DNA of 64,000 bases. Origin: an uncultured Flavobacteriales bacterium. Lineage in GTDB: Bacteria; Bacteroidota; Bacteroidia; Flavobacteriales_G; Salibacteraceae. Each line of letters begins with the position of its first letter. Positions within the stretch are counted from its first letter, which is position 1. The stretch is from assembly GCA_943788725.1 (NCBI GenBank), contig CALSRJ010000001.1:62001-126000 (forward strand), written 5' to 3'. The notes under the pieces were generated by a model, which saw only the letters and a list, made by a program, of their open reading frames with translations, searched no databases and was not told the origin of the DNA. The position numbers were made by a program, and so were the translations under genes. Positions 1-64,000 of this stretch are shown here, one piece after another.

Positions 1-13
1 AGATAACCTCACA

Positions 14-41
14 TTGTTGCGCTGAATTTCGCCTACATTTG
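14..41 (+). promoter_or_regulatory. Bacteroidota-type promoter of ychF
   Basis: TTG at 14-16, a 17-nt spacer, then TACATTTG at 34-41, an exact match to the Bacteroidota -7 box TAnnTTTG. The ychF ATG follows at 60. Pattern match only; no transcript data. Confidence 0.6.
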
Positions 42-59
42 CCGCCCAAATTTTAACCA

Positions 60-1157
60 ATGGCGCTTAAGTGTGGTATCGTAGGATTGCCGAATGTCGG
101 TAAGTCAACTCTTTTCAATTGTCTCAGCAATGCAAAGGCGCAAGCTGCGAATTTCCCATTCTGCACGATCGAGCCAAACGTCGGTACCATCACGGTTCCA
201 GATGAGCGTTTGAACGCGCTGGCAGGCTTGGTGAATCCGGAACGCATTGTTCCCACCACCATAGAGATCGTCGACATCGCTGGATTGGTAAAAGGCGCGA
301 GCAAAGGCGAAGGCCTCGGTAACCAGTTCCTCGGCAATATTCGCGAGTGTGATGCCATCATCCACGTCGTACGGTGCTTTGAGGATGGAAATGTTGTACA
401 CGTAGACGGAAGCGTAAACCCCGTGCGCGACAAGGAAGTCATTGACATGGAATTGCAGCTAAAGGACCTAGATACCTTAGAGAAGCGCATTGATAAGGTA
501 AAAAAGCAAGCACGCGTCGGTGATAAGGATGCCAAAAAGGTGTTCGACATCTTAGAGAAATACCGTGTCCACCTCGAAGAAGGTAAATCTGCGCGCTCAG
601 CGGATGTGGATGAAAAGGAGCGTGAAATCGTTAGTGACCTCTTCCTGCTGACCGATAAGCCTGTGATGTATGTGTGCAACGTAGAAGAAGGATCGGTTGT
701 ATCCGGAAACGCGCATGTAGAGGCGATTCGTGAGGCGGTGAAAGATGAAAATGCGGAAGTCTTGGTACTTGGCGTAGGCATTGAAGCTGACATCGCGTCG
801 CTGGAGACCTTTGAAGAGCGTCAGATGTTCTTGGAGGACCTTGGTTTGAAAGAGGCAGGGGTGAGTAAGCTCATCGTCAGCGCATATAGATTGCTCGATC
901 TTCAAACCTACTTCACGGCAGGGGTGAAAGAAGTGCGCGCCTGGACCATCGAAAAAGGCATGAAGGCCCCTCAAGCAGCGGGAGTAATTCACACTGATTT
1001 TGAAAAAGGATTCATCCGCGCTGAGGTCATCGGCTACGATGACTTCATCCAATTCAAGTCAGAATCCGGAGCAAGAGACGCGGGTAAATTACACGTGGAA
1101 GGGAAGGAATATGTGGTCAATGATGGCGATGTTATGCACTTCCGATTCAATGTATAA
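60..1157 (+). CDS. ychF: Redox-regulated ATPase YchF (Obg-family P-loop NTPase)
   Basis: Cytosolic ribosome-associated NTPase of the OBG family that prefers ATP to GTP. The 365-aa length is normal for the family. P-loop GLPNVGKST is at residues 9-17 and the switch II motif DIAGLVKG at 72-79. NVEE at about 207-210 replaces the NKxD guanine-specificity motif, which is the YchF hallmark. A central coiled-coil region spans roughly 125-200 and a C-terminal TGS domain about 280-363. The ATG at 60 sits 18 nt after a good -7 box. It is a single gene; the next gene converges on it after 47 bp. Confidence 0.97.
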   Translation: MALKCGIVGLPNVGKSTLFNCLSNAKAQAANFPFCTIEPNVGTITVPDERLNALAGLVNPERIVPTTIEIVDIAGLVKGASKGEGLGNQFLGNIRECDAIIHVVRCFEDGNVVHVDGSVNPVRDKEVIDMELQLKDLDTLEKRIDKVKKQARVGDKDAKKVFDILEKYRVHLEEGKSARSADVDEKEREIVSDLFLLTDKPVMYVCNVEEGSVVSGNAHVEAIREAVKDENAEVLVLGVGIEADIASLETFEERQMFLEDLGLKEAGVSKLIVSAYRLLDLQTYFTAGVKEVRAWTIEKGMKAPQAAGVIHTDFEKGFIRAEVIGYDDFIQFKSESGARDAGKLHVEGKEYVVNDGDVMHFRFNV

Positions 1158-1204
1158 TAGCAGCTATAAGTAATTGATATCCAATAAGAAATGATGTCTT
1201 ACTT

Positions 1205-3028
1205 CTAGTTATAGATGATTAATTGTTTGATCGCTTTTCCAGCCTCGTTCTCCATGTGAATATAATAGCTTCCTGGTGCAAGTTCAGGCGTTAAGCGCAC
1301 CTCTTGAGTGCCACCAGTACGTTGACTGAATACCACCCTTCCATCCATTGCATAGATGGTAATGACTCTCATTGGAACTCCTGCGCTTTCTATTTGAAAT
1401 GCGCCTGAGGTTGGATTCGGATAGAGCTGGATGCTTTCGGAATCAAGGGTCTGAATACCTACGATTTCTACTTCAAAACACTCCGATGTGTCGCTGCAAC
1501 CATTTAATGTAACGATGACAGCATAGTTTCCAGAAAAAATTGGACTGAAGAGTTTTCCAGTTGCTCCAGCAATGTTGGAAAAACCAGCGTCACAATCTAC
1601 CCATTGGTACGATGCCCCTTGCTGCTGTGCGCTGAGTAGGCTTCCTGATTGTAAAACGGAGGTGTTGACGGTATCAATGGTAAGGAAGACAGTGATGATG
1701 CTATCGCATCCCGCTTCACTTGGCAGGGTGTCTTGATAGGTGCCTGAGCTCGTCCATGTTTGATTGCCCGACGGAGACGTGTAGCTTAGACAGGCTGTGA
1801 CATTTTGAGAGCTGGATGCGTTTCCGATGACATGCAGAGTGATGGTCATGTTTGAATCACAACCCGCGCCGTTCAGGATGGTGTCGTGGTAGACTCCAGA
1901 GAAGAAAATCGTATCGCTTCCACTGGGCAATACATAGGATTCACACACGGAGATACTGGGCGAACTGAACGTGTTCAAAATGGAGACGTCAAGGGTAATC
2001 AATGAATCGCATCCAGCCGCGTTCGGAATCGTGTCGTGATAGGTCCCCGACTCAGTCCAGAGATAGTTGCCGCTCGGCGATGTGTACGATGCGCATGCCG
2101 ACACCTGCAATTGGCTAGAAGAGCTGTTGGCAAACGTCAAATCAATGGTGATGATGGAATCACAGGCAGTAACACTTTGGATGGTGTCGGTGTATGTGCC
2201 AGCGGTCGTCCAAGTATAGTTTCCGCTCGGACTCACATAACTTCCGTCGCAACCCACTGCTTCGATGCTTGAGGTTAGGGTGCCTGTTGTCAAAGGGTAC
2301 CCAGCGACCCAGTTAGATGAAGACCCGCTGAGGCTAAAACCTTGAAGGGTGCCGTTGTTGCCGTTGCCGCTGGCATCATAGGTTGTGTTCGAACCCGAAT
2401 TACTTCCACCTGCAATGCCTTCGTTTAGCTTGTAATAGGCTACTAAGTTGGAGTCTGGACTGCAGAATTCAGCGAACATGTTCTGGGTGATCTCTGTAGG
2501 AGTCAGCGTTTTGTTCCAAAATCGAACTTCGTCGATGGATCCGATGAAAGCGTTGACATTGTCGATGCGCCTTCCGATGCGGAAATTTGTCGTGGATGAG
2601 GTGTTCATGGTGACCGAAGTGAGGTTGAATGCGGCTTCCAGTCCGCCGTCTACGTACAGGCGAAACTTGGTCGAGGCGCTATTGTCATAGGTCACGGCAA
2701 CATGGTGCCATTGGTTGTCTGAGATAACGGTGGTTCCTGTAACCCCTTGTCCGCCAATCTCACATCTTAGTTTTCCTGCAATCAAGTTGAAGGTGAATCG
2801 CTGGCCTAAATTCATGTTGCCGTAATCAGCGATGACTTCTTGGGTCGATACATAGGTGGTTTTAATCCATGCTTCAATGCTCCTGTCGGCGGTTCCTGTA
2901 ACACCATCATAGCCGGTTTGCACATAATCATCAGTTCCGTCAAAACTCAATCCGTTCTGGGCAAATAAATGGGAGAATTGAAGTGGTAGTAAAAGGGTAA
3001 AGCAAAGGAGTGTGAACGTAAGGCGCAT
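1205..3028 (-). CDS. Secreted LamG-domain protein with type A T9SS sorting domain
   Basis: A 607-aa protein, presumably exported and handed to the type IX secretion system for surface attachment or release. A signal peptide covers residues 1-24 (ends FSHLFAQ). A LamG/concanavalin-like domain covers about 25-185 (starts GLSFDGTDDYVQ). Four ~45-aa repeats of the form PSGNYxWTxSGTYxDTI...GCDS follow at about 255-430, then an Ig-like stretch. The type A C-terminal sorting domain begins at LYPNPTSG and contains a typical GxYYI strand. I chose the ATG at 3028 because it begins a compact signal peptide; an in-frame TTG lies 18 nt upstream. Ligand unknown. Confidence 0.85.
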   Translation of the reverse strand: MRLTFTLLCFTLLLPLQFSHLFAQNGLSFDGTDDYVQTGYDGVTGTADRSIEAWIKTTYVSTQEVIADYGNMNLGQRFTFNLIAGKLRCEIGGQGVTGTTVISDNQWHHVAVTYDNSASTKFRLYVDGGLEAAFNLTSVTMNTSSTTNFRIGRRIDNVNAFIGSIDEVRFWNKTLTPTEITQNMFAEFCSPDSNLVAYYKLNEGIAGGSNSGSNTTYDASGNGNNGTLQGFSLSGSSSNWVAGYPLTTGTLTSSIEAVGCDGSYVSPSGNYTWTTAGTYTDTIQSVTACDSIITIDLTFANSSSSQLQVSACASYTSPSGNYLWTESGTYHDTIPNAAGCDSLITLDVSILNTFSSPSISVCESYVLPSGSDTIFFSGVYHDTILNGAGCDSNMTITLHVIGNASSSQNVTACLSYTSPSGNQTWTSSGTYQDTLPSEAGCDSIITVFLTIDTVNTSVLQSGSLLSAQQQGASYQWVDCDAGFSNIAGATGKLFSPIFSGNYAVIVTLNGCSDTSECFEVEIVGIQTLDSESIQLYPNPTSGAFQIESAGVPMRVITIYAMDGRVVFSQRTGGTQEVRLTPELAPGSYYIHMENEAGKAIKQLIIYN

Positions 3029-3152
3029 GCTCAAATTTTTATGCAAATGTGAGCATCAAGAACGAAATGTTAGCATTTCACCCTTGCAGGAGGAACAATT
3101 TCTTGCGCAGGGACGTTAACTTCGCAACGAAATTGAAAACCATCATCTTGCC

Positions 3153-3500
3153 ATGGCGATAATGATCACCGATGAATGCATCAACTGCGGTGCATGCGAA
3201 CCGGAATGTCCGAACAACGCAATCTATGAAGGAGGCGTGGAATGGCGTTTCTCTGACGGAACGTCCCTCTCAGGAATGATCGAGGGGAAAAACGGAGCGT
3301 CAGCAGAAGCGGACGATGAGAATGAGCCAAATTCCATGGACGTGTACTACATCGTTACCGATAAGTGCACTGAATGCGTTGGCTTTCATGACGAGCCTCA
3401 ATGTGCAGCTGTTTGCCCTGTAGATTGCTGCGTGGATGACCCTGATTACCGAGAAAGCGAAGAGGCTTTGCTCGAAAAAAAGGAGTTTCTCCACCTTTAA
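3153..3500 (+). CDS. 2[4Fe-4S] ferredoxin
   Basis: Small 115-aa cytosolic electron carrier of the FdxA/YfhL type. The first cluster motif is CxxCxxCxxxCP at residues 11-21 ([12 protein letters not shown]). The second is CTEC followed by an 8-residue insertion and CxxxCP ([10 protein letters not shown]) near residues 72-92, the usual asymmetric second site. Between them is a ~45-residue insertion rich in acidic residues. The redox partner is not evident from the neighbours. The next gene starts 61 nt downstream and has no obvious link. Confidence 0.92.
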
Positions 3501-3561
3501 ACGTCAATTACTTTTACAACACCTCGAATTTCCCTGCGTTAAACGACCAATCTTCGCATCG

Positions 3562-4452
3562 ATGATGAATCGTTTATTCCTAGCATTGCTCTGTTTCGTT
3601 TTGCCATTCAGTGGGATTGCGGACGATGAGCAAAACGTAACCCTTAAGGCCAAAATCAAGCAACTGGTCGTGCTTCGAAAAGCAGTGCTAGAGGCGGAAA
3701 ACGAAGAAGAAAGGGTAGAGGCCAATGCCGACTTCTTGCGGTTCATGCGGGATGCACTCGCTCACCCTGCGAGTTTTGAAACCGACTTTGATACCATCCC
3801 TTCCATCGCTGACTTGCGCAGTGGCGATGGATATTTCCGGATGATCAATTGGAACCTTCCTTACGACGATGGCACCAACCGCTATTTCTGCTTTGTTCAA
3901 TACTATGACAAAAAGCTGAAGGAGAATAAGGTGGTAGAGCTCAAAAAGGGTTTCAGAGACCTAGAAGAGGAATACCGAAAAGTCTTCAGCGATCGAGATT
4001 GGTACGGCTGTCTTTATTACCAGATCATTCCAAGTAAAAAGGGCCGCAAGCGCAAGCGTGCTTACATGCTCCTTGGGTGGGATGGACACGATCAATATTC
4101 ATCGCTCAAGGTCATCGACGTGATGACCATCACGAACCGTGGAATTCGTTTTGGTGCCGACATCTTTGAATACCCCTATGAGCGGAACATTCGGCGGTAT
4201 ATATTGCAGTACAAGGCAGACGCCTCTGTTTCACTTCAATACGATGAACGCAAGAAGCGCTTCATTTTCAATGAATTGGTGCCGATGCAGCCTGACCTAG
4301 AAGGGATGTATGAATTCTATATCCCGGTACTTGAGTTCGACGCCTTTGAATGGAAGCGTCGGAAATGGGAGTTTATTGAGAAGGTGGATGCAAAAGCGGG
4401 GAGTCGAGATAAGATCTACAATGACCCTCCAGAAGAGCAGAATATCCGCTGA
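3562..4452 (+). CDS. Exported protein of unknown function, first gene of the dapA cluster
   Basis: A 296-aa protein with a cleavable signal peptide (MMNRLFLALLCFVLPFSGIA, cut near residue 20), so it acts outside the cytoplasm. The mature part is charged and soluble-looking, with a basic stretch KKGRKRKR near residue 170 and no membrane segments. I do not recognise the family. The start at 3562 is chosen because it opens the signal peptide; an upstream in-frame ATG at 3436 would lie inside the ferredoxin gene. It is followed after 44 nt by the next gene and then by dapA, probably one transcript. Confidence 0.75.
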   Translation: MMNRLFLALLCFVLPFSGIADDEQNVTLKAKIKQLVVLRKAVLEAENEEERVEANADFLRFMRDALAHPASFETDFDTIPSIADLRSGDGYFRMINWNLPYDDGTNRYFCFVQYYDKKLKENKVVELKKGFRDLEEEYRKVFSDRDWYGCLYYQIIPSKKGRKRKRAYMLLGWDGHDQYSSLKVIDVMTITNRGIRFGADIFEYPYERNIRRYILQYKADASVSLQYDERKKRFIFNELVPMQPDLEGMYEFYIPVLEFDAFEWKRRKWEFIEKVDAKAGSRDKIYNDPPEEQNIR

Positions 4453-4496
4453 AAGATGCTTGGTGCATCGCGCTGAATTCCCCTTCTTTGTATTCC

Positions 4497-5039
4497 ATGT
4501 TTCGCCCCCTTGTCAAATACTTGATGAAGCGCTCCCTCAAAGAGCTGGATCGCCAGCCATCGCTGGTTAGAGGGGAGCATATTCGCGACGTGGCTATTGT
4601 GGTGGCTTTCCGTTCTGATGAGACATTTGCCCACGCGCAGCAATACGTGAAGGAGTGGCGTAAACGTGGAATGCGATCGGTAGATCTATACGTTTTCTTC
4701 CCCGGCAAGAAGCAGCAGGAATCTTATTCTCCGAATCCGCAAGACATCCCCTTTTCAAGAAAGGATTTCAACCTAGCGGGAAAGGCTACCTCGCCCGATC
4801 TTGTGAAAGCATTGCGCACTGAGTACGACGTGTTGATCGACCTCTCTAGGGGTCGCTTCTTTGCGTGTGACGTGGTCATCGCCAAGATCAAAGCCAAATG
4901 GAAGGTAGGAGAGAATGATGATAACCGGGCTTTTCTCTTAGACCTCATGATCGACATCAAACAAGATCCAGACGTGCGGAAACTGATGCACCATATGGAC
5001 CATTACATCAATCATCTAAATACATCAAACGCGGCATGA
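4497..5039 (+). CDS. Conserved hypothetical protein (DUF6913-like), coupled to dapA
   Basis: A 180-aa cytosolic protein without signal peptide or membrane segment. The N-terminus is basic (FRPLVKYLMKRSLKEL). The core alternates beta strands and helices (IVVAFRSDET, VDLYVFFPGK, YDVLIDLSRG), and the C-terminal helix carries a KLMHHMDHYINHL pattern. It resembles a Bacteroidota-specific family that I believe is called DUF6913; this is from memory and unverified. Its TGA overlaps the dapA ATG (ATGA at 5036-5039), so the two are likely translationally coupled. ATG at 4497 is preferred over an in-frame TTG at 4488. Confidence 0.72.
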   Translation: MFRPLVKYLMKRSLKELDRQPSLVRGEHIRDVAIVVAFRSDETFAHAQQYVKEWRKRGMRSVDLYVFFPGKKQQESYSPNPQDIPFSRKDFNLAGKATSPDLVKALRTEYDVLIDLSRGRFFACDVVIAKIKAKWKVGENDDNRAFLLDLMIDIKQDPDVRKLMHHMDHYINHLNTSNAA

Positions 5040-5926
5040 AAGACTTCAGCGGAACAGGAGTGGCCATGGTCACACCCTTCAAGCAAAGTGGCGAAGTAGA
5101 TTTTGAAGGCCTTGAGCGCCTCACAGAGCACTTGGTAAAAGGCGGCCTGGAATACTTAGTTGTACAAGGCACAACAGGGGAGAGCGCTACGCTCTCGGCT
5201 TCCGAAAAACAAGAGGTGTTAGACTGCGTTGTTGATGTCAACAACGGGCGACTTCCTGTAGTATTTGGCCATGGCGGAAACAATACTCGCGCGCTGATCG
5301 AAGGCTTTGAGAAGATTGACCTCAAAGGAGTAGATGCGATCCTTTCTGCGAGTCCTTACTACAACAAGCCTACACAAGCGGGAATCGTGGCGCATTACAA
5401 GGCGCTGGCAGACGCAAGTCCGCTACCGATCATCCTTTACAACGTACCCGGTCGGACGGCTTCAAACATGTTGTATGAAACTACGTTGGCACTGGCAGAA
5501 CACAAACAGATCATTGCGGTCAAGGAGGCTTCAGGAGATTTAGACCAAGTAGGCGCCATCATCAAGCGCAAGCCCAACGGATTTTTGGTGCTCAGTGGAG
5601 ATGACCCGCTGGTCGTGCCACACATGTCGCTGGGTGGAGACGGAATCATCTCGGTAATCGCCAATGCATTTCCAAAGCAATTCTCAGACATCACGCGTGC
5701 ATGCAAGGCGGGCGATTATGACAAGGCCAGAAAGCTGCATTACCTCTTGGTGGATTTCATTTACCTTCTCTTTCAAGAAGGAAATCCTGGCGGAATCAAA
5801 GCGGCGCTCCAAATCCTTGGCGTTACGCAGCAATACTTGAGGCTTCCGTTGGTCCAGGTAAGCAGTGAACTCTACCGAAAAATGGAGAAGAGCATTTCCA
5901 ATATTCAGAAGGCTAGCAATGCGTAA
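5036..5926 (+). CDS. dapA: 4-hydroxy-tetrahydrodipicolinate synthase
   Basis: Condenses pyruvate with aspartate semialdehyde, the first committed step of lysine and diaminopimelate synthesis, in the cytosol. The 296-aa TIM-barrel aldolase is of normal length. The Schiff-base lysine is K163 in AVKEASGD. The catalytic triad tyrosine is Y135 in LYNVPGR, and T46/T47 lie in GTTGES; R140 is the semialdehyde-binding arginine. It overlaps the preceding gene by 4 nt and the following one by 8 nt, so it is the centre of a tight operon. Confidence 0.96.
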   Translation: MKDFSGTGVAMVTPFKQSGEVDFEGLERLTEHLVKGGLEYLVVQGTTGESATLSASEKQEVLDCVVDVNNGRLPVVFGHGGNNTRALIEGFEKIDLKGVDAILSASPYYNKPTQAGIVAHYKALADASPLPIILYNVPGRTASNMLYETTLALAEHKQIIAVKEASGDLDQVGAIIKRKPNGFLVLSGDDPLVVPHMSLGGDGIISVIANAFPKQFSDITRACKAGDYDKARKLHYLLVDFIYLLFQEGNPGGIKAALQILGVTQQYLRLPLVQVSSELYRKMEKSISNIQKASNA

Positions 5927-6542
5927 ATGGCCCGTCCTTCTCGGCTTTCTGCTTTGTGCCATTACATTGGTCGCACAGAAGCCGTTTGAGGGGCGCATCC
6001 ATTACTCGGTCAACTACCTCAGTTTTCCAGACGGTATGGAAGGAACTGAATTGGCCTTACCACAACAGATGACCTTGGTCATCAACGGGGCAAACTACCG
6101 TATGCAACAGGCTTCTGCCTTGGCTGGCGACCTTGTTTGGATCCGTCCCGAAGGAGGAGATACGGTCTATCAATTGTTTGATTTCATGGGCCGCAAGGTG
6201 TATTTGGCGATACCCCTTGGGAAGGGAGCTGCGAAGTATCGGATTGTCCCCAAAGAAGGCGAGCTGACCTTGGCGGGGGTAGAATGCTCCCGGCGATTTG
6301 CCCAAGATGCTTCGGGAGAGCACAAGGAAATGTGGGTGTGGGAGCGATATAAAAACCCGTTGACCAATGACTTCCCTTCGTTGAAGTCACTGCCCCTGCA
6401 ATTTGACATGGAGCGCAACGGCATTCGGATGCGGTTTTCAGTGGAACGGATCATCGAAGAACCCATTGACCAAACCTATTTTACGATTCCTTCCAACGCC
6501 GTAAGGATTGACGAGGGAATTCTTCAACGGATCATGAACTAG
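5919..6542 (+). CDS. Exported hypothetical protein (DUF4412/GLPGLI-like)
   Basis: A 207-aa protein with a clear signal peptide ([20 protein letters not shown]). The mature part opens with FEGRIHYSV, the usual first strand of Bacteroidota periplasmic beta-proteins of the DUF4412/GLPGLI type, followed by [12 protein letters not shown] and a C-terminal segment ending in [10 protein letters not shown]. Family assignment is by this general pattern only. The ATG at 5919 overlaps the end of dapA by 8 nt. Other in-frame starts lie within dapA and would spoil the signal peptide. Function unknown. Confidence 0.7.
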
Positions 6543-6568
6543 CGAACAATTTCAATCGCCTTAAGTTT

Positions 6569-7132
6569 ATGATACAGATGCGAACGATACTCACACTTTT
6601 ATGGATGGCAGCGGTCTTTACCGCTTGCGGACAAACCAAGGAACGAATGGAAGGATACGATCTGATCGAGAAGGTATATACAGAGGGAGAAGCGCTCCCC
6701 ATCGATGTACAGAAAAGCGACGAGGAATGGAAGTCGCTGTTGACGGAAGAACAATACAACATCTTGCGACAAAGAGGGACCGAAAGGGCCTTTACGGGGG
6801 CTACATGGAACAACAAAGATGCGGGCACCTACTACAGTGCTGCTACGGGACAGCCTCTTTTTCGATCCGATGCCAAGTATGATTCAGGCTGCGGATGGCC
6901 TTCGTTTTTTGCACCTATCGATTCGGACGCTATTATCTACAGGGTAGATAAGGCCCACGGTATGAGTAGAATCGAGATCCTAGACAGCAAAAGCGGTAGC
7001 CACTTAGGCCATGTCTTCAACGACGGACCTCCGCCAACAGGACTGCGCTATTGCCTCAATTCAGCGGCGATGATCTTCGTTCCTGAGGGAAAGAATCCAA
7101 GCGATTTCAAAGTCCCGGGTTGGGAAAAATAA
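6569..7132 (+). CDS. msrB: Exported lipoprotein methionine-(R)-sulfoxide reductase MsrB
   Basis: Reduces methionine-R-sulfoxide in oxidised proteins. A lipoprotein signal peptide with lipobox FTAC puts the lipidated Cys at residue 20, so the enzyme acts in the cell envelope. The SelR domain covers about 50-185. The catalytic Cys is C162 in [10 protein letters not shown] and the recycling Cys is C108 in SGCGWPSF. The two zinc-binding CxxC pairs of many MsrB proteins are absent: SAAT stands at 90-93 and the second pair before SHLGHVF is also missing. This is therefore a metal-free MsrB. The electron donor outside the cytoplasm is unknown; no thiol-disulfide partner lies next to it. Confidence 0.95.
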
Positions 7133-7139
7133 ATTTTTG

Positions 7140-7961
7140 CTAGCCTAGTGCGACGTCCAATGACATCATGACCAAAAATCCACCGATGAAGCCAAGAGTG
7201 GAGATGTCGGTGTATTTGTCTTGTTGTGATTCTGGTACTACTTCCTCAATGACCACATAGATCATCGCACCTGCTGCGAACGCGAGTGCATAGGGTAGAA
7301 TGGGTTCGAAGAATATTACTGCAGCAGCACCCAACACGCCGGCTGCTGGTTCTACAATGGCGCTCAACTGTCCGTACCAAAAGGATCTCCCACGCGATAC
7401 GCCCTGGCGACGAAGCGGCATCGAGACTGCGATTCCTTCGGGGAAGTTTTGAATGCCTATGCCAATGGCCAGGGCTACGGCCGCTCCAATGCTTGCTCCT
7501 TCTACACCTGCGGCCACTCCTCCGAAAAGCACACCGACTGCGAGTCCTTCCGGAATGTTGTGCATGGTGATAGCCAAAACAAGCAGGGTGGTGCGGTGCC
7601 AATTCGTTTCAGGACCCTCAGCGTCTTCTCGTTTGAAGTTGATGTGGAGGTGGGGCATAAACTTGTCCAGTGCAAATAGGAACAATGCGCCGGCTCCAAA
7701 ACCGACAGCGGCAGGAACCCAGGGAATCATGCCTTGGTTTTCCGCCATTTCTATGGAAGGGGCGAGCAGCGACCAATAACTCGCCGCAATCATCACACCT
7801 CCTGTAAAGCCGAGCATACCGTCGAGCCATGCCCGCTTCATCTCCTTAAAGAAGAATACAACGGCCGCTCCCAAGGCCGTCAAGAACCAAGTAAAGGTGG
7901 TGGCGAGTAATGCAGCTACGATGGGATCGAGCTGCTCCATATAGTCGAGGACTTGTTGCAT
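7140..7961 (-). CDS. ZIP-family divalent metal transporter
   Basis: A 273-aa inner-membrane carrier of the ZIP family (ZupT-like) that imports divalent cations such as Zn, Mn or Fe. About eight membrane segments are visible. The metal path motifs are HNIPEG (134-139) in TM4 and QNFPEG (171-176) in TM5. The loop between TM3 and TM4 carries His and acidic residues (MPHLHINFKREDAEG). It lies 2 nt downstream of a DtxR-family regulator on the same strand, so the two form an operon for metal homeostasis. The metal cannot be told from sequence. Confidence 0.92.
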   Translation of the reverse strand: MQQVLDYMEQLDPIVAALLATTFTWFLTALGAAVVFFFKEMKRAWLDGMLGFTGGVMIAASYWSLLAPSIEMAENQGMIPWVPAAVGFGAGALFLFALDKFMPHLHINFKREDAEGPETNWHRTTLLVLAITMHNIPEGLAVGVLFGGVAAGVEGASIGAAVALAIGIGIQNFPEGIAVSMPLRRQGVSRGRSFWYGQLSAIVEPAAGVLGAAAVIFFEPILPYALAFAAGAMIYVVIEEVVPESQQDKYTDISTLGFIGGFLVMMSLDVALG

Positions 7962-7963
7962 GG

Positions 7964-8623
7964 CTACGCTTCTGTTTTTACGTAAAGGTTTTTACATACT
8001 TGGTGGCTCAAGGTCATGGCCTTTCCATCGAGTTCAATCGTGCGGGACTTGTCGTATTCAAAGACTTCTTTGATTACCAGTTTGTTTCCGAGTTCGATGC
8101 CTTGCGTATCGAGGTATTGAAGGAATTCTTTGGAGCTGTCTTTGACGCCCGTAACTACGCCGGCTTTGTTTACTTGAATATCAGTCAAGGCTACCTGTTC
8201 ACGGCGATGAATCACGCCACTCTTATCAGGAATGGGATCGCCGTGGGGGTCAAATTTGGGGTTGTCGAGAAATGCCTCCAATCGGTTGATCAGTTCATCC
8301 GAATCAATGTGCTCGAGCTCCTCTGCTAAGTCGTGAACCTCATCCCATCGAAAATCGAGCTTCTCTACCAGAAAGACCTCCCAAAGGCGATGCTTGCGAA
8401 TGATGTTGAGTGCCAAAGCGGCCCCTTTTGTGGTGAGGGTAGTGCCTTGGTACTTCTTGTAATGTATCAGTTTATTGGCGCTGAGTTTCTTCAGCATGTC
8501 GGAGACGGTAGCTGCCTTTGTGCCGATTGCCTCGGCTATGGCATTGGTGCTAACTCCACCAGGCTGCTTCTGACTTAGGCCGTAGATGGCCTTCAGGTAA
8601 TTCTCTACTGTAAATGATGCCAT
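7964..8623 (-). CDS. DtxR/MntR-family metal-dependent transcriptional regulator
   Basis: A 219-aa repressor that binds DNA when loaded with Fe(II) or Mn(II). The N-terminal winged helix is at 1-65 (VSTNAIAEAIGTKAATVSDMLKKL). The dimerisation and metal domain at about 66-140 holds HRLWEVFL, DEVHDLAEELEHI and FDPHGDPIP, the usual DtxR/MntR signature. A C-terminal FeoA/SH3-like domain spans about 145-215. It is cotranscribed with the ZIP carrier and divergent from a TonB receptor. The inverted repeat at 8678-8693 between them is a likely operator, so it probably controls the receptor and perhaps itself. Confidence 0.93.
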   Translation of the reverse strand: MASFTVENYLKAIYGLSQKQPGGVSTNAIAEAIGTKAATVSDMLKKLSANKLIHYKKYQGTTLTTKGAALALNIIRKHRLWEVFLVEKLDFRWDEVHDLAEELEHIDSDELINRLEAFLDNPKFDPHGDPIPDKSGVIHRREQVALTDIQVNKAGVVTGVKDSSKEFLQYLDTQGIELGNKLVIKEVFEYDKSRTIELDGKAMTLSHQVCKNLYVKTEA

Positions 8624-8639
8624 GGCTTCAAATTCATCG

Positions 8640-8671
8640 CAAATCTAATCTTAATATCAAATGCGTATCAA
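8640..8671 (-). promoter_or_regulatory. Promoter of the DtxR-family regulator / ZIP operon
   Basis: On the minus strand TTG (8671-8669) precedes an exact TAnnTTTG box, TAGATTTG (8647-8640), with a 21-nt spacer. The regulator ATG is at 8623, giving a leader of roughly 10 nt. Pattern match only. Confidence 0.55.
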
Positions 8672-8677
8672 AATAAA

Positions 8678-8693
8678 TTTAGATGAGTCTAAA
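8678..8693. promoter_or_regulatory. Probable DtxR-family operator (TTTAGA-N4-TCTAAA)
   Basis: A perfect 6-bp inverted repeat, TTTAGATGAGTCTAAA, in the divergent region between the regulator and the TonB receptor. It occupies the place where the -33 element of the receptor promoter should be, 8 nt before its -7 box. AT-rich palindromes of this kind are typical for DtxR/MntR proteins. That the neighbouring regulator binds it is inference. Confidence 0.6.
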
Positions 8694-8701
8694 AAAGTTA
8701 T

Positions 8702-8709
8702 TAGTTTTG
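8702..8709 (+). promoter_or_regulatory. -7 box of the TonB receptor gene
   Basis: TAGTTTTG is an exact match to TAnnTTTG and ends 8 nt before the ATG at 8717, so the transcript would be leaderless or nearly so. No TTG is found at the usual distance; the inverted repeat at 8678-8693 is there instead. Confidence 0.5.
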
Positions 8710-8716
8710 GCGAATA

Positions 8717-10996
8717 ATGCGTTGTCTTCTCTATATCTTGATCCTACTTCTTCCATGCGAGGTACTGTCTCGCAGCATCTCGGGAGTGCTCCATGATGCC
8801 AATGGAACACCGATTCCTTTTGCGAATGTGCAATGGGAAGGGAGCTCAATAGGAGATGCGACAGACGAACAGGGAAATTTCCTCCTTGAAGAGGTGCCTA
8901 CAGGGCAAGGCGTATTGCTCTTTTCGAGTTTGGGGTACCAGCGCTTGAAGAAGCAAGTACCAGCAGGGGACGAGGCGCTAGACTTAGGAACGATAGTTCT
9001 GCAGGAGGATATGCTGGGATTGGATGAAGTCGTCATCACCGGAACCATGCGAGAGACCTTTGTAAAAGCTTCGCCGATCAAGGTGGAAGTGATCACTGCA
9101 GAACGATTGCAAAAGAACCTACCGGCGGTCAATTTAATGGACGGTCTTTTACTGGTGAATGGAGTCCAAGAAGTGACGTCGTGTGGAGTCTGTTTCACCA
9201 ATAGCATCAGCATCAACGGTCTTCCTGGACCTTATACGGCGGTGCTCATGGATGGCACACCTATGTATGGAAACCTCGCTTCGGTCTATGGTCTAAATGG
9301 AATCCCCACCCAGATGATCGATCGCTTTGAGGTAGTGAAGGGCCCGAGCTCTACGCTCTATGGTTCTGAAGCCATCGCCGGCGTGATCAACATCATCACC
9401 AAAGATCCCGGAGACGAGCCAACGCACGCCTTTGACCTGATGGGGACCTCGCACCAAGAAGCCTTTGGTAATGTTGCCCTCGCTAGCCGATCGGGAAATT
9501 GGAAGGCTTTTTCAGGCATTAACTTCACGTACATGGACCGCTACGAGGACGAGAATGGAGATGGCTTTGGGGATATGATTGGCATGGATCGATTGAGTCT
9601 ATTCACGAAGTGGAACCTAGACCGTCCGGAGCATCGAAAGCTTTCCATTGCCGCCAAATTGTATGTGGAAGACAGACGCAATGGAGTAGAGGAGTTCTTT
9701 ACAGATAGAAATTATCGATCGATGCGCGGAAGCGACAGCATCTACGGTGAGAGCATCTATACCCTGCGCGGTGAAATTTTCGGCACCTATGACCTTCCAA
9801 CCTCGGAAGATATCCGAGTGGACTATTCCATGAGTTGGCACGATCAAGACAGCTACTACGGAGCAGATCATTACTTGGCCAAACAAGGAATACTCTTTTC
9901 GAACCTGGTCTGGAACAAGCGAAAGAAGAAACACCTCCTCACGGCAGGGTGGACAAACCGGTATCAGTTCTACGACGACAACACCGTGGCTACCAATGAA
10001 GACCTGTCAAACCATCCAGAACGTCAGTACATACCAGGGATCTTTGCGGAAACCGAGTGGGCTGGAAACGCGATGTGGACCTTACTCGGAGGAATGCGCT
10101 TGGATTATTATTCGGGCCATGGCATCATTCCTTCTCCGCGTGCCAGTGTGAAATACAGTCCGAGTCAATGGACTACCTTACGGACGAGCGCCGGAACCGG
10201 TTTCAAAATCGTAAACCTCTTCACCGAAGACCATGCCTTCATCACCGGTCAGCGCGCCGTAGAAATTGAGGAACGCCTCGACCCAGAACGTTCTTGGAAT
10301 GTGTCGGCGAACTTCAACCACATTCACGCCTTGTGGAACAGTTCAGGCATGTTGGATATAGATGTGTACTACACGCGCTTCGGGAATAAGATCATCGCAG
10401 ATTACGACGTGCCTGGAAAGATCATCTATTCGAATGCCAACGGCTTTGCAGAAAGCTATGGAATGGCGATGACCTTCAACCAGCAGTTTGCTTTTCCATT
10501 GGCGTACAACCTTGGTCTAAACTTCAATAGGGCAACGACCACGGCCCTCGAGAATGGCGCACTCTCTACAACACTGATTCCCTATGCACCCCAGTGGAGC
10601 GGAGTGCTTACGATCAACTATAACTTGACCAAAATCGGAGTCAATATTGCGTACACGGCCAATGCTACGGGACCCATGGAATTGCCCAAGGTCTTTGACT
10701 TGGATCAAAATGGGGAGCAGTTAGGTGCCCATCGCCCCATTCGATCCCAGGCTTTTTTTATTCAGAATATTCAAATCACCAAGAAGTTCCAGCATAACTC
10801 GATGGAGGTGTATGGAGGGGTCCAGAACTTTTTAAACTATCGCCAGCAAGAATCTCCGTTGATTGGATACAACGACCCCAATTATCAACCTGGGTTTAGC
10901 CCCTATTTCGATACTTCTTATGCCTATGCTTCTCTGCATGGTCGGGAGGTTTTCATCGGTTTGCGTGTCGATTTGGTGAATTTGTCTAAAAACTAG
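8717..10996 (+). CDS. TonB-dependent outer membrane receptor, probably for a metal or metal chelate
   Basis: A 759-aa outer-membrane transporter. A signal peptide covers 1-19. A carboxypeptidase-regulatory-like domain (about 20-95, SGVLHDANGTPIPFANV) and a plug domain (about 105-225, ending VVKGPSSTLYGSEAIAGVINI) precede a 22-strand barrel. The plug has a CxxC pair (C156, C159 in TSCGVCFTN) before INGLPGPYTAVLMDG; I recall this arrangement from a Bacteroidota receptor subfamily. It is divergent from a DtxR-family regulator with a shared operator-like palindrome, which argues for iron, manganese or another metal as substrate. The precise ligand is unknown. Confidence 0.9.
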   Translation: MRCLLYILILLLPCEVLSRSISGVLHDANGTPIPFANVQWEGSSIGDATDEQGNFLLEEVPTGQGVLLFSSLGYQRLKKQVPAGDEALDLGTIVLQEDMLGLDEVVITGTMRETFVKASPIKVEVITAERLQKNLPAVNLMDGLLLVNGVQEVTSCGVCFTNSISINGLPGPYTAVLMDGTPMYGNLASVYGLNGIPTQMIDRFEVVKGPSSTLYGSEAIAGVINIITKDPGDEPTHAFDLMGTSHQEAFGNVALASRSGNWKAFSGINFTYMDRYEDENGDGFGDMIGMDRLSLFTKWNLDRPEHRKLSIAAKLYVEDRRNGVEEFFTDRNYRSMRGSDSIYGESIYTLRGEIFGTYDLPTSEDIRVDYSMSWHDQDSYYGADHYLAKQGILFSNLVWNKRKKKHLLTAGWTNRYQFYDDNTVATNEDLSNHPERQYIPGIFAETEWAGNAMWTLLGGMRLDYYSGHGIIPSPRASVKYSPSQWTTLRTSAGTGFKIVNLFTEDHAFITGQRAVEIEERLDPERSWNVSANFNHIHALWNSSGMLDIDVYYTRFGNKIIADYDVPGKIIYSNANGFAESYGMAMTFNQQFAFPLAYNLGLNFNRATTTALENGALSTTLIPYAPQWSGVLTINYNLTKIGVNIAYTANATGPMELPKVFDLDQNGEQLGAHRPIRSQAFFIQNIQITKKFQHNSMEVYGGVQNFLNYRQQESPLIGYNDPNYQPGFSPYFDTSYAYASLHGREVFIGLRVDLVNLSKN

Positions 10997-11055
10997 CAAC
11001 TGTCTTCGTCCAATGCGTCTGCATAGTACTTTTACGCTGCTACTAATTTCCTACT

Positions 11056-11862
11056 ATGAAGAATTCCATGCTGCTGATTGCCACTGTGTTGTTCAGTGGA
11101 GTGCTTTTCGCCCAACCAATCATTACCCAGCACCCAAGCGGTGAGACGGTATGTTCTGGTGATTGCGCAAACCTTTCCGTTGCTGCCGTTGGCGGCGGAC
11201 TCCAGTACCAGTGGTTGGAAATTACGGGAATGGATACCACCGACATTGCAGGTGAAAATGACACATCGCTCGAGTATTGCCCGGATAGCGGCATGGCATC
11301 CGTCGTGATCGTTTGTGAAGTGATGGACAGCAATGGGCTCAGCGTTCTAAGCAACGCGGCAAACATCCTCACAGATTCTTGCCTCGCTCCGATCGCTGAC
11401 TTTACTTGGACTTGGGATCAACAGGAGATGTGTTTTACCAATACTTCCATTCATGCCCATACGGTATTTTGGTTTTTCGGAGATGGCACCACCAATGACG
11501 ATAATTTAGATTTGCTATGCCACACCTATGGCACAAAAGAAATCTACTATGTGAAGCTGCACGCATACAATGATCACGGTGTGGATATCGTAGAGAAAGT
11601 CCTCGACTTGTTGGGAAGCGAAGAAGTTTCTGAATCGGAGCTTTCCATGTTTCCAAATCCTGCATCTTCCTATGTCAATGTGCACTCAAATGCTCAAATC
11701 GAGCATCTTCAGCTCTACGATGTGCAAGGACGAACGGTATTGGAAAGGAGTCCGATGAGCGCTACTGCTCGACTAGATCTAGTGGGTATGCCGGCAGGAG
11801 TCTATTTCTTGACCATCTCCAGCAGAGATGCCAAAACGCAGCTACGCTTGATCGTGCAATAA
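11056..11862 (+). CDS. Secreted Ig/PKD-like protein with type A T9SS sorting domain
   Basis: A 268-aa exported protein. Signal peptide at 1-19 (ends LFAQ). An Ig-like domain at about 20-110 opens PIITQHPSGETVCSGDCANL. A PKD-like domain at about 115-190 has FTNTSIHAHTVFWFFGDG and LCHTYGTKEIYYVKLHAYN. The C-terminal sorting domain from about 195 (SMFPNPASSYVNV) has the typical LYDVQGR and GVYFLTI strands. It is probably released or anchored by the type IX machinery. Standalone gene; binding partner unknown. Confidence 0.85.
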   Translation: MKNSMLLIATVLFSGVLFAQPIITQHPSGETVCSGDCANLSVAAVGGGLQYQWLEITGMDTTDIAGENDTSLEYCPDSGMASVVIVCEVMDSNGLSVLSNAANILTDSCLAPIADFTWTWDQQEMCFTNTSIHAHTVFWFFGDGTTNDDNLDLLCHTYGTKEIYYVKLHAYNDHGVDIVEKVLDLLGSEEVSESELSMFPNPASSYVNVHSNAQIEHLQLYDVQGRTVLERSPMSATARLDLVGMPAGVYFLTISSRDAKTQLRLIVQ

Positions 11863-11880
11863 TCGGTACGTGTCAAGTTT

Positions 11881-11888
11881 TACATTTG
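11881..11888 (+). promoter_or_regulatory. -7 box of the M28 peptidase gene
   Basis: TACATTTG, an exact TAnnTTTG match, ends 5 nt before the ATG at 11893; predicted leaderless transcript. No clear -33 TTG. Confidence 0.4.
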
Positions 11889-11892
11889 GCAC

Positions 11893-13314
11893 ATGAAGCT
11901 GATTCCATCCTTTTTCTTGTTCTGTTTCGGACTGGCGACTTCCTTCAATGGACTTGCGCAATCCACTGAGCTCAGCAAAGCTGAGCCCTCAGACCATGTT
12001 GATTTTCTAGACGACCAACAGGCGATTGACGAGTTCTTTCGATTGGCGTTGACGGAGAGTAATGTATACCAATGGTTGGGCGATATGTGCTTGAACATCG
12101 GTCCTCGTCTCAGCGGGTCACCGCAAGCGGACGAAGCGGTGGAGTATTCCTATCAACTCATGACGGACTTGGGATTGAAGGTGCAAAAACAGGCCTTGAT
12201 GGTGCCGGTATGGCAGCGTGGCGAAGCAGAAATTGCCTTTTATAAAACATCAACGGGAGCGTCAGAACAGATCGACATCTTGGCACTAGGTGGGTCGGTA
12301 GCAACAGAAGGGGACGGACTTTTTGCGCCGATTGTCGAAGTGTCGTCATGGGAAGAGTTAGAGGCCCTCGGAAAGGAGCAGATCGAAGGAAAGATCGTCT
12401 TCTTCAATGAAAAAATGGGTGCCGAAAATCTATACACTTTCCACAGCTACGGCCACTGTGTGCGACACCGTTGGGGTGGAGCAGTGGAAGCAGCGAAGTA
12501 CGGAGCGGCGGGAGCCTTGGTGCGTTCCCTCAACCTGCGCATCGACGACTTCCCGCATACCGGCAGCATGAAGTATGACGCGGGCATTGATAGCATCCCT
12601 GCCGCCGCCGTGAGTACGCAGGATGCAGAAACCCTCAGCAAGCTTTTGGCGGATGGACAGAATGTCAAGGTGATGCTGCGTCAAAGCTGTAAGACCTTGC
12701 CGGATAAAGAATCATTCAATGTCATCGGAGAAATAAAGGGAAGCGAACATCCAGACCGCGTCATTGTGGTTGGTGGTCACTTGGATAGTTGGGATGTGGG
12801 GCATGGGGCACACGACGATGGCGCTGGAGTGATGCAGTCATTGGGTGTTTTGGAGCTTCTGAAGAAGATTGGCTATGCGCCAAAGAACACTGTTCGCGTG
12901 GTGTTTTTCATGAACGAAGAGAACGGTTTGCGCGGAGGAAAGAAATACGGAGAGTGGGCAGAGACCTCAGGTGAGACGCACATTGCGGCGATCGAGTCAG
13001 ACAGGGGGGGCTTTACCCCGCGAGGTTTTCATGTGGATGGATCTGAAGCCCAGCTAGAGAAAATGCTGAGTTGGGAAAAGGTCTTAGACAAGTTCGGTAT
13101 TCACCAGGTAGAAGAGGGTGGAAGTGGTGCAGACATCGGCCCGCTCAAAACAGACGATAACGTACTCATCGGATTCGTTCCAGACAGCCAACGCTATTTT
13201 GATCACCACCATTCTGCCAACGATACATTTGACCAAGTAAATAAGCGGGAACTAGAGCTTGGAACGGCATCTATCGCTGCCTTGGTCTATCTGATAGATA
13301 AATACGGATTGTAA
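11893..13314 (+). CDS. Exported M28-family zinc peptidase with PA domain
   Basis: A 473-aa aminopeptidase or carboxypeptidase-Q-like metallopeptidase outside the cytoplasm (signal peptide 1-22, ends GLAQ). A protease-associated (PA) insert spans about 130-265. The two-zinc site is complete: HLD at 296-298 with catalytic Asp, D308 in HDDGAG, E342/E343 in MNEENG, D370 in ESDRGG and a C-terminal His in HHHSANDT near 440. It likely cleaves small peptides for uptake. It has no T9SS sorting domain, so it is probably periplasmic. Confidence 0.92.
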   Translation: MKLIPSFFLFCFGLATSFNGLAQSTELSKAEPSDHVDFLDDQQAIDEFFRLALTESNVYQWLGDMCLNIGPRLSGSPQADEAVEYSYQLMTDLGLKVQKQALMVPVWQRGEAEIAFYKTSTGASEQIDILALGGSVATEGDGLFAPIVEVSSWEELEALGKEQIEGKIVFFNEKMGAENLYTFHSYGHCVRHRWGGAVEAAKYGAAGALVRSLNLRIDDFPHTGSMKYDAGIDSIPAAAVSTQDAETLSKLLADGQNVKVMLRQSCKTLPDKESFNVIGEIKGSEHPDRVIVVGGHLDSWDVGHGAHDDGAGVMQSLGVLELLKKIGYAPKNTVRVVFFMNEENGLRGGKKYGEWAETSGETHIAAIESDRGGFTPRGFHVDGSEAQLEKMLSWEKVLDKFGIHQVEEGGSGADIGPLKTDDNVLIGFVPDSQRYFDHHHSANDTFDQVNKRELELGTASIAALVYLIDKYGL

Positions 13315-13385
13315 ACATTTTCGATTAAAGGAGAAAGAGAGCCAACCAAACCCCTTTTCCTGCGTTTCAAATACAACCAACGACG

Positions 13386-13393
13386 TATATTTG
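13386..13393 (+). promoter_or_regulatory. -7 box of the PKD-repeat T9SS gene
   Basis: TATATTTG, exact TAnnTTTG, 11 nt before the ATG at 13405. No convincing -33 TTG. Confidence 0.4.
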
Positions 13394-13404
13394 AGTTCCA
13401 ACAG

Positions 13405-16400
13405 ATGAACCTGAAGCACCTTATTACGCTGATTATTCTTGCGCTTATGCTTGTGGATGTAACTCCCACGCAAGCGCAGTGCGTCCAGACAGTGGATTTC
13501 AACACTTGGCGCAGAACTGGTGATTCAACCTACGTAGGGTCTAACGGCTGGACGGTTCAGAGCAACGGTACGCAACTCGTCAGTCAACAGAATACCAATT
13601 TCCCTCGCATGTTCGTAGGTCCAGATACCTTGATCAACGTTCGCGTAACAGGAACGTTTCGAATTGAGGATTATTCGGATGATGATTACGTAGGGTTTGT
13701 TTTTGGATTCAAAGAGACTTGGGATCAGGCTTGGTACGCAACACAGTGGATGTACCATGAATACTACCTTTTCGATTGGAAGAAAAACAATCAGAATTAT
13801 ATTGGCTATGTGGCGCTAGAGGGTTTTAGCTTGGATAAAGTGGATGGGAATTTTCAACGGACAAATGCTAGTGTTTTCCCCAGTTTTTGGGTCCACCAAA
13901 ACAGTACCGCTTTCAGTGTGCTGCAAACGGACTACTCCACTTCAAATGGATGGGTGCCTTATACCTACTATGATTTTGAACTGCTCTACACTCCTACGCG
14001 AGCGGTCATTCTGATTGATTCGGACACCATCTTTGATGAGAGCGGATGCTTTGAGCCGGGTCTTTTCGGATTCTACAATTACTCCCAAACAGGTGCGCGG
14101 TATTTAAACTTCAACTATGAGCTTTACGTTGATTACCAAATTGAAAGCGAAGACGTTTGTTTTGGTGATACGGCCCAGTTTTTCTTCATCGATACAGGAG
14201 GGTGTGCCGGTGCCAATGCATTTTCTAATTTGGATTCATTTTACTGGGAAATGGGGGATGGAACCATCTCTTTAGATACCAACCCGTGGCATATATATGC
14301 CTATCCCGATACATTTTTAGTCTCGCTTATAGCAACGGATATCAACGGATGTACGGATACGATGACCAAAGAAATTTACATCTATCCGCCAGCGGTTGCT
14401 GGCATTGAGGCCTTGGATGGTTGCTATGCAGATTCATCCCAATTGCTTGACGCTAGCTATTTACCCATGGGTGGGAATGTGGTGGATTGGCAGTGGACCA
14501 TGGGAGATGGCTTGGGCAGCGATACCCTTGAGAATCCACTCTATTTATATGGTTCAGCGGGAACCTTTACCGTCCAACTGATCATTGAGACCAACGCTGG
14601 ATGTGTTGATACGGCGGTAAGTGAAATCGAAATTTTCGGACTTCCCGATGTCCAATTCGATTACCAAAATGCATGTGAAGGCTTTGCCGTGCAACTGGAG
14701 GATGTCTCTTCTGCGACCACTTTTCCAATCATTGCAAATGGATGGGACGTCGACAATGACAGCATCATTGAATACACAGGCATCAACGTAAACCATGTCT
14801 ACAACAACTACGGTACGTATCCGATCGAGCTTATCGTTACCGATTCTTTTGGATGCCATGACTCCTTGACCAAGATCATTACGGTGCATCCCATGCCAGA
14901 AGCAGATTTTTATGTACCGGGCGTTTGCCATAATGAGGAAACACAGTTCATCGATAGCAGCGCTGTAGCCTTGGGTAACATCACCGAATGGGTATGGGAT
15001 TATGGCGATGGCAATTCCTTTACCTACTCAGGCAACAATCCACCCCTCCCAGGGCCGACACATACCTATGACAATCCGGGGCCAAAGAATGTACAATTGA
15101 CCATCACCACCGACAGTGGTTGTGTAGACAGTTTTACCAAAACCATTCAGGTCTATTACTTGCCGGTGGCCAATTTCATTGCGGATACGGTATGCGACAA
15201 TCAGAACACTTCCTTCCTACAAGCTTCGTACAACCAAAGTGGTAACCTGAGCTATTTCAAATGGGAATTTGGAGATGGGGATTCGGCTTTTTCAGCTACT
15301 CCATCGCACAACTACACCACTCCGGGTGAGCATTTGGTTACCCTAACGGTAGGATCGAACCTTGGGTGCCTAGATACGATTGAGAAAGAGATTAGAGTCT
15401 ATCCTACACCCCATACTGCTTTTGGCTGGTTGAACAATGTCTGCGAGGGCGACCCGCTTCCGTTCAACGATCAAACTACCATTCCTCAGGTTACCCCTGG
15501 CGGAGATCAAGTAGTGGCTTGGCAATGGGTGTTCAATAGTTCGGACACGCAAACCGTTCAAAACCCGACCTACCAAACAACCATCTTCGAAGACATACAC
15601 GTTTCATTGAGAACATGGAGTAACCACGGGTGTACCACGTATGATGAGAATACCGCTTCGATCTTCCCGCTTCCGACCGCCAATTTCGTCGCGGACCCTG
15701 CCTGTGCCGAAGATTCGACTCAGTTTACCAACACCTCCAAGGTGTTCAGTGGCATCATCTCAGAAACCTATTGGCGTTTTGGAGATGGCGGCACCTCGGA
15801 TGCCGAACATCCAGACTATGCGTATTTGCTTCCAGGTGTATATACCGTTAATCTAGAGGCACATTCGAATAAAGGATGTGTGGATGTAGTATCCAAAGAA
15901 GTGACGATTCCTGCAACGCCAGTGGCTTCGTTTGACATTGTTCCTGAAGTGGGTTGTTCGCCGTTGAGGGTAGGTTTTGTAAACAACAGCGCAATCAGCG
16001 ATGGAAACCTGACCTATGAATGGTACCTAAACGATTCCTTGTTCTCCGTCTTTTCGGATCCTGATCTTGTCATCCAAAACGACACCATCATTCCGACCTT
16101 TCACACAGTAAAGCTGGTTGCCTCCAGTGATCTTGGCTGCAAGCACTCCGCTGTTGTCGAGAACGGCATAACAGTGCTTCCTGCTCCTGTTGCCAACTTT
16201 GATATCGCAGAGCCTTCTTACAATATGTATAACCCAGATGTAGCTTTCAAGAATCTTTCCCGCTACGGGGTGCGCTGGTTGTGGCATTTTGGTGATGGAG
16301 ATTCATCAGACGTATTTGCTCCCGTTCATACTTACCGTACATCGGGAGATTATCCCGTGCAGCAAATGGTCTGGAATGAGTATTCCTGTGCCGATACCGC

Positions 16401-16776
16401 GAGAGTGCCGATTTCAAAACGGGCTGGCTCTTTGGATATCGTAGGCAGTGGGTTCTTCGTCGGAGAACAATGGTACTTAACCATTACTCCAATCACCACC
16501 TTGTTTATCCCCTCTATGTTCACTCCGAATGGTGATGGTGTAAACGATACCTGGTTTGTGAAAGGCTTCAACGAAGGGAAATTATTCGAGATCGAGATTT
16601 ACAATCGCTGGGGGCAGCTCATGTTTGAAAGCACAGACATGGAATTCGAATGGAACGGATTCATGCCGAACAGCGATAAGTATGCGCCAAATTCAGCGTA
16701 TGTGTATCAGATCCGATACATGACCTCTGACGATCAAGAAAGAGAGGTGAGGGGCAGCTTTGTCCTAGCCCGCTAA
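13405..16776 (+). CDS. Large secreted PKD-repeat protein with type B T9SS C-terminal domain
   Basis: A 1123-aa exported surface protein. Signal peptide 1-24. The N-terminal ~25-250 segment resembles the thrombospondin C-terminal lectin-like fold (DDDYVGFVFGFKET). It is followed by about nine PKD domains, each with a W/FxxGDG motif and a HxY strand (for example WEMGDGTISLDTNPWHIY, WEFGDGDSAFSATPSHNY), between about 250 and 1030. The C-terminus has the gliding-motility-associated type B sorting domain (FTPNGDGVNDTW, IYNRWGQLMFES). Such proteins are adhesins or extracellular enzymes' carriers; no catalytic domain is seen, so adhesion or matrix binding is inferred. Confidence 0.88.
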   Translation: MNLKHLITLIILALMLVDVTPTQAQCVQTVDFNTWRRTGDSTYVGSNGWTVQSNGTQLVSQQNTNFPRMFVGPDTLINVRVTGTFRIEDYSDDDYVGFVFGFKETWDQAWYATQWMYHEYYLFDWKKNNQNYIGYVALEGFSLDKVDGNFQRTNASVFPSFWVHQNSTAFSVLQTDYSTSNGWVPYTYYDFELLYTPTRAVILIDSDTIFDESGCFEPGLFGFYNYSQTGARYLNFNYELYVDYQIESEDVCFGDTAQFFFIDTGGCAGANAFSNLDSFYWEMGDGTISLDTNPWHIYAYPDTFLVSLIATDINGCTDTMTKEIYIYPPAVAGIEALDGCYADSSQLLDASYLPMGGNVVDWQWTMGDGLGSDTLENPLYLYGSAGTFTVQLIIETNAGCVDTAVSEIEIFGLPDVQFDYQNACEGFAVQLEDVSSATTFPIIANGWDVDNDSIIEYTGINVNHVYNNYGTYPIELIVTDSFGCHDSLTKIITVHPMPEADFYVPGVCHNEETQFIDSSAVALGNITEWVWDYGDGNSFTYSGNNPPLPGPTHTYDNPGPKNVQLTITTDSGCVDSFTKTIQVYYLPVANFIADTVCDNQNTSFLQASYNQSGNLSYFKWEFGDGDSAFSATPSHNYTTPGEHLVTLTVGSNLGCLDTIEKEIRVYPTPHTAFGWLNNVCEGDPLPFNDQTTIPQVTPGGDQVVAWQWVFNSSDTQTVQNPTYQTTIFEDIHVSLRTWSNHGCTTYDENTASIFPLPTANFVADPACAEDSTQFTNTSKVFSGIISETYWRFGDGGTSDAEHPDYAYLLPGVYTVNLEAHSNKGCVDVVSKEVTIPATPVASFDIVPEVGCSPLRVGFVNNSAISDGNLTYEWYLNDSLFSVFSDPDLVIQNDTIIPTFHTVKLVASSDLGCKHSAVVENGITVLPAPVANFDIAEPSYNMYNPDVAFKNLSRYGVRWLWHFGDGDSSDVFAPVHTYRTSGDYPVQQMVWNEYSCADTARVPISKRAGSLDIVGSGFFVGEQWYLTITPITTLFIPSMFTPNGDGVNDTWFVKGFNEGKLFEIEIYNRWGQLMFESTDMEFEWNGFMPNSDKYAPNSAYVYQIRYMTSDDQEREVRGSFVLAR

Positions 16777-16797
16777 ACCCTTCTGCCAAGCGCTTGT

Positions 16798-16805
16798 TAT
16801 TTTTG
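16798..16805 (+). promoter_or_regulatory. -7 box before the DUF2452 gene
   Basis: TATTTTTG, exact TAnnTTTG, 5 nt before the ATG at 16811. Confidence 0.35.
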
Positions 16806-16810
16806 GTGTG

Positions 16811-17260
16811 ATGGAAGAAAGCACCTTTATAAACCCCATTGATCCTGATAAAGTTTCCGATGCTCCAGGGCTGATCGAATATGCGCACCACGTAGGAAGC
16901 GCTTTGATCAAGCCAGAAGACAAAGGCAAAATAAAAGGTCGTGCATTGTCAGCGATGTACGAGCAGACGGATCAACAGCTTGCACAGATTAAACAGCAGA
17001 TTGACCTGCTTGCAGACCAAGTGCGGCATCTGAATCGTCGCAAGGAAGTGTCGGAAAAGATATACGAATCGAAGATGTCCTTTGAACCCGTTGTTGGACA
17101 TACCTACCATTTATACCAAAAGGAAGACGGAAGCTATCAAGTATCCATGCTTTCTGATGCAGATTGGGGACGAAGCAAGCCCAATTGGGAATACCTTTCG
17201 GCCGTGAAACTACTGGGTGATCATACCTGGCAAATCCTCAAAGAAGATGTGGAAGTCTAG
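16811..17260 (+). CDS. DUF2452 protein (C1orf50-like)
   Basis: A 149-aa cytosolic protein. It contains a conserved N-terminal NPIDPDKVSDAPGLIEYAHH-type segment, a central coiled-coil (EQTDQQLAQIKQQIDLLADQ, about 55-80), and a C-terminal FEPVVGHTYHLYQ and GDHTWQILKEDVEV beta part. This matches the DUF2452 family as I remember it, which is shared by Bacteroidota and animals (human C1orf50). Its molecular function is not known to me. ATG at 16811 is preferred over the GTG one codon upstream. The 3' end overlaps the next gene by 14 nt. Confidence 0.8.
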   Translation: MEESTFINPIDPDKVSDAPGLIEYAHHVGSALIKPEDKGKIKGRALSAMYEQTDQQLAQIKQQIDLLADQVRHLNRRKEVSEKIYESKMSFEPVVGHTYHLYQKEDGSYQVSMLSDADWGRSKPNWEYLSAVKLLGDHTWQILKEDVEV

Positions 17261-17675
17261 TGCTCTTGTGCTGGTGCTGTTACTGATGGTTAGGTGTAAC
17301 CCGCCAGCAGAACAAGACGTTTTGGAGATTCGAAATGTAATGGAAGACCAAGTGTCGGCATGGAATGCGGGTGATATAGAAGCCTACATGCAAGGATATT
17401 GGCAAAGCGACAAACTCACTTTTACCGGCGGCAAAACGAAGACCATTGGTTGGCAGGATGCACTGGATCGCTACAATCGATCGTATCCTACTCCCGAAAA
17501 GATGGGGCAACTGGAATTCAATGACCTGAACGTAGAGCTTACCGGAAGTGGCTCGGCATTTGCTACGGGGGAGTGGAAATTGTTGAGGAAGAGCGATACG
17601 CTGAGTGGTAGATTCACCTTGGTTTGGCGGAAGTTGGCGGGTAATTGGGTCATCATTGCAGACCATAGTTCATAA
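17247..17675 (+). CDS. NTF2-like (SnoaL/DUF4440) lipoprotein
   Basis: A 142-aa protein. The start at 17247, inside the end of the previous gene, gives a lipoprotein signal peptide with lipobox LLMVRC. The mature part is a cone-shaped NTF2-like fold: IRNVMEDQVSAWNAGDIEAYMQGYW, then LTFTGG, the turn around WQDALDRYN, and WRKLAGNWVIIADHSS. Such domains bind small ligands or act as simple hydrolases or isomerases; no catalytic residue can be assigned here. Overlap with DUF2452 suggests co-translation. Confidence 0.8.
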   Translation: MWKSSALVLVLLLMVRCNPPAEQDVLEIRNVMEDQVSAWNAGDIEAYMQGYWQSDKLTFTGGKTKTIGWQDALDRYNRSYPTPEKMGQLEFNDLNVELTGSGSAFATGEWKLLRKSDTLSGRFTLVWRKLAGNWVIIADHSS

Positions 17676-17702
17676 TTTTCGTATTCCTTTGCAGTCCTTT
17701 CA

Positions 17703-17710
17703 TAAATTTG
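17703..17710 (+). promoter_or_regulatory. -7 box of the TPR/PD40 gene
   Basis: TAAATTTG, exact TAnnTTTG, 16 nt before the ATG at 17727. Confidence 0.4.
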
Positions 17711-17726
17711 ACGCTCTGAAGAACCC

Positions 17727-19310
17727 ATGATGAAAAGATTCCTTTTGCTGCTTATCCTGAGCCTTATGACAGTTTCTGTCAGTTTTGCGCAGGGTGGAAG
17801 TGACGCAGATCAGGAGATGATCCAAGGCGATGAGAATCTTGCGGATGATTACTTTTTCAATGAGAATTACAAGGCTGCGCTGAACCAATACTTAGCCCTC
17901 CTTCAAGAAGAGCCGGAAGATCTCAAGTACAATTACAATACAGGGTTGTGCTTCCTCAATTCAGATTTTGAGAAGATCAAATCCATCCCTTATTTCGAAA
18001 AGGTCATTTTTTACGACGAAGAAGCTTCGACGGTATATTTCCTCATGGGTCAAGCCTATCAAAGTGATTTTCAGTTTGACCGGGCCATTGACATGTTCAA
18101 CAAGTTCTTGGAGTTTCACGACTTAGGATCAGAGTTTACACCAGACGATGCAGAACTACAGATCGAGTATTGTGAGAATGCCTATGAACTGATGAAGTTC
18201 CCCAAGGACTGTACGTTTGAGAACCTGGGAGGGCACATCAATAGTGAATACCCTGACTACTTTCCATTCGTCACCATCGATGAGCGATTCATTGCTTACA
18301 CCTCCAAACGAGACGATGGCAGCGCTCTAGAGCCTGACGGAACTTTTGCATCCAACATCTACTATTCTAACGTGGTGGATGGTGAATACACAGATGGAGT
18401 ACCGATGTCAGGTGCAACCAATGACCCTCGTGAAAGTGAAGTTATTGTCGGAATGTCTGGAGACGGAGCCAACATGCTCCTGATGAAAGGATTCGAAGGA
18501 ATCAGTGGAGATATTTTTCAAGGAGATTTTGGGGAAGACCGCCTGAGTAATATTCGTCCGTTGGATGATCAGGTCAACAGTAAGTTCCGTGAGATTGCCG
18601 CCTCTTTTTCAACCGATGGCAATTCCATATACTTCGTAAGCGACCGTCCAGGCGGCTACGGCGGAACAGATATTTGGATCATCAAGAAGGTCCCAACAGG
18701 TAAGTGGGGCGTTCCTTTCAATGCAGGTCCTGATGTCAACACGGAATTGGACGAAGATTTCCCTAACCTCTCCCCAGACGGAAAATTCCTCTACTTCAGT
18801 TCAAAGGGGCATTTCTCCATGGGAGGCTATGACATCTTTCAGTCAAAATGGAACTTGGACAGCAACCGTTTCATGAACCCGCGGAACTTGGGTTATCCAA
18901 TCAATTCGGTTGACGATGACATGAACTTTCGTGTTTCCAGAACCGGTCGTTATGGATACATGTCTGCCCTGCGCGAAGATGGTTATGGCGATTACGACAT
19001 TTACCGCATCACGATCAACGAAGTAGAAAGTGAATTCAGCGTTGTGCGTGGACTCATCACCAGCGCAGAAGAAGGTTTCGACGTGAACTCTGTTGAAATT
19101 ACCGTCTCTGACATCTCTACGGGTGAGTTGTATGGCGTTTACACGCCTAACCCTAAGACCATGCGCTACGTCATCATTCTCCCTCCTGGTGAGTTTGAGG
19201 TGTTTGTGGATTCGCCGGGTTTTGAGCCGGTATCGTTTGAGGTGAAAATCCTCGGAAAGAGCTCCTTCCAACCGGAGATCGACAAGAACCTAGAGCTGGT
19301 CGTTAAATAA
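17727..19310 (+). CDS. Exported TPR and PD40 (WD40-like beta-propeller) protein
   Basis: A 527-aa envelope protein. Signal peptide 1-22. TPR-like helices at about 30-150 (YKAALNQYLALLQEEPEDLKY is one repeat) are followed by a PD40 propeller at about 160-420 (YFVSDRPGGYGGTDIW, SPDGKFLYFSSKGH, GGYDIFQSK). A carboxypeptidase-regulatory-like beta domain closes the protein at about 430-527. The layout is that of T9SS-associated PorE-like proteins, but the OmpA peptidoglycan-binding domain that usually ends them is missing. A scaffold role at the outer membrane is inferred. Confidence 0.85.
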   Translation: MMKRFLLLLILSLMTVSVSFAQGGSDADQEMIQGDENLADDYFFNENYKAALNQYLALLQEEPEDLKYNYNTGLCFLNSDFEKIKSIPYFEKVIFYDEEASTVYFLMGQAYQSDFQFDRAIDMFNKFLEFHDLGSEFTPDDAELQIEYCENAYELMKFPKDCTFENLGGHINSEYPDYFPFVTIDERFIAYTSKRDDGSALEPDGTFASNIYYSNVVDGEYTDGVPMSGATNDPRESEVIVGMSGDGANMLLMKGFEGISGDIFQGDFGEDRLSNIRPLDDQVNSKFREIAASFSTDGNSIYFVSDRPGGYGGTDIWIIKKVPTGKWGVPFNAGPDVNTELDEDFPNLSPDGKFLYFSSKGHFSMGGYDIFQSKWNLDSNRFMNPRNLGYPINSVDDDMNFRVSRTGRYGYMSALREDGYGDYDIYRITINEVESEFSVVRGLITSAEEGFDVNSVEITVSDISTGELYGVYTPNPKTMRYVIILPPGEFEVFVDSPGFEPVSFEVKILGKSSFQPEIDKNLELVVK

Positions 19311-19326
19311 GCGGTTCTCAAGGTCG

Positions 19327-19566
19327 ATGTTCACCCTTCCTAAGCGTTACACCCTATTCGTATCCAACGACTGCACACAGTGCTCAAACGTTGTCGATTA
19401 CTTGCGTCGCAAAGAAATTGAGTGCCTGATCATCAACGTAGATGATGAAGGGGATAATCCCCCTGAACGCGTTTTCATTTACCCTGTTCTTTTCATGGAT
19501 GATGTGCTCCTGGCCTATGGCCTCGATATCATTGAGCACTTTCAGCTGCATGCTAATCGGCCTTGA
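19327..19566 (+). CDS. Small glutaredoxin-like CxxC protein
   Basis: A 79-aa cytosolic protein with a thioredoxin-fold start: strand RYTLFVSN, then D-CTQC (residues 15-19) as the redox pair, and helix NVVDYLRRKEIEC. The second half (INVDDEGDNPPERVFIYPVLFMDDVLLAYG) keeps the cis-proline position YPVLF of glutaredoxins. It lies 16 nt after the PD40 gene. It probably handles thiol-disulfide exchange; partner unknown. It is shorter than classical glutaredoxins by a few residues, but complete in core elements. Confidence 0.78.
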   Translation: MFTLPKRYTLFVSNDCTQCSNVVDYLRRKEIECLIINVDDEGDNPPERVFIYPVLFMDDVLLAYGLDIIEHFQLHANRP

Positions 19567-19600
19567 GTTTGTTGCTGAGGTTTAGGTTTTTCCGCAAGGG

Positions 19601-19635
19601 GCTAGGAATTAGGCGCTAGGAGCTAGGAGCTAGAG
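19601..19635. repeat. Heptamer minisatellite (GCTAGGA)
   Basis: Five consecutive 7-nt units: GCTAGGA, ATTAGGC, GCTAGGA, GCTAGGA, GCTAGAG. Non-coding, in the ~200-bp gap between the CxxC protein gene and the IS element. Confidence 0.8.
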
Positions 19636-19673
19636 AGGATAGAGCAGAAATATTGAAGAACAAAGATTAGTGG

Positions 19674-19694
19674 GCAGTGTGCAGTGCGCAGTTG
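19674..19694. repeat. Short heptamer array (GCAGTGN)
   Basis: Three 7-nt units: GCAGTGT, GCAGTGC, GCAGTTG. The rest of the gap to 19751 shows nothing else recognisable. Confidence 0.6.
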
Positions 19695-19751
19695 GAAGAC
19701 ACCTCCCCAGATGTTAGTTCAAATGCGGAGCCTAAGGGCTTCCCCACAACG

Positions 19752-19763
19752 CTGTCAGTTCGA
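19752..19763 (+). repeat. Left half of the dispersed repeat, split by the IS110 element
   Basis: CTGTCAGTTCGA. Its continuation GAGTGACAC... resumes at 20993 on the other side of the element, and GA (19762-19763) is the duplicated or shared 2-bp core. The joined site reads GTCAGTTCGAGTGACAC and matches the repeat at 21214-21255 with one difference. Confidence 0.8.
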
Positions 19764-19766
19764 TTT

Positions 19767-20780
19767 CTATGACACTAGCAAAGTATTTTTTTCTCTGATT
19801 TGGTAGGGTCTATCCTCACGGATTACGGCCATGATTCTGTGTATGATTTTGTTTCTCAACGCGTTAATAACGGCCATTTTATTCTTTCCTTCTTCCACTT
19901 TTCTTCGGTAGTATTCTCCCAACTCTCCTTTCATTTGTGTGACTCTGAGTGCAGCAAGGTGAAGGATACGTTTAAGTGTTTTGTCGGCAAAGCTCGATAC
20001 CCTTGTTCGACCTCGAACGGAAGTACCTGATGTATGCTGGAATGGTGCCACACCGGCAAAACAGGCTAACTTTCTTGGGTCATCAAAGTTTTTGAACTCA
20101 TTGGTTTTAACCAATAGATACCAACTAAGGATTTTACCTACCCCAGGGATGCTCATTAAGAGTTTGACCTTGTGTTTGAGGTCTTGATCTTCAGCGATAA
20201 GATTTTCGATTTGAAGTTCAACCATTTGAAGCCGTTTCCTCAATGCAAGAACTGACTTTTTACTATCTGCTATAATGAAGGATCTTACCCTGCCCTTACT
20301 CACCTGACCCATCTCTTCTATGGTTGCTGACTCGGCTTTGATAAGCTTTTGGAGCTTATTTCTTCGAGCAAGTAGAAGAGATAGTTCTTCAATGACTTCG
20401 CGTGGCTTTTGATAAAGCGATAGCTCATCAAGGTTCTTTTTCAAAAAGCGAGCAATACGCTGACTATCGACAAGGTCAGATTTACCGCGAACCAGTCCTT
20501 GACTTTTACTCAAGTGAAGCGGAGAGAGTAGGTGTAACTTCAATTCACCGCAGCTAAACGCGCGTAATGCAGGCCAACTGTAACGGCCTGTATTCTCAAT
20601 GCCTAGGTAGATAGAAGCGTCCTTGACCTTAAAGCGACGTTTTACAGCCTTCAAGTAAGAAGAGAGGGCAGCTACAGTGTTTTCTACACACTGGTGCTCA
20701 ACTTGATCATTCAAAAGGAGCGTAAAATCAATGGTAAGTTTACTTACATCAGCACCAATGAAAATCTTGTCTTCATGCAT
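19767..20780 (-). CDS. IS110-family DEDD transposase/recombinase
   Basis: A 337-aa recombinase that works with a bridge RNA. The N-terminal RuvC-like DEDD domain has D11 (FIGADVSK), E62 (LGIENTGRYSW), and D102 and D105 (GKSDLVDSQRIARF). A coiled coil spans about 125-205. The C-terminal Transposase_20 domain begins LLMSIPGVGKILSWYL and holds the serine motif SGTSVRG at 251-257. All catalytic positions are present, so it looks active. I start it at 20780 (MHEDK), because the upstream in-frame ATG at 20819 lies in the 3' stem of the predicted bridge RNA. The stop codon overlaps the RE donor half-site. Confidence 0.93.
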   Translation of the reverse strand: MHEDKIFIGADVSKLTIDFTLLLNDQVEHQCVENTVAALSSYLKAVKRRFKVKDASIYLGIENTGRYSWPALRAFSCGELKLHLLSPLHLSKSQGLVRGKSDLVDSQRIARFLKKNLDELSLYQKPREVIEELSLLLARRNKLQKLIKAESATIEEMGQVSKGRVRSFIIADSKKSVLALRKRLQMVELQIENLIAEDQDLKHKVKLLMSIPGVGKILSWYLLVKTNEFKNFDDPRKLACFAGVAPFQHTSGTSVRGRTRVSSFADKTLKRILHLAALRVTQMKGELGEYYRRKVEEGKNKMAVINALRNKIIHRIMAVIREDRPYQIREKNTLLVS

Positions 20781-20813
20781 AATTTTGTGTGTTAAGTTTA
20801 CGAATGGTTGGAA

Positions 20814-20945
20814 CATCATGCTTACTTCAACTCCTTGATAATAGGGCTCTATCCCTAAATTTCTATTCGAAGACTCATGATGAATGGGAAGAGGTCCAAA
20901 TCGAACTATAGTTCTGAACTAGAGTGACCCTGGTTCACCTCTTCC
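20814..20945 (-). ncRNA. Predicted IS110 bridge RNA with target- and donor-binding loops
   Basis: Read on the minus strand. Target-binding loop: 9-bp stem 20945-20937 with 20895-20887 (GGAAGAGGT/ACCTCTTCC), an inner hairpin at 20921-20909 (TAGTTC-A-GAACTA), left guide GTCACTC (20928-20922) and right guide AGTTCGA (20907-20901). Donor-binding loop: 7-bp stem 20882-20876 with 20820-20814 (CATCATG/CATGATG), inner stem CTTCGA/TTGAAG, apical hairpin TAGGG/CCCTA, left guide ATAGAAAT (20866-20859) and right guide AAGGA (20836-20832). The guides match the flanks and the element ends. Exact 5' and 3' ends and the promoter are not determined. Confidence 0.85.
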
Positions 20946-20992
20946 TTTTCCAACCGTTTTATTCAAACTAATTTCAGAAAACAAGTCTAAAG

Positions 20993-21030
20993 GAGTGACA
21001 CCCCATGGGCGGGATGTATGGAGAATAACC
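20993..21030 (+). repeat. Right half of the dispersed repeat split by the IS110 element
   Basis: Starts with the core GA, then GTGACACCCCATGGGC and GGATGTATGGAGAATAACC. It aligns with 21222-21258 (AAGTGACACGCCGCAGGC, then GGATGTATCGAGAACAACC), the intact copy nearby. Confidence 0.8.
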
Positions 21031-21037
21031 TGCGGTT

Positions 21038-21072
21038 GGGGATTAGGGATTTGTTGATTGGGGACTAGGGAG
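21038..21072. repeat. Imperfect GGGGATT heptamer array
   Basis: Units GGGGATT, AGGGATT, a diverged TGTTGATT, GGGGACT, AGGGAGA. The complementary theme CCCCAAT is found at 21346-21366, so the two could pair as a long weak stem. Confidence 0.6.
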
Positions 21073-21120
21073 AGGGCGATCAGTCCACAAAAATTTGAGA
21101 TGAAAGATCAGTCGGGCTGC

Positions 21121-21187
21121 TTCTCGATACGATCGCGTTAGGTTTGTTTTAACCGGATGATTTCGTGTGCAATCACTCGAAGTGACA
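21121..21187 (-). repeat. Dispersed repeat copy, minus orientation
   Basis: On the minus strand it opens TGTCACTTCGAGTG and ends GTATCGAGAA, the same outer borders as the copy at 21214-21255. The inner part, containing ATCCGGTT and CCTAACGCGATC, differs. It shows the family has constant ends and a variable middle. Confidence 0.7.
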
Positions 21188-21213
21188 GCTTTTCGTTGGC
21201 GCTCCGACACCCA

Positions 21214-21255
21214 TGTCAGTTCAAGTGACACGCCGCAGGCAGGATGTATCGAGAA
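21214..21255 (+). repeat. Dispersed repeat copy, intact and unoccupied
   Basis: TGTCAGTTCAAGTGACAC, a middle part CGCCGCAGGCAGGAT, then GTATCGAGAA. It matches both halves of the copy split by the IS element, but has AA where the occupied copy has the core GA. Confidence 0.75.
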
Positions 21256-21273
21256 CAACCTCAATGTACTCAT

Positions 21274-21330
21274 GAGCTAACCGAGGTGAAGCGAGCTAAC
21301 CGAGGCGAAGCGGAGCTCAGTGAGCGAAGC
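21274..21330. repeat. 19-nt tandem repeat (GAGCTAACCGAGGNGAAGC)
   Basis: Two near-identical 19-nt units (21274-21292 and 21293-21311, one difference) and a third diverged unit GGAGCTCAGTGAGCGAAGC (21312-21330), then a fragment GAGCTAAT. Non-coding. Confidence 0.7.
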
Positions 21331-21345
21331 GAGCTAATCCCGAGT

Positions 21346-21366
21346 CCCCAATCCCCAATCCCCAAA
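21346..21366. repeat. CCCCAAT heptamer array
   Basis: Three units, CCCCAAT, CCCCAAT, CCCCAAA, 40 nt before the nnr start codon. Confidence 0.65.
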
Positions 21367-21392
21367 ACCTATTCACTAAACCTCCCCAATGC

Positions 21393-21400
21393 TACCTTTG
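21393..21400 (+). promoter_or_regulatory. -7 box of nnr
   Basis: TACCTTTG, exact TAnnTTTG, 5 nt before the ATG at 21406. No TTG at the expected distance. Confidence 0.4.
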
Positions 21401-21405
21401 TCAAT

Positions 21406-22923
21406 ATGCTGAAGATCCTATCCAGAGAACAAATCCGCGAAGCAGATCGAATAACGATTGAGCGAGAGCCGATTGAGTCTGTCGATTTAATGGAGCGAGC
21501 GGCGAAGGCCTGTACGGATTGGTTCATGCAACATTATTCTGCCGAACGCCCCGTTATCGTATTGGCTGGCGTTGGGAATAACGGAGGCGATGCATTGGTC
21601 ATGGCACGACGGTTAATGGAACGGGGTTATACTGTTTCGACATACGTGGTGCGCTATTCAGAAAAGTTCTCAGAGGACATGCAGGTCAATTTGGATCGAC
21701 TGACCGCTGCTGGACACGAGATCAAGTACATTTTAGAAGAACATCAATTCCCTTCAATAAGCAGCAACACAGTTGTCATCGATGGGCTTTTTGGTTCGGG
21801 ATTGAATCGGAAGATTGATGGCTTAGCGGGCTTGTGCATCGAGCAAATCAACGCGAGCATCGCCGAGGTGGTTTCGATTGATCTACCTTCTGGATTGTAC
21901 TCTGACAAGCACACGCCGGTCAATGGAATCGTCATATCGGCCTCGCATACCTTGACCTTTCAGGTGCCTAAGCTGTCCTTCTTTGTGCGCGAAAATCAAG
22001 AGTGGATTGGTCGTTGGTCCGTTATCGACATTGGATTGGATCCAGTTTATTTGGCCACGGTCGACTGCCCGGTGTATTACGTGAATGCCATTGATCAACA
22101 CGCCTCATTCTTTCATCGAGACCCGTATGATCACAAAGGGAAATTTGGACATGGATTGCTCATCGCTGGCGGATATGGAACCATGGGTGCAGCCACCCTG
22201 GCCTCACGCGCCGCATTGAGGGCAGGAATAGGGAAGTTGACTACTCATGTCCCTAATGCGGGATACGAAATCATGCAGATATCGGTTCCAGAGGCGATGT
22301 GCACCGTGGATGACTACGACGAGTTCGTAGGGGAATTACCAGATATCACGCCTTATGATGTTATTGGAATGGGGCCAGGCATCGGAAAGAATAAGAAGAC
22401 GCGCCGCGTATTAAAGACGCTGTTGCAATCGAGCAAAGTTTCCTTGATCTTAGATGCCGATGCCTTGAATCTCCTTGCCGAGAGCAAGGAATACTTAAAG
22501 CTACTTCCAAAGAATACCATCCTGACACCCCACCTCGGTGAGTTTGAGCGGATGTTTGGTCCGGCGAAGCATTCCTTCGAGCGTTTGACCATGCTGCGCG
22601 ACGCTGCGAAGAAGTATGGAGTCATCATTGCGTTAAAAGGTGCCCACACGGCTATCGCGGCGCCCAACGGCTCGGTATATATCAATGCCACAGGAAACCC
22701 AGGAATGGCGACTGCTGGAAGCGGCGATGTGTTGACAGGAGTCATAGCAGCATTCGTGGCTCAAGTAAAAGACCCCCTGATTGCGACCATCTGTGGAGTG
22801 TACATTCATGGATTGTCGGGAGACATCGCAGCGGCGGAAGTCGGGAGACAAGCCCTCATCGCCTCAGACGTGATTGACCATTTCGGATCAGCTATGAAAT
22901 CCACCTTTGAAACATCAGCATGA
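21406..22923 (+). CDS. nnr: Bifunctional NAD(P)H-hydrate epimerase / ADP-dependent dehydratase
   Basis: Repairs damaged NADH and NADPH hydrates in the cytosol. The 505-aa fusion is the usual bacterial form. The N-terminal epimerase (YjeF_N, about 1-215) has LAGVGNNGGDALVMARRL and DGLFGSGLNRKI. The C-terminal dehydratase (about 225-505) has GMGPGIG, LDADALNLL, TPHLGEFERM and AGSGDVLTGVIAAF with the catalytic Asp of GSGD. The ATG at 21406 is chosen because MLKILSREQIREAD is the normal N-terminus; the frame is open further up only through repeats. Its TGA overlaps the rhomboid ATG. Confidence 0.95.
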   Translation: MLKILSREQIREADRITIEREPIESVDLMERAAKACTDWFMQHYSAERPVIVLAGVGNNGGDALVMARRLMERGYTVSTYVVRYSEKFSEDMQVNLDRLTAAGHEIKYILEEHQFPSISSNTVVIDGLFGSGLNRKIDGLAGLCIEQINASIAEVVSIDLPSGLYSDKHTPVNGIVISASHTLTFQVPKLSFFVRENQEWIGRWSVIDIGLDPVYLATVDCPVYYVNAIDQHASFFHRDPYDHKGKFGHGLLIAGGYGTMGAATLASRAALRAGIGKLTTHVPNAGYEIMQISVPEAMCTVDDYDEFVGELPDITPYDVIGMGPGIGKNKKTRRVLKTLLQSSKVSLILDADALNLLAESKEYLKLLPKNTILTPHLGEFERMFGPAKHSFERLTMLRDAAKKYGVIIALKGAHTAIAAPNGSVYINATGNPGMATAGSGDVLTGVIAAFVAQVKDPLIATICGVYIHGLSGDIAAAEVGRQALIASDVIDHFGSAMKSTFETSA

Positions 22924-23516
22924 GCATTACATTGGTCATATTGGTCGCTTGCGTGTTGGCTAGTGTCAGCGCCTTCAACAATCGAGACATCTTCTTTAAA
23001 CTCGATTTTCAGCCGTACATGATCGATCAACGAAAGCAGTGGTATCGCTTTATTTCACATGCGTTTATCCATGCAGACTGGGGTCATTTGGTGATCAACA
23101 TGTTTGTACTCTATCAATTCGGCAAATTTGTGGAAGGCGCTTTTGCTGCGCTGTTTCCAGATAAATGGGTGTTGTATTTCTTGATGTTGTACGTTGGTGG
23201 CATACTCTTCAGCACCATTCCTGGATACGCCAGAAATCGAATGAATTACGCCTATCATGGAGTAGGAGCCTCAGGCGCGGTGAGCGCCATTGTATACGCA
23301 TTCATCTTGATCGACCCCATGGCGCCCTTGGGCATCATCCTGATCCCGATTCATATTCCTGCTTGGATCTTTGGATTGCTCTACCTCGGCCTGGAATACT
23401 ACCTCGATAAGAACAGCAAGAGTCACATTGCGCATTCAGCCCACTACTTCGGCGCTGTGTTTGGATTGGTCTTCACTTTCATCCTTGAACCAGCATTGCT
23501 CCTGAGATTCTTTTGA
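22920..23516 (+). CDS. Rhomboid-family intramembrane serine protease
   Basis: A 198-aa inner-membrane protein with about six membrane segments. The catalytic dyad is present: Ser118 in GASGAVSA (motif GxSG) and His175 in AHYFGAVFG. The upstream HAFIHADWGHLVINM segment (47-61) is the family's conserved TM2 region. It would cleave membrane proteins in or near the bilayer. It overlaps nnr by 4 nt (ATGA) and precedes the aminotransferase by 3 nt, forming a three-gene operon; no functional link between them is obvious. Substrate unknown. Confidence 0.9.
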   Translation: MSITLVILVACVLASVSAFNNRDIFFKLDFQPYMIDQRKQWYRFISHAFIHADWGHLVINMFVLYQFGKFVEGAFAALFPDKWVLYFLMLYVGGILFSTIPGYARNRMNYAYHGVGASGAVSAIVYAFILIDPMAPLGIILIPIHIPAWIFGLLYLGLEYYLDKNSKSHIAHSAHYFGAVFGLVFTFILEPALLLRFF

Positions 23517-23519
23517 TCC

Positions 23520-24320
23520 ATGAAAAATTATCGCTTCACCAAGGGTGCTTTTAGCCCTTTGGAAGGGCTTTCACCTTCCAATAGAGGATTTGCCTTTGCA
23601 GATGGTTTTTTCGAGTCTATGCTTTGCCTGGATGGAAAACCTACGTTTTGGGATGAGCGCGTACATAGAATGCGCAACACCTTAGCGTTTTTGAAAATAG
23701 AAGCATTTGCGTTGGATGAATTGCAACAGGCCATTGTCGCTGTTTTGTCTGAACATCACAAGCCCATAGCACGGATCCGAATGACCATCTATCGCGAAGG
23801 GAAAGGCCGCTACCTGCCCGAAACCAATGTGGCCGGTGTATTGCTCTCTGTGGAAGACTTGGAGGCATCTCCTTTTCACAGCATTGCCGTTCGAAGGATT
23901 GGCGTTTCAAGCATTCGACTCTCCCCCTTGCCGGAAGGAAACCACAAGTTGCTTGCTAAGCACGCCCAAGTTCGCGCTGCACTAGAAGCCAAAGCATTAG
24001 GACTGGACGATCTGATCATGCTGAATGCCAAGGATGAAGTATCTGAACTGATTGCCGGCAACCTCTTTGTGGTATTGGGAAATGAGGTGCTGACGCCAAG
24101 CTTGGATTCAGGCTGTTTGGATGGGGTAGCCCGCCGCGTGTTGCTTGAACTGACCCATGTGAAGGAGGTGCGTTTAACCATGGATGAGATCCTAAAAGCG
24201 GACGCGCTTTTCAGTACCAACAGTGTGGTGGGGTTGATTCCGTTACAACTCGAACGTATTGAAGTGCATCACGCCTTGATGCGTCGGTGTAAGGAATACC
24301 TTGAGAAAAGAATCCGCTAG
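23520..24320 (+). CDS. Class IV aminotransferase / aminodeoxychorismate lyase-like PLP enzyme
   Basis: A 266-aa PLP enzyme of fold type IV. It opens with RGFAFADGFFESM and a FWDERVHRMRNTLAFL segment. The PLP lysine is probably the one in GNHKLLAKHAQVRAALEA, and the cofactor-phosphate loop is in EVSELIAGNLFVV and GCLDGVARR. Length and motifs fit PabC (aminodeoxychorismate lyase, folate pathway) better than a branched-chain aminotransferase, which would be longer. There are no folate genes beside it, so PabC is a suggestion only. Last gene of the nnr operon. Confidence 0.82.
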   Translation: MKNYRFTKGAFSPLEGLSPSNRGFAFADGFFESMLCLDGKPTFWDERVHRMRNTLAFLKIEAFALDELQQAIVAVLSEHHKPIARIRMTIYREGKGRYLPETNVAGVLLSVEDLEASPFHSIAVRRIGVSSIRLSPLPEGNHKLLAKHAQVRAALEAKALGLDDLIMLNAKDEVSELIAGNLFVVLGNEVLTPSLDSGCLDGVARRVLLELTHVKEVRLTMDEILKADALFSTNSVVGLIPLQLERIEVHHALMRRCKEYLEKRIR

Positions 24321-24323
24321 GCG

Positions 24324-24938
24324 TTAATTAAGCCCCGGATCTTCCGGAAAGTCGGCCATGATTGAAAATTTCTTACCCAGAGCGCGGAGGCTTGACCGCC
24401 ACATTTCTTCCGGACTGTTTTCCATGATGTCGTTTACCGTTAAATCACAAATGATCCAGCTCCTTTCTTTCAGCTCATTTTCCAGCTGATCAGCTCCCCA
24501 TCCAGAATAGCCGCCGAAGAATTTGACATGACCATCATTCAATGTTCCTCCCTTTACAATCGTGCTTATTTGGTCGAAATCTCCACTCCAGAAGAGTCCG
24601 GGAAGTACTTCTTGCGCCTCATCGACAGTTTTGCCGAGCGTGTGAATAAAGAATAGGTTTTCCGGATTCACAGGGCCTCCGTAATGAAAAGGGAAAGTGT
24701 GGGTGGGGAAACCTTCAATGATGTCGTCCATGTAAAGCTCGGTGGGTTTATTGATTACCAAGCCAAAGGCTCCTTCACCTCTCGCGTATTCCGTTAATAG
24801 AATCACCGAACGGTTGAAGTTGGGGTCGCCCAAGAAAGGCTCAGAGATCAATACTTTGCCCTTGGCCAATTGGTCGGGGGAAAAGCTGAAGCCCAGCTTG
24901 ACGAAAAATTCATTCTCTATGTTGTCAGGTTTGAACAT
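24324..24938 (-). CDS. YqgE/AlgH family protein
   Basis: A 204-aa cytosolic protein of the YqgE/AlgH (DUF179) family, 15-20 residues longer at the N-terminus than the E. coli form. The family signature is clear: GKVLISEPFLGDPNFNRSVILLTEY, GAFGLVINKPTE, and FHYGGPVNPENLFFIH. FFGGYSGWGADQLENEL is the conserved second half. Biochemical role not established. It converges with the aminotransferase gene with a 3-nt gap. Confidence 0.93.
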   Translation of the reverse strand: MFKPDNIENEFFVKLGFSFSPDQLAKGKVLISEPFLGDPNFNRSVILLTEYARGEGAFGLVINKPTELYMDDIIEGFPTHTFPFHYGGPVNPENLFFIHTLGKTVDEAQEVLPGLFWSGDFDQISTIVKGGTLNDGHVKFFGGYSGWGADQLENELKERSWIICDLTVNDIMENSPEEMWRSSLRALGKKFSIMADFPEDPGLN

Positions 24939-25152
24939 TCCGTGTGCAAAATAGATTTCCGCCCGCTTTAATGCAAGCGTCTGTTAGGAATAGACGAAAG
25001 TCAACTGCCTTTGGTCATGTTTGTCGCTAAACTAAATGCACAGCCTTAGGAATTGCTAATTTCGTTGAGGCCGCTGAAAGTCTTATTTCTGGTAATCCAG
25101 GACGCGTAGATCAGGGCTGAGGTGGTTGAAAAGAACAAATCAAAAAAACGAC

Positions 25153-25785
25153 ATGAGTTACGAAGCGGTACGAAAGGATTATGTCAAGCACACCCTGGAA
25201 GAATCGGATTGTTTGCCCGACCCCATCCACATGCTGGAAGATTGGTTGAAAGAAGCCTTGAAAGAAATGGAGGACGCCAATGCGATGACCTTGACCACGG
25301 TCAACCCAGACGGTTTTCCTGAAAGCAGGGTAGTGCTGATTCGTCAGTTAGATCAGGAAGGTTTGGTATTTTACACGAACTACGACAGCGCAAAGGGTAA
25401 AGACATAGCCATCCATCCCAAAGTGGGCGTGAACTTTTTTTGGCCTTGGCTTGAACGACAAGTTCGTGTGCGAGGTATCGCCGAGCGCCTATCCGCCGAA
25501 GCGAGCGACGCCTACTTCAATTCGAGACCGCGAGAAAGCCAGCTGGGGGCATGGGCGAGCATCCAGAGCGAAGAAATGACCACGCGCGATCAATTGGACA
25601 AAAGATTGGTGGAATGCACGGAGCGATTCAAAGATCAGGACGTTCCAAGGCCTCCGCATTGGGGAGGCTTTCGAATCAAACCGCAGTACTTTGAATTTTG
25701 GCAAGGACGAAGCAATCGCTTACACGACCGAATCAGATACGAGTCCGTTGAAGGAGGATGGAAGCTTAGCCGATTGTTTCCTTAG
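25153..25785 (+). CDS. pdxH: Pyridoxamine 5'-phosphate oxidase
   Basis: FMN enzyme that oxidises pyridoxine or pyridoxamine 5'-phosphate to PLP. The 210-aa length is normal. FMN and substrate motifs: TLTTVNPDGFPESRVVLIR, FYTNYDSAKGKDIA, FFWPWLERQVRVRG, SRPRESQLGAWAS, and the C-terminal WGGFRIKPQYFEFWQG...LHDRIRY with the substrate-binding R-L-H. ATG at 25153 (MSYEAVRKDY) is preferred over a TTG 27 nt upstream. The ~210-bp upstream gap (24939-25152) shows no gene or RNA I can support. Confidence 0.96.
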   Translation: MSYEAVRKDYVKHTLEESDCLPDPIHMLEDWLKEALKEMEDANAMTLTTVNPDGFPESRVVLIRQLDQEGLVFYTNYDSAKGKDIAIHPKVGVNFFWPWLERQVRVRGIAERLSAEASDAYFNSRPRESQLGAWASIQSEEMTTRDQLDKRLVECTERFKDQDVPRPPHWGGFRIKPQYFEFWQGRSNRLHDRIRYESVEGGWKLSRLFP

Positions 25786-25792
25786 CGAAAAC

Positions 25793-26026
25793 TTACTTTT
25801 TAGCAGCTGCTTTCTTAGCTGCCGGGGCTTTGGCCTTGGTTGCGGCTGCCTTCTTAGCAGGAGCCTTCTTGGCAGGAGCAGCCTTCTTCTCGCTTGCCGC
25901 AGCAGCCATCGTTTCTTCATTCATGACCTTAGTAACAGGACGTACACGCTTCTTTTTTTGACGGGTCTTCCCGTAGCTTCCTGCTATGATTTTTCCGCGT
26001 GCTGTTTTCTTATCTCCTTTTCCCAT
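25793..26026 (-). CDS. 30S ribosomal protein THX with lysine/alanine-rich tail
   Basis: A 77-aa basic protein. Residues 1-27 (MGKGDKKTARGKIIAGSYGK, then TRQKKKR) match the small-subunit protein THX (bTHX), which in Thermus is only about 27 residues long and fills a cavity in the 30S head. Residues 45-77 form a low-complexity tail of KKAPAKKAAA type, like bacterial histone H1 (Hc1) tails. This end could bind RNA or DNA. The combination explains why such genes are sometimes called histone-like. It lies in the same direction as and after hup. Confidence 0.85.
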   Translation of the reverse strand: MGKGDKKTARGKIIAGSYGKTRQKKKRVRPVTKVMNEETMAAAASEKKAAPAKKAPAKKAAATKAKAPAAKKAAAKK

Positions 26027-26089
26027 GGTCTAGATTTTAAATGAACGACAAATATAGAAATCCGAAGGTAGTGGCTTCTGCGCATAAAA

Positions 26090-26121
26090 AAGGGTCTGAC
26101 AACCAATGTTATCAGACCCTT
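26090..26121 (-). terminator. Rho-independent terminator of hup
   Basis: Stem AAGGGTCTGA (26090-26099) with TCAGACCCTT (26112-26121), extended by AAC/GTT with one bulge. An A-run at 26086-26091 gives the U-tract in the minus direction, 20 nt after the hup stop. Confidence 0.85.
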
Positions 26122-26140
26122 CGAAATGCTTTTGCTTTTC

Positions 26141-26413
26141 TTAGTTCACAGATCCGCTAAGGTCAGCACCTGCTTTGAACTTAACAACGTTCTTAGCAGC
26201 GATTTTGATTTCCTTACCAGTTTGTGGGTTACGGCCAGTTCTAGCAGAACGCTTAGAAACTGAGAAAGAACCGAATCCAACGAGCGCTACACGGTTGCCC
26301 TTCTTAAGTGCTCCAGTGGTAGTGTCGATAAATGCGTCCAATGCTTTTTTAGCATCAGCCTTAGAAATTCCGGCTCCGTTAGCCATAGCTTCAATCAATT
26401 CAGCCTTGTTCAT
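26141..26413 (-). CDS. hup: HU family DNA-binding protein
   Basis: A 90-aa nucleoid protein, standard HU length. N-terminal helices [25 protein letters not shown], then the beta arm segment [28 protein letters not shown], which includes the RNPQTG tip with the DNA-intercalating proline, and the C-terminal [12 protein letters not shown]. It bends and compacts DNA as a dimer. A strong terminator follows. The upstream gap 26414-26590 has a short AAACAATTTGTTT palindrome at about 26433 of unknown meaning. Confidence 0.97.
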
Positions 26414-26590
26414 GTTAATTGGTTTTTTAGGTTAAACAATTTGTTTCAACGAGACAAATATTAGTCGGAACCTTAGAGACTGCAAGCCTTTTAGCGCGTT
26501 TTGTTGATAAAAGCGCCTCTTTGTTAATAAGTGGACCCTGTTTTAGGGTGTTTTGCGGTCAATTGACCTAATAAAATTTGGAAAACCGCG

Positions 26591-26995
26591 TCATTGTTGG
26601 TCTACAAAGACTCGATCGCTTCCATCAAATTGAGGTGTTTGAATGCTCAATACCTTCATCGGTTCGTCCTTCAAAACCTGAACAGAGTGATGCGTGCCCT
26701 TTGGAATGAATACATAGTCTCCTTTTTGTATTGTGCGTTCTTCTTCCCCCAAGGTCATGGTGCCTTTTCCTTCCAGTATGTATACAACTTCTGTATGCGC
26801 CGCGTGGAAATGTTCTTTCACCGACTGCTTTACCCATATGACATAAGAGGTGGTAAGAGGATCGTCGTCTAATTTTTGCACGTGGATATTGTCATAGGCT
26901 TCGCTGGGTGCCAGATCTTCTAAAGACCGAAACTGCTGCCCCGCACAGAGCGAAGAGAAAGCGATGAACATAATGCTGACAAGGAAGGTTCTCAT
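26591..26995 (-). CDS. Exported cupin-domain protein
   Basis: A 134-aa protein with signal peptide (residues 1-19, ending SSLCAGQ). The single cupin 2 domain (about 40-125) has motif 1 HFHAAHTEVVYILEGKGTM and motif 2 YVFIPKGTHHSVQV. The metal ligands His (HFH), the Glu-equivalent position and the final HH are all visible. Small exported cupins may be dioxygenases, isomerases or sensors; the substrate is unknown. Single gene with no partner. Confidence 0.85.
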   Translation of the reverse strand: MRTFLVSIMFIAFSSLCAGQQFRSLEDLAPSEAYDNIHVQKLDDDPLTTSYVIWVKQSVKEHFHAAHTEVVYILEGKGTMTLGEEERTIQKGDYVFIPKGTHHSVQVLKDEPMKVLSIQTPQFDGSDRVFVDQQ

Positions 26996-27046
26996 GGTGG
27001 TGTACTAAATAGATGTTCGACTAAGTTAACGAAAGGGGAAAATTCG

Positions 27047-27074
27047 TTGAGCAGATATTCAACTTCTATCTTTG
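27047..27074 (+). promoter_or_regulatory. Bacteroidota-type promoter of rocD
   Basis: TTG (27047-27049), 17-nt spacer, TATCTTTG (27067-27074). ATG follows at 27100. Confidence 0.6.
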
Positions 27075-27099
27075 GGCCCGATTACCAAAACGCACGCAC

Positions 27100-28383
27100 A
27101 TGATCACATCATCACAACTATCCTCTAAGGAGGCGATTGCGCTCGAAGACAAGTATGGAGCCCATAATTATCACCCACTGCCCGTAGTGCTGGACAGAGG
27201 TGAAGGGGTGTACGTGTGGGATGTTGAAGGAAAGCAGTACTACGATTTTCTTTCAGCGTACTCTGCCGTGAATCAGGGCCATTGCCATCCGCGTATCGTC
27301 GGAGCCATGACGGATCAAGCCAGCAAATTGACGCTGACGAGTCGTGCCTTTTATAATTCTCGCTTGGGAGAATACGAGCAATTCATCACTGATTACTTCA
27401 AGTTTGACAAAGTCTTGCCGATGAACTCAGGGGCAGAAGCAGTGGAGACGGCCCTGAAGTTGGTCCGTAAATACGGCTATGAGAAAAAGGGTGTCCCTGA
27501 GAACGAAGCGAAGATCATCGTCGCCAACGATAACTTCCACGGACGCACGACGACCATCATCTCGTTTTCGAACGACGAAGACGCAAGAAAGAATTTTGGA
27601 CCTTACACGGATGGATTCGGATCCATTCCTTACAATGACCTGCAAGCGCTTGAGCAAGCAGTCCAGCAGCCAGGCGTTGTGGCTTTCTTGGTGGAGCCCA
27701 TCCAGGGGGAGGCCGGGGTCAATACCCCAGCCGACGATTACATCCGAAAAGCAAAGGAGATATGTGCTCAACACGATGTGCTATTCATCGCCGATGAAAT
27801 CCAAACGGGTATTGCTCGTACCGGTGCATTGCTCGCCGTCTGTGGGAAATGCTCCTGCGAAGGCCATTGCGAGCGTCAAGCGGCGACCTACACAAGACCC
27901 GATGTGCTCATCTTGGGCAAGGCATTGAGCGGAGGGGCCTACCCTGTGTCTGCGGTGTTAGCAGATGACGAGATCATGAACGTGATCAAGCCAGGTCAAC
28001 ACGGGAGTACGTTTGGAGGAAATCCGATCGCCGCCGCCGTGGGTATGGAAGCCTTAAAGGTGGTCCAGGATGAGCATCTGGCGCAGAATGCTCGAAGGCT
28101 CGGTGACCTCTTTCGCGCTGAAATGCAGAGATTGGTAAATGAGTTTTACATATTAAGACTCGTGCGCGGCCGCGGCTTGCTCAATGCCGTAGTCATCAAT
28201 GACGATGAGGATAGCTCCACAGCTTGGGACATCTGCGTGCGTTTGAAAGACAATGGATTGTTGGCAAAACCCACCCACGGAAACATCATTCGTTTCGCGC
28301 CTCCTTTGGTGATGACGGAAGAGCAGTTGATGGATTGCGTGCGCATCATCCGAGAAACGATCATTGAACACATCAACGCCTGA
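27100..28383 (+). CDS. rocD: Ornithine--oxo-acid transaminase
   Basis: Class III PLP aminotransferase that converts ornithine and 2-oxoglutarate to glutamate semialdehyde and glutamate. The PLP lysine is K274 in LILGKALSGGAYPVS, with D232 in ADEIQTGIARTG. The substrate region is GAHNYHPLPVVL and the family signature VEPIQGEAGV. The 427-aa length is slightly above usual because of a cysteine-rich insertion at 248-257 (CGKCSCEGHC). It is upstream of lipA by about 50 nt. Confidence 0.93.
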   Translation: MITSSQLSSKEAIALEDKYGAHNYHPLPVVLDRGEGVYVWDVEGKQYYDFLSAYSAVNQGHCHPRIVGAMTDQASKLTLTSRAFYNSRLGEYEQFITDYFKFDKVLPMNSGAEAVETALKLVRKYGYEKKGVPENEAKIIVANDNFHGRTTTIISFSNDEDARKNFGPYTDGFGSIPYNDLQALEQAVQQPGVVAFLVEPIQGEAGVNTPADDYIRKAKEICAQHDVLFIADEIQTGIARTGALLAVCGKCSCEGHCERQAATYTRPDVLILGKALSGGAYPVSAVLADDEIMNVIKPGQHGSTFGGNPIAAAVGMEALKVVQDEHLAQNARRLGDLFRAEMQRLVNEFYILRLVRGRGLLNAVVINDDEDSSTAWDICVRLKDNGLLAKPTHGNIIRFAPPLVMTEEQLMDCVRIIRETIIEHINA

Positions 28384-28436
28384 TAGAAAGCAGTACGCCC
28401 ACTTGGGACAAGGCAACTAATAATTGGAAGAACAGC

Positions 28437-29315
28437 ATGGCAAACTTGCTCAAGAACAAGGAAGACCAAGAGGTAAAGATCCGCAAGCCGAAATGGCTCA
28501 AGGTGAAGATCCCTGGAGGGAAGGATTATTTGAAGGTGAAGGAGGTAGTGGAAGAGCGTAACCTCCACACGATTTGTTCGAGTGGTAAATGCCCCAACCA
28601 AAGCGAGTGTTGGAGTGCAGGTACGGCTACGTTCATGATTCTAGGCAACACCTGTACGAGGTCTTGCCAGTTTTGCAATGTAGATACGGGTGCAGGCGAG
28701 GAGGTCGATATCTTCGAGCCAGCAAAGGTGGCTGAAAGCATTCGCGTAATGGGGCTAAAGCACGCGGTTATTACATCCGTAGATCGAGACGACCTCGCCG
28801 ACGGAGGCGCTGGTCATTGGAAGAAGACGGTGGAAATGATCCGCAAAAAGAATCCTGGTGTGACCATTGAGACCTTGATCCCTGATTTTAAAGGCGAGTG
28901 GGAAAACCTCAACCCCATCCTCGAGGTGAAGCCAGAGGTGGTGTCGCACAACATTGAGACCGTAGAGCGCATCACGAAGAAAGTGCGGATCCAAGCAAAG
29001 TATTGGAGAAGCATGGAGGTGCTGAAACGCTTGAAGGAAGGCGGTATTGAACGCACGAAGAGTGGCATTATGGTTGGACTCGGTGAAACCGAAGAGGAAG
29101 TGGTGCAAACCCTAAAAGACCTTCACGATCAGGGCGTTTCAGTAGTGACGATCGGTCAGTACTTGCAACCGTCTAAAAAACACCTGCCGGTTTCTGAATG
29201 GGTTACTCCCGAACAGTTCCAACGATACAAGGAGCTAGGCGAAGGATTGGGCATCGAGCACGTAGAGAGCGGACCACTCGTCCGCAGTAGCTACCACGCC
29301 GAAAGGCATGTGTAA
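28437..29315 (+). CDS. lipA: Lipoyl synthase
   Basis: Radical-SAM enzyme that inserts two sulfurs into protein-bound octanoyl groups to make lipoyl cofactors. The auxiliary cluster cysteines are C47, C52 and C58 (CSSGKCPNQSEC). The SAM cluster is C73, C77 and C80 (CTRSCQFC). The C-terminal serine ligand lies in VRSSYHA near residue 286. The 292-aa length is standard. Lipoate is needed by the ketoacid dehydrogenase complexes, one E1 of which is at 48295-50271 in this window. Confidence 0.97.
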   Translation: MANLLKNKEDQEVKIRKPKWLKVKIPGGKDYLKVKEVVEERNLHTICSSGKCPNQSECWSAGTATFMILGNTCTRSCQFCNVDTGAGEEVDIFEPAKVAESIRVMGLKHAVITSVDRDDLADGGAGHWKKTVEMIRKKNPGVTIETLIPDFKGEWENLNPILEVKPEVVSHNIETVERITKKVRIQAKYWRSMEVLKRLKEGGIERTKSGIMVGLGETEEEVVQTLKDLHDQGVSVVTIGQYLQPSKKHLPVSEWVTPEQFQRYKELGEGLGIEHVESGPLVRSSYHAERHV

Positions 29316-29318
29316 AGA

Positions 29319-29834
29319 CTAAGGAGCCATTTCAAGAGAGCGAGCCAGGGCCTTGTCTACAAGCGATTGGTAGAGGCTGGTCCAATCTCGATGGATGTCT
29401 TGCATGATCATGCTGTTCCTAGATCGATCGGTTTTGGCCGGAGGGCCTTGTCCTAGCACTTGTTGAGGTGAGCCCGCTGGAAAGTCGAATTCATAGGTTG
29501 CCCACACTTTGTACAGATGATCTTGTGTGTATTGAATGCACACGCGATACGCGGCATAATACCAAAGTGGGGTAGTGGTATTTCTTATCTCATACAATTG
29601 GCGTTTACGGTTATAGGTGATTCCACCCCCGTGCGCTTCACTGATTTCTTCTAGTAAGACATCAGGTATTCCAGTGTACCTGAAATACAGGTATGGGTCG
29701 TAGTATTCTTGTTCAGGAGTACCCGTGAAAAATATGACCTTGTTGAAAGGTACGCCTTCATCAGGAGGATTACCCTGAGCCAAAGATGTAAGGACAGTAG
29801 GTAGCAGGAACAATGTGATCAGCCAGTATTTCAT
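29319..29834 (-). CDS. Exported hypothetical protein
   Basis: A 171-aa protein with signal peptide (MKYWLITLFLLPTVLTSLAQ). The mature part is aromatic-rich (PEQEYYDPYLYFRYTG, PLWYYAAYRVCIQYTQ) and has no motif I recognise. It is convergent with lipA (3-nt gap) and follows the bestrophin gene on the same strand by about 20 nt. ATG at 29834 fits the signal peptide better than the one four codons upstream. Function unknown. Confidence 0.65.
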   Translation of the reverse strand: MKYWLITLFLLPTVLTSLAQGNPPDEGVPFNKVIFFTGTPEQEYYDPYLYFRYTGIPDVLLEEISEAHGGGITYNRKRQLYEIRNTTTPLWYYAAYRVCIQYTQDHLYKVWATYEFDFPAGSPQQVLGQGPPAKTDRSRNSMIMQDIHRDWTSLYQSLVDKALARSLEMAP

Positions 29835-29854
29835 GAGGGCGGTCAATACAAATG

Positions 29855-30697
29855 TTATACCTCTTTTAAGTTCCTTTCAATGGTCTCTGCCAGTTCGTCG
29901 GTAGGGAGGTCATCTGTATCCAATCCGAAGGGGTCTTCAATGGACTCTGCGATCAACTCCAAGCTTGCCAAGGTGTAAAAGGTGAATGCAGTCACCAAGG
30001 TGGTCCAATAGCCAAATGAAGCGCCGAGTCCAATGGGCATGGTGACAATGTAAATGAAGATGAATTTCTTGATGAAGATGTTGTAGTTGTAGGGTATGGG
30101 CGTCTTCTTGATACGTTCGCAGGCACCGCATATATCTGTGAAGCGATTGACGTCTTCGAGCATCGCTAGTTCCTGAGCCGTACTGATCTCTGTTGCCTTT
30201 AACTCCGAGTGCATCTGCTGGGCTATCGCGTTTGGTATGTGCTCCATCTCCCCGCTGAGCTGCTCTATTTCCGATTGAATCTCACTCGGGAGCAAGGTGT
30301 AGTCGGCATCTCGGAGGTGCTCTTTTAAGGCGTAGGGATAGAGCATGTTGAGGCGAATCATCCTGTTCTGGCTAGGTTCGTCGCTTACGTAGGTGCGTAT
30401 CTTAAACGAATAATTCCGCGCAACGTTCACCAGCGCTCCCCATTGTTTCCTTCCTTCCCACCAACGCTCATAAGCCGTATTGGTTCTGAATACCAACAAC
30501 AAGGAGATGACAAAGCCCAGTAAGCTGTGCATCACAGAGCTGGAAAAAGATGTGAAGAAGACTTCCTGCTCAAGGTATACCACGATACCGCTGTAGATGG
30601 CTACCGATAGAATTACCCAAAACAATTTGCGGAAGGTATCGCTCTTGTGAAAATGAAAAATGAGGCCGAACCAGTCCTTGGGATTGTAGTGAATCAT
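29855..30697 (-). CDS. Bestrophin family anion channel (UPF0187)
   Basis: A 280-aa inner-membrane protein. Bestrophin signature: MIHYNPKDWFGLIF, TNTAYERWWEGRKQWGALVN, and four hydrophobic segments (about 23-45, 50-68, 205-225, 230-250). Bacterial homologues form pentameric ion channels. I place the start at 30697, because TATCTTTG (30711-30704 on the minus strand) is an exact -7 box 7 nt upstream, which would make the longer frame to 30733 untranslated; the transcript would be leaderless. Confidence 0.88.
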   Translation of the reverse strand: MIHYNPKDWFGLIFHFHKSDTFRKLFWVILSVAIYSGIVVYLEQEVFFTSFSSSVMHSLLGFVISLLLVFRTNTAYERWWEGRKQWGALVNVARNYSFKIRTYVSDEPSQNRMIRLNMLYPYALKEHLRDADYTLLPSEIQSEIEQLSGEMEHIPNAIAQQMHSELKATEISTAQELAMLEDVNRFTDICGACERIKKTPIPYNYNIFIKKFIFIYIVTMPIGLGASFGYWTTLVTAFTFYTLASLELIAESIEDPFGLDTDDLPTDELAETIERNLKEV

Positions 30698-30703
30698 ATG
30701 CCG

Positions 30704-30711
30704 CAAAGATA
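30704..30711 (-). promoter_or_regulatory. -7 box of the bestrophin gene
   Basis: Minus-strand TATCTTTG (30711-30704), exact TAnnTTTG, 7 nt before the ATG at 30697. Used to choose the start. Confidence 0.45.
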
Positions 30712-30789
30712 ACGCTTGTAGAAGGCTGAACATTGAAGTATAAGCGGCACGGAGGTGCTAGAGGCAAGCGTTTCCAATCCGTCAAATAC

Positions 30790-30797
30790 TACCTTTG
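30790..30797 (+). promoter_or_regulatory. -7 box of pepT
   Basis: TACCTTTG, exact TAnnTTTG, 20 nt before the ATG at 30818. Confidence 0.45.
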
Positions 30798-30817
30798 AAT
30801 TCAAACGCGCTAACGCT

Positions 30818-32059
30818 ATGCAATACGATTTTACCGCCCTAGATCGCTTCTTACGTTATGTTCAGATCGATAGCCAATCCGACCCACATGCTGAGACCAC
30901 ACCGTCTACCGAGAAGCAGAAGGACCTGAGTCGCTTGCTTGTCAAAGAGTTGCAGGAGATCGGTATGGTCGATGCTGAAATGGATGAACACGGCTACGTG
31001 TATGCTACCATACCAGCCAATACTGAAAAGCAGGTCCCTGTGATTTGTTACTGCTCTCACGTAGATACGTCGCCTGAAAGCAGCGGGAAAAATGTAAAGC
31101 CGATCATCCACCAAAACTACCAAGGCGGTGTTATCACCCTTCCAGCAGATCCCGCTATCAAGATCGACCCAGCAGCGCATCCTGAGCTGAAGAAGAAGAT
31201 CGGAAACGACATCATCACAGCGGATGGCACCACCCTGCTGGGGGCGGACAATAAGGCTGGGGTCGCTGCGATCATGGATGTTGCCCACTATTTCTCCCAG
31301 CACCCTGAGGTCAAGCACGGCGCCATCCGAATTTTGTTCACGCCAGACGAAGAGATCGGCAGAGGAGCAGACAAGGTAGACGTGAAAAAACTCGGGGCAG
31401 ATTACGGCTACACCGTCGATGGCGAAGCCTTAGGATCTTTTGAAGATGAGACCTTCAGCGCGGACATGGTCAATATTACGATTGAGGGTGTTAACTTCCA
31501 TCCAGGATTTGCCAAAGGCAAATTAGAAAGCGCTCTAAAGGCCGCCTCCGAACTAATAGCGGCCCTTCCAAAAGACACTTGGTCTCCTGAAACTACGGAT
31601 GGCCGCGAAGGATTTGTGCACCCCTATGAAATGAAAGCTGGAATCGAAAAGGCAGAACTCACGTTTATCATTCGCTCCTTCGAAGACGCCATGCTGGGCG
31701 AATATGAGCGGCAATTGGAGAATGCCTTGATCGACGTAATGCGCCGCTTTCCAAAGTCGACGTACACCTTTGAGGTGAAGGAGCAATACCGAAACATGAA
31801 GAACGTGATCAGCGCATGCCCGCAGGTGAGCGAATATGCCATCGAGGCCATCAAACGCTCAGGTTTGAAGCCAATAACCGGAAGCATACGAGGTGGAACA
31901 GATGGCTCAAAGCTTTCCTTCATGGGGCTGCCATGTCCGAACATCTTCGCGGGAGAACACAGTTTTCACAGCAAGATGGAATGGGCGAGCGTGCAAGACA
32001 TGCAGAAGGCCGTAGAAACCCTTGTCAACTTGGCTTGCATCTGGGAAGAGCGCAGCTAA
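30818..32059 (+). CDS. pepT: Peptidase T (tripeptide aminopeptidase)
   Basis: M20-family dizinc exopeptidase releasing the N-terminal residue of tripeptides in the cytosol. The 413-aa length is typical. Zinc ligands: CYCSHVDTSPE (His-x-Asp), LLGADNKAG (bridging Asp), FTPDEEIGRGAD (catalytic Glu and ligand Glu), YTVDGEALG (Asp) and the C-terminal FAGEHSFHSKMEW (His). ATG at 30818 (MQYDFTALDRFLRY) is supported by the -7 box upstream. Confidence 0.95.
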   Translation: MQYDFTALDRFLRYVQIDSQSDPHAETTPSTEKQKDLSRLLVKELQEIGMVDAEMDEHGYVYATIPANTEKQVPVICYCSHVDTSPESSGKNVKPIIHQNYQGGVITLPADPAIKIDPAAHPELKKKIGNDIITADGTTLLGADNKAGVAAIMDVAHYFSQHPEVKHGAIRILFTPDEEIGRGADKVDVKKLGADYGYTVDGEALGSFEDETFSADMVNITIEGVNFHPGFAKGKLESALKAASELIAALPKDTWSPETTDGREGFVHPYEMKAGIEKAELTFIIRSFEDAMLGEYERQLENALIDVMRRFPKSTYTFEVKEQYRNMKNVISACPQVSEYAIEAIKRSGLKPITGSIRGGTDGSKLSFMGLPCPNIFAGEHSFHSKMEWASVQDMQKAVETLVNLACIWEERS

Positions 32060-32088
32060 TCGATGCTGTAGTCAGGATGAATACTCGG

Positions 32089-32413
32089 CTAGGCTTTCTT
32101 TACGAATGCTGATTTTAGCTCCATGGAGCCAAAGCCATCCACCTTGCAGGAGATGTTGTGATCGCCTTCGGTGAGTCGAATGTTTTTGACTTTGGTGCCG
32201 GCCTTGATCGGCTTAGGAGCACCTTTCACGGGAAGGTTCTTGATGACGATTACACTGTCCCCATTTTGGAGTGGATTACCAGGCGCATCCAAGGCTTCGA
32301 TGCCTCCGCTTTCGACTGCATCGTTCGGATCCCACTCATGGCCACATCATCAAAGATTCCATCGGATAACCGTAAGGTGAGCTGCACTTAGGGCAGGGGT
32401 GAGTTTCAGACAT
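32089..32413 (-). pseudogene. phnA: phnA-like zinc-ribbon protein gene with frameshift
   Basis: The frame from the ATG at 32413 gives a zinc-ribbon start (SETHPCPKCSSPYGYP) but stops after 25 codons at 32336. In another frame the sequence continues with [15 protein letters not shown] and the full PhnA C-terminal domain ([15 protein letters not shown] ... [20 protein letters not shown] ... KSAFVKKA). The junction at about 32344-32350 lacks the expected CPE part of the second CxxC, which fits an ~11-nt deletion. The 3' part could still be made as a 67-aa fragment. Sequencing error is possible, but the loss of conserved residues argues for a real deletion. Confidence 0.8.
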
Positions 32414-32948
32414 GTATTGGGGGTTGTTTTGTTTGCCATGCCGCACGCTGAAGAGAAAACAGTTGTTGTGGCACTCCGTACATCGTCAATTCTTCTTCAA
32501 GCGTGAAACCAAGTTTGGAAAGCACGTTTGCTGAGGCAAGATTCTCGGGCAAGATGGTTGCTACGATCTCATCCAAGTCTAATTCTTCAAAGCCAAATCG
32601 CAAGGATGCCACTCCTGACTCTGTCGCCAGACCTTTCCCCCAATGTTCCTTTACCAATCGATAACCTAAATCTACACGACCCAAATCTTCCATAAACTTG
32701 AGGCCTGTAAAGCCAATGAACTTACTGTCCTTTTTGAGTTCTATTGCAAACCTGCCGAAGCCGTACGTTTCATAGTCCATCAAAGGTCCCGTTGAAATAA
32801 CTTCCTCTATTTGTTGTAGGGTTTTGACACCACCGTCATTCGTATAGCGATTCACATCCGGGTCTTGCTCCATTGCGTACGATGCTTCTACATCGTCCAT
32901 CGTAAAAGGACGGAGAATTACGCGTGGTGTTTCGATCCGTTTTTTCAT
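32406..32948 (-). CDS. GNAT family N-acetyltransferase (RimJ/RimL type)
   Basis: A 180-aa cytosolic acetyltransferase using acetyl-CoA. Family pattern: TPRVILRPFTMDDVEA at the N-terminus, then FIGFTGLKFMEDLGRVDLGYRL, EHWGKGLATESGVASLRFGF containing the CoA pyrophosphate loop (WGKGLAT), and LPENLASANVLSKLGFTLEEE. The substrate may be a protein N-terminus or a small molecule. Its 3' end overlaps the start of the phnA pseudogene by 8 nt. Confidence 0.88.
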   Translation of the reverse strand: MKKRIETPRVILRPFTMDDVEASYAMEQDPDVNRYTNDGGVKTLQQIEEVISTGPLMDYETYGFGRFAIELKKDSKFIGFTGLKFMEDLGRVDLGYRLVKEHWGKGLATESGVASLRFGFEELDLDEIVATILPENLASANVLSKLGFTLEEELTMYGVPQQLFSLQRAAWQTKQPPIHV

Positions 32949-33032
32949 CTATTTCGTCTCGGACTGATCCGAATTGATCGGATTCTAGGTAGCGTCTACA
33001 TCCCAAGAATAAAGCGGTGGCCTAGTACGAAA

Positions 33033-34181
33033 TTACAATTGTTCCAATCGTTTTCCCGCAAAGAGGCTGTAGCCATTTAATCGGCACTCAATGGAACCGT
33101 TGAAGACTTTGTACTTGTGGTCTGGCTTTAGCCCGATTCGCTTCAGGGCCTTGAGGTTGCCACTGATGATCCAAAGTTGGTTGCCTGGAAAATGGTGCTT
33201 CAATCGAAAGCCGATATCGTGATAGAATGGAGGCATATCCTCATCTTCCTCTAAGCGTTCACCGTAGGGTGGATTCATGAAGATAAAGGCGGGCTCGTCG
33301 AGTGGGTCGGAGGTTAGAAAGTCTTGTTTTTCGAAGGTGATGTGTTCGATCACGGCAGCGCGACTCGCATTTCGCTTCGCAGTGGAGATGTTTTGAGCAT
33401 TGATGTCTCTGGCGATGATGCGCGTTTTCGGAGAGGTGATGTCCATTCTGAGCTGATGCTTCAGTTGCTTGAATAGCCCTTCATCGAAATCAGCCCAATG
33501 CTCAAACCCAAATTTTCGAAACAAACCAGGTGCTGTGTTCGTGGCAATCAAGGCCGCTTCAATCGGAATGGTGCCCGAACCGGTCATGGCGTCGAGCAGC
33601 GGTTTTTCTTGGTTCCAGCCTGAAAGCATTACCATGGCCGCTGCCAGGCACTCACTCATCGGAGCTTCGTTGCTTTCTGTTCGGTAACCGCGTTTTTCTA
33701 AACTGTCTCCAGAGCTGTCCAGTGAAATCGTTACGTCCGTATCAGAAATGTGTAGGTTGATTCGCACGTTTGGGTTGTGCGCGTTGACGTTGGGTCGTTC
33801 TTGCGTTTCTTCCTTGAACTGATCTACTATGGCGTCCTTCACCTTGAGCGCTGCGTATTGAGAATGCTTAAAGCGCGTGCCGTTCACGGTGCTATCGATG
33901 GCAAAGGACTGGTCGAGGCGGAGGTACTTCTGCCAACTGATCTTCTTCGCCATTTGGTAGAGATGACGATCATTGTGCGCAGTAAACGAAGAGATGGGGA
34001 CCAGGATCCTAAGAATGCTTCGACTACACAGATTGGCCTTGTAGAGCAAGGCTTGATCGCCTTCAAAGCTCACGATTCGATTGCCTTTGACAAGTTTGGT
34101 AGCTCCCAGCTGCGTCAATTCTTGCACGGCAAGGTCTTCCAATCCGTAGAGCGTCTTTGCGGAAAAATGTTGCTTCGCCAT
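33033..34181 (-). CDS. THUMP-domain 23S rRNA guanine-N2 methyltransferase (RlmL-like)
   Basis: A 382-aa SAM-dependent methyltransferase. An N-terminal ferredoxin-like/THUMP region (about 1-155, KTLYGLEDLAVQELTQLGA and the KGTRFKH-like segment TVNGTRFKHSQYAALKVKDA) precedes a Rossmann domain (about 160-382). The SAM motif is LLDAMTGSGTIPIEAAL and the catalytic NPPYGERL. This is the short form without the RlmK half found in E. coli RlmKL. It likely makes m2G in 23S rRNA. The 190-bp gap to yebC shows no RNA gene. Confidence 0.9.
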   Translation of the reverse strand: MAKQHFSAKTLYGLEDLAVQELTQLGATKLVKGNRIVSFEGDQALLYKANLCSRSILRILVPISSFTAHNDRHLYQMAKKISWQKYLRLDQSFAIDSTVNGTRFKHSQYAALKVKDAIVDQFKEETQERPNVNAHNPNVRINLHISDTDVTISLDSSGDSLEKRGYRTESNEAPMSECLAAAMVMLSGWNQEKPLLDAMTGSGTIPIEAALIATNTAPGLFRKFGFEHWADFDEGLFKQLKHQLRMDITSPKTRIIARDINAQNISTAKRNASRAAVIEHITFEKQDFLTSDPLDEPAFIFMNPPYGERLEEDEDMPPFYHDIGFRLKHHFPGNQLWIISGNLKALKRIGLKPDHKYKVFNGSIECRLNGYSLFAGKRLEQL

Positions 34182-34373
34182 CAGGGTGCAATGATACCCC
34201 CATTATCCGTGATTACCGGTGAAAAGGGCTGAGAATAATGTTCTTAGTGCGCATTGTAAATCGATCATGAGCGAATCCGCTTCTGCGTATAATCCGAGTA
34301 TTCACGTCTGAATTGGTAAGCGCATCCTCTGAACGTTGCATTAATTATTTTCGCGACAACAATCCGAAACAAG

Positions 34374-35084
34374 ATGGGAAGAGCATTTGAATACCGAAGA
34401 GCAGCCAAAGAGAAACGATGGGATAAGATGTCGCGCATCTTTCCGAAGTTGGCAAAAGCCATTACCATGGCGGCAAAGGAGGGAGGAACGGATCCTGATG
34501 TGAATGCTTCACTGCGCACCGCAATCCAAAACGCCAAGGCGCAAAACATGCCCAAAGACAACATCGAGTCTGCCATCAAGCGCGCCGAGGGTAAGGATGC
34601 AGCGGATTTTACGGAAATCAACTATGAAGGAAAAGGCCCGCACGGCGTGCTGGTCTTTGTGGAGTGTGCTACTGACAACACGGTGCGCACGGTGGCAAAT
34701 GTGAAGCACTATTTCACAAAGTCCGGTGGAAGCTTGGTTCCAACGGGGTCGCTCGAGTTTATGTTCAACCGCAAGGCGGTGTTTCAGTTCGTGAAAACCG
34801 AGGAGATGGACTTGGAAGAGTTGGAGTTTGAGCTCATCGACGCTGGACTGGAAGAGATCATCGAAAACGAAGACGTCTTGTACGCCTATGCCGATTATAC
34901 CAACTTCGGTTTGATGAGCGAAGCCCTCGAGGCAAAAGGGATTGAAGTAGAGAAGGCGAACCTACAACGCATCCCAAGTTCACCGGTCGACTTTTCGGAA
35001 GAGGAGTTGGAAGAAATCGAGAAGATGTTAGACAAGATGGAAGAGGACGATGACGTCCAAGCGGTCTACACAAACATCTCTTAA
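34374..35084 (+). CDS. yebC: YebC/PmpR family protein
   Basis: A 236-aa cytosolic protein of the TACO1/YebC family. The N-terminus [21 protein letters not shown] and domain I ([20 protein letters not shown]...[24 protein letters not shown]) are typical, as is domain II ([31 protein letters not shown]). Members have been described as transcription regulators and, more recently, as translation factors for proline-rich stretches. The acidic C-terminus ([19 protein letters not shown]) is normal for the family. Confidence 0.94.
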
Positions 35085-35148
35085 TAGCCAGCGCTTTCTC
35101 TGCTAATCTAATGATGTATTCAAATGCCGTTAAGTCATTGGCAAAAAG

Positions 35149-35469
35149 CTATTTATAAACATCAACTTTTGTTAAGTCTGCTACGCTATGAATGGTGTGA
35201 AGTGTCTTGATTTCAACGGAAGAACTACGCATCTGTTCTCTCCAAATGTTCGCACTTTCCGGCATGTTTTTTCCTGAGGCTGCCCAGGTTGATTGGTCGG
35301 GCCATTGGGCATAAGCAATGAAGTGAAGTGGGTTCTCCGTGGAGCGGTGTAGGTGTGATCCTAGGCTTCCTTCGAATTGGTAGATGAGTTGAGTAAGTTG
35401 GGTCCACGCTTCTACAAACGCTTCTACTTGTCCGTTTTTAGCGGTGAATTGATAGATGGCTACAAACAT
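35149..35469 (-). CDS. Antibiotic biosynthesis monooxygenase (ABM) domain protein
   Basis: A 106-aa protein of the dimeric alpha+beta barrel fold. MFVAIYQFTAKNGQVEAFVEAWTQLTQLIYQFEGSLG is the classical opening of ABM proteins, followed by HFIAYAQWPDQSTW. Such proteins may be quinone-modifying oxygenases or small-molecule binders; no cofactor residue is visible. The ATG at 35469 lies 7 nt after the VOC gene's stop, so the two are probably cotranscribed. Confidence 0.85.
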   Translation of the reverse strand: MFVAIYQFTAKNGQVEAFVEAWTQLTQLIYQFEGSLGSHLHRSTENPLHFIAYAQWPDQSTWAASGKNMPESANIWREQMRSSSVEIKTLHTIHSVADLTKVDVYK

Positions 35470-35476
35470 GGTGCGG

Positions 35477-35896
35477 CTATTTTGCAAACAGTTGACTGTC
35501 GTCTTGAAACGCTTTGAATTCTAGGGCATTGCCCGAAGGGTCTAGGAAAAACATCGTGGCTTGTTCTCCCACTTGTCCTTTGAAGCGGACATAGGGATCA
35601 ATTACAAATGCAACGCGAGCATCGCGTAAGCGCTGGGCAAGCGCTTCCCAATCTTCCATAGTAAGAACTACGCCGAAATGCGGGACAGGTACATCGTGTC
35701 CATCCACGGGATTGGAGCTCACTTCGCCTGCTTTTGCTGGCGATACGTGTAAAACGAGCTGATGTCCGTACAGGTTCATGTCGACCCAGTGATTGCTTGA
35801 GCGCCCCTCTAGGCACCCTAAAGTATCGCGGTAGAAGGTTCGGGTTTCGATGATCTCTCGTACTGGAATGGCGAGGTGAAATGGTCGGATACTCAT
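35477..35896 (-). CDS. VOC family (glyoxalase/dioxygenase-like) protein
   Basis: A 139-aa two-module VOC protein. Metal-site pattern: [23 protein letters not shown] (His), [27 protein letters not shown] (His) and [15 protein letters not shown] (Glu). The His/His/Glu set is complete, so metal binding is likely; glyoxalase or dioxygenase activity cannot be told apart. I start it at 35896 ([12 protein letters not shown]). The frame is open upstream to 36274 but runs antisense through another gene and has no domain. Confidence 0.88.
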
Positions 35897-35963
35897 GCTG
35901 TGTAGGTTATGCTCATCGGCTGGGCGATTTCCAAGCGAAAGATACAACGCAGACGACAGACCA

Positions 35964-37367
35964 TCATTCGGTGAAGTAGCACTTGGGTTCCTTGCGCCTT
36001 TTCTGCTTCTGTCTGCGCCTTGGTGCTTTGTAGTAACGCGTGCAAAATCCATAGCCTGGCCCCAATCGATTGGCTGGCGTGATCCAACCGTCAGGGGAGA
36101 GTATATACTTTTCCCCCTGGATGGTGAGAGAGTCGCTCCCAATGGCCGACTCCACATCGTATAGTTCACCATTCTCCCAATGCAGGCTTCCTCTCGTCTT
36201 CCAGGCGAGGTTGATGTATTGGTGATTAATGCCCTTTCGGGTGTCTGTGAGGATGATTCGGATCGGGCGATCAAGGCATTGCAGCATCAGAAAGTCACGA
36301 ATGCAGCTTCTGTTATCAGCCACCAAGATGACCTCCTTGGCGTCTGGAAAAGCGTTGATACCCGTCACAAGTGCTTCGATATCGTTCTCAGGGCTATCGC
36401 CGCCATTGCCCTTGTTCTTGACTTTATTGAAGAGTTTGAGGGGTCTTGCAACAGGGGAAGCGTCAGCTGTGTAGACGCCACCAGTATATCCAGGTATTTT
36501 CTTCTTTGTTTTTTTCTTGTCTCCATCATTGAAAAGGGCAACGTGATCGATGCCGCTCTCCTCTTCGTGGAGCGCATGCCACAGAATGACCTCTGAACCA
36601 TGCCCGTACATGCTTCCGGTCCAATCTATTACTACCAATGCATTCTTCCATTCAGGATGATGCTCAAATGCATTGAATACCGCAGAGTCCATCATGTAGC
36701 GTTGTTGTACCATGAATCGCTTGATCTTTTTGACGACGATTCGATTGCGGTCCGTTGGTGGTGTTGGAGTCAAGTGCTGTTCTTCAGAGGATGCTTCCGG
36801 CTCTTCCCCGTCGGTTTCATGATCCGTTACGGGGCGAAATCCCAATTCCATCCCATGAAAAAGCTGCATCGCCTCAAATTCATTGTCGCAAGCAGTTTGA
36901 AGGGTGATGGAAAAGGTGACCGCCTTGCTATTGAAGCGGGGATCAAGTGCAAACAGTGCCTCTAGTCGCTTGGCTAAAAGCCAGTGATAGTCGGTAAGCC
37001 AGAAAGAACGCTCCTTCGGATACTTGGTGAAAATGATGTTGACCGAGGTAGGGACTACACTATCGCCTTGTGGGGGCCAATCGTCGTTTTGAAACACATA
37101 GGAAGCGTATCCATTCTCCAAAACAATCGTCTGTTCCTTCTCCTTCGTCTTGTAGATTTCGATCTCTTGAACGGGCAGGGAAGACTCAAATACAGCGTGG
37201 TATGCTGCTGGATTCGAGAGGGCTCCTTCTGGAAAACGCGTTTGCGCGCGGAGACTTCCAGCGTAGAGCGCTGAACCAAAGAGAAATATGACGGTTGCAA
37301 TTATGCGCACGGAAAAGGAAACGTGAAAGTGCTTGTAAATTGTTTCTTTGATGCGCGAAAATGACAC
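35964..37367 (-). CDS. Exported protein with a vWA-like MIDAS domain
   Basis: A 467-aa protein with a long N-region and signal/anchor segment (hydrophobic about 20-40, ending SLRAQ). The N-terminal half (45-210) is without a recognised domain. Residues 240-400 look like a von Willebrand A fold: strand ALVVID followed by DWTGSM (248-253, MIDAS form DxTxS), [16 protein letters not shown], and strand [10 protein letters not shown]. The C-terminus is basic ([12 protein letters not shown]). Role unknown. Its ATG is only 10 bp from the divergent PIG-L gene's ATG. Confidence 0.75.
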
Positions 37368-37377
37368 TTTAGAAAGA

Positions 37378-39837
37378 ATGAGGAGAGGAATAGCTTGGCT
37401 TTTGATCAGCTGCTTAACGTATACCGTGCAAGCACAAGACCATGAATTGAAGAGTACCGTTGAAGTCTATCAAGACCTCCAGGAGCTTCAGAGAGGATTG
37501 CGCGTGTTGTACTTGGCTGCACATCCAGATGATGAAAACACCAGACTCATTTCGTGGTTGGAGAACGATCAGCACGTGCGCACGGCCTACCTTTCCTTAA
37601 CCCGTGGACAAGGCGGGCAAAACCTGATTGGAGACGAGAAAGGCGACGGACTTGGCGTGATAAGAACCTACGAATTACTCGAAGCGCGCAAAGTAGATGG
37701 TGGCGAGCAATTCTTTACCCGCGCCATTGATTTTGGCTATTCGAAGAGTGCTGAGGAGAGTTTTGAATTCTGGGGCAGAGAAGAAGTTTTGCAAGATGTA
37801 GTGCAGGTGATCAGAACCTATAGACCACACTTCATCATCACCCGGTTTCCTCCGACGCGCAATGCCGGACATGGGCACCACGAAGCGTCGGCCATCCTTG
37901 CAGAGGAAGCATTTGATCTGGCAGGAGATCCTGAGGCTTTTCCTGCCCAGCTCGAGCAGCTGCAACCTTGGACCCCTGAAGTACTTTATCACAACACCTC
38001 CTCTTGGTGGGATAAGTCTCTCGACGATAAGACCGACGAGGCGCTCAAAGCCGACAAGATGCACCGCGTGGACGTTGGTGTTTTCAACGATGTGTTGGGC
38101 TTAGGAATGAATGAAATTGCTGCTTTGGCCAGGAGTAAGCACAGGTGCCAGGCCTTTGGTACGCCTCTGCGTAGAGGTCATCAATGGGAGTACCTACAAT
38201 TCGTGAAAGGGAAGTGGAACGAAGATTTTCTTGATGGGATGCTAGGAGTGTGGAAGCAATCTCCCGAGCATGCAGAAGGATTCCAACGCATGGTGGACGC
38301 ATTCAACTTTACCGATCGAGCTGCGAACATGGCTACCTTCCGTCAGTACGTCCTTCCTTTATTGTCGCAGAGGAACATGTGGGCTGAATCGCAAGACATG
38401 CAAGTGGTACTGCAGCAAGTAAACGATTTAAAACTCGCGTTGAGTGGCATGCGCGTAGAAGCGTATGCCGGCGAAACTCCGGTGTTGGTTGGTTCAAACC
38501 ATCTAGTAACCATCGAAGTTTATAACGCGGGATCTGAAGAACATGAGATTACCTTCAAGCACGAAAGCCTCGATACCACCTTGCAGGTGAACGCAGGAGA
38601 GAACATTTCCTTCGAAGTATCCATGAAGGCTGACAAGGAGCCTTCGAATCCTTTTTGGCTTCGTGCGCCGCACGAGGGCTGGTTGTATGGCATGGATGTA
38701 AAACGAGACGTCGGCGTTCCTTTCAAGCCCGACGCTCAGTTGGATTACATGATCAAGATGGATGGACAATGGGTGCTGGGTAAGACGACCTTGCATCGCA
38801 GATGGAATGACCGAAGCGTAGGTCAGATCGAAGAGCCTATGACATTTGTGCAGTCGGTGACCTTTACACCCAAGGTGCGCTCCAAAGTGGTGCGCAATGG
38901 GGAGGTTGTTTCCATTGATGTGGTGATTAAGGCCTTTGAAGACATCGCTTTGCTGGATATGGAAGTGGGACATCCGAAAGAGTTGACGCTTATCAATGCC
39001 GAGTGGCCAGAGGGATTGTCGGCCGGACAGGAACGAACCGTTAACCTCACCTTTAAAGCGGAGGGCTTAACGGATCCAGCAGCCATAACGTTTGCAGCCA
39101 ACGTAAAAGGGGCTCGGTGCCATATGATGCAGACAGCGATCGACTATGAACACATTCCCTATGTGTTGATCCATGAAAACGCTCAAGTCAACATCATTCC
39201 CTTAAACATCGACTTTGACCCTAGCAAGCGCATTCTTTACGTTGAAGGCTCTGGAGATGAAGTAGACGATACCTTGGAGGAACTGGGCTACCAAGTTTTT
39301 CGCGACAACCTCAACGACTTGAGCACCGATCAACTGCATTCGTTTGATGCAATCATCACAGGCATACGCGCCTTCAACCGCAACGATGATCTTGCAGCCA
39401 ATGCAAGCGTGCTCGAAAAGTATGTAGAGCAGGGCGGGAAGTTGATTGTGCAATACAATACTACCTATGACCTCAAAGTTGAACAGATTGGACCTTATCC
39501 ATTGACCCTTTCGCGTAACCGGGTCACGGATGAGCATTCTGCCGTTGAAGTACTTGAGCCTAAGCACCCTGTTTTCAATTCCCCAAACAAGATAAGTACG
39601 GAAGATTGGGACGGGTGGGTCCAAGAGCGAGGACTCTACTTCGCGGGCGAATGGGACCGCAAGTACACGCCTCTCATCTCTTGGCACGACAAAGGCGAGG
39701 AGCCCGCTTTGGGAGGCTTGATTGTAGCTAAGCATTTGAATGGGCAACTTGTGTATACGGGCATATCCTTTTTCCGGCAACTGCCAGCAGGCGTTACAGG
39801 AGCTTATAAGTTGATGGTTAATCTCATAGAATATTAA
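37378..39837 (+). CDS. Exported PIG-L/LmbE-type deacetylase with C-terminal GATase-like domain
   Basis: An 819-aa envelope protein. Signal peptide 1-20 (ends TVQAQ). The zinc-dependent N-acetylglucosaminyl deacetylase domain (about 40-270) has AHPDDE at 48-53 and the HxxH-type ligand set in GHGHHEAS (165-171). A beta-sandwich region follows (about 350-600). The C-terminal ~200 residues (KRILYVEGSGDEVDD ... FDAIITGIRAFNRN ... VEQGGKLIVQYNT) resemble a class I amidotransferase-like fold. The substrate is probably an N-acetyl sugar. It is the first gene of a cluster with a small membrane protein and an SSS symporter. Confidence 0.88.
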   Translation: MRRGIAWLLISCLTYTVQAQDHELKSTVEVYQDLQELQRGLRVLYLAAHPDDENTRLISWLENDQHVRTAYLSLTRGQGGQNLIGDEKGDGLGVIRTYELLEARKVDGGEQFFTRAIDFGYSKSAEESFEFWGREEVLQDVVQVIRTYRPHFIITRFPPTRNAGHGHHEASAILAEEAFDLAGDPEAFPAQLEQLQPWTPEVLYHNTSSWWDKSLDDKTDEALKADKMHRVDVGVFNDVLGLGMNEIAALARSKHRCQAFGTPLRRGHQWEYLQFVKGKWNEDFLDGMLGVWKQSPEHAEGFQRMVDAFNFTDRAANMATFRQYVLPLLSQRNMWAESQDMQVVLQQVNDLKLALSGMRVEAYAGETPVLVGSNHLVTIEVYNAGSEEHEITFKHESLDTTLQVNAGENISFEVSMKADKEPSNPFWLRAPHEGWLYGMDVKRDVGVPFKPDAQLDYMIKMDGQWVLGKTTLHRRWNDRSVGQIEEPMTFVQSVTFTPKVRSKVVRNGEVVSIDVVIKAFEDIALLDMEVGHPKELTLINAEWPEGLSAGQERTVNLTFKAEGLTDPAAITFAANVKGARCHMMQTAIDYEHIPYVLIHENAQVNIIPLNIDFDPSKRILYVEGSGDEVDDTLEELGYQVFRDNLNDLSTDQLHSFDAIITGIRAFNRNDDLAANASVLEKYVEQGGKLIVQYNTTYDLKVEQIGPYPLTLSRNRVTDEHSAVEVLEPKHPVFNSPNKISTEDWDGWVQERGLYFAGEWDRKYTPLISWHDKGEEPALGGLIVAKHLNGQLVYTGISFFRQLPAGVTGAYKLMVNLIEY

Positions 39838-39838
39838 G

Positions 39839-39973
39839 ATGGGTGTAGAGGAGCCAGATAAGGACCCATTGGCCAGTGAAGGCACCAACTGGAGGCGAAC
39901 ATATGTCATCGTTTTGGCGTTCCTCGTGCTTCAGATCATCGTTTACGCATTCATAACCGACTACTTCGCATGA
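39839..39973 (+). CDS. 44-aa single-span membrane protein between deacetylase and SSS symporter
   Basis: A 44-residue reading frame, MGVEEPDKDPLASEG, NWRRTY, then one hydrophobic helix (VIVLAFLVLQIIVYAFI) and DYFA. It starts 1 nt after the deacetylase stop (TAA at 39835-39837), and its TGA overlaps the symporter ATG (ATGA, 39970-39973). This tight coupling on both sides and the hydrophobic helix argue it is real. Small single-span partners exist for other SSS transporters (for example YjcH with ActP), so an accessory subunit is a reasonable guess. Confidence 0.75.
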   Translation: MGVEEPDKDPLASEGTNWRRTYVIVLAFLVLQIIVYAFITDYFA

Positions 39974-41637
39974 ATCTGACGGATTGGATAGTGCTGCTTT
40001 CAACGCTTGGCCTGATTGTGGGCTATGGTACATGGCGTACGCGAAAGCAAAACGATCTGAACGCCTACTTGAGAGGCGGTCAAGATTCCAACTGGGCCAC
40101 GGTCGGTCTGTCGGTCATGGCCACACAAGCTTCGGCGATTACCTTTTTATCCACCCCTGGCCAGGCATTTGAAAGTGGCATGGGTTTTATTCAATTCTAT
40201 TTCGGACTGCCGCTCGCGCTTGTCATTCTTTCGGTGACCTTCATTCCAATCTTCTATAAGCTCAATGTTTACACGGCTTATGAGTACCTCGAGCAGCGTT
40301 TTGATCTCAATACCCGTTTGCTGACCGCCTTTTTATTCCTGGTACAGCGCGGTCTTGCTGCGGGCATTACGATTTATGCACCCGCCATTGTACTCTCCAC
40401 TGTTCTTGGATGGGATCTCAATACGATGAATATCATGATTGGCCTGCTCGTAATCGTGTATACCGTGAGTGGGGGTACTAAAGCGGTGAGCATTACCCAG
40501 AAATGGCAAATGGCGGTAATCATGGGCGGTATGTTTTACGCATTCTACATGATCGTTGACCAACTGGCTCCGCATGTTTCCTTTCTCGAGGCGATAGAAG
40601 TAGCAGGCATCCATGGGAAGATGGAGATTGTCAATTTCGATGTAGATGTAAATGAACGATACACCATCTGGAGTGGCCTAACCGGTGGCCTCTTTCTTGC
40701 GCTGAGCTATTTCGGTACGGATCAAAGCCAAGTACAGCGCTATATATCTGGGAGCAATATCAGGCAGAGTCGCATGGGATTGATGTTCAATGCGGTGTTG
40801 AAGATCCCTATGCAATTCTTTATTCTCCTTACGGGGGTAATGGTATTTGTGTTCTATCAATACAACGCCCGACCGATCAGTTTCAATGAGCATGTAGTAG
40901 AGACCGTAATGTCTTCTGACAGGGCGGATGAGGGCGAGGCAATGCTAGCATCTTTCGAGGAAGTGCAAGAGCAAAAGACCGAATTGCTTCGGTCCGGTTT
41001 TTCTGGCAATGAAAATGCGCTTAGATCCCTTGAGCAAAAGCACGTAGCCCTGAATGAATCCTTTGGGGCACTTGCAGTGGAGATTGATCCAGAGGTGGAA
41101 ACGAAGGATTCAGATTATGTATTCATACGTTGGATTTTGGAAAACCTCCCGAACGGAGCGATCGGCCTTTTGTTGGCCGTCATCTTGAGCGCCGCTATGT
41201 CCTCGACAGCAGGAGAATTGAATGCTTTGGGTTCTACGACGATGAACGATTTTGTGAAACGCTTGCGAAAAGACCGTTCAGAGCAACCAGGGGATGTCTG
41301 GCGAAGTAAGCTCTCAACCGTAGCTTGGGGAATCCTTGCTATCATCTTTGCACTTTCTGCTCGGTTGGTCGACAACCTCATCGAATTGGTGAATATCCTA
41401 GGCTCGCTGTTTTATGGTACCATTCTGGGAATCTTCATTTGTGCATTCTACATCAAGCGCATTGGGAGCCGAGCCGTATTGATTGCCGCCGTAACGGCCG
41501 AGACGATAGTACTCACCATGTTCTTTACTACCGACATCGGGTTCCTCTGGTACAACGCCATTGGCTGCGGCGCAGTCGTTATTTTTGCTACGTTACTGAG
41601 TATGATGCCACGAGCGTCTGCCCAGCTGAAAGACTAA
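39970..41637 (+). CDS. Sodium:solute symporter family (SSS) transporter
   Basis: A 555-aa inner-membrane symporter with about 13-14 membrane segments. SSS features: VGLSVMATQASAITFLSTPGQAFESGMGFIQFYFGLP in TM1-2, YEYLEQRFD after TM2-3, LSYFGTDQSQVQRYISG and AVILSAAMSSTAGELNALGSTTMNDF. Residues about 310-375 form a hydrophilic, Glu-rich loop (EEVQEQKTELLRSG), an insertion larger than usual. Substrate unknown; the preceding deacetylase suggests a sugar or its product. The ATG overlaps the stop of the 44-aa gene. Confidence 0.92.
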   Translation: MNLTDWIVLLSTLGLIVGYGTWRTRKQNDLNAYLRGGQDSNWATVGLSVMATQASAITFLSTPGQAFESGMGFIQFYFGLPLALVILSVTFIPIFYKLNVYTAYEYLEQRFDLNTRLLTAFLFLVQRGLAAGITIYAPAIVLSTVLGWDLNTMNIMIGLLVIVYTVSGGTKAVSITQKWQMAVIMGGMFYAFYMIVDQLAPHVSFLEAIEVAGIHGKMEIVNFDVDVNERYTIWSGLTGGLFLALSYFGTDQSQVQRYISGSNIRQSRMGLMFNAVLKIPMQFFILLTGVMVFVFYQYNARPISFNEHVVETVMSSDRADEGEAMLASFEEVQEQKTELLRSGFSGNENALRSLEQKHVALNESFGALAVEIDPEVETKDSDYVFIRWILENLPNGAIGLLLAVILSAAMSSTAGELNALGSTTMNDFVKRLRKDRSEQPGDVWRSKLSTVAWGILAIIFALSARLVDNLIELVNILGSLFYGTILGIFICAFYIKRIGSRAVLIAAVTAETIVLTMFFTTDIGFLWYNAIGCGAVVIFATLLSMMPRASAQLKD

Positions 41638-41647
41638 CGTACCCAAG

Positions 41648-44393
41648 ATGATGGTAGGCCGATATTTTTCTCGTCATTTTTCGTTTTCGACGCTCCTTTG
41701 TTTTCTTATGCTCTTTTCTGGCGCTCAGTCTGCACAAGCCCAGGATGGCGAACGTCAATTGACCGGCGAAGTGTCTACTTCGAATTACCGAGCGCCCTTT
41801 GGCGATGACCTTGAGATTTTCAACTTAGGAACCGAGGTAAACTCAGAGTTCAGTGAATACAATCCGGTGATCAGCCCAGATGCAGAACTCATGTTGTTTA
41901 CCACTCGAAATGATACCGTGACAGGAGAGAAGGTGTACGATCAGGATAGGCAGCACTTTGAGGACATTCACATAGCTCGCGCCGTCAATGGAAGGTACAT
42001 AGCAGATGACAAGGTAGATCACCCTCTGACGACCTTCGTTTCAACCGTGAATTCTCGGAAGCATGAGGCCCTGTGTACATTCAAGAGGAGGCGGGAACGA
42101 TCGTTCTGTTTAAGGAAAACGATCTCTGGTTCAGTAAGTTAGAAGACGGCGTCTACGGCGAACCTGAACGTTACTCGAAAAACATCAATTTCAAGTATTA
42201 CCACAGGCATGCATCCCTTACGAAGGATGGAAATACGATGGTATTTACAGCGGAGGTGCTCGACAAGCAATTAAACCGATTCCACTTAGACATCTTTCGA
42301 ACAGAAAAGGATGCGGAAGGCGTTTGGTCCAAGCCTGTACGACTCCCAACCTTTATCAATTCGCCGTACAACGAAGACAGTCCTGAGATTTCGCCCGATG
42401 GAAAACTACTTTTCTTCAGCAGTGATAGGACGGATGGAGTAGGCGGATACGATGTCTACTACGTAGAGCTGTTTCGCAATGACAGCGTGTTGCATCGGCT
42501 AGCGGCGCCCATCAATAGTCCGGCGGACGACATCTACTTCAAAATGATCGAAGATAGTTCCGTGGCCTTCTTGTCTTCGAATCGCCTTGGAGGCTTTGGA
42601 AACATGGATATATACAAGCTAATCTTCCACAAGTTCGATACAGAATCCTGTGATCCAAGCAATCTCAAGCATACGCAGCTCGTCATGAACGGACCCGACA
42701 CCGTGCTGGTCAATTCGAAATTAGTGATGAATGCACGGGGAAGTGAAGTAGGAGGGTTGGCCCCGCGTACAACGCATTGGTACTTAAACGACAGCTTAGT
42801 AGGCATTACAGATCGCCTTGATATCCCAGCCGATAAGGAAGGGCAATTCGAGTTGCGCCTGTATGCTAGCGTGATTGATGAAAAGCGTCTGCTATTTCAA
42901 TCCTCATGCGCATCAAAGACCATCCATGTACTTCCTCAAGATGCTTACGCGAAGCATTCCCCAGTAGCGAAGATCTTAGAAGGTATTTCGGAAGATGTGA
43001 GCGAGCGTCAGTTCTTAGCAGCGCTTCCACTGCCGAGTGGAGGGCTGGGGTTGAAGAATGATGTGGTAACCACCTATATCAATGCTCCGGTGATTATACC
43101 AGTGATGAAGAACGATGAGACGGACGATGTTGGGGCCTTGAAGTTGCAAACCATTGGAAGGCCGCTGAACGGAAGCGCCGTAATGAAAACCTTGAGAAGG
43201 GAGAAATCCGCTATCAACCCGCAAAGGATTATGCCGGGCTAGACGCTTTCAAATATACCGTTAGAAGTCCCTATGGAAAGATAGGGACGGCTTGGGTCGG
43301 AGTGCGCGTATTGGACAACAGTCTTTTTAGCTTGAATAAGAAAATAAAGGATGATGTGGTCAGTACGCCAATGAATCAATCCATCAAGATCCATCTTTTT
43401 GAGAACGACACGATTCCAGAAGGTATGCACCTGAGGATATCGGGAACAACGCTACCGGTGAATGGCGTATTGAATGGAATAGACCTAAACAATGGCGTTG
43501 TGATCTACTCACCGGCCGAGGATTTCATAGGATCGGATATGTTTACATACGCCGTGAATTATCCAGAAGAAGGTGAGCAAAAGGCTTTTGTGAGGGTGCA
43601 TGTATTGGGGCCTAAAGGCGCAATGCCTTTGCGCACGCATCCTGACTTTGCCTCTACCATGGAAGGGAAACTCATATCCCTCAACGTCTTCCTAAACGAT
43701 GGATTCAACGAATCCGACGCGCCAAGGATCACTGCCATTTCGAAGACCAACAATGGTGCTTCACAGATCTATGACGCAGAAGAGGGTACAATTGTGTACG
43801 CACCCTTTAAGTCGTTTCATGGATACGAATACTTTACGTACACCGCTACTTTGAAAGATGGTTCCAAACACGTAGAAGCCATAAGCATTCACGTAGAACC
43901 TGAAGAACTGATCTTAGCCTCGGTGGATCAGGCAGAAGAAAACGTAGGTGACGCAGTCCAAAAGGCGCCATCCGAAATGTATAATATCACTGAGCTGGAC
44001 GAGGATAAGGTGAACGTGAAGGATAGGCCGGCAATCGCCTTGGAACAAGTCTATTTTGATTTTGACCAGGTCTATGTACGGGCAGATGCACGCCAGACCA
44101 TGGATAAAAACATTGCGCTGCTAAAGGAATACCCCAAAGCGGTCATTCAAGTGGTCAGTCATTGCGACTCAAGAGGACCGAAGGCGTATAACATGATCCT
44201 ATCGGCCAGAAGGGCTAAGTCTACGGTGGATTATCTCGTGCAACAAGGAATTGGAAAAGATCGCATAGTAGCTTCGGTTGGTGTGGGTGAAGACAATCTT
44301 GTCAACGATTGTGGTGATGGAGTGCCATGTTCAAAGGCAGATCATCAAATGAACCGACGGTCAGAACTTATCGTAGTAGGTTCTTTACGCTAG
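41648..44393 (+). pseudogene. PD40 / Ig-like / OmpA envelope protein gene with two frameshifts
   Basis: Three consecutive frames make one protein. Frame 1 (41648-~42070): signal peptide and start of a PD40 propeller (ISPDAELMLFTTRND). Frame 2 (~42070-43190): VYIQEEAGTIVLFKEN, PD40 motifs ISPDGKLLFFSSDRTDG, and an Ig-like part. Frame 3 (~43190-44393): EKGEIRYQPAKDYAGLDAF, Ig-like repeats, and an OmpA domain (YFDFDQVYVRADARQTMD ... HCDSRGP ... RRAKSTVDYL). Each shift is equivalent to one missing base, at a CCC run near 42069 and near AAAACC at about 43187. Real decay or assembly indels cannot be separated here. The intact product would be about 910 aa, a T9SS-associated, peptidoglycan-bound scaffold. 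Confidence 0.85.
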
Positions 44394-44747
44394 TCACCCT
44401 CCAACGCGTTTTGTCTTGTAGCCCTTGTCCTTCAGATAGGCCTCCACTTTTTCGCGTTGATCTCCCTGAATAATGATTTCTCCGTCTTTGGATGAGCCTC
44501 CCGTTCCGCAATGCGATTTAAGCGCTTTACCGAGCTCCTTCAAATTTTCTTCTGGCCCTTCAAAACCGCGCACAATTACCACGGCTTTTCCACCACGTCC
44601 TTTCGTTTCTCGATGAAGATGAAGCAGTTGGTCAGAAGGTGAAAGACTCTCTTCAGGTTCTTCGCTGTCGTTCGAAGAAAAATTCGGGTTGGTGCTGTAT
44701 ACAAAATCTCCAAATGACTGGAATGTGTTCTTTTTTTGCTTGGCCAT
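44394..44747 (-). CDS. SUI1/eIF1-like translation factor (YciH family)
   Basis: A 117-aa cytosolic protein. The C-terminal SUI1 domain (about 45-117) is clear: RGGKAVVIVRGFEGPEENLKELGKALKSHCGTGGSSKDGEIIIQGDQREKV split across conserved strands, ending KDKGYKTKRVGG. Homologous to eIF1 and bacterial YciH, which acts in start-site selection or stress translation control. The N-terminal ~40 residues are Ser/Asp/Glu rich. ATG at 44747; the frame upstream to the GTG at 44753 overlaps the lipid kinase stop. Same strand and adjacent to the kinase. Confidence 0.92.
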   Translation of the reverse strand: MAKQKKNTFQSFGDFVYSTNPNFSSNDSEEPEESLSPSDQLLHLHRETKGRGGKAVVIVRGFEGPEENLKELGKALKSHCGTGGSSKDGEIIIQGDQREKVEAYLKDKGYKTKRVGG

Positions 44748-44749
44748 GG

Positions 44750-45655
44750 TCACGGTATCAGTACATGCAATGATCTGGGACGAACTTCGAAGGTAAGGCT
44801 TGACGCTGTTGCTACTACTTCACCGTCTATGTGCAACTCAGCCATGTCGAGATTTTCAAGGGTAAATCGACCCCCAGTCAAGACTTCTACGAAAGGACTT
44901 TTGTGCAGCGTACTTAAAAACATCCGAGAAGCCAACGTCATCATGTTCACGGTGGGTACTTTCTTTACGATGATCAGTTCCAGTTGGCCATCATCATCGG
45001 CTCCCGTTGCGTTGACTACGGCATTGTTGCCCAGCTGGGAAGTATTTGCCAAGAGAACGGTCATTGCCTCTACGTTGATGGGAAGTGCGTCTTCAGGATA
45101 TATGCGGAAGCGGGTAGAGGTGTAGGATAGAGATGCATCCAGACTTAGTTTGATATAGTTGCTAAACCCGCGTTCATTTGCTTCATCAAAGAGGCGTGCT
45201 ACATGCCCATCAACTCCCACGCCAGCGAATCCTATCCCGGGTCTATCGTTGACCCTAAACGTGTCTACGGTTCGTCTCTTTCCAGCCAGCATTTGCTCCA
45301 GCGCAACCGAGGGTTTCATAGATATACCGAGATGTCTGGCGATGCCATTTCCAGAGCCCGTAGGAACGATGCCTAGGGCTGTGCTACTTCCGATCAATTG
45401 CGTTGCTACCTCCTGGACACTGCCGTCGCCCCCCACCGCTATTACTGCCTCGCGGCCTTCTTCACAAGCCCGTTTGGCGAGATCGATGGAGTGTTGAGCG
45501 GATTGACTGATTTCTATATCTAAACGCTCGGGGTCCCTGTATTGGTCAATGTTCTGGATGAAAGTTTTGCTTGATCCGGCACCAGAATGGGGGTTTACAA
45601 TGCATAAAAAAGGCCTCTTCGGGAGGCCTTTCGTATTTTCTAACATGGAAGGCAT
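44750..45655 (-). CDS. YegS/BmrU-type lipid (diacylglycerol-like) kinase
   Basis: About 298-301 aa. DAGK catalytic domain: LCIVNPHSGAGSS, the nucleotide-binding AVGGDGSVQEVATQLIGSSTALGIVPTGSGNGIARHLGI and the VDGHVARLF region; the C-terminal part holds ANTSQLGNNAVVNATGADDDGQLELIIV. It phosphorylates diacylglycerol or a related lipid on the cytoplasmic face. The start is 45655 or, three codons on, 45646. Codons about 8-16 are formed by the terminator hairpin at 45609-45631 that ends the upstream gene, an unusual overlap. Confidence 0.92.
   Translation of the reverse strand: MPSMLENTKGLPKRPFLCIVNPHSGAGSSKTFIQNIDQYRDPERLDIEISQSAQHSIDLAKRACEEGREAVIAVGGDGSVQEVATQLIGSSTALGIVPTGSGNGIARHLGISMKPSVALEQMLAGKRRTVDTFRVNDRPGIGFAGVGVDGHVARLFDEANERGFSNYIKLSLDASLSYTSTRFRIYPEDALPINVEAMTVLLANTSQLGNNAVVNATGADDDGQLELIIVKKVPTVNMMTLASRMFLSTLHKSPFVEVLTGGRFTLENLDMAELHIDGEVVATASSLTFEVRPRSLHVLIP
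45609..45631 (-). terminator. Terminator of the first EGF-like lipoprotein gene, inside the lipid kinase 5' end
   Basis: AAAGGCCTC (45609-45617), loop TTCGG, GAGGCCTTT (45623-45631); in the minus direction it is followed by a T-run at 45611-45606. Strong rho-independent form. It lies ~30 nt after the stop of the EGF-like gene at 45659. Confidence 0.85.
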
Positions 45656-45658
45656 AAC

Positions 45659-46285
45659 TTATTGCCGCGTACCTTCTAAGCGACAAGTGTAGGTCTTGTT
45701 GCCATTGATAATGGTATAATCAATGGTGATCGTAACATTGTTCGTATCAGCGATGTCGATGATGCCATTTCCGCTGATCGATCGCTCGTTCCCGTCAGGG
45801 TTCTGATTGAAGATCGAAAACTTCAGCGTAGACTTCTGTGCACCGGCTTGAATTTTAGAGAAGAATCCAACAATGGGAAACTGATTGGCATTGAATACGT
45901 TGGATAGTTCGATGCGGGTAGGATTCAGCAGGTTTCGGCTTACTTCCATGTAATGTCCCTGCAAGGTGTCTACTGGATCACAGAATTCGCTGATCTGGTA
46001 GGTTCCGATAAATTTAGCGCGGGTTTCTACTTCACAAAGCTCGCCTTCGTACCCTTCTTGACAAATACAATCTCCGTTCTCACACAGCCCAAAAGCACAC
46101 TCCACATCATTGAGCTCACAGAGGTCTAAGCTGTCGCACGTAGGACCTGAATATCCTTTGAGACAATCGCACTCACCATCGTTGCAGGTTCCACCGTTGC
46201 TGCAATCGTCATCACATTGGTTACACGCTACAGAAAAGACGGTTAGAAAGGCCACAAGTGTGGGTAGAAGGAGCTTCTTCATCAT
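45659..46285 (-). CDS. EGF-like domain lipoprotein, copy 1
   Basis: A 208-aa lipoprotein (lipobox FSVAC, Cys at 21). Two to three EGF-like modules at 22-90 with the usual CxNGGTCxxGxCxC and CxGYxGxxC spacing. A C-terminal beta-rich domain of about 120 residues begins FIGTYQISEFCDP and ends TYTCRLEGTRQ. It is paralogous to the next two genes in sequence and layout. EGF modules suggest protein-protein binding at the cell surface. No enzymatic residues seen. Confidence 0.85.
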   Translation of the reverse strand: MMKKLLLPTLVAFLTVFSVACNQCDDDCSNGGTCNDGECDCLKGYSGPTCDSLDLCELNDVECAFGLCENGDCICQEGYEGELCEVETRAKFIGTYQISEFCDPVDTLQGHYMEVSRNLLNPTRIELSNVFNANQFPIVGFFSKIQAGAQKSTLKFSIFNQNPDGNERSISGNGIIDIADTNNVTITIDYTIINGNKTYTCRLEGTRQ

Positions 46286-46444
46286 GAGCTTAATTTTGAG
46301 GCGTAAATATATGAAAATCGCTTGCGCGACTTCCTTCCTTGAGAATTAGACGTCGACGAAAATGAAATTAGTTGAATCCGAGGCATGCATTGTTCGTGGC
46401 TGAAATTTCATTTACTTTGTGAGGAATTTGAAATCCATCTAAAA

Positions 46445-46786
46445 ATGAAAAGAATCACACGAACTGCAATGTTTTTCTTGTTTACTGCCGCTGTATTGAC
46501 TGCATGTGGTGGTGGGGGAGAATCTCACGATGAAGGACATGACGACGCTGCTACGCATGTAGAAGCTGCCATGGACGATGCTGCTGAAGAAGCAGAAGAA
46601 GCAATGGAAGAAGTCTCAGAAGAGGTTGAAGCCACTGCTGAAGAAGTAATGGAAGAAACTGCTACTGAACTTACCCAGCCAATCGGCGATGCTAAGGTTA
46701 TTAAGCCAGGCGCAAAGACTGAAGCTGAGCCTGAAAAGGAGCTAACCAAGCCAATCGGCGATGCTAAGGTGATCAAGAAGAAGTAA
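46445..46786 (+). CDS. Small acidic lipoprotein with duplicated PIGDAKVIK motif
   Basis: A 113-aa lipoprotein (lipobox LTAC, Cys at 21, followed by GGGGE). The mature N-terminal part is His/Asp-rich (SHDEGHDDAATH) and then forms a long Glu/Ala helix (AEEAEEAMEEVSEEVEATAEE), probably a coiled coil. The C-terminus has LTQPIGDAKVIKPG and LTKPIGDAKVIKKK, a duplicated 12-residue motif. The lone opposite-strand gene in this stretch. Function unknown. The ATG at 46445 starts the signal peptide; earlier in-frame starts do not. Confidence 0.75.
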   Translation: MKRITRTAMFFLFTAAVLTACGGGGESHDEGHDDAATHVEAAMDDAAEEAEEAMEEVSEEVEATAEEVMEETATELTQPIGDAKVIKPGAKTEAEPEKELTKPIGDAKVIKKK

Positions 46787-46810
46787 TTCTCTCTTACTAT
46801 GAAATAAAAA

Positions 46811-46830
46811 AGCCCCGAGTAATCGGGGCT
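46811..46830. terminator. Bidirectional terminator
   Basis: AGCCCCGA (46811-46818), loop GTAA, TCGGGGCT (46823-46830), flanked by an A-run on the left and a T-run on the right. It serves the + strand lipoprotein gene ending at 46786 and the minus-strand EGF-like gene ending at 46859. Confidence 0.9.
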
Positions 46831-46858
46831 TTTTTTATGGGGTACATCAAGGAATGGA

Positions 46859-47434
46859 TCACTGACGCGTGAACGTAGCCGTGCAAGAAACCGTTCCAAT
46901 CGATGAGTCGTCCAAGGTGTAATCGATCACTAATTCAGTTCCATCGGCACTCAAAGTGCCTGAACCCGTCATGGTAAATCCATCCTCAGGATTCTGAGCA
47001 GGAATGGTGATTTTGTTCCCATCTACTTCGGCGATAATGGGATTCTCCCAATCGCCTCGATAGAGATAAGAGATCTCAATCTTGTACACATTGCCCGAAG
47101 TCGTCTTGATCGTTGAACCATAAGTGTAATTCTGATCGCACTCTTCGTCTACATCGTAGGCACCGTAAAACTTAACGCGTTCTTCGATCTTACAAGCGTC
47201 TCCTTCATAATAATCGTCACAGGCACAGGCTCCGTTTCCGAAGGTGCCGTTCACGCATTCCGTCTCGCAAAGGTCTCCGTAGAAGTTTTCAGGACAGTCG
47301 CATATGCCTTCTTCGTCGCATACTCCGCCGTTCTCGCAAACCACATCCTTGCATGGGTCTTTGCACGAGTTGAGAAAGAGAAGCCCTGTAAAAGCCATCA
47401 CTAGGCCGAGATAATTTAATGTTCGCATGTTCAT
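46859..47434 (-). CDS. EGF-like domain lipoprotein, copy 2
   Basis: A 191-aa lipoprotein (lipobox FLNSC). EGF-like modules (KDVVCENGGVCDEEGICDC, ENFYGDLCE, NGACACDDYYEGDAC) fill about 25-90. The C-terminal beta domain begins FYGAYDVDEECDQNYTYG and ends TVSCTATFTRQ, close to copy 1. ATG at 47434 or 47428 both give the signal peptide; upstream starts overlap copy 3. Same orientation as copy 3, with a 23-nt gap from its stop at 47458. Confidence 0.83.
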   Translation of the reverse strand: MNMRTLNYLGLVMAFTGLLFLNSCKDPCKDVVCENGGVCDEEGICDCPENFYGDLCETECVNGTFGNGACACDDYYEGDACKIEERVKFYGAYDVDEECDQNYTYGSTIKTTSGNVYKIEISYLYRGDWENPIIAEVDGNKITIPAQNPEDGFTMTGSGTLSADGTELVIDYTLDDSSIGTVSCTATFTRQ

Positions 47435-47457
47435 AGTATAACCGGTTAAGTGGAGCA

Positions 47458-48150
47458 TTATCGATTGAAGTTGAGTACGCACAAGATAGCGTTGCTGTCA
47501 AACACGCGCTTGATGGTAATGGTGAAATTCTCGCCATTTAACGAAGCAGGCGCGGTTGATTCAACCGAGAACTTGGTTCCATTCGCATCCTTTACATTCT
47601 GCTTAGGGATTTCAAGTTGGTTGTCATCGTTGATGATTCCAAATCCCTTCGTATCGCCCGCAGTCGTGAGGTTAGTTACACTGACGTAGTTGGCAGCGAA
47701 CGAACTATCTGGATCTGGATGAACCATTGCTGAAATGGTAGATGGGACATTCTGTCCATTGCAGTCAGAAGCCACTGAATAACTCGCGATCCAGTCAAGG
47801 CGCATTTCTGTACCGCAACTCTCTCCTGTGAAGCCTGGGTAACAAACACACTCGCCGCTCGTCTTCTTGTAAGTTCCCTCTTCGCAAAAAGTCTCACAGC
47901 TAGGACCGAAATAATCTTTTTCGCAATCACATTTTCCATCGTCACATACACCGCCGTTGAGGCAGTTAACATCATCAGTGATGCACTTGTCTTCAATTTG
48001 ACAGCTGTCGCCAGAAAATCCAGCCAAGCAAACACAGGTTCCATCTTCGCAGGTTCCATCGTTGCTGCATTCGACGTTCTTACACTTGTTGCAACTTGCC
48101 AACGCAACCACGAATGCAAGCGCTGTAAATAGGAATAGAAATCTTTTCAT
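47458..48150 (-). CDS. EGF-like domain lipoprotein, copy 3
   Basis: A 230-aa lipoprotein (lipobox ALASC, Cys at 20). Three EGF-like modules to about 110: NKCKNVECSNDGTCEDGTCVC, LNGGVCDDGKCDCEKDYFG and the CVCYPGFTGESC module. The C-terminal domain begins WIASYSVASDCNGQ and ends AILCVLNFNR, related to but more diverged than copies 1 and 2. It is the first gene of the 48150-to-46859 pair. Surface binding role inferred. Confidence 0.85.
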   Translation of the reverse strand: MKRFLFLFTALAFVVALASCNKCKNVECSNDGTCEDGTCVCLAGFSGDSCQIEDKCITDDVNCLNGGVCDDGKCDCEKDYFGPSCETFCEEGTYKKTSGECVCYPGFTGESCGTEMRLDWIASYSVASDCNGQNVPSTISAMVHPDPDSSFAANYVSVTNLTTAGDTKGFGIINDDNQLEIPKQNVKDANGTKFSVESTAPASLNGENFTITIKRVFDSNAILCVLNFNR

Positions 48151-48268
48151 GTTGAGATTTGGTTAGAGGTTTTGAGTAATTGGACGGGAATGTATCCAAA
48201 AGGCGGCATTGGTGAGAAGTCTTTTACGACGAATGGGCGAATTTCTTAGACAAGCGTGTTCGGTTAGC

Positions 48269-48276
48269 TACATTTG
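48269..48276 (+). promoter_or_regulatory. -7 box of the ketoacid dehydrogenase E1 gene
   Basis: TACATTTG, exact TAnnTTTG, 18 nt before the ATG at 48295; a TTA 20 nt upstream may stand for the -33 TTG. Confidence 0.45.
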
Positions 48277-48294
48277 ACTTCTCATTTTCACCGC

Positions 48295-50271
48295 ATGAAA
48301 TTCAATCGAGGTTCCCTTTCTGATGAAACCCTCATTACCATCTACCGAAAGCTGCTGTTACCGCGGCAAATAGAGGAGAAGATGCTCATCTATCTTCGAC
48401 AAGGCAAGATATCGAAATGGTTCAGCGGTTACGGTCAAGAGGCAATCAGTGTGGGGTGCGCCTACGGGCTCGATCCCGAAGCCTTTATGTTGACCATGCA
48501 TAGAAACCTAGGGGTTTTTACGACCCGGGATGTTCCTCTGGAAAGACTGTTTGCCCAATTCCAAGGAAAAGCTGAAGGGTTTACCCAAGGACGCGACAGA
48601 AGTTTTCATTTTGGATCCATCGAGCATCGCATTGTTGGAATGATCTCCCACCTTGGACCTCAACTGGGTATAGCGGATGGCATAGCGCTGGCCCAAAAGA
48701 TGGATAATACAGGTAAGCCTACCTTGGTATTTACCGGTGATGGTGGGGCCAGCGAAGGTGATTTTCACGAAGCATTGAATGTCGCGGCGGTTTGGGAACT
48801 ACCTGTCATCTTCGTGGTAGAGAACAATCAGTGGGGCCTGAGCACGCCGAGCAATGAGCAGTTCAAATGCAAGCAGTTCATAGACAAAGGCATCGGCTAC
48901 GGAATGGAGGCGATTCAGGTGGATGGCAACAACATTCTCGAGGTCATTGATACGGTGCAACAGCTCAATCTTTCTATGAAGGAAAACCCACGCCCTGTGC
49001 TGTTGGAGTGCGTCACCTTTAGAATGCGAGGACACGAGGAGGCCAGTGGAACCAAGTACTATCCTGAAGGTTTACAGGCCGAATGGGGGCAAAAGGATCC
49101 TTTGGAAACGTACGAGGCCTATCTGCTCGCTTCTGGGGTGTTGAAGGAAGAGCAAGCCAAGGCTTGGAAGGAAGCATTGAAAGTGTCGATTGGAAAGGCT
49201 TTTGAAACCGCGATGTCCTATCCAATTATTACCGCTGATCTTGACAAAGAAGTGCAAGATCTATTTGCGAAAGGCAACACTGATGCGGTGGCGCCGGAGG
49301 GGAATGCAAAAGACATGCGGTTTATAGATGCCATTGCGGATGGATTGAACGAGGCCATGAAGCAACACCCTAACCTAGTACTCATGGGGCAGGACATTGC
49401 CGACTATGGTGGGGTGTTCAAAGCCACAGAGGGTTTAATGGACCGCTATGGGAAAGACCGTGTTAGAAATACACCATTGTGTGAGTCAGCTATTCTCGGT
49501 GCGGGATTAGGACTGAGCATTGCGGGAAAGAAGTCAATGGTGGAAATGCAGTTTTCAGATTTCGTGACCAGCGGATTCAATCAGATCGTAAACAACCTCG
49601 CCAAGATCCACTGGCGTTGGGGGCAGCAAGCGGATGTTGTAGTGCGCATGCCTACCGGGGCAGGAGTGGGAGCGGGGCCCTTTCATTCCCAGTCTACCGA
49701 AGCTTGGTTCTTCCACACACCAGGGCTGAAGATTGTGTATCCCTCTACGCCTGAAGATGCCAAAGGACTCTTGCTCGCGGCATTCCAAGACCCCAATCCC
49801 GTCATGTTCTTCGAGCATAAGTTCTTGTACAGAAGCCTGACCGGATCAGTGCCTGAGGGGTATTACACTACCGAAATCGGCAAGGCCAAGCACGTACGAA
49901 GTGGTGAAGATGCGTCCATCATCACCTACGGCCTCGGGGTGCAATGGGCCATGAGGGTACAGGAAGAGTTTCCGGACCATTCGTTTGACATCATTGATTT
50001 GCGAACCTTAGCCCCGCTGGATATGGATGCAGTTGTTGAGTCGGTTCAACGCACGGGAAAAGTACTGGTGCTGCACGAAGATTCCTTGACCGGCGGAATA
50101 GGGGCGGAAATCGCTGCCCGCATCAACGAAGCGTGTTTTGAATTCCTAGACGCTCCAGTGGTACGATGCGCTAGTATTGACACACCAGTTCCTTTTGCAG
50201 CGGTTTTAGAAGAGCAGTTTCTCGCCATGAATAGGCTGGAGGAAAGGCTTCGACATCTCTTGGATTATTAA
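48295..50271 (+). CDS. Branched-chain 2-oxoacid dehydrogenase E1, alpha and beta fused
   Basis: A 658-aa thiamine-diphosphate enzyme that decarboxylates 2-oxoacids and passes the acyl group to lipoyl-E2. The alpha half (about 1-325) has the TPP motif GDGGASEGDFHEALN...VVENNQWG and the RGHEEASGTKYY phosphorylation-loop-like segment. The beta half (about 345-658) has MGQDIADYGGVFKATEGL, NTPLCESAILGAGLGLSIAGK and FHSQSTEAWFFHTPGLK. Alpha and beta are separate genes in most bacteria; the fusion is known in Bacteroidota. Sequence fits branched-chain type best. Start at the ATG 48295; upstream starts lack homology. Confidence 0.92.
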   Translation: MKFNRGSLSDETLITIYRKLLLPRQIEEKMLIYLRQGKISKWFSGYGQEAISVGCAYGLDPEAFMLTMHRNLGVFTTRDVPLERLFAQFQGKAEGFTQGRDRSFHFGSIEHRIVGMISHLGPQLGIADGIALAQKMDNTGKPTLVFTGDGGASEGDFHEALNVAAVWELPVIFVVENNQWGLSTPSNEQFKCKQFIDKGIGYGMEAIQVDGNNILEVIDTVQQLNLSMKENPRPVLLECVTFRMRGHEEASGTKYYPEGLQAEWGQKDPLETYEAYLLASGVLKEEQAKAWKEALKVSIGKAFETAMSYPIITADLDKEVQDLFAKGNTDAVAPEGNAKDMRFIDAIADGLNEAMKQHPNLVLMGQDIADYGGVFKATEGLMDRYGKDRVRNTPLCESAILGAGLGLSIAGKKSMVEMQFSDFVTSGFNQIVNNLAKIHWRWGQQADVVVRMPTGAGVGAGPFHSQSTEAWFFHTPGLKIVYPSTPEDAKGLLLAAFQDPNPVMFFEHKFLYRSLTGSVPEGYYTTEIGKAKHVRSGEDASIITYGLGVQWAMRVQEEFPDHSFDIIDLRTLAPLDMDAVVESVQRTGKVLVLHEDSLTGGIGAEIAARINEACFEFLDAPVVRCASIDTPVPFAAVLEEQFLAMNRLEERLRHLLDY

Positions 50272-50276
50272 CTTTG
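50269..50276 (+). promoter_or_regulatory. -7 box of the DUF4920 gene
   Basis: TAACTTTG, exact TAnnTTTG, overlapping the E1 stop codon and 14 nt before the first ATG at 50291. Confidence 0.45.
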
Positions 50277-50290
50277 CAACCCTAAGAAAA

Positions 50291-50908
50291 ATGAAAAAAA
50301 TGAAAAAAATGAAGAAAATATTATTTGTGTCCGCACTGATGTTGGCCTTAGTGTCTTGCCAAAACGGCGCTGAGAAATCAGGGGAAGAGAGCACCGATAC
50401 CACGGCTGTAGTCCAAGAGGAAGCGCCGACCTTGGCAGTAGCATACTTCGGGTCTGAGATCACCGATGAAGGGGCGATCGAAGTAGATGAGGCACCTGCT
50501 AAGCTGGGAGAAATGGATTCCGTCGATCTCAAAGTAGTGGGTAAAATTAATAAGGTTTGTCAAGTAAAAGGCTGCTGGATGACCATGGGCTATGGCGAAG
50601 GAGAGAGCATGCATGTTTCCTTTCGCGACTATGGCTTCTTCGTCCCAAAAAACATCGACGGCAAAGACGCGGTGATCGATGGTACGCTTTACATGGAAAC
50701 TACGAGCGTTGAGGACTTAAAGCACTTTGCTGAAGACGAAGGATTGTCTGAAGATGAAATTGCAATGATTACCGAGCCTGAAACGCGTTTGACGTTTGTA
50801 GCCGATGGCGTGATCGTTAAGGACTATACCGTTGAAGTAGGCTCAGCTGATGAGAACGAGCAGAACTTGGAGGAAGCAGAAGAGCACGATCACTCTGATC
50901 ACGACTAA
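50291..50908 (+). CDS. DUF4920 lipoprotein
   Basis: A 205-aa (or 199-aa) lipoprotein; lipobox ALVSC. The DUF4920 domain (about 50-185) has EITDEGAIEVDEAP, KVVGKINKVCQVKGCWMTM with CxxxGC, and SFRDYGFFVPKNIDGKDAVIDG. The C-terminus is His/Asp-rich (EEHDHSDHD), which may bind metal. The 5' end holds three in-frame starts in a tandem ATGAAAAAA repeat (50291, 50300, 50309); the third gives the most compact signal peptide. A terminator follows. Confidence 0.88.
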   Translation: MKKMKKMKKILFVSALMLALVSCQNGAEKSGEESTDTTAVVQEEAPTLAVAYFGSEITDEGAIEVDEAPAKLGEMDSVDLKVVGKINKVCQVKGCWMTMGYGEGESMHVSFRDYGFFVPKNIDGKDAVIDGTLYMETTSVEDLKHFAEDEGLSEDEIAMITEPETRLTFVADGVIVKDYTVEVGSADENEQNLEEAEEHDHSDHD

Positions 50909-50919
50909 CGAACCTCACA

Positions 50920-52215
50920 TCATTTAGCAGAAGCCTCGCCATCGCGGGGCTTTTGTTTTATGACCAAACGTAAGCTTTGGTCGTACGTAAAGTAGTTCCA
51001 CATCCATTCCAAGAAGATAAAGAGCCGGTTTTTCACCCCGAGGATCGACATCAAGTGAATGAATAACCAGAAAACCCAGGCCACGAATCCTTGAAATTTT
51101 ATGTAAGGGAGGTCGACGACCGCCTTGTTTCGTCCTATGGTAGCCATCGATCCAAGGTCGTTGTAACGAAAGGGCTTCATTTCTTTCCCCTTTAGCTCGT
51201 TCAGTAGATTGACGTAGAGTCGGTCGGCTTGTTGAATGGCTACTTGCGCTACCTGGGGATGGCCTTTGTCGAAATTGCCTTCCTCCATGATGGCCACATC
51301 GCCAATCACAAACACATTCTCTGAACCCAGCATCTTGTTCGTGCGATCCACCTTCACACGGCCGTTGGCTACGATTAAATTTTCAGGAATGCCTTCCAGT
51401 ATGTTTCCTTTAATGCCTGCGGCCCAGATGAGGCTGTTGGTGATGAATGTTCTCCCATCTTTCGTCTTCACCATATGGCCGTCGTAGGACTCTACCAGTG
51501 TATTTACCTCCACCTTGACACCCATTGACTTGAGAAAGTCTTCCGATCGTTTGGATGCAACCCCGCTCATGGGGCCCAATAAGCGGGGAGAAGCCTCGAT
51601 CAAGTGGATTTGCATGGCGCTAAAGTCCAATTCTGGATAGTCTTTGGGCAGGACGTAGGATCGCATTTCAGCCAGCGCGCCAGAAACCTCCGTGCCAGTG
51701 GGGCCACCTCCAACCACCACCACATTCATCAAGGCTGCTCGTTCCTCGACTGAATCTGCCACCAGCGCAGCTTCCATGCACTCGAGGATGCGATTGCGCA
51801 GGAAAAGCGACTCTTGTACCGACTTCATGGGTAGCGCGAAGGCTTCAATCTGTTTGTTGTTGAAATAATTGGTGTCTGCGCCGGTTGCAATGACCAACTT
51901 GTCATAAGAAACCGGTCCAATGCTGGTGTCAATGCTATTTGATGCCGTGTCAATGCGATTCACTTCCGCCACCCGGAAGTGAACGTTGGCGGCTTTATGA
52001 AAGACCTTTCGTATGGGAAACGCGATAGAACTGGGCGCCAAACCGGCGGTTGCTACTTGATAAAAGAGGGGTTGGAATTGATGGAAGTTGTTCTTGTCGA
52101 TCAACACCACCTGCACTGGCTTGTTCGCCAACTTTCGCGCTAGTCGAAGCCCAGCAAAGCCAGCGCCTAATATGACGACGCGGGGTGCTTGGCTCTTAGG
52201 TAATTGACTGGTCAT
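50920..52215 (-). CDS. ndh: Type II NADH:quinone oxidoreductase (NDH-2)
   Basis: A 431-aa membrane-attached FAD enzyme passing electrons from NADH to quinone without pumping. The FAD motif is VVILGAGFAGLRLARKL with NNFHQFQPLFYQVATAGLAPS. The NADH motif is VVVGGGPTGTEVSGALAEM. The C-terminal ~60 residues carry hydrophobic helices (FVAWVFWLFIHLMSILGV, RLFIFLEWMWNYF) for membrane contact. ATG at 52215 directly follows the terminator of the upstream gene; an earlier frame start at 52245 would lie in that hairpin. Confidence 0.95.
   Translation of the reverse strand: MTSQLPKSQAPRVVILGAGFAGLRLARKLANKPVQVVLIDKNNFHQFQPLFYQVATAGLAPSSIAFPIRKVFHKAANVHFRVAEVNRIDTASNSIDTSIGPVSYDKLVIATGADTNYFNNKQIEAFALPMKSVQESLFLRNRILECMEAALVADSVEERAALMNVVVVGGGPTGTEVSGALAEMRSYVLPKDYPELDFSAMQIHLIEASPRLLGPMSGVASKRSEDFLKSMGVKVEVNTLVESYDGHMVKTKDGRTFITNSLIWAAGIKGNILEGIPENLIVANGRVKVDRTNKMLGSENVFVIGDVAIMEEGNFDKGHPQVAQVAIQQADRLYVNLLNELKGKEMKPFRYNDLGSMATIGRNKAVVDLPYIKFQGFVAWVFWLFIHLMSILGVKNRLFIFLEWMWNYFTYDQSLRLVIKQKPRDGEASAK
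50931..50952. terminator. Terminator after the DUF4920 gene
   Basis: AAGCCTCGC (50931-50939), loop CATC, GCGGGGCTT (50944-50952) with one G-T pair, followed by TTGTTTT. It lies inside the last codons of the convergent NDH-2 gene. Confidence 0.8.
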
Positions 52216-52221
52216 AAAAAA

Positions 52222-52247
52222 AAATGCTTCCGCAAAGGGAAGCATTT
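52222..52247 (-). terminator. Terminator of the SprB-repeat T9SS gene
   Basis: AAATGCTTCC (52222-52231), loop GCAAAG, GGAAGCATTT (52238-52247), with an A9 run at 52216-52224 that gives the minus-strand U-tract. It abuts the ndh start codon at 52215. Confidence 0.9.
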
Positions 52248-52277
52248 CTTAAGGTCATTGACAAGGGTTAAAAGAAT

Positions 52278-54203
52278 TTATCGACTGATCACAATCGGCT
52301 TGACGATGAATCCATCATTCGTGCGAATCAACAGGTTGTAACGACCCGTTTCAAGGCCATCCAATGGAAGTACCGTTTCGCCATCTTTCCATGAGCGAAT
52401 CATACGCCCACTCATATCGAGCATGTCGAGTTGTTCGATGAATTCAAATTGACCGTCTATGTAGATTTCTCGGTTGGCTGGATTTGGGAACACCCGCACC
52501 CTTACCGATCCGATCTCTGCTACGCTCGTTACCGTGCCTACATCGTTCGTAATGACCTTTTCGCATCCGTTGGCATCAGTAATGGTTACAGAGTAAGGAC
52601 CACTGCAAAGGCCGAGGGCTTCATTGCCGTCGAGTCCACTGTCGTGCGACCACGTGTAGGTATAGGGTGAAGTTCCACCCGTCACTGTCAACGTGATCAT
52701 GCCGTCGCAGAATCCTTCGTTCGCTGAATCGCTGACGACTCCCACCGAAATACTGTCTGGTTCTGTAAGGTCAAAGGTTGCGATGTCCGTGCATCCCGCA
52801 CTGTCTGTCATGGTTACCGAGTAGGTGCCGGCAGTGAGGCCCGTAATCGTGCCCCCTGTAAATCCATTAGACCAATCGAACACCCATGGAATGGTACCCT
52901 GTCCTGCCGATACAGTAATGGAACCATTAGAGTCTCCATAACAACTCACATCGGTGAGGATGGTTGCGCTCTCGTTGATCTCGGCAGTCGTTTCTACGAT
53001 GGATTCGGAGAAGACATCTGTGCAACCAAGGAAGTCGGTAACGGTAACGCTGTAAGTGCCAGCGCTTAGGTTGGAGATGATTGCCGACGTGCTACCGGTA
53101 TTCCATGAGTAGGTGAAAGGACCGTTGCCCGTCAGCATGTTGACTTGCATGAATCCATTGGCTTGTCCACAATTCTCATCGCTTTTGGTAAATGTGCTGA
53201 TCAGGCCTGATCCGTTGGAGATTACTTCTCCTGAATCAATGGCCGTACAACCATTTATATCCGTAACGGTAACGGTATACACTCCTAAAAAAGCATTCGT
53301 AATCACACTATCCGTACTTCCCGTGCTCCAGAGGAAAGAGTAAGGAGACGTTCCGCCCGTTGGTTGAACGCTGATTTCTCCGTCGCCTGCAATGCAAGAG
53401 GTTCCGGTAATGGTAAAGGCCAACAGCATTGGGTCTGGAGAAAGTACAATGGCCTCCAATTCTTCTTCGTTGCCATTCACATCTTCGATGGTAACAGTGT
53501 ACGTACCTGAGCACAATCCGCTGATCGATGCTGTAGTGTCGCTGTTAGACCATGTGTAGCTGTAGGGGCCGCCTTCACCTCCGGTTACGTTTGAAAGGCT
53601 GATGGCGCCATCGCAATCGCCGTCACAAGAGACAAATGTAGTGTCTACACTTGCCGTGATGGGCTGAATGGGGTAAATGGTTGTGCTTCCAGTGTAGATA
53701 TAATCTCCTGAATTCCCAGAGGCTCCATTGGCCGCATTTCCGACGTAATAGAAGGTTATCGTATCCGCATATGTCGGTGCTGTCCAGCTGAAACTCCACG
53801 TTCCTGAAGAGTTGTAGGTAGAGTTTTGCCGGATATACGATCGACTAGAAATCGTTGTGGCAGCTGACCCTGTACTAGCTGTATAGGTACCTCCATTGGC
53901 ATTGTTGTCGCACAATACACCTGCCATGAAACCATATCGCGCAGGGCTTGGTGAGGATTGACTAACGTTCATTGAAACGGAGTAGGTGGCGCCAGGATAG
54001 TAATTGGCTGGAACGGACATGCTCACGGAACCAGATCCTGCATTCAGGGAGTAGGTATTGTGACAGCCGTTTTGACAAGTAGCACTGCTTAGCGGGCTTC
54101 CTGTTAGGTCTGAAGTGAATCCACCGCCGGAATAGCTGTTCAGGGCAATAGCCCCGATGATTGCGCACGCGGTAAAAGTAAGTCGGAGTAGCATTTTTTC
54201 CAT
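52278..54203 (-). CDS. Secreted SprB-repeat protein with choice-of-anchor V domain and type A T9SS domain
   Basis: A 641-aa exported protein. Signal peptide 1-22. The N-terminal domain (about 25-175) opens TGSPLSSATCQNGCHNTYS and has PGATYSVSMNVSQS, the choice-of-anchor V / Reeler-like pattern with a CxxxCH motif. Six SprB/PKD-type repeats follow (about 185-560), each with FLWSTGSTD-, SxLSAGTYSVTVTDxxGC-like motifs. The type A sorting domain at the C-terminus has VFPNPANREIYIDG and MLDMSGRMI. SprB repeats occur in gliding adhesins. Role in attachment or gliding is inferred. Confidence 0.87.
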   Translation of the reverse strand: MEKMLLRLTFTACAIIGAIALNSYSGGGFTSDLTGSPLSSATCQNGCHNTYSLNAGSGSVSMSVPANYYPGATYSVSMNVSQSSPSPARYGFMAGVLCDNNANGGTYTASTGSAATTISSRSYIRQNSTYNSSGTWSFSWTAPTYADTITFYYVGNAANGASGNSGDYIYTGSTTIYPIQPITASVDTTFVSCDGDCDGAISLSNVTGGEGGPYSYTWSNSDTTASISGLCSGTYTVTIEDVNGNEEELEAIVLSPDPMLLAFTITGTSCIAGDGEISVQPTGGTSPYSFLWSTGSTDSVITNAFLGVYTVTVTDINGCTAIDSGEVISNGSGLISTFTKSDENCGQANGFMQVNMLTGNGPFTYSWNTGSTSAIISNLSAGTYSVTVTDFLGCTDVFSESIVETTAEINESATILTDVSCYGDSNGSITVSAGQGTIPWVFDWSNGFTGGTITGLTAGTYSVTMTDSAGCTDIATFDLTEPDSISVGVVSDSANEGFCDGMITLTVTGGTSPYTYTWSHDSGLDGNEALGLCSGPYSVTITDANGCEKVITNDVGTVTSVAEIGSVRVRVFPNPANREIYIDGQFEFIEQLDMLDMSGRMIRSWKDGETVLPLDGLETGRYNLLIRTNDGFIVKPIVISR

Positions 54204-54269
54204 AGGTCAGGTTTAGAGGATGTAGCGAGTTAATTATGTGTATACACACGCAAGACGGCCCTCCTTTAT

Positions 54270-55706
54270 TCAGGTTGGGTCGGTACGTTCAATTTTTTTT
54301 ACACGGTAGTTTACCGCAGAAACAAGGATGGTCATTGCAGGACTGATAAGGCAGAAGAAGCAAAAGGGCCAATAGACGGCGGTAGCCACACCCAAAACAC
54401 CGGCTTGCGCTGCGCCACATGTATTCCAAGGTACGAGCACCGACGTCACGGTACCGGCATCCTCTAAGGTTCTGCTCAAATTGACAGGGTCTAAGCCGCG
54501 CTCATCGTAGGCTTTCTGATACATTTTTCCGGGTACAACAATGGCCAAGTATTGATCGCTTGCCGTGAGGTTCATAAAGATGGAACTCGCCGCGGTGGTG
54601 CTTACCAATCCGGTTTGGCCATGTGCCAAACTCAGTAGTGCTCTGGAGATGGTTTCCAAGCAACCGGTCTTTTCCATGACACCTCCAAAAACCATTGCGC
54701 ACATGATCAACCAGATGGTTCCGAGCATGCCAACCATTCCACCGGCGGATAGGAGGTCGTTGAGCAAGGGGTTTTCGCTGGGGATCTGGAAGTCTCCTCC
54801 AAGTGCCGTTACTGCTGCTGAGTAGGTATTCGAGAATGTTCCTTGTGCCACAAGACCATCGATCATTTCTCCTTGAAACACAAAGCCTGCAGCGATTCCC
54901 AGAACACTGCCGATTGCTAGAGCGGGCACAGCAGGCACTCGCTTAACGATGAGTCCAATCACCACAAGTGGAACCAGAAACAACCAAGGAGAGAGCGAAA
55001 ACGTAGCTTCTAGTTGATCATTCACCGCCGCTACGTTAGCCGCATCCATTTCCTTGTCAAAGGACAAGCCGATGATCAAGAAAATCAGCAGCGTTAAAAG
55101 GATACTCGGAATGGTGGTAATGGTCATGTATCGAATGTGTGAGAAGAGGTCGGTCCCAGCCACGGCAGGAGCCAAGTTTGTCGTATCGCTCAACGGAGAC
55201 ATCTTATCACCGAAGTAGGCCCCCGAAATGATGGCTCCAGCTGAGAGTCCAACATGGATGTCCATGGTTTTGCCAATGCCCAAAAGCGCAATGCCCACCG
55301 TGGCAATGGTGCCCCATGAGCTTCCAGTGGCCAAAGAGACTACTGCGCTTATGATGCATGCGGTGAAAAGGAAGTAATCGGGGTGGAGGATTTTGAGGCC
55401 GTAGTATATCATAACGGGTACTATGCCTCCGAACAACCAACTTCCTGCCAGTGCTCCAATCATAAGTAAGACCAATAGGGCAGGTGTAGCCTGTTGAAGG
55501 TTTTCTATCACCCCATCCATCATCATCTTGAAGGGTGTTTTAAGGATCAATCCAACAATGCCTGCCACTCCACCCGCAGCGAGCAACGCGAGTTGATTAG
55601 GGTAGGATAATGCGTCATCTCCGAATACTTGAACGTTGAGCGCCAAGAGGCCGATCAAGAAGAGTAGAGGCAAGAAAGCAAGAAGAAAGTTGGGCCGCGT
55701 TTGCAT
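54270..55706 (-). CDS. NhaC-family Na+/H+ antiporter
   Basis: A 478-aa inner-membrane antiporter with about 11-12 membrane segments. NhaC motifs: ATGSSWGTIATVGIALLG, ISGAYFGDKMSPLSDTTNLAPAVAG with the conserved Asp/Ser residues, and LTASDQYLAIVVPGKMY. It exchanges sodium for protons, or as in some relatives malate/lactate for sodium and protons. The start at 55706 gives a standard cytosolic N-terminus (MQTRPNFLLAFLPLL). It is followed on its own strand by the SprB-repeat gene, 66 nt away, with no link. Confidence 0.92.
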   Translation of the reverse strand: MQTRPNFLLAFLPLLFLIGLLALNVQVFGDDALSYPNQLALLAAGGVAGIVGLILKTPFKMMMDGVIENLQQATPALLVLLMIGALAGSWLFGGIVPVMIYYGLKILHPDYFLFTACIISAVVSLATGSSWGTIATVGIALLGIGKTMDIHVGLSAGAIISGAYFGDKMSPLSDTTNLAPAVAGTDLFSHIRYMTITTIPSILLTLLIFLIIGLSFDKEMDAANVAAVNDQLEATFSLSPWLFLVPLVVIGLIVKRVPAVPALAIGSVLGIAAGFVFQGEMIDGLVAQGTFSNTYSAAVTALGGDFQIPSENPLLNDLLSAGGMVGMLGTIWLIMCAMVFGGVMEKTGCLETISRALLSLAHGQTGLVSTTAASSIFMNLTASDQYLAIVVPGKMYQKAYDERGLDPVNLSRTLEDAGTVTSVLVPWNTCGAAQAGVLGVATAVYWPFCFFCLISPAMTILVSAVNYRVKKIERTDPT

Positions 55707-55742
55707 CGAACGAATATGCGATTTTCAAGCAAGCAAAAAAAA

Positions 55743-55768
55743 AGCCCCTGCCGATGTCGGCAAGGGCT
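55743..55768 (-). terminator. Terminator of the OmpA/TSP3 gene
   Basis: AGCCC-C-TGCCGA (55743-55754), loop TG, TCGGCA-A-GGGCT (55757-55768), with an A-run at 55736-55743 that is the minus-strand U-tract. 24 nt after the stop of the gene at 55792. Confidence 0.88.
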
Positions 55769-55791
55769 CATTCGGATTCAAGTCAATACTG

Positions 55792-58290
55792 CTATTCGAA
55801 GACTACCTGCAATTCAACCCTTCGGTTCTTTGCACGCCCTTCTGGAGTATCGTTGTCTGCAATTGGCTGACTTTCTCCAAACCACTTCACGATGAGTCGA
55901 TCATTGGCGACGCCTTTCGAATTCAAGTACGAGCCAACGGCTTTCGCACGCTTCTCAGACATGGTCATGTTGGCCGCATCGCTGCCTACGTTATCTGTGT
56001 GCCCTGCGATCTCCAGTTTCCAATCGGTCTTGGTCACGAGTAGTTCAGCTAGTTTGTCGAGTGATTCGAAGGAACTTCCTGCAATCACCGCTTTACCTGT
56101 CTCAAACTCAAGGTTGGCAAAGGCCGTGTTCAGCACTTCTTGCTCCTCTTGCTTGATTTCCGGACAGCCTTGGTTTTCGACAACACCAGGCGTTTGAGGA
56201 CAGCGGTCGTCCTTGTCATACACGCCATCGCCGTCGATGTCGCTGTATGGGCAACCAGCGTTCTCAGCAGGTCCTGCAGTATCCGGACAGCTGTCTTCGT
56301 TGTCGATAACGCCGTCGCCATCACGGTCACCGAATGGACAACCTTGATTGTCTACCGGACCTGCAACCTCTGGACAGTTGTCTTTGTTGTCGGTCAAGCC
56401 ATCGTTGTCTGTATCAGGACATCCGAGCTTGTCTTTGGGACCTGGCTTCTCAGGACATTCGTCCTCGCTGTCTTTGAGGCCGTCACCATCGGTATCAGGG
56501 CAGCCTTGGAAGGCTAGGATGCCTGGCTTCTCTGGACACTCATCTTCACTGTCTTGGATGCCGTCACCATCGGTGTCAGGGCAACCAGAAAATTCTACGA
56601 TACCAGCGGTGGTAGGGCATAAGTCTTCAGCATCTGCGATGCCATCACCATCGGTGTCTGGACAGCCTTTGAATTCTGCGATACCAGGCGCATCTGGACA
56701 CGCATCGTCAACATCTACGATGCCATCGCCATCTCGGTCTGGACAGCCTTTGAACTCTATTGGACCTGGCGTCTCTGGACACCGGTCTTCTTTGTCCATC
56801 ACGCCGTCCTTGTCGGTGTCAGGACATCCTTTGAAGTTAAGTTCTCCTGGAATTTCCGGACAATCGTCGTCTTTGTCCTTGATTCCGTCCTTATCCTTGT
56901 CTTCTTTACAACCAAACTTCCAGTTCATACCAGCGGTGAAGTTCCGGTTCTTGGTAGCCCACGGAAGGAATGGAAACATAAAGTTTGCCGTACCCAAGAT
57001 GTTGTCGGTCATCGCGTAAAATTGGAAGGGTCCCAATCGCGCCGATGCACCTAGCCCAAGGTTCACGAAACTGCGGTTGTAAATGCTGTAATTGGCGTGT
57101 AAGCTGTATTTCTTATTGATTTCATAGCCGTAGGAAAGGGTGAAAGCAGCCTTAAGCTGATCCTTTGGTTTACGCAGGTTGATCAAGGCACCAACGTTGT
57201 GCTTTTCACCAAAATGAAGGTTACCCGCGAGGTTGAAATTAGTCGGGAGGCTAGTCTTGTAGGAAAGGTCGGTCGTGTCTGCACCAAATTGATTGTTCAG
57301 ACTGTCCAGCATCTTATCCAGAAATCCTTGAAAAATGGTATCGGTGGAATTGCCAACATCGAGGATGGATCCATCCAATTCAAAGCCGTTGAATTCCCAA
57401 TTTCCATCAGTGGCGAAATAGTTGCGCGGTTGATTGTTCCAAGTAATGGACCCGATGTCGATTACGGAAGCGCTGACCTGGATGTTCTCTGTAATGTTAA
57501 AGCTTGCTCCGAGGTCCAATCCGAATCCGCGGTTGGTGGTTCCTGGAAAAGCAAACGATCCGCTATCGTCGACGGGAATCGAAGTATTGATTTCGTAACT
57601 GCCATCTAGGGTCAGACCAAACGTTTCTTCATCCGTGGTCAGGCCGAGGTTCGACACCGCCGTATTCACGTTCGCGAATCCGAATACCATCTTGGGTCTG
57701 GCCCCGATCTGTAATCGATCGTCTTCCAGCAATTTAACAGAATACTGAAGACCGATTTCGGCAAAGGTGCTGTGGTCTACTCCTGTGCCAAGAAAAGAGG
57801 CTCTTTTCCCTAGAAGTTGATAATCGGTTGGAACGGCAGATGCGCCTGGGTCTGTTGGTGAAACTCCGTTTCCGACGAAGATCATGGTGAAAATATCCCT
57901 AGGGTAGTAAATATTGGTATTCGACCTCAAGCTGGCATTCAGCCCTAAGTAGTGCTTCTCTTTCAGGTAGAATCCAAAGTGAACGAGGTCTCTCCTGAAG
58001 TCAAAGCTGACAGTATTCGTTTCCTGCATGGCGTCCAAGGCCTCGACCGTATTGGCCATGCCTTTTCCAAACTTGCCGATGGTGGCTTTCGAAAAACCAG
58101 AGTTGCCATAGTTGAGGGTGGTTGAGCCAAAGAGAATTCCTCCGACGGTTACCTTGCATGAAGGGGTGAAGGAAGGGTTGTTAAAACTCGATTGCTGCAA
58201 CAGCCGCATATTGTACTGCGTCAAGCCCAATTGAGCTTGAGCTACTTGGATCGACATCGCTAATGCGATGAGTGTGATGATCTTCTTCAT
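55792..58290 (-). CDS. OmpA-family outer membrane protein with DUF5723 barrel and nine TSP3 repeats
   Basis: An 832-aa outer-membrane protein. Signal peptide 1-19 (ends QVAQA). A DUF5723-like barrel domain covers about 20-450 (GLTQYNMRLLQQSSFNNPS). Nine thrombospondin type 3 repeats at about 455-700, each ~27 residues of form DxDxDGIxDxxDxCPxxPGxxxFxGCP, are Ca2+-binding. The C-terminal OmpA domain (about 715-832, FETGKAVIAGSSFESLDKL ... AGHTDNVGSD ... RRVELQVVFE) binds peptidoglycan. It likely tethers the outer membrane to the wall. It is transcribed with the lipoprotein gene upstream (22-nt gap). Confidence 0.92.
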   Translation of the reverse strand: MKKIITLIALAMSIQVAQAQLGLTQYNMRLLQQSSFNNPSFTPSCKVTVGGILFGSTTLNYGNSGFSKATIGKFGKGMANTVEALDAMQETNTVSFDFRRDLVHFGFYLKEKHYLGLNASLRSNTNIYYPRDIFTMIFVGNGVSPTDPGASAVPTDYQLLGKRASFLGTGVDHSTFAEIGLQYSVKLLEDDRLQIGARPKMVFGFANVNTAVSNLGLTTDEETFGLTLDGSYEINTSIPVDDSGSFAFPGTTNRGFGLDLGASFNITENIQVSASVIDIGSITWNNQPRNYFATDGNWEFNGFELDGSILDVGNSTDTIFQGFLDKMLDSLNNQFGADTTDLSYKTSLPTNFNLAGNLHFGEKHNVGALINLRKPKDQLKAAFTLSYGYEINKKYSLHANYSIYNRSFVNLGLGASARLGPFQFYAMTDNILGTANFMFPFLPWATKNRNFTAGMNWKFGCKEDKDKDGIKDKDDDCPEIPGELNFKGCPDTDKDGVMDKEDRCPETPGPIEFKGCPDRDGDGIVDVDDACPDAPGIAEFKGCPDTDGDGIADAEDLCPTTAGIVEFSGCPDTDGDGIQDSEDECPEKPGILAFQGCPDTDGDGLKDSEDECPEKPGPKDKLGCPDTDNDGLTDNKDNCPEVAGPVDNQGCPFGDRDGDGVIDNEDSCPDTAGPAENAGCPYSDIDGDGVYDKDDRCPQTPGVVENQGCPEIKQEEQEVLNTAFANLEFETGKAVIAGSSFESLDKLAELLVTKTDWKLEIAGHTDNVGSDAANMTMSEKRAKAVGSYLNSKGVANDRLIVKWFGESQPIADNDTPEGRAKNRRVELQVVFE

Positions 58291-58312
58291 AGGTAAGGCT
58301 TAGTGGGTGTGA

Positions 58313-59569
58313 TTAGGGAAAAGAAGGAAGGCCGAGTGAATCGCGCACTGCCTCATTCAATGAATCTAGGTTGATCTCTCCGCCAATCCTCGTTTTGATG
58401 CCGAGGTTCAACTTCATGTATTGACTGCTGAAAATTTTGACGAATTCATCGTCGTCAAAACCGGAAGTATTGAATTCTAGCTCAATGACAACCGCATTCC
58501 CCTTCGCAAACATTTCGATATCATCATCGCCCGTGATGGGGTTCTCTTTATAGATACGCACATCTGTAGTCAATTGAGCCGATTCCGTCGTTGGGTTGGA
58601 TGTAGGGTTCAAGTTGTTTTGAATGGCTCCTGGAATCAGCACATCGTTGTCCCTGAAATCTCCCGTGGTAGCCTCATAGAGTGGAAGAGGACCAATGGTA
58701 TCAAACGTGGTGGTGTCCACTATGTATCCTTTCATGCTTGCCTGCAGAGGTATTCCGTTCTCAAAGTTCAAGCGCAGGAAGGCAAAGTCGATCACTTCTG
58801 TGAGCAGGTCTTGTTCGAAACCGTAAGCAATGGTGTCAAGGTAGCCGACTTTTCCTTTCCCCTCAAAAGGCAAGACCACCTTGGCGAAGATGTCCACACG
58901 GTCTCCCGTGATGCCCGTGCCTCCTTTAGAGGTGAGAATGGGTTGGTAATACAGGTATTTCGGTGTCGGTTCAAAAACCACCGTGAGGGCTCCTGTTGGA
59001 TTTGTGTTTTCGTTGGTGATGACGTATTCTGTCGTTCCACCCGCTGTAATGTCGCCAGCTGCCACAGGTATGAACCCATCCTGTAGGTTGAAGTAGTACT
59101 TGTTTTGGTTTTGAACGTTCAAGGTGTAGATCGTGTCAAATGCCAATTCGTACTCCATGTTGGTATAGTTGTCAAAGACAAATTCTACCTCAGGGTTCAA
59201 AAATTGAAAAGAGCCGTCCTTTGATTTGCCCAACATCCTGAGGTACATATTGCGCTCAGGGAGCTCAATGGTAACGGGGAAGTCAAATGATCCGAGCGAA
59301 TCTTGAAACTGCAAGAGGGTCAGAGGCTCCAATGTGTCCGTGTAGACCAATTTGAAGAAGTAGGTGCTGTCGCTACCTGAACCAAATTCGTACTCACTCA
59401 GGACTTCATTAGGTCTTGCTCCAATGACATCGCCGATGGATAAACGGGCGTCAAGTAAAGGAAACGCATAGGTCGGGCTGATGCCTACGATGTTTGGTTC
59501 CTTTTTGCATTCTACCATGGTGACCGCCAATGCGAATCCCACCAGGATCAAGGACAGTGCTTTTTTCAT
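58313..59569 (-). CDS. Lipoprotein of unknown function, upstream of the OmpA/TSP3 gene
   Basis: A 418-aa lipoprotein (lipobox MVEC, Cys at 21). The mature protein is beta-rich with no recognised motif. A conserved-looking N-terminal segment is GISPTYAFPLLDARLSIGDVIG, and the C-terminus ends EAVRDSLGLPSFP. It lies 22 nt upstream of the OmpA/TSP3 gene in the same operon, so it may be a partner in the envelope. Family unknown. The ATG at 59569 gives the signal peptide directly. Confidence 0.72.
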   Translation of the reverse strand: MKKALSLILVGFALAVTMVECKKEPNIVGISPTYAFPLLDARLSIGDVIGARPNEVLSEYEFGSGSDSTYFFKLVYTDTLEPLTLLQFQDSLGSFDFPVTIELPERNMYLRMLGKSKDGSFQFLNPEVEFVFDNYTNMEYELAFDTIYTLNVQNQNKYYFNLQDGFIPVAAGDITAGGTTEYVITNENTNPTGALTVVFEPTPKYLYYQPILTSKGGTGITGDRVDIFAKVVLPFEGKGKVGYLDTIAYGFEQDLLTEVIDFAFLRLNFENGIPLQASMKGYIVDTTTFDTIGPLPLYEATTGDFRDNDVLIPGAIQNNLNPTSNPTTESAQLTTDVRIYKENPITGDDDIEMFAKGNAVVIELEFNTSGFDDDEFVKIFSSQYMKLNLGIKTRIGGEINLDSLNEAVRDSLGLPSFP

Positions 59570-59651
59570 AAGGCTGTGGTTAGATAGTTAGCTCTCATAC
59601 AATGTTAGCCAAAATAGCTACTTAGCTTACGAAAGAAGAGGGAAAAGGGTT

Positions 59652-60191
59652 TTAATTCTTGGTCGGATGCCACAGCGTATCGAGTCGCATGGCGTCGTCA
59701 ATATCCTCATCTTCAAAGGCATTCACCCAAGAAACATTGGTGAGGAACCAACGATCCTTTTCAAAGACCATGGTAAAGGAGAACCACAACATCTGTTCGT
59801 AGGCGATGTTGGCATTGTTTCTCTCCACGATGGTCTGAAATACCAGGCTGTGGACCGTTGCAATGTCTACGTAGTAATCGATGCTCCGTTCAATTTCGTC
59901 GTATGACATGGTGTTGGCAAGGTAGAATCCGCTGCTTCCTTGAAGGAAATCGGTCACACTCCCGCCCTTTGGGGAAGAGGTTAAGCTGCTTTTTTGCACG
60001 ATAGAATGAATCGTTCCTTCCTCTAGGAATAGTGCCTTCAATTCAGCCGAGCGTGTTTCAAGAGCCTCTTGCTCCATGGCGCGATAAAAGGATGTGATGA
60101 CCTCGCTCGGGTTGTCAAACCTGGATTGACCGAAGCTGCCTGAAGCAAGAAGCGCAAAGAGCAGCAATGCTATGAAGGGTCGCAGTTTCAT
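59652..60191 (-). CDS. Exported NTF2-like protein
   Basis: A 179-aa protein with signal peptide (ends SGSFGQ, about 21). The mature part looks like an NTF2-like fold (PSEVITSFYRAMEQEALETRS at the N-terminus, then AYEQMLWFSFTMVFEKDRWFLTNVSW). It overlaps the next gene upstream by 4 nt (ATGA at 60188-60191). Third gene of the ebfC operon. Ligand unknown. Confidence 0.68.
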   Translation of the reverse strand: MKLRPFIALLLFALLASGSFGQSRFDNPSEVITSFYRAMEQEALETRSAELKALFLEEGTIHSIVQKSSLTSSPKGGSVTDFLQGSSGFYLANTMSYDEIERSIDYYVDIATVHSLVFQTIVERNNANIAYEQMLWFSFTMVFEKDRWFLTNVSWVNAFEDEDIDDAMRLDTLWHPTKN

Positions 60192-61081
60192 AGTAGGTAG
60201 AAGATCAATTTTGTTTTCACGCTGGCGTCATCTAGTACCCCAGGATACCAAATAAGCATACTCTTTACGAACGACTGGGCCCGCTCGATTTCAGCGCCAC
60301 TTAGGTCGCCAACGTAACCGAGACGAGCAAATCCATCTTCTTCTATGACCACAGTAAATGGGGAACCCTCGAGCGAACTATCCATGGTGGCTGCAAAGGA
60401 GGAGAGTAAAGAAGTGAACAGTGCAGGGTCTCCAGGGTATTCAGGCGCCACCTGCAGTTGGTCGACGTTGTACACCTTGTTCGGGTCGTAGTCAGCTTCC
60501 GTTGACGTAGAAGTAGTCGTATCTGGTTCAACTTGCGATATGGATCCGATCCCCAGTTTCAGGTCTTCTGAAAGCTCTCTTGGCCATAGCTCCTCGCTGA
60601 AAGGGTAGGCTTCCACCTCGTTCTGAATAACAAGGCTCGCGATCTTCCAGCCGTTTTGTTGGATCAACTGAACGCTTTGCATGCTGCGAAGGCGAAGGGT
60701 GTCGCCGTTTTGCCTATCGATCAGTCGCGTATACAAGCTGAGGTATGCAGTGGCCAAGTGACCGTAATAACGGGATAGTATGACAACAGGCTGCTGGTCT
60801 ACTTCAAAAAGTTTCGTGAGCGTGTCGATTTGGACAGCGTAGGCTTGTGGTGTAAACGAAATGGCTTTGGTGCTTCCGTCTTCTGCGTAGGTTACGACTT
60901 GACAGCGTGCCGTCGGCAAAAGGTGATCGTTGGGGTTGAAGTCAGCCCTGGAAGAGGCGTGATAAAAGGCATCCAAGGCGTCTACAGAAGTGCTCGGCAA
61001 CTGCGCGAGGAGTGACGTGGCGAAACACAGCAGGGCAGCGGTAATTGAGTAGAGTATGCTATGTTTACGTATTGCAATCAT
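60188..61081 (-). CDS. Exported protein with N-terminal NTF2-like and C-terminal TonB-like domain
   Basis: A 297-aa protein with signal peptide (about 1-26, ends SLLAQ). The N-terminal half (DALDAFYHASSRADFNPNDHL ... SVQLIQQNGWKIASLVIQNE) suggests an NTF2-like fold. The C-terminal ~90 residues (VAPEYPGDPALFTSLLSSFAATM ... VVIEEDGFARLGYVGDLSGAEIERAQSFVKSMLIWYPGVLDD) resemble the TonB C-terminal domain (P.YPG start, WxPG end). No membrane anchor besides the signal peptide is seen. It overlaps both neighbours by 4 nt, so it is coupled to ebfC. Confidence 0.7.
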   Translation of the reverse strand: MIAIRKHSILYSITAALLCFATSLLAQLPSTSVDALDAFYHASSRADFNPNDHLLPTARCQVVTYAEDGSTKAISFTPQAYAVQIDTLTKLFEVDQQPVVILSRYYGHLATAYLSLYTRLIDRQNGDTLRLRSMQSVQLIQQNGWKIASLVIQNEVEAYPFSEELWPRELSEDLKLGIGSISQVEPDTTTSTSTEADYDPNKVYNVDQLQVAPEYPGDPALFTSLLSSFAATMDSSLEGSPFTVVIEEDGFARLGYVGDLSGAEIERAQSFVKSMLIWYPGVLDDASVKTKLIFYLL

Positions 61082-61386
61082 CCGAAGATATTTCCCATTC
61101 CAGGCATCATGCTGGTCGCAGCAGATTTCATTTCTGTCTCGTTGACCTTCTCTGCCTTGTTGAGCGCATCGTTGGTGGCCAATAAAGTGCAGTCCTCCAG
61201 CATTTCCTTATCCGTAAGTAGCGACGAGTCAACAACTTCTATGCCTTTAATCACGCGATTGCCGTTGCAGGTAACTTTTACTTTTCCTTCGGGAGAAACG
61301 CCTTCTACAGTAATGGTCTCAAGGCGAGCCTTGATCTTATCCATTTCAGCCTTCGCTGCCTGTAGCTTTTTCATCATGTCAAACAT
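61078..61386 (-). CDS. ebfC: YbaB/EbfC family nucleoid-associated protein
   Basis: A 102-aa DNA-binding dimer of the YbaB/EbfC family, of standard length. The N-terminal helix MFDMMKKLQAAKAEMDKIKARLETI and the beta part VEGVSPEGKVKVTCNGNRVIKGIEVVD are typical, as is the C-terminal helix with a MMPGMGNIFG end (methionine/glycine-rich tail). It binds DNA non-specifically. It is the first gene of an operon with two exported proteins, an odd combination with no known functional link. Confidence 0.92.
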   Translation of the reverse strand: MFDMMKKLQAAKAEMDKIKARLETITVEGVSPEGKVKVTCNGNRVIKGIEVVDSSLLTDKEMLEDCTLLATNDALNKAEKVNETEMKSAATSMMPGMGNIFG

Positions 61387-61469
61387 CCCACTTCATTTTT
61401 TACAAAGGAAAGGAATGCTTTTCAACCTAAAATAATTTCTTTGCGCCGAGTCTAACCAAATCACCTGTG

Positions 61470-62705
61470 ATGTATCGAACACTGGCCACGAGCGTACTTC
61501 TTACTGTTTCCATTTTTTGTCGAGCTCAACCTGGAATGGATTGGGGTGTACCCATGTCATACCACCACTTACTGCTTGAGTCACCGGCTTATGAAAACAT
61601 AGGTTACGAATACACTCCAGGGGGTAGCAATTCGGCCACTCGATTGTACCCGCCGGAGCTGAACAAGATCAGTGAGGCATTTCTCGCTCACATTGAGCGT
61701 CAGCGCGTCGTCGAAAGTCACAACGGGCCGTTGGGGCCGACATACCCTTCTTCACTTGGAGATTGGTCCATGGGCAAGATATTGAACATGCGCGCATCGG
61801 GATCTCTCGAACCTTTCGGTAGGTATTTCATGGATGTTTCAAAAACGGAGAAAATAACCCAGAAAGATGATGGGATTTACCGGGACGACGAGGCTTTTAT
61901 CGTGGAGGGGCGGATTGTTCGTGGATTTGATACGGTTTACACGCAAGATCTTGCTACGGGAGAGCTGGTAGAAAGGGTGATAGAATTGAATACTGGGTTT
62001 CGCGAGAGTGCGGCAGGACTCGGATTTACAGAATTGTGGTCCTACGACAAGAAGAAGGCTTCTTTCCATAAAGAGATCAAGTACCTGTCTTTGGACGAGG
62101 GTGTCTTTTACAATGAGACCTTCCGCGGGCTTCGTTCCTTGCTCAATTTCAAGACCGCAAAATTCAATAAGAAATACTTGGGTACAGAAGGGTTGATTCG
62201 CAAAGGCATGCAGTCTACTGAATTCTTTGACCGCGACTTTAGGATTGAGGGTGAATGCTTTTCAGAGGGCATGGCCAAATCTCCGCATGCCATTGGATAC
62301 ATCGAGCCCAGTGATCGGATAACGATGATCATGAATATTATTGAAGGTGTAAATTCAGGCCAACTTTCTATTTACCACCACAACTTCATTGATTTTGATC
62401 CCGCGACGGCCAAGAAGGCGAGTGTTGAGGAGTTCTTTGAAGCCCAGTCTGTGTCTGAAACGGTTTATTATGAGGATCTCGAGACGGGTGAGATGGTAGA
62501 AGAAGTGGTGACAAATGACTTGGTGCTGGAGGAGGTCATCGGATTTCAGTTTTTTGAAGATTGGTTCATCGATTCGGATAATTTCTCCATGTACAAGCGG
62601 GTAAACGGAATGGTGATGCTCAAGCTTGCCCTGGATGAAACTGGAGAAGTGAGAGGGGTAAAGGCTTTCACTCCGTTTTACATCAAGTTTAATCCTAGGA
62701 TGTAA
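61470..62705 (+). CDS. Exported GldN-like protein with internal duplication
   Basis: A 411-aa protein with signal peptide (about 1-20, ends FCRAQ). Two segments resemble each other and part of GldN/PorN: VYTQDLATGELVERVIELN ... FTELWSYDKKKASFHKEIKYLSL, and YYEDLETGEMVEEVVTNDL ... FQFFEDWFIDSDNFSMYKRVNG. In GldN the comparable part is the KEDWFFDKxRS segment near the C-terminus. GldN works in the type IX secretion motor complex. The GldN relation is a memory-based similarity, not a search result. ATG at 61470 (GTG at 61467 is the alternative). Confidence 0.62.
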   Translation: MYRTLATSVLLTVSIFCRAQPGMDWGVPMSYHHLLLESPAYENIGYEYTPGGSNSATRLYPPELNKISEAFLAHIERQRVVESHNGPLGPTYPSSLGDWSMGKILNMRASGSLEPFGRYFMDVSKTEKITQKDDGIYRDDEAFIVEGRIVRGFDTVYTQDLATGELVERVIELNTGFRESAAGLGFTELWSYDKKKASFHKEIKYLSLDEGVFYNETFRGLRSLLNFKTAKFNKKYLGTEGLIRKGMQSTEFFDRDFRIEGECFSEGMAKSPHAIGYIEPSDRITMIMNIIEGVNSGQLSIYHHNFIDFDPATAKKASVEEFFEAQSVSETVYYEDLETGEMVEEVVTNDLVLEEVIGFQFFEDWFIDSDNFSMYKRVNGMVMLKLALDETGEVRGVKAFTPFYIKFNPRM

Positions 62706-62791
62706 GCAAAAGCTTACAGCGCTGGCGTGAATGTCAAACTACACTTCAACATCCAGGTAGCGAAAGGCTAACTCAAGAGAGTCCAACAAAA

Positions 62792-62813
62792 AAGCCCTGC
62801 GAAAGCGGGGCTT
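62792..62813. terminator. Bidirectional terminator
   Basis: AAGCCCTGC (62792-62800), loop GAAA, GCGGGGCTT (62805-62813) with one G-T pair, A-run to the left and T-run to the right. Serves the GldN-like gene (+) and the hypothetical gene ending at 62821 (-). Confidence 0.9.
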
Positions 62814-62820
62814 TTTTGTT

Positions 62821-63246
62821 TTATTTCTCAGTGATGTTAAGCTTGATGTTGGGTGCCGTGTGCACCGTTCCGTCTTTTCCGCTCACCTTGACATCGAAGA
62901 CTTCGATGCTGTTGCCTATTTGCAATGCCCCTACGTATGCTTTGCAGTTGTTGCTATAGTTCGCGCCTTTGTTGCTGCATTCACTTACTCGCTCGCCTCG
63001 GTCTAAGCGCAGTTTGTAGGTGATCACCTGCCATCTTTCGTCGTCATCGTATTCGGTGACGAAAATGCCGCGGGTGCGAAGGATGTCGCTGAGTTTTACC
63101 TCGGCGTTGTCTTTTTGTCCTGCGAGGTGGGTGATGAGTATCACCTCTTCTGCGTTGGTGGAGTCTTGAGCATGGCCTGTCATACTAAAGAAGCTGATGG
63201 CTAAGAGGAGTAGGGTCAGTTGAGGGAATCCTAAAATCTGTTTCAT
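62821..63246 (-). CDS. Exported hypothetical protein
   Basis: A 141-aa protein with signal peptide (about 1-26, ends GHAQ). The mature part (VILITHLAGQKDNAEVKLSDILRTRGIFVTEY) has a conserved strand-rich look, a pair of cysteines (CSNKGANYSNNC) and a C-terminal beta region (IEVFDVKVSGKDGTVHTAPNIKLNI). There is some likeness to the GldM C-terminal domains, but not enough to assign it. Function unknown. It converges with the GldN-like gene. Confidence 0.68.
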   Translation of the reverse strand: MKQILGFPQLTLLLLAISFFSMTGHAQDSTNAEEVILITHLAGQKDNAEVKLSDILRTRGIFVTEYDDDERWQVITYKLRLDRGERVSECSNKGANYSNNCKAYVGALQIGNSIEVFDVKVSGKDGTVHTAPNIKLNITEK

Positions 63247-63543
63247 TCCGTCGGGGTTTGCTTCAAAATTAGAACAGCCTTAGCAAAAGTGATGCCTATA
63301 TCTATGTCAAAGATTTTTTACTACCAAAATGAAAGGGCAGCGATTACACATTCCCTCGGTTCAACAAGTATTTGCTGTGCTGTGGTTTAATGTACACTTG
63401 CTTTTATCGATCAGAGACTTTTCAGCTTGGTGTTTCGATTGAGTTTCCAACCCCAGCAAGGCCTCCCATCCATGGTTGATAAAATCTACAGAAAACAATT
63501 GCTAAAAATATTAGTAAACCATAATATTGTGGAAAGCTGGAGA

Positions 63544-63599
63544 GTGAAAAGCTAAAAGCTAAAAGTGAAAAGTGAAAAGTGAAAAGTGAAAAGTGAAAA
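63544..63599. repeat. Heptamer minisatellite (GTGAAAA)
   Basis: Eight 7-nt units from 63544: GTGAAAA, GCTAAAA, GCTAAAA, then five GTGAAAA. The ~300-bp gap before it (63247-63543) is AT-rich and shows nothing else I can support. Confidence 0.9.
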
Positions 63600-63600
63600 G

Positions 63601-63670
63601 CCAACAGTCAACAGCCAACAGCGAACAGCCAACAGTCAACAGCCAACAGCCAACAGCCAACAGCCAACAG
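63601..63670. repeat. Heptamer minisatellite (CCAACAG) running into a start codon
   Basis: Ten 7-nt units (CCAACAG with variants TCAACAG and CGAACAG), followed at 63671 by CCAACA and the ATG at 63677. The last partial unit directly abuts the start codon of the polymerase gene. Confidence 0.92.
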
Positions 63671-63676
63671 CCAACA

Positions 63677-64000
63677 ATGTCATCGCCTACGAACAAACAT
63701 ATCCTTCACCTCGACCTCGACTCGTTTTTTGTGTCGGTAGAGCGGTTGCTTGACAGTCGGCTCAACGGTCGGCCTGTGCTCATTGGGGGGACTACCGACC
63801 GTGGGGTTGTGGCGGCTTGCAGTTATGAGGCGCGGGCGTTTGGCATCCATTCGGCCATGCCGATGCGGATGGCGCGTGAGCTTTGTCCGGAGGCCATCGT
63901 GATCAAGGGCAATAGTGGAACTTATTCCAAGTACAGCGACATGGTGACCGAGATCATGCAGGAGGAAGTGCCCGTGCTAGAGAAGACCTCGATCGATGAG
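63677..64000 (+). CDS. dinB: Y-family DNA polymerase (DinB/Pol IV-like), 5' part only
   Basis: The frame is cut by the window end after 108 codons. Translesion polymerase features are plain: HLDLDSFFVSVE with the first catalytic Asp and the steric-gate Phe region, RGVVAACSYEARAFGIHSAMPM, TYSKYSDMV and EKTSIDE, the second catalytic Asp-Glu. These are DinB palm and finger motifs. It copies past damaged bases, usually as part of the SOS response. The start codon ATG at 63677 lies at the end of a heptamer array; no normal leader or promoter box is found near it. Confidence 0.9.
   Translation, partial: MSSPTNKHILHLDLDSFFVSVERLLDSRLNGRPVLIGGTTDRGVVAACSYEARAFGIHSAMPMRMARELCPEAIVIKGNSGTYSKYSDMVTEIMQEEVPVLEKTSIDE

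Follow-up and report, generated by a model that had tools for sequence, protein, structure and literature searches.

Why would a bacterium carry three EGF lipoproteins side by side, and what does it mean that one of them has a stalk like those of related species and a head unlike theirs? The question arises from a Flavobacteriales genome (GCA_943788725.1), in which a window of 64,000 nucleotides was analysed (contig CALSRJ010000001.1, positions 62,001 to 126,000 of the forward strand). The original prediction described three paralogous EGF-like lipoproteins clustered at 45659-48150, and these coordinates are exact, 45659 being the end of the stop codon of gene A and 48150 the first base of gene C (Table 1).

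Gene layout, lipid anchors and EGF stalks

All three proteins begin with a lipobox, identified by inspection (FSVA-C in A, FLNS-C in B and ALAS-C in C), and a signal peptide with lipobox and cysteine is likewise seen by inspection in 35 trio proteins from 12 genomes. The export signals of Bacteroidota surface lipoproteins (LES), as given in PMC5080379, follow the lipidated cysteine as C-x-K-(D/E)2 or SDDFE. The K-(D/E)2 form is absent from the trio, while an acidic residue occupies position +3 of B in 12/12 genomes, of A in 55% and of C in 67%. No accepted signal for export to the surface emerged from this comparison.

Pfam EGF models match A, B and C (EGF_2 in B at 4.2e-5), with EGF_2 (PF07974) scoring 29.2, 24.2 and 40.4 bits, respectively, against a curated cut-off of 22.1. 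The cysteine positions give two modules in A, two in B and three in C, in keeping with the two to three expected. Module 1 of C is spaced C-x4-C-x5-C-x4-C-x-C-x8-C, and the other six-cysteine modules differ from it mainly in the first or third gap. The trio shares strong Pfam scores with Teneurin/tenascin-type EGF modules (PF23106, PF07974) but departs from them in that the final module of B, like that of C, has only four cysteines; an EGF-like domain of PF07974 type carries six, bonded 1-3, 2-4 and 5-6. A calcium-binding form of EGF was also considered; no EGF module of the window's three proteins contains the single simple pattern tried, whose lone match in B, DVDEEC, falls in the barrel. 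Pfam EGF rings were found in 0/14 control genomes, in agreement with the view that such modules are uncommon in bacteria. The proposed surface-binding role fits the trio.

Since B begins only 29 bases after C, the two may share one transcript; an in-frame ATG two codons upstream of B, at 47434, is a possible alternative start. Between A and B lies a plus-strand lipoprotein gene that is kept in this position in relatives and that, like the second conserved cysteine of the barrel described below, was absent from the original prediction. The hairpin beside it is likely to be a two-way terminator between this gene and the convergent B, judging from its sequence. A scan of promoters and terminators found 7 and 2, against 5.7 and 3.5 expected from shuffled sequences.

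By tblastn, 10/13 genomes of the genus, this one included, have the genes in this order on a single contig, and G030, from another genus, has A and three tandem copies at the same place. The local duplication proposed for the cluster thus stands as paralogy and fails as an event new to this genome.

Table 1. Features of the trio and its surroundings, in window positions
Feature	Positions	Strand	Basis
Gene A, EGF lipoprotein, 208 aa	45659-46285	-	ORF; Pfam EGF_Teneurin 1.9e-10
A barrel head, one clade in genus	45662-46027	-	Homology and tree
A EGF stalk: two six-Cys modules	46034-46216	-	Pfam, Cys positions
Convergent Glu/Ala-rich lipoprotein gene, likely start ATG 46445	46385-46786	+	ORF; tblastn synteny
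Palindromic hairpin, A and T runs flanking	46806-46836	.	By inspection; not listed by promoter and terminator scan
Gene B, EGF lipoprotein, 189 aa	46859-47428	-	ORF
B calycin-like barrel head (predicted), species-variable segment of locus	46862-47185	-	AlphaFold2, fold comparison, head comparisons
B barrel Cys182 (domain position 101), predicted disulfide partner	46883-46885	-	Both-or-neither pattern
B barrel Cys97 (domain position 16), predicted disulfide partner	47138-47140	-	Both-or-neither pattern
B EGF stalk: one six-Cys and one four-Cys module; conserved between species	47192-47353	-	Pfam, Cys positions, identities
B lipidated Cys22 (predicted)	47363-47365	-	Lipobox FLNS-C, by inspection
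Gene C, EGF lipoprotein, 230 aa	47458-48150	-	ORF; Pfam EGF_Teneurin 1.6e-13
C calycin-like barrel head (predicted)	47461-47808	-	Homology; model and fold comparison
C EGF stalk: two six-Cys modules and one four-Cys	47815-48084	-	Cys positions, Pfam, model
C lipidated Cys20 (predicted)	48091-48093	-	Lipobox ALAS-C, by inspection

The C-terminal domain: homology and predicted fold

Each protein ends in a domain roughly 110 residues long. A profile built from 10 B-orthologue barrels, with this genome excluded, scores the A domain of the window at 45.5 bits and the C domain at 26.8, against 11.6 for the best of 3000 shuffled domains, which bears out both the shared domain and the paralogy. Taken directly, A and C show no link, as the A profile gives C 4.8 bits and the C profile gives A 9.4, both below the best shuffle. 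The two are linked through B, and on these profile scores the domains of all three proteins are homologous.

No Pfam or NCBIfam family covers the barrel domain at a clear score, and a sequence search of the PDB gave no credible match. Among 64 members of the family, weak matches were found to Calycin_like (PF13944; 5/64, best 3e-4), Lipocalin_4 (PF13648; 2/64, best 0.0074) and PA14 (2/64, best E 0.009); PF13944 has no match in the genome studied. The domain was not recognised in the original prediction, but the AlphaFold2 model of B (pLDDT 93.7, pTM 0.85) predicts a known kind of fold, a short helix with an eight-stranded calycin-like barrel. That the C-terminal domains might be unrelated folds was pursued for B and C, and the C model made from C orthologues alone has the same helix-plus-barrel fold; the remaining four C models are worse, with mean pLDDT of 56-76.

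Among the nearest natural solved relatives of the B barrel are three Bacteroides proteins, BF2706 (3rwx; Z 12.0, rmsd 2.1, 102 aligned residues), BT_2261 (3h3i; Z 11.9, rmsd 2.5, 105 aligned) and BT2262 (5fq3; Z 10.5, rmsd 2.5, 101 aligned), and the C model also aligns with 3rwx (Z 10.9, rmsd 2.2, 105 aligned). Cap15 (7n34) is level with them (Z 11.5, rmsd 2.2, 94 aligned), and avidins reach a Z of only about 9-10. Foldseek with the B barrel returned only five matches at E <= 0.001, of which four are designed barrels and the top natural one is alpha-1-microglobulin (9.9e-4).

These neighbours raise the possibility that the trio consists of nutrient-binding accessory surface lipoproteins like BT2261/BT2262, in which the barrel would take a peptide, lipid, siderophore or vitamin and the heads would follow diet. 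Besides BT_2261, BT2262 and BF2706, the nearest natural solved folds include BACOVA_03430, and siderocalins appear among the Foldseek matches. The only two SusD matches of the genome, however, are on contig C5 while the trio is on C1, reading through the ORFs at 40000-54000 by eye revealed no SusC or SusD, and the conserved positions of the 64-member barrel alignment (mainly Gly, Tyr, Gln, Cys, Arg and hydrophobic residues) form no evident pocket motif. We regard this explanation as rather unlikely.

Two of the conserved positions are cysteines, one just after strand 1 and the other in the last strand, and they occur together: both are present in 55 of the 64 members, neither in nine and one alone in none. 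This both-or-neither pattern suggests a disulfide, which in B would join Cys97 and Cys182. The model places both termini of the B barrel at the stalk end and the loop between strands 3 and 4 at the far end; this loop varies most in length (sd 3.26, against 0-1.72 in the six other loops). A domain without a name is in this way supplied with a predicted fold and a predicted disulfide.

A search of Bacteroidota genomes, as had been proposed, matched a 36-row barrel profile in 14 of 395 genomes of the phylum at E <= 0.001, this genome included, of which the weakest four (4.7e-4 to 9.2e-4) look doubtful, two of them lying in frames of 1606 and 1902 residues. A first, three-row barrel profile had matched 4/296 genomes, again including this one. 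The 24/35 genomes of the family matched by a three-row full-length profile are not a count of barrels, as that profile contains the EGF part. The domain occurs in several orders of Bacteroidota and also on other N-terminal modules, such as an Ig-like domain; a relative within the genome (C1:249.7k) matches an iterated profile and not the 64-row profile at E <= 1. A viral origin was considered, and scans of viral contigs with the three-protein barrel alignment and the full-length B alignment gave no relative. A literature search found no paper on EGF-calycin lipoproteins, within a coverage that takes in few subscription journals.

Stalks and heads at locus B

Heads and stalks were compared between species only, with one genome each, and the genomes are mostly metagenome assemblies. 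The 11 genomes with a full trio give 55 pairs; G016 was excluded as its C is cut by a contig end, and G010, whose A is lost at a contig end, does not enter the 11-genome counts. In G017, the C slot is occupied by a gene whose stalk is of the B type; this gene is counted as C, and the short B gene of G017, with one EGF module, was retained.

Five congeneric pairs have B stalks of at least 88% identity; in four of them the B barrels reach only 29-45%, while the A and C barrels of those four pairs are 65-79% identical. For G011 and G012, protein identities of stalk and barrel are 96 and 30% in B, 88 and 76% in A, and 80 and 65% in C; the DNA is 92% identical over the B stalk, 49% over the B barrel and 65-80% over the A and C segments. 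A stalk at least 65% identical is paired with a barrel at most 45% identical in 22/29 pairs for B, against 0/10 for A and 0/5 for C. Stalk and barrel identities correlate at Spearman 0.08 in B, 0.62 in A and 0.80 in C, and A barrels follow C barrels (Mantel 0.71, p 0.0002) and not B barrels (0.09, p 0.31). The closest pair, the window and G014, has the same B head (95% identical). Compared with a head of G030, from the other genus, the B heads of G013, G019 and G020 show 55-61% identity, against at most 53% to those of congeners outside these three. For the odd heads, which are 34-53% identical to the relatives compared, no recent donor was found among those relatives.

Fast neutral divergence, with cysteines freezing the EGF stalk while the barrel drifts and has no recognition role, is an improbable account of this pattern. 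A and C share the architecture, yet their barrels track their stalks; the B heads resemble barrels of other loci or genera rather than diverged forms of one head, and a single clade for 12 B heads is rejected (AU p 6.2e-30). What speaks for drift is that synonymous divergence is low across the whole B gene, below that of A and C in most of eight pairs, which may mean a stalk under unusual constraint or at high expression. The same low divergence means that recombination or strong constraint may also act on the stalk. A rough codon measure in this genome gave no clear difference. The identity of B stalks is only weakly tied to that of A barrels (Mantel 0.22, p 0.12), and the stalk is thus no clean species marker.

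The A barrels form one clade (support 100/100), and the C barrels do not form a clean one, with that of G017 outside and the B barrel of G011 inside. The latter groups with seven C barrels (99/95), as an old paralogue might, and this is one reason to consider birth and death of tandem paralogues, in which ancestral B-like copies had near-identical stalks and different barrels, one copy was kept per lineage, no domains were exchanged, and each barrel may have its own, ordinary ligand specificity. The three tandem copies in G030 and the two genes with B-type stalks in G017 point the same way, and tandem copies that were later lost could produce the trees observed. Of the 11 genomes with a full trio, 10 nevertheless showed one gene of the B-stalk type in the slot, and the B stalks form one group (88/88) save for the second B-type gene of G017. 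Within that group, the stalks of G011, G012 and G015 come together (96/79, just under a star), in agreement with their A proteins, while their heads do not (AU 3.4e-4, for a set picked after viewing the tree). For stalks to stay so alike despite copy loss, repeated stalk conversion would be needed, which is itself an exchange between copies, and we consider birth and death unlikely.

A constant N-terminal part with an exchanged C-terminal part is also the layout of a polymorphic toxin; SitA lipoproteins of myxobacteria join a constant lipoprotein leader to exchanged toxic C-termini. The C-termini of B, however, are members of a single barrel family and share its cysteine pair, in 10 genomes of the alignment and, by eye, in two more. 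Polymorphic toxins usually swap unrelated folds. A conserved convergent lipoprotein gene, moreover, comes downstream of B, and a toxin is highly improbable.

The explanation we favour, and hold as a whole to be somewhat better than an even bet, is that A, B and C are outer-membrane lipoproteins composed of an anchor, an EGF rod and a calycin-like barrel head, and that B serves in recognition, with a stalk that stays fixed and a head that is exchanged. The disulfide-rich rod would hold the head, a small eight-stranded barrel closed by the predicted disulfide, away from the membrane. The A heads, and mostly the C heads, would be inherited with the species, while locus B would have retained its stalk and received a new head on several occasions, each time another barrel of this family. 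Such replacement is most likely explained by the B head binding a partner that differs between strains or over time, which might be a phage or competitor protein, an adjacent cell or a ligand that varies; recognition proteins with changing partners are expected to keep a stalk and to have very different heads. The computation shows the synteny, homology and architecture of the trio, the paired cysteines, the predicted fold and how the heads differ between species, whereas we infer that the proteins are exposed at the surface, that the head does the binding, that exchange was the process and that selection caused it. More tentatively, and as a doubtful possibility, B could be a Bacteroidota recognition receptor whose alleles selection keeps diverse, with different calycin-like heads exchanged on an almost invariant EGF stalk and head types shared by genera while congeners differ, a pattern that would be like that known for self-recognition or immune loci.

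Comparison with known systems

The trio can be set beside two groups of solved barrels. BT_2261 and BT2262 belong to the SusCD complex BT2261-2264 of Bacteroides thetaiotaomicron (3h3i, 5fq3, 5fq6, 5fq7, 5fq8) and have the same barrel as that modelled here (Z 10.2-11.9); the entry title of BT2262 calls it a lipoprotein, as the trio are. Their sequence identity, in contrast, is 12-18%, and SusCD accessory lipoproteins lie next to susC and susD, whereas the trio contig has no SusD gene. Other calycin-type barrels, namely the cyclic dinucleotide receptor Cap15, alpha-1-microglobulin, siderocalins and avidins, are likewise eight-stranded.

TraA of myxobacteria is a documented case of a polymorphic surface receptor that combines a stalk with a variable head. 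As described in PMC6372800, TraA has a variable head and more conserved cysteine-rich repeats, proposed to be a stalk, and its authors suspect allele shuffling. Locus B is similar in that its head varies apart from a conserved cysteine-rich stalk, in a comparison made between species only. The parts differ: the TraA head is N-terminal and a distant PA14 homologue, whereas that of B is C-terminal, modelled as a calycin-like barrel and without a PA14 domain, and TraA has a C-terminal MYXO-CTERM tag and a partner, TraB, whereas the trio has an N-terminal lipid anchor. Self-recognition has been shown for TraA, a receptor characterised by homotypic recognition and outer membrane exchange, while for B we infer a recognition role. 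On the more tentative reading of selected alleles, locus B would be a TraA-like system built from unrelated parts. A separate case of stalk plus variable head in the Flavobacteriales, made of EGF modules and calycin-like barrels, would offer a tractable locus at which to ask whether phages, competitors, kin or ligands drive the exchange.

The gene cluster and its surroundings

The three EGF lipoprotein genes A, B, and C belong to a 2.9-Mb genome, and the nearest relative, a MAG named 'Flavobacteriales bacterium', is 94% identical in B. Genes C and B, both on the minus strand, are 29 bases apart and may form a single transcript, and between B and a convergent lipoprotein gene there is a hairpin bordered by runs of A and T. 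A diacylglycerol-kinase-like gene (named by inspection) lies directly downstream of A, where a second hairpin may limit transcription running on from A. One contig carries the arrangement dehydrogenase gene, C, B, convergent lipoprotein, A in 10 of the 13 genomes of the genus, our own among them (G numbers stand for genomes). The C slot of G017 is occupied by a gene closer to B, the A part of G018 is on a separate contig, and a contig end interrupts the region in G010 and G016. Between G011 and G012, a stretch of ~200 bases overlapping the convergent gene reaches 90-100% identity, and most adjacent segments are lower. At lower window coordinates, a gene appears as three ORFs, the first two of which overlap in different frames; an assembly frameshift or a broken gene may account for this.

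Features of the window and of related loci
Feature	Position	Strand	Description
Gene C	48150-47458	-	ORF
Gene B	47428-46859	-	ORF
Convergent lipoprotein gene	46385-46786	+	Between B and A; Glu/Ala-rich (named by inspection); LT[QK]PIGDAKVIK twice at C-terminus
Gene A	46285-45659	-	ORF
Terminator-like hairpin	45609-45631	+ (terminator scan)	Just past A stop codon, within first codons of kinase-like gene (by inspection)
Gene appearing as three ORFs	41648-44393	+	Propeller-like and OmpA-type parts (by inspection)
SprB-repeat protein	52278-54203	-	Repeats match Pfam SprB (6.2e-34); C-terminal sorting domain for type IX secretion (Por_Secre_tail 7.4e-12)
Possible member, own genome	L163 1270-1845 (contig C1:463.6k)		Lipoprotein, 1.8e-7 (64-row profile)
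Tandem genes of G030	L057 5269-7981		Three EGF-barrel genes where the C-B pair would be; EGF module number varies

The shared C-terminal domain, a predicted barrel

The original prediction of three paralogous EGF lipoproteins with a shared, unrecognised C-terminal domain is borne out, as the lipoboxes, EGF modules, and common domain are all real. Separate domain profiles were made for A, B, and C from 10 orthologues each, leaving out our own genome. Among 3003 sequences the B profile found our own A (E 1.2e-12) and C (7.7e-7), with a top shuffled score of 11.6 bits, while B itself was found by the A profile (3.1e-7) and the C profile (4.2e-5). In these searches the A and C profiles each missed the other's own domain.

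The AlphaFold2 model of the B domain (64 sequences, pLDDT 93.7) is made up of one short helix and eight strands. Foldseek ranks designed barrels, alpha-1-microglobulin, and BT2261 highest for it. In VIA-align the leading natural matches, separated by no more than one Z unit, are BF2706 (Z 12.0), BT_2261 (11.9), Yersinia Cap15 (11.5), and a quinohemoprotein dehydrogenase subunit (11.2), followed by BACOVA_03430, BT2262, and avidins. Unrelated folds were checked for on mature C, modelled from nine C sequences alone: residues 96-211 match the structures found with the B domain (3rwx, Z 10.9, rmsd 2.2, 105 aligned). The hits for its stalk are EGF entries of Notch/Delta, Jagged, and Del-1.

Domain positions 16, just past strand 1, and 101, within strand 8, are both Cys in 55 of 64 members and both non-Cys in the other 9 (Fisher p 3.6e-11, uncorrected for relatedness of members). 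As strands 1 and 8 are expected neighbours in a closed barrel, a seam disulfide between them is predicted as likely. Loop length varies most between strands 3 and 4; if the strands alternate as a meander, this loop is at the opposite end from both termini, counting strands rather than using coordinates.

Possible further members on C1, the contig carrying the trio, include one-EGF lipoproteins at 249.7k (8.8e-13 with the iterated profile, no match with the 64-row profile) and 529k (marginal, 0.0036, iterated profile). In the lipoprotein at 463.6k the barrel is fused to a Cys-rich CTDCNATNY...DASC N-terminus in place of EGF modules, and therefore the barrel is a mobile module. A scan led by EGF patterns, which under-counts EGF-less barrels, places EGF-barrel lipoproteins in records under the names Flavobacteriales, Cryomorphaceae, Chitinophagaceae, Sphingobacteriales, and Saprospiraceae. 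EGF-less barrels are also present in a phylum sample, e.g., behind a surface Ig-like domain.

Stalk and head of B

Each protein was divided after its last EGF cysteine. Across 12 genomes, B stalks are at least 88% identical in five pairs. The fifth, our window and G014, retains its head (stalk 91%, barrel 95%).

Protein identity (%) in the other four pairs
Pair	B stalk	B barrel	A barrel	C barrel
G011/G012	96	30	76	65
G011/G015	89	29	72	79
G012/G015	89	45	70	65
G019/G021	88	31	68	69

In DNA, G011 and G012 are 92% identical in the B stalk, 49% in the B barrel, and 65-80% in the A and C segments. Among the 55 pairs of the 11 genomes with all three genes, a stalk of at least 65% identity accompanies a barrel of at most 45% in 22 of 29 pairs at B, compared with none of 10 at A and none of 5 at C. 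A-barrel identity is tracked by that of the C barrel, A stalk, and C stalk (Mantel 0.71, 0.62, and 0.69, all p <0.001) and not by that of the B barrel (0.09, p 0.31). The B stalk tracks it weakly (0.22, p 0.12), which counts against this stalk as a clean species marker. Synonymous divergence of B is low, which could come from recombination, constraint, or expression level.

A barrels form one clade (100/100), while B barrels are scattered over several tree positions. The B head of G011 adjoins seven of the C barrels (99/95), those of G017 and G021 group with a distant Bacteroidota protein (100/99), and those of G013, G019, and G020 group with two heads of G030, a genome of another genus of the family (95/98). 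C barrels give no clean single clade, with a long G017 row apart and B of G011 inside. B stalks form one group (88/88, not starred) that includes the G017 C-slot gene. A single clade of all 12 B heads is rejected (AU p 6.2e-30; 5.0e-84 minus the long G010 row), as are clades of G011/G012/G015 (3.4e-4) and G019/G020/G021 (0.008), sets picked post hoc from the tree. The G013, G019, and G020 heads are 64-71% identical among themselves and 61%, 55%, and 60% identical to the first tandem head of G030. Their identity to other congeners reaches 53% at most, and with G011, G012, G021, and G010 it is 23-37%. In none of the 11 genomes compared does the identity of A to G030 (38-44%) exceed the within-genus mean (42-53%).

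The main rival to head replacement is that tandem copies arose and were then lost; we consider this less probable, and G017 and G030 lend it some support.

Comparison with TraA

Under head replacement, B would be a nearly constant rod bearing a head that gets replaced. As the neighbours of the same design do not show this, it points to pressure on the B head to vary. B would be surface exposed, and it is somewhat probable that it is a recognition lipoprotein whose stalk is kept and whose head is exchanged, a pattern observed between species. The design is analogous to that of TraA. B is not itself a TraA, as the component parts are unrelated. According to PMC6372800, the variable domain of TraA, which decides partner choice, sits on Cys-rich repeats, as the B head sits on its EGF stalk.
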